A DNA stretch of 36,526 nucleotides from Ignavibacteriota bacterium (GTDB taxonomy: Bacteria > Bacteroidota > Ignavibacteria > UBA10030 > UBA6906), in assembly GCA_016218065.1 (NCBI GenBank), contig JACRFA010000224.1, positions 1 to 36,526 of the forward strand, read 5' to 3'. A program made the translations under genes and the position numbers. A model generated the notes under the pieces. The model had not been told where the DNA came from, searched no databases, and saw only the letters and a program-made list of their open reading frames with translations. Below, piece after piece: positions 1 to 36,526 of the stretch (positions are counted from its first letter, which is position 1; each line of letters starts with the position of its first letter).

Positions 1-2
1 AA

Positions 3-1178
3 CTCGCGCTGCTCGCGGAATCTGCGGGCGCGGAAGTCGTCGCGACATTCGTTCAGGAACGACACACCATCGACCCGGCCTCGTTCATCGGCAAGGGGAA
101 AGCAGAGGAAATCGCCGACGCCGTTGAGCGTGAGAAGGTCAACGTCGTGATTTTTGATGACGATCTCTCGCGTGTTCAGGTGCGCAATCTCGAGCGCATC
201 ATCAAATGCAAGATCGTCGATCGCAGCGGCATTATTCTCGACATCTTTGCTTCGCGCGCACGGACGAGTGAGGCGAAGACGCAGGTTGAACTTGCGCAAC
301 TTCAGTATATGCTCCCCCGGCTGACGCGCCAATGGACACACCTCTCGAAGCAATTCGGCGGCATCGGCACCAAAGGCCCGGGCGAAACGCAGATCGAAAC
401 AGATCGCCGCGCCATTCGCACACGCATCAGCCATCTGCGCACGAAGCTCAACCAGATCGCGAGGGAACGCGCCGAACAGCGCAAAGGCCGCGGCTCGCTC
501 CCCCGCGTCGCGCTCGTGGGCTACACCAACGCCGGCAAATCAACCCTGCTGAACTATTTCTCCAGCGCCAGCGTGCTGGTTGAAGATAAGTTGTTTGCCA
601 CGCTTGACTCCACCGTACGGCTCGTCAGTCTGCCGCCTACGCACAAAATCCTGCTGTCCGACACAGTCGGGTTCATCCGCAAGCTGCCGCATCATCTTGT
701 GGCTTCGTTCAAGAGCACGCTCGAAGAAGTGACCGAAGCGGACATTCTGCTGCACATTGTCGATATCAGTCATCCGCTGTTCGAGGACCAGATCAGCGTT
801 GTCAATGAAACGCTGGCGGATCTGCACGCACACGAGAAGCCGACGATTTTTGTCTTCAATAAGATTGACAAACTCGAAGATCGCAGCATCATCTCGTACC
901 TGAGCAAGCGCTTCACCAACGCAGTCTTCATCTCAGCCGCTCGCGGCATCAATACCGGAGCGCTGGAGGCGAAGATCATTGAGCTGCTCGACGCAGACAT
1001 TTCTGAACAAACGATGACGTTCAATCAGTCCGATTATCAGGTCGTATCGCAGATTCATGACATCGCGGAGATTCTTGAAAAGTCGTACGAAGGAAACCAT
1101 ATCACGATCCGGTTTCGAATGAACAACATTCACGCCGATCAGCTGAAGAAGGTACTGGCAAAGAAAACTTCCGGTTGA
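3..1178 (+). CDS. hflX: GTPase HflX (5' end outside window)
   Basis: The frame stays open upstream of the listed ORF (LALLAESAGAEVVATFVQERHTIDPASFIGKGKAEEIA...). HflX N-terminal domain, GGIGTKGPGETQIETDRR, and G motifs GYTNAGKST, DTVGF and NKID. Confidence 0.95.
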   Translation, partial: LALLAESAGAEVVATFVQERHTIDPASFIGKGKAEEIADAVEREKVNVVIFDDDLSRVQVRNLERIIKCKIVDRSGIILDIFASRARTSEAKTQVELAQLQYMLPRLTRQWTHLSKQFGGIGTKGPGETQIETDRRAIRTRISHLRTKLNQIARERAEQRKGRGSLPRVALVGYTNAGKSTLLNYFSSASVLVEDKLFATLDSTVRLVSLPPTHKILLSDTVGFIRKLPHHLVASFKSTLEEVTEADILLHIVDISHPLFEDQISVVNETLADLHAHEKPTIFVFNKIDKLEDRSIISYLSKRFTNAVFISAARGINTGALEAKIIELLDADISEQTMTFNQSDYQVVSQIHDIAEILEKSYEGNHITIRFRMNNIHADQLKKVLAKKTSG

Positions 1179-1319
1179 TTTCTAAAAGGAATCTTCAGAA
1201 CTTTGACACAAGCATTCTGTCCCCACATGCGGAATCATTGCTTGATCGATTGATCACATCTCACTGTTCTTTCCGTTCATCTATTCACAATTTTCGTCAT
1301 CGTCCATTGCGGAGGATCT

Positions 1320-2606
1320 ATGCGATCATTTTGCTGCTGCGCCATTGCTCTGTTTGTTTTTTCACTTTCGTTACCCACTTCCCATGCCCAGGGCGAGACT
1401 GGAGTTCCGTTCCTGCTCATAGAACCGTCTCCCGAAGCAAATGGACGCGGAAACACGGGAACTGCTGTCATTTCGAACAACCCTATTGCCACGCTCACGA
1501 ACGCTGGACAGCTCGGCATTTTCAGTCTGAGCAACTATTTCTCGGGATCGCTCTATACCCCAAAAACACAATGGCTGCCGACGTTTGGACTCAGCGATCT
1601 GACGTACAGCGTCTGGGCTGCAAACGCGGGCTACAATCTGAGGGAGGCGCTTGGACTCCCGTTTGAAGCAGGCATAGGAATCGGATACTCGCGCATCGAT
1701 CTGAATCTCGGAACATTCATGAGAATGAATGAAAATGGTGAAGTGATAGGCACGTTCGACGCGTATGAAAAATCCGAACAAATGTCGATGGGATTTGGAG
1801 CGGACTACTTTCTTCGGATTGGCGTTGGATGGAATTTCAAGAACATCCGATCAGTCCTTGGGGGATCCGACGTAGCTCCATTTACGAGTGAGGCAAAAGC
1901 GTCGGCCACAGATTTCGGCTTGATCATCCAGGCGCCGATTTTCGACATCCTGAAAATGGCAGGTACCGAATCTGTGGATATCTATCCAGGAATAGAGCCT
2001 TTGGTCAACATAACGTTTGGATATGCACGCAGTAACATGAGCAACCAAGTTATTCACTATGGCGCGGACTTGCAGTTCACCGATCCGCTCCCGAGAAATG
2101 CGACGATCGGGCTGAGTGCGGACTTTGGCCTTGTGGCGAACGTGAACGCGCAGTCATGGAAGATCATTATGTTCACTGTCGCACGAGAAGCCCAAGATGT
2201 GCTTGTTACGCGCTACGCAGACGGAAGGTTCAGCTATCAGCCTGGTCTCGGCGATATTTCTTTTTTCGGACACGTTGTTCGCGGTGAGCTTTCGAGAACG
2301 GACAAAGCTTCGCTTCATAAAGGATGGGAAGTTGGGCTTGGCGAGTTCGTCTATATACGCGGCGGCTCATTCGCGCAGTCGCCGGACTTTGGAAATAGAA
2401 ACTTCACAACATCGGGGCTTGGCATAAGACTGGCGGGATTGTTCAAAGCCATTGGCACAGCAATTCCCGAGTCGGCTCCGCCCGATGTTTTCTCGTTCCT
2501 CATTCGACATGTTGACGTTGCGTTTGATCATGCGGAGTACAAAACGAGCGACGGACATCCGCTCAGCGGGACGAAGTTTAGCTCAATTTCAGTGATGATC
2601 CGGTAG
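1320..2606 (+). CDS. PorV/PorQ-like outer membrane protein (paralogue 1)
   Basis: Signal peptide (MRSFCCCAIALFVFSLSLPTSHAQG) followed by GVPFLLIEPSPEANGRGNTGTAV...NPIATLTNAGQLG, typical of PorV/UPF0164-like proteins. GGAGGATC-type RBS. Confidence 0.7.
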   Translation: MRSFCCCAIALFVFSLSLPTSHAQGETGVPFLLIEPSPEANGRGNTGTAVISNNPIATLTNAGQLGIFSLSNYFSGSLYTPKTQWLPTFGLSDLTYSVWAANAGYNLREALGLPFEAGIGIGYSRIDLNLGTFMRMNENGEVIGTFDAYEKSEQMSMGFGADYFLRIGVGWNFKNIRSVLGGSDVAPFTSEAKASATDFGLIIQAPIFDILKMAGTESVDIYPGIEPLVNITFGYARSNMSNQVIHYGADLQFTDPLPRNATIGLSADFGLVANVNAQSWKIIMFTVAREAQDVLVTRYADGRFSYQPGLGDISFFGHVVRGELSRTDKASLHKGWEVGLGEFVYIRGGSFAQSPDFGNRNFTTSGLGIRLAGLFKAIGTAIPESAPPDVFSFLIRHVDVAFDHAEYKTSDGHPLSGTKFSSISVMIR

Positions 2607-2696
2607 GAAGACGGCGATACATTCCGGCTTGATGAAGTTCATTGCCGCTCATATCGCTTCATTATTCACAACTACTCGCCGTCAATCGGAGGATGT

Positions 2697-3982
2697 ATGC
2701 GATCAATCGTGTGTTGCTCCATCGTGCTTTCTGCTGTCTTCTTTTCATTTACTCGCTCACATGCACAGGGCGAAACCGCGGTCCCCTTTCTTCAGATTAC
2801 GCCCTCACCCGACGCAAACGGACGCGGCAACACAGGGACTGCTGTCGTTTCCGACAATCCAATCGGCACAATCACCAACCCGGCTCAATTAGGGTTGTTC
2901 AGTCTTCACAACTACTTCGCGGCGTCTTTGTATGCACCCAAGACGTATTGGCTTCCAAGCCTCGGCACGAGTGATCTCGCGTACGGCGTTTGGGCGGTGA
3001 CTGGCGGTTACAACGTCAGCGAGAGGCTGGGGCTGCCGTTTCCTGTTGGCATTGGAGTTGGCTTCTCAAATATCCTCCTGGACCTTGGCGATTTCATCCG
3101 GACGAACTCCAGCGGGACAAATTTAGATAAGTTTCGAGCGTACGAGACGTCGCACAACATTAGTCTCGGCATTGGTGTAGAATACTTCCTGAGGTTGGGC
3201 ATCGGATCAAATCTCAAAATGGTTCGATCGAGTATCATCCCAATTTCTGCGGGTCAAGCATCGCCGGCCGAAGCTACTCCTCTGGCGATAGATTTTGGAA
3301 TAATCGTTCAGGCCCCTCTCGTTGACATCCTGAAAAAAGCGGGAGTGGGAAGCGTCAACGTGCTTCCAGACGTTGAGCCGTTAATCAACCTTACATTTGG
3401 CTATGCCCGGTGCAATGTTGGTGACAATTCAGTGATGTACTCTGTGGATACGGATCCCGACCCGCTACCGCGAAATGCGACAATCGGGCTTAGCGCTGAC
3501 TTCGTTTTGTGGTCAATGCAAACGCGCACACATGGAAGATCGCTACCTTCACGATCGCCCGGGAAGCTGAAGACTTGCTCGTCATCCGTCGTCCCGATGG
3601 AACGTTCTCATACCAATCAGGTCTCGGCGACATTTCGTTTTTCAGACAAGTTGTCCGCGGTGACCTTGCGAAAACCGACAGGGGCAGCCTGCACGAGGGA
3701 TGGGAGTTGAATCTCGGCGAGTTCGTGTACATACGCGGAGGGTCCTATGCGGAGTCGCCGGACTTTGGCAACAGAAATTATACAACGCAGGGACTCGGAA
3801 TCCGGTTGGGTGGGATTTTCAAAGCCATCGGAGTTACAGCTCCCGAAGCCGCGGCGGACGACACGTTCTCGTTCCTCTCAAGACACGTTGATATTTCATT
3901 TGATCATGCCCGGTACAAAAGCGGCGAAGGACATCCACTGAACGGAACGAAGTTCAATTCCCTGTCTTTCGTGATCCGGTAA
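2697..3982 (+). pseudogene. PorV/PorQ-like outer membrane protein (paralogue 2), frameshifted near 3503
   Basis: ORF 2697..3710 matches paralogue 1 up to LSADF. Homology then continues in ORF 3509..3982 (VNANAHTWKIATFTIAREAEDLLV...). One G appears missing in TTC-GTTTTGTGG. Confidence 0.7.
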
Positions 3983-4082
3983 TGTGATCGACGCGTGACT
4001 CCCCGAAACCACCTGAGGGTGGAGTTGACTCGCCCTATCCTTGTTTGTACCTTTAGCAAGAAGCAAGGAAAGGAGAATCGAG

Positions 4083-4328
4083 ATGAGCCTGATATTAAGT
4101 GACGAGCTGATCCGCCAAACCCAGAGAACGGAGGAAGAACTGCGACAAGATATTGCTGTCATGTTGTATGGCGAGGAAAAGCTGACACTTGCCCAGGCAA
4201 GCAGGTTTCTTGGGGTTGACCGCTTGGAATTCCAAAGAATACTTGCAGAACATGGTGTTCCAATTCATTATTCAAGTGAAGACCTTCAGGACGACATCAA
4301 GACTATGGAAGAGTTGGACTATAGATGA
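4083..4328 (+). CDS. UPF0175 family antitoxin-like protein
   Basis: MSLILSDELIRQTQRTEEELRQDIAVMLYGEEKLTLAQASRFLGVDRLEFQRILAEHGVPIHYSSEDLQDD is the UPF0175 pattern. ATGA overlap with the next gene. Confidence 0.85.
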   Translation: MSLILSDELIRQTQRTEEELRQDIAVMLYGEEKLTLAQASRFLGVDRLEFQRILAEHGVPIHYSSEDLQDDIKTMEELDYR

Positions 4329-4822
4329 TTGTCATCAGCGATGCGAGTCCCATTCTCAATCTGTCGGCAGTAGGAAAACTTGACATCCTTCCTCGGTTGT
4401 TCACCTCCGTTATCATTCCACAGGCTGTCTTTGAGGAGATTGCATTGTCCGGCAAAGGAAAACCGGGAGCGGCAGAACTTGCAGGCGTTCCTCCGTGGGC
4501 TGAAGTCTTGCCATGCCACAATAGCGATCTCTTCAAAGAACTGAGCATGAAGTTGGATCGGGGTGAAGCGGAAGCGATTGCACTTGCGGTGGAATCAAAA
4601 GCTGATTTGCTCCTGATTGATGAAAAACGAGGACGAGCAACGGCGCGGTCATATCAGATTCGTGTCACGGGTTTACTTGGCGTCCTCCTTCAGGCAAAGC
4701 GCAAAGGAATTCTTTCAGAAATCAAAAGTACACTTGATGAGATGAGGCTGAAGGCAAACTTTAGGGTCAGCGACAAGATGTACGAACAAATTCTCAGTGT
4801 AGCGGGCGAACTCAACGGATAG
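4325..4822 (+). CDS. DUF3368 / PIN-like domain toxin
   Basis: MIVISDASPILNLSAVGKLDILPRLF...IPQAVFEEI...LDRGEAEAIALA...LLIDEKRGRATAR is the DUF3368 signature. Coupled to the UPF0175 gene by a 4-nt overlap. Confidence 0.88.
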   Translation: MIVISDASPILNLSAVGKLDILPRLFTSVIIPQAVFEEIALSGKGKPGAAELAGVPPWAEVLPCHNSDLFKELSMKLDRGEAEAIALAVESKADLLLIDEKRGRATARSYQIRVTGLLGVLLQAKRKGILSEIKSTLDEMRLKANFRVSDKMYEQILSVAGELNG

Positions 4823-4825
4823 GTC

Positions 4826-4855
4826 CATGCTCACCATTGCCATCGAAGCCGCCAA
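4826..4855 (+). repeat. 30-bp exact direct repeat, copy A (duplicated IMPase gene start)
   Basis: CATGCTCACCATTGCCATCGAAGCCGCCAA is identical to 5466-5495. Confidence 0.97.
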
Positions 4856-4984
4856 GAATCTGAAGACATTTTTTCGAGCGGCAGCAACGGACGACCTCGT
4901 AGCGTTGATTTGCCAGAGGCTTGTTTGTACATTATATCCGACTTTGAGACTGCAAAACGCACTTCACATAAGTGGAGGTATACC

Positions 4985-5194
4985 ATGTCTGAAATCATCA
5001 TGTCAGACGACAAACTTAAGCAATTGATGAAGGCAGCCTTCATTGAAGCGTTAGAAGAACGCAAAGATTTGTTTCGCGAGCTTATTGATGAGGCTCTTGA
5101 AGATATTGGATTAGTTCAAGCAATTGAAGAAGGAAGAAGCAGCGGCTCGGTTTCACGAGAAGAGATTTTCAAGATCCTCGATGGGAACAATTGA
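4985..5194 (+). CDS. putative antitoxin partner of RelE/ParE-like toxin
   Basis: 69-aa acidic, helical protein (MSEIIMSDDKLKQLMKAAFIEALEERKDLFRELIDEALEDIGLVQAIEEG...) overlapping the start of a RelE/ParE-like gene. Confidence 0.7.
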   Translation: MSEIIMSDDKLKQLMKAAFIEALEERKDLFRELIDEALEDIGLVQAIEEGRSSGSVSREEIFKILDGNN

Positions 5195-5460
5195 CACTCG
5201 ATTATCAGAAAACTTTCTCGAAAGATCTGTTGAGGATCAAGGATCGTACTCTTCTCCAGCGTGTAAAAGAAACCATCCTTGACGTTGAACGGGCGCATCA
5301 GCTTGACGAAATTCCTCACCTCAAGAAACTCGCTCCCTCGAAAGATGCTTATCGCATAAGAGTCGGTGACTATCGAATCGGGATTACGATAAGCGGCAAC
5401 ATAGTCAGCTTCGTTCGCTTCCTCCATCGTAAAGAAATCTATCGTCATTTCCCTTTATAA
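5191..5460 (+). CDS. RelE/ParE superfamily toxin
   Basis: YQKTFSKDLLRIKDRTLLQRVKETILDVERAHQLDEIPHLKKLAPSKDAYRIRVGDYRIGI is the RelE/ParE fold pattern. TTG start overlapping the antitoxin stop. Confidence 0.85.
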   Translation: MTLDYQKTFSKDLLRIKDRTLLQRVKETILDVERAHQLDEIPHLKKLAPSKDAYRIRVGDYRIGITISGNIVSFVRFLHRKEIYRHFPL

Positions 5461-5465
5461 AAGAT

Positions 5466-5495
5466 CATGCTCACCATTGCCATCGAAGCCGCCAA
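5466..5495 (+). repeat. 30-bp exact direct repeat, copy B (true start of IMPase gene)
   Basis: Identical to 4826-4855. Confidence 0.97.
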
Positions 5496-6246
5496 AGAAG
5501 CGGGCAAGTTTCTTAAGTACAGCGTCGGACGAGTCAAGAACATCGAAGTGAAGCAGGGCGAGGAACGCAATCTCGTTTCCGAGATCGACAAAGGCTCCGA
5601 AGCGAAGATCATTGGCATCATCAAGCGGCATTATCCGCATCATGCAATTCTCGCGGAGGAAAGCGGGGCGAGCGATACGTCGTCCGATTACAAGTGGGTC
5701 ATCGATCCGCTCGATGGCACAACCAACTTTCTGCATGGCTTGCCCATCTTCTGCGTGACGATCGGGATCGAGTACAAAGGCGAGATTGTCGCGGGCGTTG
5801 TGTACGATCCAAACACGGAGGAGTTGTTCACGGCGGAAAAAGGCGCCGGCGCGTATCTGAACGGCAAGCGATTGAAAGTCTCCACATCGACCACGCTGAT
5901 CGGTAGCTTGCTCGTCACCGGCTTTCCCTACGACATCGCGCAGAATCCCGATAATGCAATCGGGCATTTCGTCAACTTCGTTGTTGAAGCACAAGGACTC
6001 CGGCGTCTCGGTTCAGCCGCGCTGGATCTCTCGTACGTCGCCGCGGGAAGGTTCGATGGATTCTGGGAAGTGAATCTCAATCCGTGGGATATGGCGGCGG
6101 GCATTCTGTTTGTTCGTGAGGCGGGAGGGCGAGTCACTGATTTCGCCGGCGCAGAATCTACCATCTACAAAAAACAAGTACTTGCCTCCAACGGCGCAAT
6201 TCACGACTCGATGTTGCGCATCCTGAGTAAGGGATTTGCGCGGTAA
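5467..6246 (+). CDS. suhB: inositol monophosphatase family protein
   Basis: LAEESG, WVIDPLDGTTNFLHGLPIFCVTIG and WEVNLNPWDMAAGILFVREAGG are IMPase motifs. Confidence 0.93.
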   Translation: MLTIAIEAAKEAGKFLKYSVGRVKNIEVKQGEERNLVSEIDKGSEAKIIGIIKRHYPHHAILAEESGASDTSSDYKWVIDPLDGTTNFLHGLPIFCVTIGIEYKGEIVAGVVYDPNTEELFTAEKGAGAYLNGKRLKVSTSTTLIGSLLVTGFPYDIAQNPDNAIGHFVNFVVEAQGLRRLGSAALDLSYVAAGRFDGFWEVNLNPWDMAAGILFVREAGGRVTDFAGAESTIYKKQVLASNGAIHDSMLRILSKGFAR

Positions 6247-6249
6247 GCA

Positions 6250-6441
6250 TCAATTCACCACAAGCACGCGCGCACGAATCAGTTTCGACAGAATGGCTTG
6301 CAGCACTTCCGACTTCCGCTTCAACTCCTGCCGAAAATCATAATTCTCCGTATCGGCAATCTCCATGCTGAGATCGCCGAGGGACTCCTGCACCAGCTCT
6401 TCCAGCACTTTCAATTCCGAGCTGTCAAATCCAGTTGACAT
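6250..6441 (-). CDS. small hypothetical protein
   Basis: ORF 6250..6465; start taken at MSTGFDSSELKVLEELVQESLGDLSMEIADTENYDFRQELKRKSEVLQAILSKLIRARVLVVN. It fits between suhB and the ferredoxin gene with no competing ORF. Confidence 0.55.
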   Translation of the reverse strand: MSTGFDSSELKVLEELVQESLGDLSMEIADTENYDFRQELKRKSEVLQAILSKLIRARVLVVN

Positions 6442-6466
6442 GGAGAGCCTCCCCCACGTGTTCACG

Positions 6467-6904
6467 TTACATGACTTTGATCATATCCAACAACAACAAC
6501 ACAAACATCGCCGCAAGAACAAATCCAAAGAACGTCGCCAGCCCGATCAGCGCAAAGCGCTGCCTGGTCTTCTCCGCATCGAGCGGCCGATCGGGAAACG
6601 TTCGCACGACAACGTCGCCAACAATCGTTGATTGGCATGCAAGCCGCATGTTCTTGCCGACCAGGCGCGCAACCGCCAGATTGCCTGCCAGCGTTGCCTC
6701 CTCGTCCTGACCTCGAGGCGTTACACCTTTGCCATTTTCAATTTCCACCGCACATGTTCCGCAGAAGTTGTGACCGCGGCAGTTCAACAGCCTGTCGATT
6801 CCGCGGTATGGAGTGATATGCATATGCAGCATGAAGCGGCGCAAGTTTGTTCCGGCATCGACTTCGAACGATCGGTGTTCATTGAAGAACGTTATGACGG
6901 GCAT
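6467..6904 (-). CDS. 2Fe-2S ferredoxin-domain protein with C-terminal transmembrane segment
   Basis: Cys pattern CRGHNFCGTC plus a downstream C (MRLACQS) matches plant-type [2Fe-2S] ferredoxin. Hydrophobic tail FALIGLATFFGFVLAAMFVLLLLDMI. Confidence 0.85.
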   Translation of the reverse strand: MPVITFFNEHRSFEVDAGTNLRRFMLHMHITPYRGIDRLLNCRGHNFCGTCAVEIENGKGVTPRGQDEEATLAGNLAVARLVGKNMRLACQSTIVGDVVVRTFPDRPLDAEKTRQRFALIGLATFFGFVLAAMFVLLLLDMIKVM

Positions 6905-6926
6905 TGATGAGTCTCCTCGTGAGCGG

Positions 6927-7382
6927 TCAGCGGGCATACTTCTTTTCGAGTCCGGCAGGAACGTGGAACATGTAATTGTTCAGGAACTCGATCTTGTCCT
7001 CCTTCTCGTGCAAGTCCACCTGCAACAAATCGCGCAGCGACAACACGCCGATGAGATTCTCCCCTTCGACAATCGGGAGATGACGGCAGTTGGCGACCTT
7101 CATTTTTCTGAGGCAGTCCTCATGCGTTTCATCCGACGCGGCAACCACAAGCTCGACGGTCATCACATCTTCTACGCGCGTCGCCTTCGGCGTCAGGCCC
7201 TGTGCAATCACCCGGCTGATGACATCACGCTCGGAAAAAATCCCGACGAGCCTCCGGCCATCCATCACCGGCACCGCGCCGATATTATTGCTGGCCATGT
7301 ACTCCGCGGCGGCCTGGACAGTAGCGTTGCGTTCGACGGCGTAGAGCGGTCGATCTCCCAAAAGCGCCTTTATGGATGTCAT
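6927..7382 (-). CDS. CBS-domain protein (two CBS domains)
   Basis: VQAAAEYMASNNIGAVPVMDGRRLVGIFSERDVISRV and CLRKMKVANCRHLPIVEGENLIGVLSLRDLL. Confidence 0.92.
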   Translation of the reverse strand: MTSIKALLGDRPLYAVERNATVQAAAEYMASNNIGAVPVMDGRRLVGIFSERDVISRVIAQGLTPKATRVEDVMTVELVVAASDETHEDCLRKMKVANCRHLPIVEGENLIGVLSLRDLLQVDLHEKEDKIEFLNNYMFHVPAGLEKKYAR

Positions 7383-7658
7383 TGATACCTCCGCTGATGT
7401 TGTGAAAGAACAAAGCAGTTACCATTGCCACTCCGGCGAAACGATGCATGCAACATGTTGATGGTAAGATCACCCCTGCACAGGAGAGCCGACACCGTAG
7501 CAACGCTGTGGAGAAAATAGGTTAGAATTGTCTGAATGTCAACTGAAGTGGCTAATGAGTGTTTGGGCCACTGGCGGGTTCTCCTCGTCAAGACTGCAGT
7601 TCATGGCGCGCAGCGGAGCGCGCTACGTCGGCTCAGGCGCGGTCGCCCTTGATTACCC

Positions 7659-7674
7659 TGCCTGCCGGCAGGCA
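7659..7674. repeat. 16-bp perfect palindrome TGCCTGCCGGCAGGCA
   Basis: Direct reading: TGCCTGCC|GGCAGGCA, intergenic. Confidence 0.9.
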
Positions 7675-7715
7675 CGGCATAAGGAAGCCTTGTCCCGGTA
7701 GAAGAGAGGGGGTGG

Positions 7716-7737
7716 CGCCGACGCAGTCGAGTCGGCG
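7716..7737 (-). other. stable hairpin just 3' of the phosphorylase gene (CGCCGAC-loop-GTCGGCG)
   Basis: 7-bp perfect inverted repeat 6 nt beyond the minus-strand stop. No clear U-tract. Confidence 0.5.
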
Positions 7738-7742
7738 TGTGT

Positions 7743-9074
7743 TCACATGCGCCAGGGCCGCACGCCGTGAGCATCAACATAGGAAACAACCAGCGGCGGC
7801 GGCTCGACACGCCGATCGGCAATCTGGATGAGCGCCTTCAGTCGGTCCGAGGCAAGTTGGACAACGCCGGACTTGTCGGTAAAAATTGTCGCGAGCAGCT
7901 CACCCGCCTTGACTTCATCGCCAATCTTTTTCGTGATGATGATGCCGGCTTTCGGATCGATGACGTCGTCAACTTTCAGCCGACCCGCGCCAAGCTCAAT
8001 CGCGAGAAGTCCGATCTCCATCGTCGAGTAGCCCGCGACGTAGCCGCTCTTCTCGCTCAGCACACCAATGCCGTTTTCTGCAGAAGGATATCGTGAAGGA
8101 TTGGTCAGGTAGGAAACGTCTCCGCCTTGTCGCTCAGTCAGTTCACAGAATTTGTCCATTGCCTTACCCGAGGCAATTGCCGACTTACATTGTTCGATGC
8201 CCTCGTCAATAGACACGGCTTTTTTTCCGAGCCAGAGCATCGCGCCCCCGAGAACGTACGTTACATCCATCAGATCGCGGACATATTTCCCTTGCAGGCA
8301 CTCGATGGATTCCACAACTTCGAGCCAATTGCCGATCATGAACCCGAGCGGCTGGTTCATGTCGGTGATGAACCCGACAGTCTCTTTTCCCATCGCATTG
8401 CCGATAGAGACGAGCGCGTCGGCAAGCGCAACCGAGTCATCGTACTTCTGCATGAACGCGCCGTTCCCCGTTTTCACATCCAACACAAGCGCGTCAATAC
8501 CTTCGGCAAGCTTCTTACTCATGATGCTGCCCGCGATCAGCGGAATCGATTCGACGGTGGCCGTCACATCGCGCAGCGAGTACATCCGTTTGTCCGCGGG
8601 CGCGATGTCATCCGTTTGCCCGATCAACACCAGGCCCGTTTCCGCGATCACGCGTTTGTATTCGTCGATGGTGAGGTTGGTCCGGAAGCCGGGGATCGAC
8701 TCCAGCTTATCGAGTGTACCACCGGTGTGCCCGAGTCCCCTTCCCGATATCATCGGCACAGGCACACCACAAGCTGCAACCATCGGAGCAAGAATCAACG
8801 ACACCTTGTCGCCAACTCCCCCCGTCGAGTGCTTGTCCACCTTCACGCCCGGAATCATCGAAAGATCGACGACATCCCCCGAACGCAGCATCACGTCGGT
8901 GAACGTCGCACGCTCTTCCATCGTCATCCCGTTGAAATAGACAGCCATGAGAAACGCTGACATCTGGTAGTCGGGAATGCGACCGCGAACATATTCTGTA
9001 ATGAACGCGTGCAACTCGTCTTGCGAGAGTGTACCGCCGTTGCGTTTCTTGCGGATGAGTTCGACTGGATTCAT
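7743..9074 (-). CDS. thymidine / pyrimidine-nucleoside phosphorylase
   Basis: MNPVELIRKKRNGGTLSQDELHAFITEYVRGRIPDYQMSAFLMAVYFNGM, VDKHSTGGVGDKVSL and SGRGLGHTGGTLDKLESIPGF. Confidence 0.96.
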   Translation of the reverse strand: MNPVELIRKKRNGGTLSQDELHAFITEYVRGRIPDYQMSAFLMAVYFNGMTMEERATFTDVMLRSGDVVDLSMIPGVKVDKHSTGGVGDKVSLILAPMVAACGVPVPMISGRGLGHTGGTLDKLESIPGFRTNLTIDEYKRVIAETGLVLIGQTDDIAPADKRMYSLRDVTATVESIPLIAGSIMSKKLAEGIDALVLDVKTGNGAFMQKYDDSVALADALVSIGNAMGKETVGFITDMNQPLGFMIGNWLEVVESIECLQGKYVRDLMDVTYVLGGAMLWLGKKAVSIDEGIEQCKSAIASGKAMDKFCELTERQGGDVSYLTNPSRYPSAENGIGVLSEKSGYVAGYSTMEIGLLAIELGAGRLKVDDVIDPKAGIIITKKIGDEVKAGELLATIFTDKSGVVQLASDRLKALIQIADRRVEPPPLVVSYVDAHGVRPWRM

Positions 9075-9114
9075 GCGTGGATGAGCACTTGATGAATGAG
9101 GACGAAGATGTTTT

Positions 9115-9756
9115 CTATACTATCGACAGCAGTTGTGGAAAGCTATCGATGAGGAAGTCGGGTCCAAACTGCGTGAGTTGGTCGGCAGCAAGCGACCCGT
9201 ATGTAACTCCGCACGTCGCTACGCCCGCGCCCTTCCCTGCCAGAATATCCTTGTCTGTGTCTCCAACCATTATCGTCTCTTCGCGTTTCCAGTTTTGTTC
9301 GGCGATAATTTTATTGATGATGAAGGGATCGGGTTTGTACGGAATACCGTCGCTTCCCTGCAGCTGAACAAAGAACTTCGTGATGTCAAAATGATCCGTC
9401 GCCCGCTTTATCCCCGCTCCCTTTTTCGTAGATGCAACTGCGAGGTTTCTGCCTTGATGAAAGAGTATCTCTAAGGTCTCCTTCACTCCGGGAAAGAGCT
9501 TGGTAGTGTCCAACGCCCGCGGTCGATAGTACGCAGAATACATCTCGGCTGCTTGAGGAATCCGATTGTGTAATCGAGTGGGAAGGAGGATTGAAAAGGT
9601 CTCTTCCAATGTTCTGCCGACGAACGGAAACATATCCTCCTTCTGAAACTCGTAAACACCAAGCTGATTCAACACCCAGACTTGCGCTCCGGCAATGTCG
9701 TGCTTTGAATCAGTCAGGGTTCCATCAAAATCAAAAACGAGGTTTCGAAATGGCAC
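9115..9756 (-). CDS. HAD-superfamily hydrolase, phosphoglycolate phosphatase-like
   Basis: FDFDGTLTDS, ...MVGDTDKDILAGKGAGVATCGVTYG. Confidence 0.92.
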   Translation of the reverse strand: MPFRNLVFDFDGTLTDSKHDIAGAQVWVLNQLGVYEFQKEDMFPFVGRTLEETFSILLPTRLHNRIPQAAEMYSAYYRPRALDTTKLFPGVKETLEILFHQGRNLAVASTKKGAGIKRATDHFDITKFFVQLQGSDGIPYKPDPFIINKIIAEQNWKREETIMVGDTDKDILAGKGAGVATCGVTYGSLAADQLTQFGPDFLIDSFPQLLSIV

Positions 9757-9771
9757 TTGAGTCTACAACAT

Positions 9772-9978
9772 TCATAATCGATCACTCTCTCGGTCGATTG
9801 CTGTATCAATACCTCTGAGAAACCCTCGCATGTCATGCATGGTTCTTAGGGGAAGAATGACTACCATTTGCCCTTCCCGCACAAGTTGGACCTTCTGACA
9901 CGGTCGTAGCCCCAATGACTCACGGACCTTCTCAGGGAGTTGAAGTTTGTAATCTGAAGAGACTGTTGCGACTTCCAT
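9772..9978 (-). CDS. AbrB/MazE/SpoVT-type DNA-binding protein (orphan antitoxin-like)
   Basis: MEVATVSSDYKLQLPEKVRESLGLRPCQKVQLVREGQMVVILPLRTMHDMRGFLRGID: swapped-hairpin AbrB pattern. Confidence 0.82.
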   Translation of the reverse strand: MEVATVSSDYKLQLPEKVRESLGLRPCQKVQLVREGQMVVILPLRTMHDMRGFLRGIDTAIDRESDRL

Positions 9979-10159
9979 GGCAAATCTCAGATAGGGAAGC
10001 AAATGTTAATGTATCTCATACCAATCTAATAACAATCCCCTGCACCAGCAACTGCCGAGGCGGATCCGAACTCGGATTTCACCAAAAGAGAGCATTGTAT
10101 TGGGAACAGCGACAATCGCCCGAGTCAGAAAATGTTAATGCAGACTCCTTTCACAAGTT

Positions 10160-10342
10160 CTAACACTCAACCTTCACGACAAACCGTCGCTTGCATTTGT
10201 TGCATTCAAGCTCGACCGTTACCCAATTGTTCCGCTCATAATACGAAATTTCCGCCAATTCACCGCCACATAATTGGATGACGCACGATTTCAAATCAAG
10301 TCGGTAGATGCGATCCGCCGGATAGGTTGACTCAGCCTCCAT
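10160..10342 (-). CDS. small hypothetical protein with a CxxC motif
   Basis: MEAESTYPADRIYRLDLKSCVIQLCGGELAEISYYERNNWVTVELECNKCKRRFVVKVEC, overlapping the end of the upstream NUDIX gene. Confidence 0.55.
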   Translation of the reverse strand: MEAESTYPADRIYRLDLKSCVIQLCGGELAEISYYERNNWVTVELECNKCKRRFVVKVEC

Positions 10343-10886
10343 GACCGCTCCTCTGCATGTGGCGCTCGGCAAGCAGCAGGCCGACGATCGACTTTGCGTC
10401 GCGCAAGTCGCCGTCGATAACCATCTGCAGCGCCTCGCCGAGCTGATGGACTTCGACCGTCATCGTCTGCTCGCCTTCTTCGCGCTTGTGGCCGCTGGGC
10501 GACTCAGTGAGTTGTGTTGCAAGAAAGACGTGCAGTTCTTCGTCGCAGAAACCCGGCGTCGTGTAGATGGATGTAAGTTTCTCAAGTCGGCCCGCGATCC
10601 AGCCGGTCTCTTCTTCAAGTTCACGCCGCGCAGCAAGAGCCGGATCTTCTCCGGGATTCAACTTGCCCGCGGGCAGCTCAAGCAAATGTCTCCCAAACGG
10701 ATACCGAAGCTGCTTCACCATGATGACGCTGCCATCATCGAGCAGCGGAACGACGACAGCCCCGCCGGGATGATGTGCAATCTCGCGAACGCCCGTGTTG
10801 CCCGAAGGGTATTGGACTTTATCAACGATGAGGTCGAAGACTTTGCCTGTGTAGAGTATGTCGCGCTGAATGCGTTTCAACTCCAT
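10332..10886 (-). CDS. NUDIX hydrolase (ADP-ribose pyrophosphatase-like)
   Basis: NUDIX box region GKLNPGEDPALAARRELEEETGWIAG. Confidence 0.93.
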   Translation of the reverse strand: MELKRIQRDILYTGKVFDLIVDKVQYPSGNTGVREIAHHPGGAVVVPLLDDGSVIMVKQLRYPFGRHLLELPAGKLNPGEDPALAARRELEEETGWIAGRLEKLTSIYTTPGFCDEELHVFLATQLTESPSGHKREEGEQTMTVEVHQLGEALQMVIDGDLRDAKSIVGLLLAERHMQRSGHGG

Positions 10887-11968
10887 CAGGCATTCGCCTT
10901 CATGTGGATGACACGCTGCGGAACGGCGAATTGAATTCCTTCACGCTGGAACGCCTGATACGCCTGCTCGCGAATTTGCGCCTCGACATCTGCCTGCTTC
11001 GTGTAGCTGATTGCACGACAGATGAACGTGAATTGCATCGCGACATCAGTCACGCCCGAAAGCACGATGATCGGCGGAAAGTCTTGCGCGACCAACGGAT
11101 GTTGCTGGGCGAGCGCGCTAAGCAGCGTTCTGACTTTCGCAGCGTCTGTTCCATGAGCAAGCTCGAACCGCATCAACACACGCATCGGTTCCGCGGGATA
11201 CGAGTAGTTGACGATGCGCCCCTTGACGAGTTCGTTGTTCGGAATAATGATGACGTTGTTGTCGAAGTTGAGAAGCTGGGTCGAGCGGAGACCGATTTGC
11301 TGCACATCGCCTATCTGCCCGGTCTGCAGCTCGATTCTGTCTCCGACGCTGAACGGCCGGTCAACCAAAATGACAAAACCGGCAATCATATTCGCGAGCG
11401 TATCCTGCGCGGCCAACGCAACGGCAAGCGACCCAACGCCGAGCGAGACAAGCAGGCTTCCGATGTTCACGCCGAAATGATCGAGCACGATGATAACGCC
11501 AATCATGCCGAGCAGCAGGTTGAGAACCTTGCTCGTCAGAGGGCCGAGCGTGTTCTTCAGATGCAGTGAGCCTCCCTGCGCCAGCCGCCCCAGATACCAT
11601 TCGATCATCACCCTCACAATGCCGGTGACGATTCTGAGCAGGACGACTGCCGCAACGATAAACAGAATGGAGTCGCCGTAATCGAGCATTTGCAGGGCCG
11701 TGACTTCATGCAGCGCGACGCCTTTGCGAATCTCCGTCAGCGCTACATGCAGCCCCGTAATCACCATCAGCGAGCGGACATTTCTCCGAACGACGGCGAG
11801 TATCAGATCATCAAGCACGGTCTGCGTCCGCTCGAAGAATTTTTTGCCGAACCACGAGAGAATGGATTTGACAACACCGGAGAGAAGGTAGAACACGACA
11901 ACGATGACAACGGCAATCGTCGTGTGGTACAAGATCGGGTTGAAGAAAATCTGTTGCAGCCAATCCAT
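10886..11968 (-). CDS. mscS: MscS-family mechanosensitive ion channel
   Basis: LVSLGVGSLAVALAAQDTLANMIAGFVILVDRPFSVGDRIELQTGQIGDVQQIGLRSTQL. Confidence 0.94.
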   Translation of the reverse strand: MDWLQQIFFNPILYHTTIAVVIVVVFYLLSGVVKSILSWFGKKFFERTQTVLDDLILAVVRRNVRSLMVITGLHVALTEIRKGVALHEVTALQMLDYGDSILFIVAAVVLLRIVTGIVRVMIEWYLGRLAQGGSLHLKNTLGPLTSKVLNLLLGMIGVIIVLDHFGVNIGSLLVSLGVGSLAVALAAQDTLANMIAGFVILVDRPFSVGDRIELQTGQIGDVQQIGLRSTQLLNFDNNVIIIPNNELVKGRIVNYSYPAEPMRVLMRFELAHGTDAAKVRTLLSALAQQHPLVAQDFPPIIVLSGVTDVAMQFTFICRAISYTKQADVEAQIREQAYQAFQREGIQFAVPQRVIHMKANA

Positions 11969-11983
11969 GATGCTCTTCCTGCT

Positions 11984-12568
11984 CTACTGCTTGTTGGGCC
12001 TGCTTCCCGGTTTGTCGATCGGCATCTTCTGTTCGCAGAGCGGACAGGCTTCAGGCTTATACGTCACCACGTCCATGTGCAGCGTTGCGACTTGCGCGAT
12101 GTTGTCGCCGAACCGCACCCGCCCGCCGCTGCGATCCACAATGTAGCCGACGCCAACAACATTGCCGCCCCGCTCATCTACAATCTTCATCACCTCAAAC
12201 ACCGACCCGCCCGTCGTGACGACGTCTTCACACACGAGCACGCTCTCGCCTTCGCGAATCTCAAACCCGCGACGGAGTTGCATGGTTCCGTCCTTGCGTT
12301 CCGTGAACATCGTGCGCACGCCCAGTTGTCGGCCAACTTCTTGCCCGACAACAATGCCGCCCATCGCCGGCGCAATCACAACGTCAACCTTCGTCTCTCT
12401 GAAGTGCGACACAATCTGGCTGCAAAGCCTCTCCGTGTGTTGCGGGTACTGCAGCACCTTTGCGCATTGAAAGTACTGATTGCTATGTAACCCCGACGTG
12501 AGTTGAAAGTGGCCGTTCAACAGAGCGCCCGTCTGCGTGAAGATTGAGAGGATCTGTTCGTTGTTCAT
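11984..12568 (-). CDS. pyrE: orotate phosphoribosyltransferase
   Basis: [36 protein letters not shown] and PRPP motif [14 protein letters not shown]. Confidence 0.95.
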
Positions 12569-12585
12569 TCCTGGAGATGACGTGC

Positions 12586-13239
12586 TTAGAATTTGTATTG
12601 AACGCCGACGCGAGCCTGCGTAATCATGCTGACATCGGGATCGTTGTGGATGAATGTGCCTTTCAATTCGGTATGCAGATTCAGCCAGTAGGCAAGCTGG
12701 ATGTCGGCGCCGGTTACCAGGCCGAGCGCCAATCGCGTGTGGCCGCCAACGTCGTAGTACACGTACCGGACGCCGTTGATCATCTGCTTGTACGAAGCCT
12801 CGCTGATGAACTCAGCTCCTATCTGCACACTGACGAACGGCCTTGTGGTGTACCCGGGAAAGAATGAATATGTCGCGTCGAATGAGACGTTGCCCAGAAT
12901 GAGATTGTCTTTCGCTTTCAGAGGTACGCCCGGCCATCGCTGTGCGAATGCCATCTCATCAAAATACAATAGCGCGATATCAGTCGAGAGGCCGAACGCC
13001 AGGTACGAGTCCGCAAAAATCTGGAAGCTCGCCTTCCCGCTCACGCCGTTGAGCCAGTAGTCAACCAAACCGGTTCTGCCGACCGGGATCGCCATGCCGA
13101 CTGACGCCGCGATTACGACACGCTGCGACTGTCGCGGACGAAGTTGCTTTCCCTGATATTGTTGTGCAAGCGCCGGCATTGCGGCCGGAAGCGCAAAGAT
13201 GAGCACAAGCAAGAGATGCTTGCATTCTCGCCAAGTCAT
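12586..13239 (-). CDS. outer-membrane beta-barrel-like hypothetical protein
   Basis: Signal peptide [27 protein letters not shown]; alternating aromatic/hydrophobic beta-strand character; C-terminal RVGVQYKF. Confidence 0.65.
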
Positions 13240-13321
13240 GTTTCGTCTCGTGAAAGAAAACTGAGAATAGAACTTGGATCAATATACGAATGTTGTGAAC
13301 GTGATTCCAACGGAGTAGAGG

Positions 13322-13506
13322 TGGAGATTCCCCATCGAACTGCATAAGAAACTGTCTTTCTGAGTCTCGCTTTACAGAGGCGAAGAATCCAGAAACCCGT
13401 ACTGGATTCTTCACTCCGTCCCGACTTGGGAAGCAGTCTGGACTCCGTTCAGAATGACAATCAAAAGATGTCGAGATGATTTTCTGGCGTTTTCGGGAAT
13501 CTCCAA
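13322..13506 (+). mobile_element. MITE-like element, copy 1 (TIR TGGAGATTCCC; 9-bp TSD GAGTAGAGG)
   Basis: Ends TGGAGATTCCC...GGGAATCTCCAA. Flanked by GAGTAGAGG at 13313-13321 and 13507-13515. Near-identical interior to 30511-30714 (inverted). Confidence 0.85.
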
Positions 13507-13834
13507 GAGTAGAGGAGCCTAACAACAGAAACGGGCAACTTTGAACTGGGCTGCCCGGTATTGATTCACAAAATCCTCCGCTTTGTTGTTTGATTTCGAC
13601 TATTGTCTGTCTCCGGTCAACACCAAGCCACGTTGAATGCCGACGCTGCAATGCGCCCCGACGGCAATGACAGTCTTCTGACCCGTCATTGCAATAGAAT
13701 AGAACACGTGTGCGGGGAGTATTTTGGACAGCAGTGGTCAACGATCATCGGTCAATTGTCAACGATCAAGGCATCGCACGGCAAACCGATTTTTCCTATT
13801 TTGTCCAACAACATTTCACCAACAATACTCGTCT

Positions 13835-14965
13835 ATGACCAAACGCTTCTTTATCACCGGCGGCACAGGATTAGTCGGCAAAAATCTGATCCCTCGTCTC
13901 CTCAAGCAATTCTCCAATTCAACAGTCACACTGCTCGTTCGTGCCGAAGATCAGGAAGAGGCGGACGAACGAACGCAGGCAATCGCCCGCGACATCGCCG
14001 CAGAGTCTTGCATCCCTGACGCAGGAGAACGGATCGACGGCATACTCGGCGATGTGTCGCTCGATCATTGCGGCCTGAGCCGCGAGCAGTTGAATCGCGT
14101 TGTTGCCGGGACGACGCACGTGATTCACGGCGCCGCAACAATCCGGTTCGATCATCCCATCGACGAGGCGCGGGCAATCAACTGCGGCGGAACGCGCCGG
14201 CTGCTCGCCATCGCGCAACTCTGCGCAGAAAAGGGAACACTCGAACGCTTCGTGTATATCGGAAGCTCGTCAGTCTCCGGTCAGCGGGGCGGGCGCATTC
14301 TCGAAGATGAGCTGGAGATGGGACAGAAATTCTTCAACACGTACGAACAATCGAAGAACGAGTCGGAGCGCATCGTGCGCGATCATTTCAACACTCTCCC
14401 CTGCACGATCTTCCGCCCCAGCATCATCATCGGCGACTCGAAAACCGGGAAGACAAGCTCGTTCAACGTCATCTACATTCCGCTGCGACTGGTGCAAAAG
14501 GGAATGCTCACGTACGTCCCGGGCACGCCGGACACATTGATGGATCTGGTTCCGATCGATTGGGTGGATGATACGATGGCGTACATCCTGACCAAGGATG
14601 AATCCATCGGCAAAATTTTTCATATCACTGCGGGACCACAGCGCGCAGCGCAACTCGATGAAGTTGTCGTCGCGGCGGTTCACTATTTCGACAAGCACAC
14701 TCCGCTGAAGCATCCGCGGACGATGGAGTTCATCTCGAAAGAAGAGTACGAGCGCCGACGATCGGCCATGCGCGGACGCGAAGATGCGCTGATGTCTCAG
14801 CTCGACACCCTGCTCCCCTACGTGACAGTCAACCGGCTGTTCGACTCTGCCAACACGGATGCGTTGATGCAGGGAAGCGGAATTGAATTTCCCGAATTCA
14901 AGCATTACTCCGACAAGATTTTTGGCTATTGCGTGGAGACGAATTGGGGGAAAAATTTTCGCTGA
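13835..14965 (+). CDS. SDR-family NAD(P)-binding protein, thioester-reductase-like
   Basis: MTKRFFITGGTGLVGKNLIPRLL Rossmann motif, HGAATIRFD, YIGSSSVSG, YEQSKNESE (YxxxK), FRPSIIIGDSKTG. Confidence 0.88.
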   Translation: MTKRFFITGGTGLVGKNLIPRLLKQFSNSTVTLLVRAEDQEEADERTQAIARDIAAESCIPDAGERIDGILGDVSLDHCGLSREQLNRVVAGTTHVIHGAATIRFDHPIDEARAINCGGTRRLLAIAQLCAEKGTLERFVYIGSSSVSGQRGGRILEDELEMGQKFFNTYEQSKNESERIVRDHFNTLPCTIFRPSIIIGDSKTGKTSSFNVIYIPLRLVQKGMLTYVPGTPDTLMDLVPIDWVDDTMAYILTKDESIGKIFHITAGPQRAAQLDEVVVAAVHYFDKHTPLKHPRTMEFISKEEYERRRSAMRGREDALMSQLDTLLPYVTVNRLFDSANTDALMQGSGIEFPEFKHYSDKIFGYCVETNWGKNFR

Positions 14966-15126
14966 GAGGGGAGAGCGGAGAGCGAAGGGCGGGGAAAGGG
15001 GCAAGGATCGCAGGGCAGAAAAGGGTTTCAGGAATTGCAACAATAAGTGGCTCCGGCACGTTTATCAATCGCAACACCAGTTCTTTGAACATTCTTTCGC
15101 ATCTCTTAAGAAGAAGGAGCCTTATC

Positions 15127-16062
15127 ATGCCAATCGTGTCGAGACGCCGGTTTGTGGTGGGCAACGCAATTGTATTCTTGCTGACCCTTGTTGCCGTCAG
15201 TGCTTTCGCGGGGCAAACACCAAAAGCACGAACGTCCATGCTTGTTACCGCCGATTGGCTGAGTCAGCACATCAACGATCCTTCGCTCATAGTGCTTCAC
15301 GTCGGCGACAAAGCCGGATTCGACGAGGGGCATATTCCCGGCGCGCAGTACATCCAAACTTCCGACCTCTCAACACCGAAAGGTGAAGGACTCACACTTG
15401 AGATGCCGCCGCTTGACGATCTGAAAGCAACACTCGAGCGGTTTGGCATTTCGGATAACTCAACAATCATGGTGTACTTCGGCAAGGACTGGGTGAGTCC
15501 GACGGCGAGGGTCTTGCTGACGCTCGACTATGTCGGGTTGGGAGACCGCGCATCAATGCTGGACGGCGGCATGCCGGCATGGATTGCAGCCGGCGGGACT
15601 CTGAGCAAAGATGGGCGGACGCCAACTCCCGGATCGCTTCATCTTCATCCCAACACAGACATCGTCGTAAAGTACGATTGGGTTCGTTCCCATCTCGCCG
15701 ATGAGCGAGTGGCGATCGTTGACTCGCGCACGCCGGAGTTCTACAGCGGCAACAAGCCGGGCATGATGCCGCGTGCCGGACACATTCCCGGCGCAATCAG
15801 TATTCCGTTCAACTCGCTGGGCGATTCGCTCAACCGCGTTTCTGATGCGGCGTCGCTCAGGAAGATCTTCGACGACGCGGGAATATCATCCGACAAAACC
15901 GTTGTCACCTACTGCCACATCGGGCAGCAAGCGAGCTTCGGGTACTTCATTGCGAAGTATGTTGGATACGACGTAAGATTGTACGATGGATCGTTTGAGG
16001 AATGGAGCCGCAATCCGGAGCTGCCCGTCGTGAACCCCTCAGAGCAACCGACGAAGGAGTGA
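15127..16062 (+). CDS. exported sulfurtransferase with tandem rhodanese domains
   Basis: N-terminal signal sequence, GHIPGAQYI..., VDSRTPEFYSG...GHIPGAISIPF, catalytic loop CHIGQQAS. Confidence 0.92.
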   Translation: MPIVSRRRFVVGNAIVFLLTLVAVSAFAGQTPKARTSMLVTADWLSQHINDPSLIVLHVGDKAGFDEGHIPGAQYIQTSDLSTPKGEGLTLEMPPLDDLKATLERFGISDNSTIMVYFGKDWVSPTARVLLTLDYVGLGDRASMLDGGMPAWIAAGGTLSKDGRTPTPGSLHLHPNTDIVVKYDWVRSHLADERVAIVDSRTPEFYSGNKPGMMPRAGHIPGAISIPFNSLGDSLNRVSDAASLRKIFDDAGISSDKTVVTYCHIGQQASFGYFIAKYVGYDVRLYDGSFEEWSRNPELPVVNPSEQPTKE

Positions 16063-16063
16063 A

Positions 16064-16864
16064 TCAGAATCCTTCTGCTCTCAATACTCTTCCCATCCTC
16101 TGCCCCAGAAACCGCTCGCCGATCTCCGTGAACTTTGCCGGCAAGTCGCTCACATAGAACTGAAGATGCGGTTTGAGTTTGGAGGGATTGCGCAGCTGTT
16201 TTTCGTCGAGGATGCGCTCTACTTCGGCGGCAGTCGCTTCGCCAGAATCGATGAGCGTTACCTGCGGATCGAGAGTCGACTGAATTGTCTCTCGAAGAAT
16301 CGGGTAGTGCGTGCAACCGAGAATGAGTGTGTCGATCTTTTCGAGTTTGAGCGGGAAGAGATATTCTTTGGCGATCAACTCCGTTGCTTTGTGGTGAATC
16401 CAACCCTCCTCCGCCAGCGGCACAAACAGCGGACATGGCTGTGAGAACACTTCGACTTCTTTGTCGAGCTGCCTGACGGCATGTGTGTACGCTTTGCTGT
16501 TCACGGTGGCGATCGTGCCGATCACGCCGATTCTCTTCTTGCGTGACGCAGCGACTGCCGCGCCGGCGCCCGGAATGATCACGCCAATCACCGGCGCCTT
16601 TGCATGCTTCATGACAACATCCAGCGCGACTGCCGACACTGTATTGCACGCGATAACGATCATCTTCACGTGCTGCGAGACGAGAAACTCCGTGTCCTGC
16701 GCGGCATAGTCTCGCACGGTTTGCGGCGACTTGGGTCCGTAGGGGACGCGTGCAGTGTCGCCAAAGTAGATGATGTTTTCATAAGGCAAGCGTTTGGTCA
16801 GGGCATGCACAACGGTCAGCCCGCCGATGCCGCTATCGAATACGCCAATAGGTTTTGAGTTCAC
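16064..16864 (-). CDS. murI: glutamate racemase
   Basis: IGVFDSGIGGLTVVHAL, YFGDTARVPYG, IVIACNTVSA, ILGCTHYP. Confidence 0.97.
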   Translation of the reverse strand: MNSKPIGVFDSGIGGLTVVHALTKRLPYENIIYFGDTARVPYGPKSPQTVRDYAAQDTEFLVSQHVKMIVIACNTVSAVALDVVMKHAKAPVIGVIIPGAGAAVAASRKKRIGVIGTIATVNSKAYTHAVRQLDKEVEVFSQPCPLFVPLAEEGWIHHKATELIAKEYLFPLKLEKIDTLILGCTHYPILRETIQSTLDPQVTLIDSGEATAAEVERILDEKQLRNPSKLKPHLQFYVSDLPAKFTEIGERFLGQRMGRVLRAEGF

Positions 16865-16886
16865 GATAGGATGAGGTCAGTGATGA

Positions 16887-19547
16887 TTAGTTGGATGCTT
16901 CGGACAACTCCTGCTCGGAAAGCTGCTTGACTGCTTCAAGAATGTCAGCCCGGATTACTTGTTGTCGCTCCGGATCGGTGATGCGCCCGCCATTTCTGTC
17001 GAGGACGTAGAATGCATCAAGAATGCCGTCGACGCGCGTGGCGATCTTCGCAAAATAAATATCGAGGCCGAGCTTCGACATCGTCTCGGTGATGCGATAG
17101 AGAAAGCCGAGCGAGTCGGGCGCGTACACATCGATGATGGTGTATGTCGGGTTGTCCTCGAACTGTACGTCGGTGCGGGTATGCGGATTGACCGGATGCC
17201 GTTGGCGACGCTTCCACTTGCGACGATGCGCCGCGAACAAATGCGCGATGTCGATTCTTCCCTCCAGCACGTCGTTCAGATCTTTCGCGATCTTCACACA
17301 CACGTCGTGACTCAACTCCCCTTTCGTCGATGCGTCGCTGACACGGAACCTGTCGATGATGACGCCGTCTTCTCTGGTAAAAACGTTTGCGTCGAAGATG
17401 TTCGCGTCGTTCGCCGACAGCACGGCGCAGAACTTCGACAAAGCGAACGGCGCATCGTCGGCAATGACGGTTACCTCGGTATGTCCTTCCTGATGCGAGA
17501 ACATCGTCGATACCGTTTCCTCGCTGCCAATCTTGCGGATATGCTCCTCGATCTCGTCGTCGGTAAAGAGCGCGACATACGCCTCGCTCTGAATGCCGTT
17601 GAGATGCGCGTGCACGTCCTCGCGAGACATGGACTCGCTCAGGCGCTCGACAAGCGCGTCGACTGTCTCTTCATGCCGAAGTTGTCTGAATTGATCGATC
17701 TGCACACCCTTGAGATCCCTGCGCAGAACTTCCGACGTGAGTTGGTACAGCTCCTGAAGCAGCGAGGCTTTCCAGCCGGTCCAGACATTCGTGTTGACGG
17801 CGGAGAGATCGGCAAACGTCAGCAGGTACAGATAGTCGAGCAGCTCGGGCTTTGCAAAGCGTGCAGCAAATTCCTTGATCGTGGCGGGATCGTGAATGTT
17901 GCGCCGGAACGCGACCTGTTCCATGACAAGATGATTTCGGATCAGAAAGCTGATGTCGTCGAAGTCGCGCTGCATGCCGAGGCGATCGAGCACATCGCGG
18001 GCAATCTCGACGCCGGTGATCTCGTGATCGGCAACGCCTCTCGGCTTTCCAATGTCGTGCAAGAGAAGAGCGAGATACAGAACATCTTTGCGCCGGAGAT
18101 TGCGGAACACCTCGTGCAGGACGTTGCTCTGTTCGCGCAGCCGTTCTGCGTTGCCAATGGCGATCAGCGTATGCTCGTCTGCAGTGAAGTAGTGATACAC
18201 ATTATGCTGAAAGAACGCGACGAGCCGGCCAAACTCGGGAATGTACGCGCTCAACAAATCCAGCTCGTTCATGTCGGCGAGTGTCTTTGCGACTCGACGG
18301 GAGTTCAGGATTCGGCGGAACATCAGCGCAGCATCGGAAGACCGACGCTGCTCGTCGTTGAAGCATGCGGCGCTGTTTGCCAGAACGCGCCGCAGCCCCG
18401 CGTCGATCTCCAGCTCGTGTTCGGCTGAGATGGCAAAGACTTCGAGAACATCGCATGCGCTGCCAAGTTGTTGAGCGGCGGCCGCCGCCGCAATCGCATC
18501 ATCGATTCGAACGAGCTTCTCATTCAAAGGCTCAGGGACGTGGGAAGACGAGCGTCGCCGCTCTGTCATCTCTTGAAAACGATGCGAGAGATTCTGGAAC
18601 AGACGGAAGATCACGCGTGCATGCAGGTAGTACTCCCGCATGAACACTTCAACAGAATGCATGTCCGCAAGCGGTCCGTAGCCAAGAGTTTCGGCGACTT
18701 CGCGCTGAACCGAGTACTCCATCGAGTCTGCGGCGATCTGGCGGCGGAAATGCATCTCATGGCGCGCCCGAAGAATGAACTCCAGGGCCGACAGAACGAT
18801 TGCATGTTCACTCGCATCGAGCACGCCGTTCCTCATCAGCCCATCGAGAAAACTCTTGGAGGCAGGAACAGCAGGATCGATGCGAAAGAAGTACGCGGGA
18901 TCGTTGGCGCGATAAAGCCAGAAGATTGCATGAAAGTCACGAAGTCCGCCTGCGCTCTTCTTCAGGTTTGGCTCGAGCAGTTTCACGGAGTTACCAAAAC
19001 GTTCATGCCGCAAACGAACTTCTTCAAACACGCCCTCGATGAACCACGCATCGTTTCCGGCCGCAACGCGTCGACCCATCGCATCGAAGAACTCCTGCGC
19101 GAGCGATTGGTCGCCGCACACGAGCCGGCACTCAAGCATCGACGCCCACGACTCAATCGCCTGGCCGTGTTGCGCGATCCCCTCCTCCACTGTTCGCACA
19201 CTGTGCCCGACGTCGAGTCCGGCATCCCAGAGGACATGCAACAATTGTTTCGCTGCCTGCTCGGCTAGAGCTTTGTGGTCTCCAGCCCCGGCGAGAATCA
19301 TCACGTCAACATCGGATTTGGGACAAAGCTCGGCTCTGCCATATCCGCCCAACGCGAGCACGGCAATGCGTTCGCCTGATCGGGCAGACGCGTCGTAGGC
19401 CTTTCGGATGACGTCGTCCATCATTCCGGCGAGAGCAGAGCATGTTGCGAAGCCGCTTTCGCCGGCTCGATGAGCGAGCGCAATCTCGTTCACACGAGCT
19501 GCCATGATCTTTCTGAGTGATGAACCGGATGTATCCATCGATCGCAC
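16887..19547 (-). CDS. glnD: [protein-PII] uridylyltransferase
   Basis: Nucleotidyltransferase motif GGYGRAELCPKSDVDVM, HD motif LLLHDIGKPRGVADHEITG, and two C-terminal ACT-like domains. Confidence 0.95.
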   Translation of the reverse strand: MRSMDTSGSSLRKIMAARVNEIALAHRAGESGFATCSALAGMMDDVIRKAYDASARSGERIAVLALGGYGRAELCPKSDVDVMILAGAGDHKALAEQAAKQLLHVLWDAGLDVGHSVRTVEEGIAQHGQAIESWASMLECRLVCGDQSLAQEFFDAMGRRVAAGNDAWFIEGVFEEVRLRHERFGNSVKLLEPNLKKSAGGLRDFHAIFWLYRANDPAYFFRIDPAVPASKSFLDGLMRNGVLDASEHAIVLSALEFILRARHEMHFRRQIAADSMEYSVQREVAETLGYGPLADMHSVEVFMREYYLHARVIFRLFQNLSHRFQEMTERRRSSSHVPEPLNEKLVRIDDAIAAAAAAQQLGSACDVLEVFAISAEHELEIDAGLRRVLANSAACFNDEQRRSSDAALMFRRILNSRRVAKTLADMNELDLLSAYIPEFGRLVAFFQHNVYHYFTADEHTLIAIGNAERLREQSNVLHEVFRNLRRKDVLYLALLLHDIGKPRGVADHEITGVEIARDVLDRLGMQRDFDDISFLIRNHLVMEQVAFRRNIHDPATIKEFAARFAKPELLDYLYLLTFADLSAVNTNVWTGWKASLLQELYQLTSEVLRRDLKGVQIDQFRQLRHEETVDALVERLSESMSREDVHAHLNGIQSEAYVALFTDDEIEEHIRKIGSEETVSTMFSHQEGHTEVTVIADDAPFALSKFCAVLSANDANIFDANVFTREDGVIIDRFRVSDASTKGELSHDVCVKIAKDLNDVLEGRIDIAHLFAAHRRKWKRRQRHPVNPHTRTDVQFEDNPTYTIIDVYAPDSLGFLYRITETMSKLGLDIYFAKIATRVDGILDAFYVLDRNGGRITDPERQQVIRADILEAVKQLSEQELSEASN

Positions 19548-19699
19548 GTGATACGGAAGAGCAATTAGGACTTGATGAATATGTGGAGATGAGCAGTAAC
19601 AATCAACCCGAATTCCGATTTAGCCTCACGCGACTGCTTGTTCCTGCGTTTCGTTTCTTCTATCTTGAAAGTGAACTCAAACAACGATTGAGGAACTCC

Positions 19700-20203
19700 A
19701 TGTCATCGTCGCAACAATCTACCCCACTCATCCGCAAAGCAACGCCATCTGACGCACCGACTGTTCTAGCGCTGATCGATGCCCTGGCCGATTACGAAAA
19801 GCTCGAACGTCCCTCATCCGACGCGAAGCAACGCCTCATCAACGACATCTTTGGAGCCAAGCCGCGTGTCGAGGTTTTTCTTGGCGAGTACGAGCAGAAG
19901 CCTGTCGGGTACGCGTTCGTGTTCGAGACGTACTCGAGCTTTCTCGCGCTGCCCACGTTGTATCTCGAAGACTTGTTCGTGCTGCCCGAGTATCGCAGCA
20001 AGAAGGTTGGCTATGCGTTGTTCAGCGCAGTTGTCGCCGAGGCGCACAAGCGCGGATGCGGCCGCATGGAATGGACCGTGCTCGACTGGAACCAGCTGGC
20101 GATCGACTTCTATCACCGGCTCGGCGCGACGCACATGAAGGAGTGGCATTTGTACAGATTACTACGCGGCGACATGGAAAAACTTCTCACTCCGCACTCT
20201 TAA
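19700..20203 (+). CDS. GNAT-family N-acetyltransferase
   Basis: PLIRKATPSDAPTVLALIDALADYEKL...LYLEDLFVLPEYRSKKVGYALFSAVVAEAHKRGCGRMEWTVLDWNQLAIDFYHRLGA. Confidence 0.94.
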   Translation: MSSSQQSTPLIRKATPSDAPTVLALIDALADYEKLERPSSDAKQRLINDIFGAKPRVEVFLGEYEQKPVGYAFVFETYSSFLALPTLYLEDLFVLPEYRSKKVGYALFSAVVAEAHKRGCGRMEWTVLDWNQLAIDFYHRLGATHMKEWHLYRLLRGDMEKLLTPHS

Positions 20204-20418
20204 CGCTGCGCAACCCGCACGCGGACAAAAATCATTTTGTAAATATTCCCGCGTCATCCGGGCCGTGCACCTGCGAATCACGCCGCTTTCACATTGCGAC
20301 GAACCGAAGTCTCAACATGTGGGAACTCGCGTGTGCTTTTGCTAACCGCTTCGGGCATTCCAGTTGCTTATACTTAGTCAACCTGTGAACTCACTTCATT
20401 CAAGAAAAGGAACACCGA

Positions 20419-20805
20419 ATGGACATACTGCTGGTTGACGACAACGAAGATTATCTTATGCTCATGAAGGATCTTCTCTACTCGAATGGCTATTCCGTCG
20501 TGACAGCGAAAGATGGCGCCGAAGCGTGCGAGATCCTGGACGCGTCGGAGGTTGATTTGATCATTTCCGATATCAAAATGCCGCGGCTCGACGGCATTAA
20601 GCTCCATGCCTTTGCACGCGAGACAGAGAAGTACCGCGAAACCAAATTCGTCTTCATCTCCGGCTACAAAGATGTTTACGCCGATCTGATGAAGCTCGAT
20701 CCCAAAAAGGATTTCATGTTCGACAAGACCACGCCGGCAAACGAGATCGTGTCGATGGTGAACACCATGATGTTTGGAAAATTCATGGGGTCGGGCGTCG
20801 CGTAG
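20419..20805 (+). CDS. receiver-only response regulator (tandem paralogue 1)
   Basis: MDILLVDDNEDY...VDLIISDIKMPRLDGIKLH...FVFISGY...DKTTP; no output domain. Confidence 0.92.
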   Translation: MDILLVDDNEDYLMLMKDLLYSNGYSVVTAKDGAEACEILDASEVDLIISDIKMPRLDGIKLHAFARETEKYRETKFVFISGYKDVYADLMKLDPKKDFMFDKTTPANEIVSMVNTMMFGKFMGSGVA

Positions 20806-20861
20806 CACCACGTTCTGTGAAAGAGAGTTGGAGGGGCATGAGTTTTCCGGCGACGACCAAA

Positions 20862-20890
20862 AGGCGGTTCGGCAACGAGCCGTCTTTTTT
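20862..20890 (+). terminator. rho-independent terminator
   Basis: AGGCGGTTCG-GCAA-CGAGCCGTCT (two G-T wobbles) followed by a T run. Confidence 0.75.
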
Positions 20891-21022
20891 CATTTCTACA
20901 AACGCACCTTCTGTGCACTCATCTTCACTCTCGTCTTCCGCTAATTGTTGGTTTTTTGCAGAGAATTTCTTGGCAAAGATTTCGCATGTCAAGAGAACGC
21001 AAGTTACTTCATGAGGATACAG

Positions 21023-21406
21023 ATGGACATTCTACTCGTCGATGATAACACGGACTACCTCTTTCCGATGAAAGAGGCCCTCTACGCACATGGCTACACC
21101 GTGTACGCGGCCGACGACGGCCTGCAAGCGTGCAAAATCATGTCCGCCGCAAAAGTGGACCTGATTATCTCCGACATCAAGATGCCGAACTTCGACGGCA
21201 TACGACTGCACAAGTACGCACGAGAGCTGAAGCAGTACGCAAAAACAAAATTCGTCTTCATCTCAGGCTATCGCGACCAATACTCACACACACTGGAGAT
21301 GAATCCCGACCAGGACTACTTCCTCGACAAGACAATGGCTGCGCAGGAGATCGTGAAGTTCGTTGACCGGCTGATGTTCGGCAAGTTTGCCGAAGTGTGG
21401 GTGTAA
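21023..21406 (+). CDS. receiver-only response regulator (tandem paralogue 2)
   Basis: MDILLVDDNTDYLFPMKEALYAHGYTV...VDLIISDIKMPNFDGIRLH...DKTMAAQEI; start at MDILL (MRIQM at 21011 also possible). Confidence 0.92.
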   Translation: MDILLVDDNTDYLFPMKEALYAHGYTVYAADDGLQACKIMSAAKVDLIISDIKMPNFDGIRLHKYARELKQYAKTKFVFISGYRDQYSHTLEMNPDQDYFLDKTMAAQEIVKFVDRLMFGKFAEVWV

Positions 21407-21444
21407 GACGCGCAACGATGTCTGACTTAGCTTAGGGTTTACAC

Positions 21445-21828
21445 ATGAACGTACTTTTGGTTGATGATAACATCGACTATCTTAATTTCATGAAGGAGTC
21501 GCTCTTCCTCAACGGCTACACAGTTCACACGGCAACGGACGGCTCAGAAGCGTGCACGCTGCTGGGCAAGCCCGATATCGATCTGATTATCTCCGATATC
21601 AAGATGCCGACGCTCGACGGCATTATGCTTCACTCATTTGCGCGCGAACTCGATCGCTACAAGAAGACGAAATTCATCTTTGTCTCCGGCTACGGCGACG
21701 CGTATGCAGACATTCTGAATCTGGACACCGAGATCGATTTCTTTTTCAGTAAGACGACGCCGGTGGGAGAGTTGCTGAAGTTTATAGATGGATTGATGTT
21801 TGGCGATTTTGCTGGCAAATGGGTGTGA
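21445..21828 (+). CDS. receiver-only response regulator (tandem paralogue 3)
   Basis: MNVLLVDDNIDYLNFMKESLFLNGYTV...IDLIISDIKMPTLDGIMLH...SKTTPVGELLKFIDGLMFG. Confidence 0.92.
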   Translation: MNVLLVDDNIDYLNFMKESLFLNGYTVHTATDGSEACTLLGKPDIDLIISDIKMPTLDGIMLHSFARELDRYKKTKFIFVSGYGDAYADILNLDTEIDFFFSKTTPVGELLKFIDGLMFGDFAGKWV

Positions 21829-21853
21829 GGGGGAAACACTCATTTGTTTCGCG

Positions 21854-21885
21854 AGGCACGAAGTCGCAAGGCTTCGTGCCTTTTG
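21854..21885 (+). terminator. rho-independent terminator after the receiver cluster
   Basis: AGGCACGAAG-TCGCAAGG-CTTCGTGCCT then TTTTG. Confidence 0.85.
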
Positions 21886-21905
21886 TATTTTCGGACGTGC
21901 CCCGG

Positions 21906-24479
21906 TCATAGCCTTGCTGCGACCACCACAGCGCCTTTCGCAGTCTCGATCACGCCGCCGCGATCGTCAATCGCCTCGAGCAGCACAATGTAAATGCCGA
22001 CTCGCGCTTTCTGCTTGTCGTCATCCATCCCGTCCCACACGATGGAGCCGCGTGAGCCGCTGGCTTCGTTGTTGACGAGCGTGCGGATTTCTCTGCCGAT
22101 GGCATCGAACACTCGCGCGCGAATCATCGAGACCGTTAGCGGTACTTCGTATTGGATAATCGTAAAATCTTCCCTGCCGTCGCCATCCGGCGAGAAGGGA
22201 TTGGGTGAGATTACCAAACGCGCTTGCGCAGGCATTGTGGAAGTATAGACGCTGTTCTGATGTCCGGGAGTTCCGCCAACCGACAACGCGCATGTCGTCC
22301 AGTTCCGCGCACCGTTCGATGGCAGGAGTGGATTGATTTTCTCCAGCGAGCGTCCCGACTTATCAATCACATTGGGATTATGCCATGCAGGAGCGTAGCG
22401 AACGCTATCAATCACCAAACCGGCAGCATCGATCAACACGACATCGTCTCCGTCGTTATTGAAGCTCAGGCTGCTTTGCGAAACGATCGTGCAGAGTCGT
22501 GCGTCAACAGGTGGAAACGTCCGGCGAAGTGAAGAATCGGACGCGAGAACAAAATACTCGCCGGGGTGAAGCATTCTCGTTGCTGAACACAGCTTGAATT
22601 CGTTTGAAGAACCGGACACCAACCGATCTCGAATCTTCCATTGTGCAAGGTCAATGTCGGTCGGCGAGGCATTGTACAGCTCAACGTACTCTGCCGACTC
22701 GGAGAACGGAGCGTACATCACCTCGTTGATGACGAGCGTTCGCTCCGCATATCCTACGCGGAGTACGCCAAAACCGACGTTGTTGGAGGTACGCTGATCG
22801 GGGCCGTACTCCGCCCGCACAATCAATCGATGAATGCCGCTGGGCGGCTGCGACCAAAGAAGCATGACGGCAATTGACTCGCGCCGCGCGAGCGCGTGAC
22901 TCACACTCTGACGATGCACAATCTCCGGCTGCGCTCCGACAGAATCGCCATTCGCATCGTTGAAAAGCACCAGTTCGAACGGTCCGCTTTGGAGTCTCCC
23001 AACGTTTTGCACATCGACGCGAATGTTTGCGGTCGTGCCAGGCGTAATAGTATCCGAAGAAAGACGAACGACGCGTACGTCGTAATCAAGTATCACCTGC
23101 GAATTCTTCCGGCCCGGAGTCGCCCTCAGCGAATCGGTTGACGTTATCCAATTTGTTGAATCGGTTGCCGGGCCAAGCGCATCAATGCGTTCGAGCGAGC
23201 TGCCGTTGCTTCCGCCCCAGGCCGGCAGATACGCCGCGCTATCAATCGTCGCCGATCTGTTGTCGTACACAACCACCGCGTCGCCGGTGTTATTGAACGA
23301 AGGAAAGCTCGTCACGCCAATTACTCGCGATGGAATCTCCGGATACGATTCCACCAGCGCAACAGAGTCTCGCGTCAACACAACAAAACCAAGAGGCGGT
23401 ATCAGAACGCTCTGAGCAGTAATCACTTTCTTGCTCGAAACGAGATTGTCAGAGATGAGCCAGTTGCGTAGGTCGATCGAGTCCGTTCGCGTGTTGAACA
23501 ACTCGACCCACTCAGGCTCCGATCCTGAAGGAGCGTACATGATTTCATTCACGACGACGCTGTGCGCGGGGAATCCGACCACGAGCGAAACAATCCGCTG
23601 ATTGTTTGCAAGATGTTGGTCGGGAGGGAAAATGACTTTGCCAATGATCTGATGAGTCGATGCCGCGAGCGCTCCAATGTTCGCACTGAGTTGCACCGAA
23701 TCGCCGACGGATAAACTCGAGAGACCTTGAACTGTGCCGCGCAATTCCGACGGCTGCGGCAGTGAGTCGCGATTTGCATCGAGATAGAATTCCGCACCGA
23801 AATTGAATGCGCTTTGTTGCCCGACATTTCGTATCTTTGCGATAGCGATGATCGAATCGCCTGCAACCGGAGGAGGTTGGCGGAACAGAATCTCCGACAG
23901 CTCCAGATCATCAGGCCGTCGGGCGCCGATGGTCACGTCGTCAATCCGAAGTGTTGCCGTGGTCCCCGTGCTGTCGGCAAGGATGCGCCAACGGAAGCGG
24001 ACCGAAGGGCTCACCGCAAGACTCGCGGGAAGCGGTAACTTGATTTGTTGGTAAGAATTTGGCAACGTATTCCTGAGCGAGTCGCTGAGTCTCAACGGAA
24101 ACGTCTGGCCGTTATCGAGTGAAGCTTCGACGAGCAGGCGTGCATTGTGCGTTGTCGATCGCCGCACATAGAAGAAAAGTGAGTCGGGCATCAGGCCGCG
24201 AAAATCGAACAGCGGCGAGATGAGCGACTGTGTGATAGTCGCGTTTGTTGAACCCACGGCATAAGGCAATGAGCGCGGCGTTGTGGCGGCGGTTATGAAG
24301 TCGTTCGTTCCCGGAGATTTGTTTTGCGTCGATCCCCACCCTACCGGCAACGCCGGGGGTTGAACAGAATCAAAGTTCTGCACATAAGGGAAGTTGACGA
24401 CTTGTGCGAGTGAAGTTGTGGTAGGAATTCCGGAAGCAACCACCACAATGAACGCGAGCAGTGAGGTCAGTGGTTTCAT
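21906..24479 (-). CDS. large secreted lamin-tail-domain (LTD) protein with CARDB-like repeats and FlgD-Ig-like C-terminus
   Basis: Signal peptide MKPLTSLLAFIVVVASG; two LTD modules (VVNEIMYAPSGSEPEWVELFN, LVINEVMYAPFSESAEYVELYN); C-terminal ARVFDAIGREIRTLVNNEASGSRGSIVWDGMDDDKQKARVGIYIV. Confidence 0.85.
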   Translation of the reverse strand: MKPLTSLLAFIVVVASGIPTTTSLAQVVNFPYVQNFDSVQPPALPVGWGSTQNKSPGTNDFITAATTPRSLPYAVGSTNATITQSLISPLFDFRGLMPDSLFFYVRRSTTHNARLLVEASLDNGQTFPLRLSDSLRNTLPNSYQQIKLPLPASLAVSPSVRFRWRILADSTGTTATLRIDDVTIGARRPDDLELSEILFRQPPPVAGDSIIAIAKIRNVGQQSAFNFGAEFYLDANRDSLPQPSELRGTVQGLSSLSVGDSVQLSANIGALAASTHQIIGKVIFPPDQHLANNQRIVSLVVGFPAHSVVVNEIMYAPSGSEPEWVELFNTRTDSIDLRNWLISDNLVSSKKVITAQSVLIPPLGFVVLTRDSVALVESYPEIPSRVIGVTSFPSFNNTGDAVVVYDNRSATIDSAAYLPAWGGSNGSSLERIDALGPATDSTNWITSTDSLRATPGRKNSQVILDYDVRVVRLSSDTITPGTTANIRVDVQNVGRLQSGPFELVLFNDANGDSVGAQPEIVHRQSVSHALARRESIAVMLLWSQPPSGIHRLIVRAEYGPDQRTSNNVGFGVLRVGYAERTLVINEVMYAPFSESAEYVELYNASPTDIDLAQWKIRDRLVSGSSNEFKLCSATRMLHPGEYFVLASDSSLRRTFPPVDARLCTIVSQSSLSFNNDGDDVVLIDAAGLVIDSVRYAPAWHNPNVIDKSGRSLEKINPLLPSNGARNWTTCALSVGGTPGHQNSVYTSTMPAQARLVISPNPFSPDGDGREDFTIIQYEVPLTVSMIRARVFDAIGREIRTLVNNEASGSRGSIVWDGMDDDKQKARVGIYIVLLEAIDDRGGVIETAKGAVVVAARL

Positions 24480-24544
24480 GGGCGAGCAGGTAATGGACTG
24501 CTGGTAAGTACGAATTCGCTTCTTGAAATGCAAGAGGATGGAAG

Positions 24545-24700
24545 TGGAGATCTCCCATCGGAAAGTGCACAAGCATTGTCATTCTGAGTTCGTTGACCGC
24601 GCCGAGAAGCGGCGTGGCTATTTGGGAAATGACGTGCGAAGCGGCATTCACTCCGTCCCAACTTGGAAAGCAGTTGGGACTCCGTTTGAGAGTGTGAGAA
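24545..24700 (+). mobile_element. MITE-like element, copy 3 (decayed; right end uncertain)
   Basis: TGGAGATCTCCCATCG left end. Shared core CACTCCGTCCCAACTTGGAAAGCAGTTGGGACTCCGTTTGAGA aligns to copies 1 and 2. Confidence 0.6.
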
Positions 24701-24757
24701 TTCTCTTTGCAGATTTGCTTTGGCAACAGATTCACTGAAAAGTTCTAACAGCAAGAC

Positions 24758-25132
24758 ATGGAAACAGGGAAGAGAATACTCGTTGTAGAAGATGAACCCG
24801 GACTGCGCATGGTTGTGGAATCTGAAATTGCGCGGTCAGGATATGATGTCGTCTCCGTCGCAAATGGTCTGGACGCGATCGCCAAACTTTCGAAGGAGAA
24901 ATTCGATCTGGCAATCCTCGATGTCACCCTTCCCGGAAAATCGGGAATCGAAATCCTGCAATTCATACACGAAAAGCGCATCAACACACGGGTCATCATG
25001 CTCACGGGCATGGAAGGACTATCGGTTGCCATCAAAGCCGTGAAACTCGGAGCGGACGACTACATTCCCAAGCCGTTCGACGCAGAGTACCTGCTGACAT
25101 CGGTGAGAACCGTGCTTCGACTCAAAAAGTAG
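24758..25132 (+). CDS. response regulator receiver-only protein (canonical)
   Basis: ILVVEDEPGLRMVVESEIARSGYDV...LAILDVTLPGKSGIEIL...MLTGM...DDYIPKPFDAEYLL. Confidence 0.93.
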   Translation: METGKRILVVEDEPGLRMVVESEIARSGYDVVSVANGLDAIAKLSKEKFDLAILDVTLPGKSGIEILQFIHEKRINTRVIMLTGMEGLSVAIKAVKLGADDYIPKPFDAEYLLTSVRTVLRLKK

Positions 25133-25155
25133 ATGCGGTTCGTTCGGCCCACTTA

Positions 25156-25189
25156 GAAAAAAAGGCGGCTCACATGAGCCGCCTTTTTT
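25156..25189. terminator. bidirectional rho-independent terminator
   Basis: AAAAAAAGGCGGCTCA-CA-TGAGCCGCCTTTTTT between convergent genes. Confidence 0.93.
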
Positions 25190-25210
25190 GTTTTCACCTC
25201 TACAAGAGAC

Positions 25211-26491
25211 TTACGTTCCGGCGCTGTAGTCGTCCTGATACTTGCGCTGCTCGGGCGTGAGCTTGTCAATAGAGTAACCCATCGTCTTCAGCTTCACTCC
25301 GGCAATCTCCTGATCCTGCGCCGCGGAAATGTCGTGCACACCATCCTCCAGCCGCTGTCCCTTCCTGTGCGCAACTGCGAGCCGCACTTGCGAGAGGAAC
25401 TGATTCGCGAACGACATGTCCATCACTTCCGATGGATGCCCCTCGGCGGCGGCGAGGTTCACGAGGCGACCTTCCGCCAACACGTAGATGCGCTTGCCGT
25501 TCTTCAACGTGTACTCGATGTTGTTATCGCGAATGAGGCGTTTGCTCTTCGTGAGTTTTTCGAGATCAACGAGATTGATTTCGCAATCGTAATGTCCTGT
25601 GTTACAAACAATGGCGCCGTCCTTCATTCTCTCGAAGTGTCGCTTCACGATGATATCCTTGACGCCCGTCGCGGTAATGAAGATGTCGCCGATCTTTGCC
25701 GCCTCATCCATCTTCATCACGCGCATGCCATCAAGTGTTGCCTTCAACGCCGCAGTGGGTTTCACTTCGGTTGCAATCACGTTGGCGCCAAGACCCTGTG
25801 CACGAACGCCAACGCCCTTACCGCAGTGACCGTAACCAGCAACCACAATGTTCTTTCCTGCAAGCAGAACACTCGTTGCACGGAGAATGCCATCCAGCGT
25901 TGACTGGCCGGTTCCGTACACGTTGTCAAAGTCCCACTTCGTCTCCGCGTCGTTCACAGCGATCACAGGATATTTCAGCGCGCCGTCGGCCGCCATCGCG
26001 CGCAGACGATGCACGCCCGTCGTGGTCTCTTCCGTTCCGCCAATCACATACTTCTCGGCAAACTCCGGATGATTTTTGTGGATGGTGAAGATGAGATCGG
26101 CGCCGTCATCGAGCGTCAGATTCGGTTTGAACTTTAGCGTCTCTTCGATGCACCAGTAGAATTCCTTCACGTTCATGCCGTGCCAGGCAAAGATCGAGAT
26201 GCCCTGATTCGCGAGCGATGCTGCAACAGCATCATTGGTCGAAAGAGGATTGCATCCGCTCCAGCTTACCTGCGCGCCGGCGGCGACAAGCGTTTTCACG
26301 AGCACGGCTGTTTCTTTCGTGACATGCAAGCAGCCCGCGATGCGATAGCCCTTCAGCGGCTTCGTTCTGCTGTATTCCTTTCGCAACGCCGTCATCACAG
26401 GCATGCGCGATTCAGCCCAATCAATAAGCCTGTCGCCTTCAGCGGCGAGCTTGATGTCTTTGACTTTGTACTTCCCGGGTTTGTGGTTCAT
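25211..26491 (-). CDS. ahcY: adenosylhomocysteinase
   Basis: KPLKGYRIAGCLHVTKETAVLVKTL, DDGADLIFTIH, GYGHCGKGVGVRAQGLGANVIATEVKP, TGHYDCEINL. Confidence 0.97.
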   Translation of the reverse strand: MNHKPGKYKVKDIKLAAEGDRLIDWAESRMPVMTALRKEYSRTKPLKGYRIAGCLHVTKETAVLVKTLVAAGAQVSWSGCNPLSTNDAVAASLANQGISIFAWHGMNVKEFYWCIEETLKFKPNLTLDDGADLIFTIHKNHPEFAEKYVIGGTEETTTGVHRLRAMAADGALKYPVIAVNDAETKWDFDNVYGTGQSTLDGILRATSVLLAGKNIVVAGYGHCGKGVGVRAQGLGANVIATEVKPTAALKATLDGMRVMKMDEAAKIGDIFITATGVKDIIVKRHFERMKDGAIVCNTGHYDCEINLVDLEKLTKSKRLIRDNNIEYTLKNGKRIYVLAEGRLVNLAAAEGHPSEVMDMSFANQFLSQVRLAVAHRKGQRLEDGVHDISAAQDQEIAGVKLKTMGYSIDKLTPEQRKYQDDYSAGT

Positions 26492-26550
26492 GGTGATCCT
26501 TCGACGATTGTGATGAATGATGGTCTTTCAAAAACTTTCGTTACATAGTT

Positions 26551-26572
26551 CTGCCCATCAACGGATGGGCAG
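26551..26572. other. perfect 9-bp-stem hairpin in the metK-ahcY intergenic region
   Basis: CTGCCCATC-AACG-GATGGGCAG, followed by ATTTTTG on the + strand. Confidence 0.7.
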
Positions 26573-26602
26573 ATTTTTGACGCGCCTGATATGGACGTGA
26601 TG

Positions 26603-27766
26603 CTACCGCGCTGCTTTGCGGAATGTGTTGACGAGGTCCAGATTCTCCCACGTGAAGTCTTTGTCGTTGCGACCGAAGTGTCCGTAGGCAGCCGTCTTTT
26701 TGTAGATGGGCCGCTTCAGGTGCAGACGCGAGATCAAGCCGGCGGGCGTCATATCGACTTCCTTCTTCACGATGCGCTCAAGCTCGGAGTCGGGAATGCG
26801 TCCCGTGCCTTTTGTATCGACGTGAATCGACACCGGTTCAGCAACGCCGATTGCATACGCGACCTGAATCAGGCATTCGTCGGCCAGCCCCGCGCCGACA
26901 ATGTTTTTCGCGATGTGTCGCGCTGCGTATGCCGCGCTGCGATCGACTTTTGAAGGATCCTTGCCGGAGAACGCGCCGCCGCCATGCGGCGCTCTGCCGC
27001 CGTATGTATCGACAATGATCTTGCGGCCTGTGAGTCCGCTGTCGCCGTGAGGTCCGCCGATTTCGAATTTGCCGGTCGGGTTCACGTGGACGACGAGATT
27101 CTTATCGCGCAAATGCGCAGGAATGACCTGCTCGATTACATGCTTCGTAACATCCTTCTTAATCCGCTCTTGCGACACATCGCCGTCATGCTGAGTCGAG
27201 ACCACAACGGTGTGGACGCGCACGGGTTTGCGGCCGTTGTACTCAACGGTCACCTGCGACTTTGCATCGGGACGAAGATACGACATCTGGCCATTTCCGT
27301 TCTTGCGGATGTCGGCGAGTCGCTTGACCAAATTGTGCGAGTACATGATTGCCATCGGCATATACTCGGGGGTTTCGTTCGACGCGTAGCCGAACATCAT
27401 GCCCTGGTCGCCGGCGCCCTGCTGCTTCTTTTTCTTCTTGTTGGCATCGACACCCATCGCGATGTCGGGCGACTGTGAATGCAACGCTGCCAGAATACCG
27501 CATGAGTTTGCTTCGAACATATACTCTGCTTTCGTGTAGCCAATCTCACGGATAACTTTGCGCACGGTATCCGGAATGTTCACCCATGCATTCGTCGTGA
27601 CTTCGCCGGCAACAACCACCTGGCCGGTCGTGACGAGCGTTTCGCAGGCGACGCGGGAGTTCGGGTCTTGCTTCAACATCTCATCAAGAATTGCATCGGA
27701 AATCTGATCGGCGACCTTATCCGGATGTCCTTCGGATACCGATTCGGAAGTGAACAAATACGACAT
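26603..27766 (-). CDS. metK: S-adenosylmethionine synthetase
   Basis: [74 protein letters not shown]. Confidence 0.98.
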
Positions 27767-27833
27767 AATACCCCTCAATTGTGATCGATATGATTTTGTT
27801 AGAAACTTGTTGACGTCTGTGCGAGCAGATCAT

Positions 27834-27856
27834 GGGCGCAGCGTGCACGCGCGCCC
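27834..27856. repeat. near-perfect GC-rich palindrome upstream of metK
   Basis: GGGCGC-A-GCGTGCACGC-GCGCCC (11-bp arms, one bulged A). Confidence 0.8.
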
Positions 27857-27872
27857 GCAGTACAGCAGAGTC

Positions 27873-28850
27873 TCAGTAGAAATCTATCTCCGACGAGCCG
27901 CCGACATTCACGCGCTTGTAACTTCCGCGGACGATCGACCCGTTCCCGACAATCGAATTGTCGAGCAATGCTTTGTGCACTTGTGCGTCTTCGCTGATAA
28001 TTGAATTGCGAACCACCGACTCGCTAATTGCCGTATTGTCGGCAACAGTCGTGAACGGACCGATCACGCAATTGCTCAGCTTCGCCGTCGGCGCGATATA
28101 CACCGGCTCGTTGATCACCACGCCGGCAATAGCCCTCGAGGTGGATTTCTTTTCAAGCAACGCCCGATTCGTCGAAAGCAACGTCTCCGGTTTTCCGCAG
28201 TCGAACCATCCCTCGACCATGAACGTGGACATGCGCTCCCCGCGGTCAATCATCAACTGGAGCGCGTCCGTGAGCTGGTACTCGCCTTTCGTGCGGATAT
28301 CTTTTTGCACAAGCTCGTCGAGACAGGAGACGAGCAACTTGGGATCGCGAATATAATATAAACCGACGACAGCAAGATTCGTTGTCGGGTGTTCAGGCTT
28401 TTCGATCAAGCGAGTAATGTGCCCATTGCTGGTCTCAGCAACGCCGAAGCGTCTGGGGTTATCTACGGTCTTCACGCCAAGTGATGACACCGACGATTTG
28501 AGCACAGGCGCAAGGTCAACATCGAAAATCGTATCGCCGAGGATAATCAGAATCGGCTCTCCTGCAATCGTATGCTTGGCGAGATAAATCGCATGGCCGA
28601 GGCCATGTCGTTCTTCCTGCTCAACAAAATCAAATTTGAAGTTGGGATATGACTTCGCCAGGTTTTCGCGAATCATATCCCCCATATGGCCAATGATAAT
28701 CGTGGCTTCCGTTATCCCATCGCCGATGATTCTGTCCATGATGTGATGGAGAATCGGTTTTCCGGCAACGTTCAGCAGAACTTTGGGAATCGCGTATGTA
28801 TGCGGACGTAATCTGCTGCCAACACCTGCTACTGGAATAATTGCTCGCAT
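27873..28850 (-). CDS. NDP-sugar pyrophosphorylase / nucleotidyltransferase with left-handed beta-helix C-terminus
   Basis: MRAIIPVAGVGSRLRPHTYAIPKVLLNVAGKPILHHIMD, LGDTIFDVD, hexapeptide-like repeats at the C-terminus. Confidence 0.92.
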   Translation of the reverse strand: MRAIIPVAGVGSRLRPHTYAIPKVLLNVAGKPILHHIMDRIIGDGITEATIIIGHMGDMIRENLAKSYPNFKFDFVEQEERHGLGHAIYLAKHTIAGEPILIILGDTIFDVDLAPVLKSSVSSLGVKTVDNPRRFGVAETSNGHITRLIEKPEHPTTNLAVVGLYYIRDPKLLVSCLDELVQKDIRTKGEYQLTDALQLMIDRGERMSTFMVEGWFDCGKPETLLSTNRALLEKKSTSRAIAGVVINEPVYIAPTAKLSNCVIGPFTTVADNTAISESVVRNSIISEDAQVHKALLDNSIVGNGSIVRGSYKRVNVGGSSEIDFY

Positions 28851-29070
28851 GGTCCTCAATGAGTGTTTGCTTCGCGCCAAATGACTCTTCTTGGGATCAC
28901 AAGGTAAATAAGAATACCTAGAGAAGCAATCAATCCGCGTGAGCAGGGTCAACGACGCTGAGAGGAAAATTCAAACACATGTTACCTGTGTGAACAAAGT
29001 CTGAAATATGCAGCCGCTGCGAAAGCTTGCAACTCCAGCACGAAAAGAATACCTTGTATTGGAAATAGTT

Positions 29071-29412
29071 ATGAGGTCTATGAGCATGGAACAAGAAAAG
29101 ACACCCACGATCACCGAAGCGTCGATCTACGATGCGTTGCGCGAATGTTATGACCCCGAGATACCTGTGAACCTCGTGGATTTGGGGCTTATCTACGACG
29201 TAAAGATTATCGATGATTGGGTTGGTGTCAAGATGACGTTGACTTCACCGGGTTGCGGCATGAGCGGCATTATTTCTCAGAACGTGAGGAACCGGGTTCT
29301 AAAAGTCCCCGGCGTGAAGGATGCCGACGTAAGAATCGTGTGGCAGCCTGCCTGGTCGCCGGCTATGATGTCGAGCGAAGCGAGACAAAAGCTCGGCATG
29401 CCGGCTCACTGA
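29071..29412 (+). CDS. MIP18/SufT-family (DUF59) iron-sulfur assembly protein
   Basis: ALRECYDPEIPVNLVDLGLIYDVKI...VKMTLTSPGCGMSG...VWQPAWSPAMMSSEARQKLGM. Confidence 0.9.
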   Translation: MRSMSMEQEKTPTITEASIYDALRECYDPEIPVNLVDLGLIYDVKIIDDWVGVKMTLTSPGCGMSGIISQNVRNRVLKVPGVKDADVRIVWQPAWSPAMMSSEARQKLGMPAH

Positions 29413-29444
29413 TGGTCAGTGATGCTTCGTGAGTTTGTCAGTAG

Positions 29445-29470
29445 AGAGCGGATGTGAATCCGCTCTTTTC
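29445..29470 (+). terminator. rho-independent terminator
   Basis: AGAGCGGAT-GTGA-ATCCGCTCT then TTTC. Confidence 0.8.
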
Positions 29471-29813
29471 ATTTTATCCAGACGATGGTGATCCCCGGAT
29501 TTGCCTTTCCCAAATCAATATCCGCGAAATGTCCTGCCTCGATTCTCATTGCCTGAGTGTTCGCGTCAAACAGATCGAACTCCTCGCCATCAATCACGGC
29601 GCGGACCCGATTCCTGTTGCGAAATATCCAATTCCGAACAACATCCTTGCTTGAGCCACCTTTGCCTGTGCTTCCGTGTCCGTGTATGATCTTGAGAACG
29701 CGAAGCGAGGACGAGTTTCTAACCTTGGAGACTGCTTCCTGCAACTCGCTTTCAACCACATCAGAGCGACGCGGAGGATGAGCAACGTCGATGCTTAGGG
29801 TAATGCTTGACAT
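29469..29813 (-). CDS. Smr-domain protein
   Basis: SITLSIDVAHPPRRSDVVESELQEAVSKVRNSSSLRVLKIIHGHGSTGKGGSSKDVVRNW: Smr HGxG motif. Confidence 0.85.
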   Translation of the reverse strand: MSSITLSIDVAHPPRRSDVVESELQEAVSKVRNSSSLRVLKIIHGHGSTGKGGSSKDVVRNWIFRNRNRVRAVIDGEEFDLFDANTQAMRIEAGHFADIDLGKANPGITIVWIK

Positions 29814-29826
29814 GGGGGTTACTGGA

Positions 29827-30423
29827 TTATTGGATTGGTGGATTTGCTCTGCTCGCTATCTTCCTCATGACTGCATCGATCCTCTGCCTTACTTTCTTGT
29901 AGTCGATGTTCTTCCAACTCTCAAGTAAGGGAAGAAAACTCGCGTCGGCACGCTGCTCAAGCTTGGCCAGAAGCAGGAGAATCATCTCTCGGTTTCGATC
30001 TTTCAGGAATGTCATATCGAACCCGCGTTCGCCGCTGGAAGCCATCAGGCAAAGCCGGTCGAAGAGTTCTTCGGCATACGTTTCCCTTTCGATTTCCCAG
30101 CCCAACGGACTGTAGCAGAGCAAAGGAAGCTTGCCACTGTATTCATAGTCGAGATAACAGTGATCGATGAGCCAATCAATCTTTGACGTGATCTCATCGA
30201 TAGTCAAGTCGTGGAAGTGTCCATAGACAGGACTCTGATCCAGTCCATGCTCAAGTACCGACTTCTCGCGAGATCCTTTCAGAATTCTCGCGAGGAGACC
30301 TCTTCCACCCCGGCCGATGAGTTCATCGGCGCCGCGAAGAATCGTTTTGATTTCAGCGAAGGGTAATTGTTTCGTCCGCTCGGGATGGAGATAGACCGGA
30401 CTGCGTTGAATTCGTCTGCTCAT
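29827..30423 (-). CDS. RQC-minor-type (RecQ C-terminal winged-helix) DNA-binding protein
   Basis: MSRRIQRSPVYLHPERTKQLPFAEIKTILRGADELIGRGGRGLLARILKGSREKSVLEHGLDQSPVYGHFHDLTIDEITSKIDWLIDHCYL matches remembered RQC-minor family pattern. Confidence 0.75.
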   Translation of the reverse strand: MSRRIQRSPVYLHPERTKQLPFAEIKTILRGADELIGRGGRGLLARILKGSREKSVLEHGLDQSPVYGHFHDLTIDEITSKIDWLIDHCYLDYEYSGKLPLLCYSPLGWEIERETYAEELFDRLCLMASSGERGFDMTFLKDRNREMILLLLAKLEQRADASFLPLLESWKNIDYKKVRQRIDAVMRKIASRANPPIQ

Positions 30424-30510
30424 GTTCGAACAGGATTCTGGAGAGATCGACTGACCCGTGGACCCGGTTCAGGATCGAGAAATCGGAATCAAAAATCAAG
30501 TGTGCGTCGT

Positions 30511-30714
30511 TGGAGATTCCCGAAAACGCCAGAAAATCATCTCGACATCTTTTGATTGTCATTTTGAACGGAGTCCAGACTGCTTCCCAAGTCGGGACGG
30601 AGTGAAGAATCTCGACGAGTCGAGTCATCGACCAGTACGGGTTTCTGGATTCTTCGCCTCTGTGAAGCGAGGCTCAGAAAGACAGTTCTTAGGCAGTTTC
30701 GATGGGAATCTCCA
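30511..30714 (-). mobile_element. MITE-like element, copy 2 (TIR TGGAGATTCCC; 9-bp TSD GTGCGTCGT)
   Basis: Ends TGGAGATTCCC...GGGAATCTCCA. Flanked by GTGCGTCGT at 30502-30510 and 30715-30723. Interior is the reverse complement of copy 1 apart from an indel of about 20 bp. Confidence 0.9.
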
Positions 30715-30747
30715 GTGCGTCGTCCTGATCCTTCTGAATCCTGGACC

Positions 30748-32991
30748 TTAATCCACCGAACCTCTTTCTCCGAAGCGCCGCAGTCGCAGTGAGTTACTCA
30801 CCACGCTCACCGAACTGAACCCCATCGCGGCTGCTGCAATCATCGGATTGAGCAAGCCCAATGCTGCAAGCGGAATGCCGACGACATTGTATGCGAATGC
30901 CCAGAAGAGATTCTGCTTTATCGTCCGCGACATTGCCGAGGACAAGCCGATCGCGTGCACAATGCTCTCCAGGTTGCTGCGCATCAGCGTTATGTCGGCT
31001 GCTTCCATTGCGATGTCTGTTCCCGATCCGATAGCAATACCGACATCGGCTTGTGCCAGCGCTGGCGCATCGTTGATGCCATCACCAACCATTGCGACGA
31101 CCTTGCCTTCCGCTTGAATCGACTTCACATGCCGTGCTTTGTCGTGCGGAAGAACCTGCGCAAAGACGCGCGTGATTCCTGCGTGCTCAGCAATGGCCTG
31201 TGCTGTGCGGGTGTTATCGCCCGAGATCATGATCACTTCGCGCCCCATCTTCTGCAGACGGTCAATCGCTGAGCGGGATGTTGGTTTGATCTGATCGGCA
31301 ACAGCCAACACGCCCGCAACCTTACCATCAATCGCCACGATGATGGGCGTCTTCCCTTCGGTTGAGAATTGTTCGACAAATTTACGTTCGCCGTCCAGAT
31401 GGACGGCATATTCCTCCAGCAGACCGATGTTGCCGATGAGTGCAGGCATCCCATCAACAACTCCCGCGATGCCAAATCCTGTCAACGACTGAAAAGCGTC
31501 CAACTCGGAGAGCTGCACATTGCGCCGCGACGCGTAGTCCACAATGGCGCGACCCAACGGATGCTCGGACCGTCGCTCCAGAGAAGCCGCCGCATGCAAA
31601 ACTTCTTCTTCTTTGAATCCATTGAACACGCGCACGTCGGTAACGGCGGGTTTCCCTTCCGTGATCGTTCCAGTTTTGTCGAGGATGATTGTTTGGACTT
31701 TGCTCGCGCGTTCAAGACTTTCCACTTTCCGGATGAGAATGCCAAGACTCGCGCCTCTACCTGTACCGACCATGATTGCTGTCGGCGTTGCAAGTCCGAG
31801 CGCACACGGGCAAGCAATAATCAGAACGGCAATGAAGTTGATCAGCGAAGGAGTGAACCCGATACCGCCGACAACATACCAGAGAACAAACGTGATGATT
31901 GCGATCCCGACGACTGTCGGCACAAAGACGGCAGCGATTTTATCCGCGAGATTTTGGATCGGCGCTTTGGTCGCTTGCGCGTCTTCCACGAGCCGGGCAA
32001 TCTGCGCAAGCATCGTGTTCTTCCCGACAGCCGTTGCACGAAATGTGATGGTTCCGTTTCCGTTGAGCGTTCCGCCGAGAACTTTGCTGTCGGCATTTTT
32101 TTCGACCGGCATGCTCTCGCCGCTCATCATCGATTCATCGACCGTCGTATTGCCGCTCACCACAACGCCATCGACGGCAATCTTCTCGCCGGGACGAACG
32201 ACGACCATATCGTTCACAACCACATCATCGATAGGAATGTCCTTCTCGTTCCCATCACGAACAACTCTCGCGATCTTCGGCTGCAAGTTCATGAGCTTCC
32301 TGATCGCATCCGATGCGCGGTTCTTCGCTCGAGCTTCGAACATCTTGCCGAGAAGAATAAGTGTGATGATTGTCGAAGCCGTATCGAAGTACACATGCTG
32401 CGCGTGCGCGGCATGCCCGAGCCACTCAGGGAACAGAGTTGCCACGGTGCTGTAGGCATACGCCGAGCCGGTTCCGACGGCAACGAGGGTGTTCATTTCA
32501 GCTGTGAAGTGCTTCAGGTTCGTCCAGAAGCTCTTGAAGAAGCGCTTGCCCGAGATGAACAGGACAGGCGTCGTCAACACAAGGAGAATCTTGTTCACCT
32601 GATCCAACGACAACGGAGACCAGCTCGGAAACGATTCCAGCATGGAGAGCATGCTAATGATCATCACCGGAATGGCGAACGACGCGCCGATGAGCAGCTC
32701 TTTGCGAAATTGCAGATACGAAATCTCCTGCGGCGACTTGTCAAGACTTTTCGTTTCGTCCTTCGGAGCAACAAGCGTGTAGCCCACCTCTGCAACGGCA
32801 GACTGGAGTTGCGCTACACTCACCTTCGCAGGATCGAAACTTATCGCAGCCTTTTCAGTCGCAAGATTCACCGACGTCTGCTCAACACCATCGACTTTCT
32901 TCAGCGCTTTCTCGACGCGCGCCACGCAGCTCGCGCACGTCATCCCTTCAACAGGAAGGCTGAGAGTCTCGTGTGTTCCCTTCTTCTCCAT
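30748..32991 (-). CDS. copA: copper-translocating P-type ATPase
   Basis: N-terminal HMA (VEGMTCASCVARVEKAL), IIACPCALGLATPTAIMVGTG, ILDKTGTITEGKP, SEHPLG, MVGDGINDAPAL. Confidence 0.97.
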   Translation of the reverse strand: MEKKGTHETLSLPVEGMTCASCVARVEKALKKVDGVEQTSVNLATEKAAISFDPAKVSVAQLQSAVAEVGYTLVAPKDETKSLDKSPQEISYLQFRKELLIGASFAIPVMIISMLSMLESFPSWSPLSLDQVNKILLVLTTPVLFISGKRFFKSFWTNLKHFTAEMNTLVAVGTGSAYAYSTVATLFPEWLGHAAHAQHVYFDTASTIITLILLGKMFEARAKNRASDAIRKLMNLQPKIARVVRDGNEKDIPIDDVVVNDMVVVRPGEKIAVDGVVVSGNTTVDESMMSGESMPVEKNADSKVLGGTLNGNGTITFRATAVGKNTMLAQIARLVEDAQATKAPIQNLADKIAAVFVPTVVGIAIITFVLWYVVGGIGFTPSLINFIAVLIIACPCALGLATPTAIMVGTGRGASLGILIRKVESLERASKVQTIILDKTGTITEGKPAVTDVRVFNGFKEEEVLHAAASLERRSEHPLGRAIVDYASRRNVQLSELDAFQSLTGFGIAGVVDGMPALIGNIGLLEEYAVHLDGERKFVEQFSTEGKTPIIVAIDGKVAGVLAVADQIKPTSRSAIDRLQKMGREVIMISGDNTRTAQAIAEHAGITRVFAQVLPHDKARHVKSIQAEGKVVAMVGDGINDAPALAQADVGIAIGSGTDIAMEAADITLMRSNLESIVHAIGLSSAMSRTIKQNLFWAFAYNVVGIPLAALGLLNPMIAAAAMGFSSVSVVSNSLRLRRFGERGSVD

Positions 32992-33714
32992 CTATTTGCC
33001 TCTTATCTTCTGTTGCACAGCATCACCGGTCAATTCACGGAGGGCGTCCGAAGCAATCCAGCGGGCGCTTCGTGAGTCGAGCTTCGCAATCTCCCGTGCC
33101 GATCTCACTGCCGCCTTGTTGAGGTTCTTGTTTCGCTTCCCGATCTGACGCAGCGCCCAATTGACCGCCTTCTTCACAAAATTCCGATCGTCAGTGGCTT
33201 CACTCTTGATCGCGTCAAAGAACGGCAGAAAGCTTTCGTCTGGTTCGTTTATAGCGTGCACCGCCAGGCACGCCATCAACGCGAAGCCTGCGCGCCTTTC
33301 GAATTCTCCCTTCCTTGCACACCAGTCCATCGCCTTCGCGAATGCATGCGGAGTCAGGCAGAACAAATTCATGCACGTTTGATCGCACACATCCCATGAG
33401 TCGAAGTCCTTTACCCACTTGTCCATCTCGGCGGGCTTCATGCTCGACGGTTCAGCGAGCAAACTCGCGAGTATGCGCGCCTCATGAACGCCCGAACCCC
33501 ATAGCTCCTTCGCGATGGTGTGATTGCGCTTTGCCTTTCGAGCAACCGCGCGAATCTCCGGCATCGAAACGCCCAGCGTGTTTTTGCCGCCGATGGCAAA
33601 CCTCGCCATTCCCTCGAGTCTCTTCGGATCGGCGCGCTTTCTCAATTCAGCCAGAAGGGCGGATGACGACAACTCCTTCCGGCTTCGTCCTCCAACTCGT
33701 CGAGCGGCGTTCAT
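32992..33714 (-). CDS. alkD: AlkD-family DNA alkylation repair protein
   Basis: FAIGGKNTLGVSMPEIRAVARKAKRNHTIAKELWGSGVHEARILASLLAEPSSMKPAEMDKWVKDFDSWDVCDQTCMNLF, the ALK-repeat HEAT family pattern. Confidence 0.92.
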   Translation of the reverse strand: MNAARRVGGRSRKELSSSALLAELRKRADPKRLEGMARFAIGGKNTLGVSMPEIRAVARKAKRNHTIAKELWGSGVHEARILASLLAEPSSMKPAEMDKWVKDFDSWDVCDQTCMNLFCLTPHAFAKAMDWCARKGEFERRAGFALMACLAVHAINEPDESFLPFFDAIKSEATDDRNFVKKAVNWALRQIGKRNKNLNKAAVRSAREIAKLDSRSARWIASDALRELTGDAVQQKIRGK

Positions 33715-33914
33715 GCCGCAACCTTGTAACCGGCTTCATCAATCGCCCGCACGAGATCGCTGCGCGAGACTTTTGATTCATCGTACTGCACACGCGCTTT
33801 ACCGATCTGGACGTCTTCAACCACAACGCCCGACAGTTTGCCAAGTTCTTTCTTCACGCTCATTACACAATGACCGCACGACATGCCTTCGATTTTCAGT
33901 TCTTCGGATTTCAT
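33711..33914 (-). CDS. copZ: heavy-metal-associated (HMA) copper chaperone
   Basis: MKSEELKIEGMSCGHCVMSVKKELGKLSGVVVEDVQIGKARVQYDESKVSRSDLVRAIDEAGYKVAA. Confidence 0.92.
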   Translation of the reverse strand: MKSEELKIEGMSCGHCVMSVKKELGKLSGVVVEDVQIGKARVQYDESKVSRSDLVRAIDEAGYKVAA

Positions 33915-34025
33915 GTGTTGTTCTCCCTTCCTCTCAATTGATGATTGATTGTGCAGTTGAAATATAGAATATGAAAGGAGCAGATGTGTTACAGAATTCT
34001 GATTGAAAGTTGCAGGTTCATTGTG

Positions 34026-34058
34026 TTTACAATAGCGACGGCGTTTTGTATATTTTTG
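34026..34058 (+). promoter_or_regulatory. candidate Bacteroidota-type promoter for the MNT/HEPN module
   Basis: TATTTTTG at 34051-34058 matches TAnnTTTG; TTTAC upstream at plausible -33 spacing. Confidence 0.4.
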
Positions 34059-34135
34059 TGGGAGAAAAAGAAGTGAATGGGAGCCAAACAAATTCTCGCC
34101 GAATTCACTGAAACACACGGGAAAGCGGAAGCGTC

Positions 34136-34438
34136 ATGTCATTCGAAATAACAGAAATAACACGCCAGAGTTTGGAGGAGGTCTGCCGGAAGTACCACGT
34201 CCGCAAGCTCTCGATCTTTGGCTCGACGCTCCACGGCGATGCCCGGCCCGATAGCGATTTGGATGTACTGGTGGAGTTTGAGACGGGGCATGCACCGGGA
34301 TTTGCATTCGCCAGGTTGGAGAGAGAACTCTCTGCTCTTTTACAGCGACAGGTTGACCTCAGAACCCCGAACGATCTCAGCAAATATTTCCGAGAAAACG
34401 TTGTGAAGGAAGCCCAGGCTCTCTATGCCGCCAAGTGA
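34136..34438 (+). CDS. mntA: MNT-type minimal nucleotidyltransferase (antitoxin)
   Basis: [15 protein letters not shown] matches GSX10DXD. Confidence 0.9.
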
Positions 34439-34790
34439 GGACGACCCCATTCGACTGCAGCACATGCTCGACTATACTCAAAAGGCGCTGCGGTTCTCCA
34501 ATGGCAAGACCCGAGCCGACCTTGAACAAGACGAACAGTTGATGCTTGCGCTTGTACGGGCCGTCGAAGTTATTGGTGAAGCCGCGTCAAAAACTTCAGC
34601 CAACCTTCAGGAACGAACTCCATCTATTCCATGGGCTGAAATCATCAGTACTCGTAACCGACTCGTTCACGCCTACTTCAGTGTTGACCTTGACGTTCTG
34701 TGGGCAATTATTACAGAAGATCTGCCCCTGTTAGTGATCGAGCTTCAAATGGTAATTGACAATGTGAAACGCCAACGGAACTTCTTTTAG
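34425..34790 (+). CDS. hepT: HEPN-domain toxin (HepT/DUF86-like)
   Basis: RNRLVHAYF matches RX4HXY; overlaps the MNT gene by 14 nt. Confidence 0.92.
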
Positions 34791-34804
34791 GCACTGAGTC
34801 ACGC

Positions 34805-35359
34805 ATGGCATTCAGGCCAGCACCAAATCTCATCGAAGGCGTACTTGACAACAGTGTGCCCGGCCGCGTGAGCGGATGGATAGACTTCTACCGTGAAGGC
34901 AAGGATCCGCGTCATTGCGTTCTCAACCTTGATGGTGATTTCCACGATGATATTCGCGGACGAATCCTCCACATCTGGAACGAACACCCCTCCGACGCAG
35001 GCGTCGATGGTTCGTTGGGACGCATCGAAGCAGGATTCATCGACCATATGAATGCGCGCCAAAAGGGAAAAGTAGGAGACATAACCCTCAAGCATGCTCA
35101 GGGATACGCTTACGTTGAATGGTACTCCGAGCGCAACGGGCGCGTCGTGATGGAAATCCCTCCGAGTCAATGCGAAGTTCTTGGACCTGAGGTTGATCTC
35201 GCCACGCTTCCTCCGCGCACATCGCATCCTGACATTTTCCAATCATACCTGCGCGAGCTCGCAGTGGCGTTGCGGAAGCAGACGAAAAACCCAAATGCAA
35301 CCGTGCTCGGCGTCGGGCCGAAAGGCATTCGCACCCCTGATGAGCCGGAAAGAAATTGA
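34805..35359 (+). CDS. hypothetical protein (184 aa), accessory
   Basis: ORF in the same orientation 14 nt after the HEPN gene; LIEGVLDNSVPGRVSGWIDFY...LNLDGDFHDDIRGR. I do not recognise a characterised family. Confidence 0.75.
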   Translation: MAFRPAPNLIEGVLDNSVPGRVSGWIDFYREGKDPRHCVLNLDGDFHDDIRGRILHIWNEHPSDAGVDGSLGRIEAGFIDHMNARQKGKVGDITLKHAQGYAYVEWYSERNGRVVMEIPPSQCEVLGPEVDLATLPPRTSHPDIFQSYLRELAVALRKQTKNPNATVLGVGPKGIRTPDEPERN

Positions 35360-35371
35360 GGAGGCTTGCAC

Positions 35372-36031
35372 ATGGATGGCATTCAACTTAAGAAAGAACT
35401 CAGGAGTCTCTACAAGAGTCTTGATTTTGTCAGCGAGAATTTTCTCAGCGGAAGAAAGGCCAACAAGAAGGATGGTCAGATCTATTTTAACATCTACCAA
35501 CAGTTGGGTTTAGCCTGGGAGTTTCTCGGCCTTCAATGCAAGCACGGGGAGGGCTACAGGACGACACGCGACAGAAAGGAAGTTTGCAAGATCTGTGGCA
35601 AGGTGAAGGGCGCCGGCGAGAGCTATTACCTGCTGCCGAAAGAAGGGCACAAGAAGATCGGCCTGAGACGAATGCCAAACTCAAAGAAAGTCTTTCCAAC
35701 GAAAGCGAAGGCGCAGATCGTCAACGATACTCTGGATTTTCACGGAGCTTCACTCACTATGAATGTCTCGAATGCGTATCGATCATCGCTGTTCAACAGG
35801 AAGCATGATTTCGCCATTGCAGCGGATAGGATTGTGACGTTGAAGGAACGTGGAATCGAGTGTTGGATCGATCAGCACCTGATCATGGTGCGCATGAAAA
35901 GGGACCGGAAGCGCGGGGCGATTTTCGGCGGCTTCCCCTGGGAGATCTCAAGGAAGCAACTGAAACATTTCCCCGTCATCTTTGAGTACGATAAAGGGAA
36001 TAGATTTCTCGGATTAACTATATTGAAGTAG
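35372..36031 (+). CDS. hypothetical protein with Cys/His zinc-ribbon-like motif
   Basis: MDGIQLKKELRSLYKSLDF...CKHGEGYRTTRDRKEVCKICGKVKG..., 219-221 aa, 12 nt downstream of the previous gene. Confidence 0.72.
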   Translation: MDGIQLKKELRSLYKSLDFVSENFLSGRKANKKDGQIYFNIYQQLGLAWEFLGLQCKHGEGYRTTRDRKEVCKICGKVKGAGESYYLLPKEGHKKIGLRRMPNSKKVFPTKAKAQIVNDTLDFHGASLTMNVSNAYRSSLFNRKHDFAIAADRIVTLKERGIECWIDQHLIMVRMKRDRKRGAIFGGFPWEISRKQLKHFPVIFEYDKGNRFLGLTILK

Positions 36032-36083
36032 GAGCTTTGCACTACAAGAAAGAAAACAGTAACAACTAGAATCACGAGTCCCT

Positions 36084-36119
36084 GCCCGCCGTCGAGAATC
36101 TCATGAGGCAGGCGGGCAA
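36084..36119. repeat. intergenic inverted repeat TGCCCGCC...GGCGGGCA
   Basis: 8-bp arms; inner GAGA-A-TCTC. Resembles the 7659-7674 palindrome in composition. Confidence 0.6.
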
Positions 36120-36326
36120 AAACCAGAATCCATTTTCTATCATAGCGTAGCCCACCAAAAGGAAAAGCATGGCGGGTAAGCTTCGGCTGCTGACAAAGCA
36201 ATCGATCAAGAAATCACTAACAATCAGAATTACGAATCTAGAAACCAAAATCTAAATAACGCGCAGCTTCGGCTGCTGTCTTGCACAGAAGCCGAGAGAT
36301 TTTGCAACTCACCCAGCCTTTCCCGC

Positions 36327-36521
36327 ATGAAACTCACCCCCAACGAAATACGCGACTACATCTTCGAGAGTGAATGGCAAAGCTTCCGCGCGAAGAAAGG
36401 TCGCAAGCTTGAACTCACGAGCGCTTTCGGCAAGAAAGGGCGCTACAAAATCGCGGTAAAGGTGGTGGATATGTTTGGGAATGATACGATGAGAGTGGTG
36501 GAGGTGGAGGTGGAAGTGTAA
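36327..36521 (+). CDS. short hypothetical protein, possibly an orphan C-terminal tail of a larger protein (DNA methylase-like?)
   Basis: MKLTPNEIRDYIFESEWQSFRAKKGRKLELTSAFGKKGRYKIAVKVVDMFGNDTMRVVEVEVEV. The tail reminds me of methyltransferase C-termini, but this is from memory only. Confidence 0.4.
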   Translation: MKLTPNEIRDYIFESEWQSFRAKKGRKLELTSAFGKKGRYKIAVKVVDMFGNDTMRVVEVEVEV

Positions 36522-36526
36522 AAGTC

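Follow-up and report, generated by a model that had tools for sequence, protein, structure and literature searches.

A family of short, gene-free inverted-repeat elements that appears to insert at a fixed distance upstream of predicted promoters in an Ignavibacteria-like genome

Within the prokaryotic Mutator superfamily, two branches have been described that insert specifically into the DNA upstream of promoters (Guerillot et al. 2014, PMC3942029). Those elements are flanked by direct repeats (DRs) of 8-9 bp and insert in an oriented manner upstream of the -35 box of sigmaA promoters (PMC3942029). The inverted repeats (IRs) of p-MULT elements are 18-39 bp long, and those of the TnGBS type keep a distance of 15-17 bp to the -35 (PMC3942029). 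In p-MULT 3 the IRs are asymmetric, which has been linked to orientation, and end in a conserved terminal C; most members have the IRr towards the promoter, and this orientation was explained by the unequal IRs (PMC3942029). In the literature that we searched, p-MULT 3 and 4 were the only groups credited with insertion in register with promoters. The element described below appears to share this kind of insertion site, and it carries no gene.

The window, i.e., the whole stretch of 36,526 nucleotides analysed here, is one contig (C164) of a 5.17-Mb assembly in 319 contigs of an Ignavibacteria-like genome (G000), and contains two copies of the MITE. Copy 2, for which a preliminary description had proposed an element with 11-bp TIRs, was confirmed at positions 30511..30714 (forward strand). 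It is 204 bp long, has no coding capacity apart from spurious ORFs, and ends in perfect 11-bp TIRs: TGGAGATTCCC at the E5 end (30511..30521, forward strand), followed by GAAAACG, and the same sequence at the E3 end (30704..30714, reverse strand), preceded by CGATG. The target-site duplication GTGCGTCGT is found on both the left (30502..30510) and the right (30715..30723), with a core of 7-8 bp as judged by comparison with the family. Copy 2 is predicted to fold into a strong, long hairpin (about -77 kcal/mol as RNA), and searches with the element in Rfam and among plasmids returned 0 matches each. The upstream neighbour of copy 2 encodes a CopA-type P1B heavy-metal ATPase (30748..32991, reverse strand), of which the best relatives belong to Bacteroidetes/Ignavibacteriales MAGs. 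The gene downstream of the targeted promoter encodes an RQC-domain protein of 198 aa (29827..30423, reverse strand) and starts 87 nt from copy 2. Its putative -35 TTG (30497..30499, reverse strand) lies 11 nt from the E5 end, which is the family's fixed distance but in the minority orientation, and its predicted -10 region, GATCCT (30471-30476, reverse strand), is weak, being among the weakest of the 20-copy set described below.

Copy 1 (13322..13505, reverse strand; 184 bp) is 86% identical to copy 2 over the full length and lies in the opposite orientation. It is flanked by the target-site duplication GAGTAGAGG at 13313..13321 and again, on the other side, at 13507..13515. A putative -35 TTG (13308..13310, reverse strand) is located 11 nt from the E3 end, a putative -10 TATATTG follows at 13280..13286 (reverse strand), and downstream of this promoter is an ORF of 217 aa without a Pfam match (12586..13239, reverse strand). 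The exact TIR occurs four times in the window, at the ends of the two elements. When one mismatch was allowed, five matches were found against 0.64 expected, a number that none of 100 shuffled windows reached.

A search of the whole genome for like elements recovered 61 aligned stretches, corresponding to some 30 elements between 184 and 550 bp long, namely 20 copies with target-site duplications and about 10 degraded ones. The exact TIR is present 31 times in this genome and 2-10 times in each of 20 family-level relatives, and the full MITE was found in none of these 20. The relatives hold only the inner motif (GTCATTCTGAAC...GAAGAATCC and its complement), around which the TIRs are absent. 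Since the relatives have the inner motif without TIRs and no full element, the family is, on these comparisons, species-specific, with a core repeat that occurs widely across the order. This order-level inverted repeat, GTCATTCTGAAC...GAAGAATCCAG, makes up the MITE's interior (30545-30680 in the window; also L059, L060 and L061); it also exists without TIRs and is broken by small palindromes such as TCTCGACGAGTCGAG. Among the copies with target-site duplications, pairwise identity has a median of 80% and reaches 95% at best, which indicates that the expansion is old and repeated, as far as sequence divergence can tell, and not one recent burst. Two long copies, L009 (G000:C212:6160-6655) and L016 (G000:C261:23451-23997), contain a nested block of ~300 bp at the same internal position, composed of the serial mini-hairpins AGACCATAAATGGTCT, CCGTCCCTACGGGACG, CCACGTAGTGG, CGACCTTTCAAGGTCG and CCGTCGCGTAGCGACGG. 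As they share this block and differ in their flanks, each with its own repeats, such decorated long versions appear to have moved as a unit. Another locus (L286; G000:C192, E3 end near 2539) is a MITE remnant, of which the E3 end faces TTGACA...TACAAT; it lies downstream of a gene with a GroEL-like GGGMGDMY tail.

The flanks of 27 candidate copies were compared, and 19 of them matched at 7 or 8 of 8 positions. When the left flank of one copy was paired with the right flank of another as a control, 0 of 702 combinations reached this level. The register between the flanking repeats in the 20 copies was 9 nt in ten cases, 10 nt in eight, and 8 and 11 nt in one each. Beside the 5' end, the outermost base agrees in just 3 of 20 copies, i.e., at chance level; at the other end, a C directly follows CCA in 15 of 20. 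The simplest reading is that the duplication comprises 7-8 bp (8 being modal when outer matches are counted), with the element's own terminal base at one or both ends. Copy 2 happens to match at both outer positions. Thus, the perfect 9-bp duplication given in the preliminary description holds at copy 2 but not across the family, where the core is 7-8 bp. Because of this shorter core and the non-duplicated base beside the TIR, the 9 bp of copy 2 are, by comparison of the copies, partly a coincidence and not diagnostic of a 9-bp cutter.

Lining up the flanks brought out a second regularity, which concerns promoters (predicted throughout from sequence motifs). In every one of the 20 copies with target-site duplications, at least one end has a TTG at positions +11 to +14. 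Eighteen copies fill this slot at the E3 end and six at the E5 end, copy 2 and L019 having it at the E5 end only. A -10 at the appropriate spacing (TTG-N20/21-TAnnTT) accompanies it in 15 of 20. From the genome background, the TTG slot would be expected to be filled in 8% of cases and the complete TTG/TAnnTT motif to occur in 0.06%. The presence of TTG on either side in 20 of 20 has a binomial P of about 5e-17 against that background. Offsets 11-14 of the E3 flank hold 18 TTGs, compared with a total of four at offsets 1-10 and 15-29. The offset tracks the length of the duplication, so that core and TTG are separated by 3 nt in 16 of 18 cases at the E3 end and in 5 of 6 at the E5 end (21 of 24 overall), even though the duplication varies in length. 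As the pattern was first seen by inspection of these flanks, we tested it on ten E3 ends outside the set; TTG was present at +11 to +13 in six of them, where 8% would be expected (P = 4e-5). Eighteen of the 20 copies have their E3 end towards the promoter. Beyond the promoter there is usually a gene start in the right direction, for most copies at a distance of 40-130 nt from the element, and the downstream genes include those for GAPDH and the RQC-domain protein as well as the 217-aa ORF.

Motif counts and element-free sites were examined in G001, the single genome of a sister species, of which 1.55 Mb (37%) was sampled. There, the 130-nt regions upstream of genes contain 1.29 motifs per kb and coding sequence 0.07 per kb, a 19-fold difference; the opposite strand of the upstream regions has 0.29 per kb, and scrambled-motif controls gave 0.13-0.20 per kb. 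At the two orthologous loci that fell within the sampled part, L022 (GAPDH) and L009, the promoter is conserved in G001 and the MITE is absent. The GAPDH promoter, TTGACA..TAGATTG (TTGACATTCAAGGCATTTCTTGGTAGATTG), is the same as here, and that at the L009 locus reads TTGTTTTTC...GTATATTT. Enrichment upstream of genes, the gene starts that follow, and conservation in the sister genome without the MITE together indicate that the TTG/TAnnTT motifs are (predicted) promoters of the host rather than parts of the element. The preliminary description had called for a check of empty sites in relatives; these two loci lack the MITE in G001, but the sequence upstream of the insertion has diverged there too far to yield a base-perfect empty site. 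For copy 2, an empty site was also sought, and the RQC-domain gene itself proved to be absent from both genus mates. That gene is present in only one of the 20 family-level relatives (G007, 59% identity), where it does not adjoin copA; such patchy presence suggests loss or horizontal transfer, judging from its distribution in these genomes.

We sought the parent element by near-exact TIRs and by five transposase models (PF01609, PF12762, PF00665, PF00872 and NF033572). No copy of the MITE contains a transposase, and no autonomous partner with the same TIRs, the full-length IS that the preliminary description suggested looking for, was detected among the exact and one-mismatch TIR matches listed for this fragmented assembly, the one-mismatch list covering contigs up to C128. 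The sole TIR pair of IS length among these matches (C73, 768 bp) lies inside two coding genes and was dismissed as chance, as was a 1.3-kb pair in G117. PF01609 (IS4-type) has a single match, on C150, with the unrelated TIRs CACTACTGTCCAACT, and the single PF00665 match has no exact TIR on either side. PF12762 gave 0 matches in the genome, IS1595 being absent, and no ISKra4-type transposase was found in this genome. Two transposase genes of the Mutator superfamily matched PF00872, and each lies close to the end of a contig: one of IS256-variant type, cut by the contig end (C22:3-860), and one MULE-like (L254, C138:12194-13324), 154 bp from the contig end. No matching TIRs surround either gene. 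The stop codon of L254 overlaps a promoter-like TTGACA-N17-TACTTTG, and a different frame seems to encode its N-terminal zinc-ribbon part, a situation like that of frameshifted transposases. The parent element may be unassembled, diverged or lost.

We consider it probable that a DDE transposase acting in trans inserts this species-specific MITE at a set position immediately ahead of sigma70-type promoters. The family copies, their duplications, the lack of a transposase in any copy and the element-free sister sites bear out the initial view of a non-coding, MITE-like element moved in trans. On the proposed scheme, the transposase would recognise the TIRs, make the promoter-proximal cut 3 bp before the -35 TTG and the distal one another 7-8 bp (9-10 at the most) away from the promoter, and repair of the gaps left by the stagger would produce the duplication. 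Strand transfer would be positioned relative to the promoter-bound polymerase or sigma factor, and the orientation bias of 18 of 20 fits unequal recognition of two TIRs with differing inner parts. The enzyme thus seems to locate promoters by means of a molecular ruler, and we infer that it does so by contact with promoter-bound RNA polymerase or sigma factor. Targeting at a fixed distance from promoters points to the Mutator/IS256 superfamily (p-MULT) by analogy, since this is the only bacterial DDE group that we found reported with promoter-upstream specificity. We also entertain, as a tentative extension that is somewhat doubtful, a promoter-seeking machinery that has not been described so far, of which the nick is locked 3 bp from TTG, the stagger is variable and the spacing is unlike the ruler of TnGBS and ISKra4. 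As the nick would be locked while the stagger varies, sigma factor or RNA polymerase, and not the target sequence alone, would position strand transfer in such a system.

Several observations could be accommodated if a transposase of another family (IS66, ISL3, ISAs1 or an unknown group) had come to read the promoter or polymerase independently of the Mutator superfamily. Several of these families give 8-bp duplications, the TIR searches yielded no parent, the exact TIR of the MITE is short, its distance to the -35 is unlike that of TnGBS, and the sole PF01609 and PF00665 genes attest that other IS types are present in the genome. Nevertheless, the TIRs of the PF01609 element are unrelated, the PF00665 gene has no exact TIR, IS1595 is absent, and reports of insertion in promoter register are confined to p-MULT 3 and 4 in the literature searched, so that we regard this origin as rather unlikely. 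The assignment to IS1- or IS4-type transposases in the preliminary description, drawn from the 9-bp repeat, is not supported and appears highly improbable: copy 2 has a perfect 9-bp direct repeat, but the modal duplication is 8 bp, the position beside the 5' end matches at chance level family-wide, flush 9-bp duplications are not consistently present, and the only PF01609 (IS4-type) IS ends in CACTACTGTCCAACT. To our knowledge, promoter-register insertion is not known for the IS1 and IS4 families. Random insertion followed by selective survival of copies just upstream of promoters is hardly credible either. Intergenic locations are generally tolerated and the core promoter would stay intact, but selection by itself would yield neither a constant 3-nt gap with duplications of varying length nor an orientation bias of 18 of 20.

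If gene-free elements indeed target promoters, recognition of the promoter is a property of the transposase and the element ends alone. The 20 insertions may then be taken as natural footprints, the outer cut pinpointing -35 boxes with single-base precision, and such MITEs could serve for promoter mapping in uncultured bacteria. The fixed 3-bp register makes the proposed contact between transposase and polymerase testable with a minimal substrate of 200 bp. The site just upstream of the -35 may be a low-cost niche, as the core promoter is unbroken; insertion there may also replace upstream regulatory DNA such as UP elements and activator sites.

Among non-coding elements, Correia/NEMIS, ERIC, RUP (PMC2229807) and MITEAba12 (PMC6382973) resemble the present MITE in being short, in having TIRs, target-site duplications and a hairpin, and in their mobilisation in trans. 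Most of them have TA termini, unlike the MITE here, and MITEAba12, with 9-bp duplications at AT-rich sites, carries putative outward promoters instead of seeking those of the host (PMC6382973). The IS256 family (p-MULT 1), represented in this genome by the IS256-like gene on C22, belongs to the Mutator superfamily and makes 8-9 bp duplications, but its insertion is reported to be random (PMC3942029), unlike that of the MITE, and no TIR match was found. Elements of the ISKra4 group (p-MULT 4) also insert upstream of promoters, which in some cases lie on either side of the element. Transposases like that of ISKra4 occur in order- and class-level relatives but not in this genome, and the two well-resolved examples have TIRs of GGG(G)TGTGCG..., unlike TGGAGATTCCC. 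A further likeness is to the TnGBS ICEs and ISLre2 (p-MULT 3), with which the MITE has in common oriented insertion (18 of 20) and an asymmetry of its ends, which are alike for 11-12 bp and then differ. Its duplications, with a core of 7-8 bp in most copies, come near the 8-9 bp of these elements, and a terminal C is present in 15 of 20 copies. TnGBS and ISLre2 carry their own transposase and insert 15-17 bp from the -35, whereas the MITE is gene-free, ~200 bp long and 11-12 nt from the -35, about 4 bp closer than TnGBS/ISLre2 and ISKra4. It further differs from TnGBS/ISLre2 in its short exact TIR (11-12 bp), in belonging to another phylum and in that no matching transposase was found. The kind of targeting is therefore known from the Mutator superfamily (TnGBS/ISLre2 and ISKra4), and what differs here is a gene-free element with a closer spacing to the -35.
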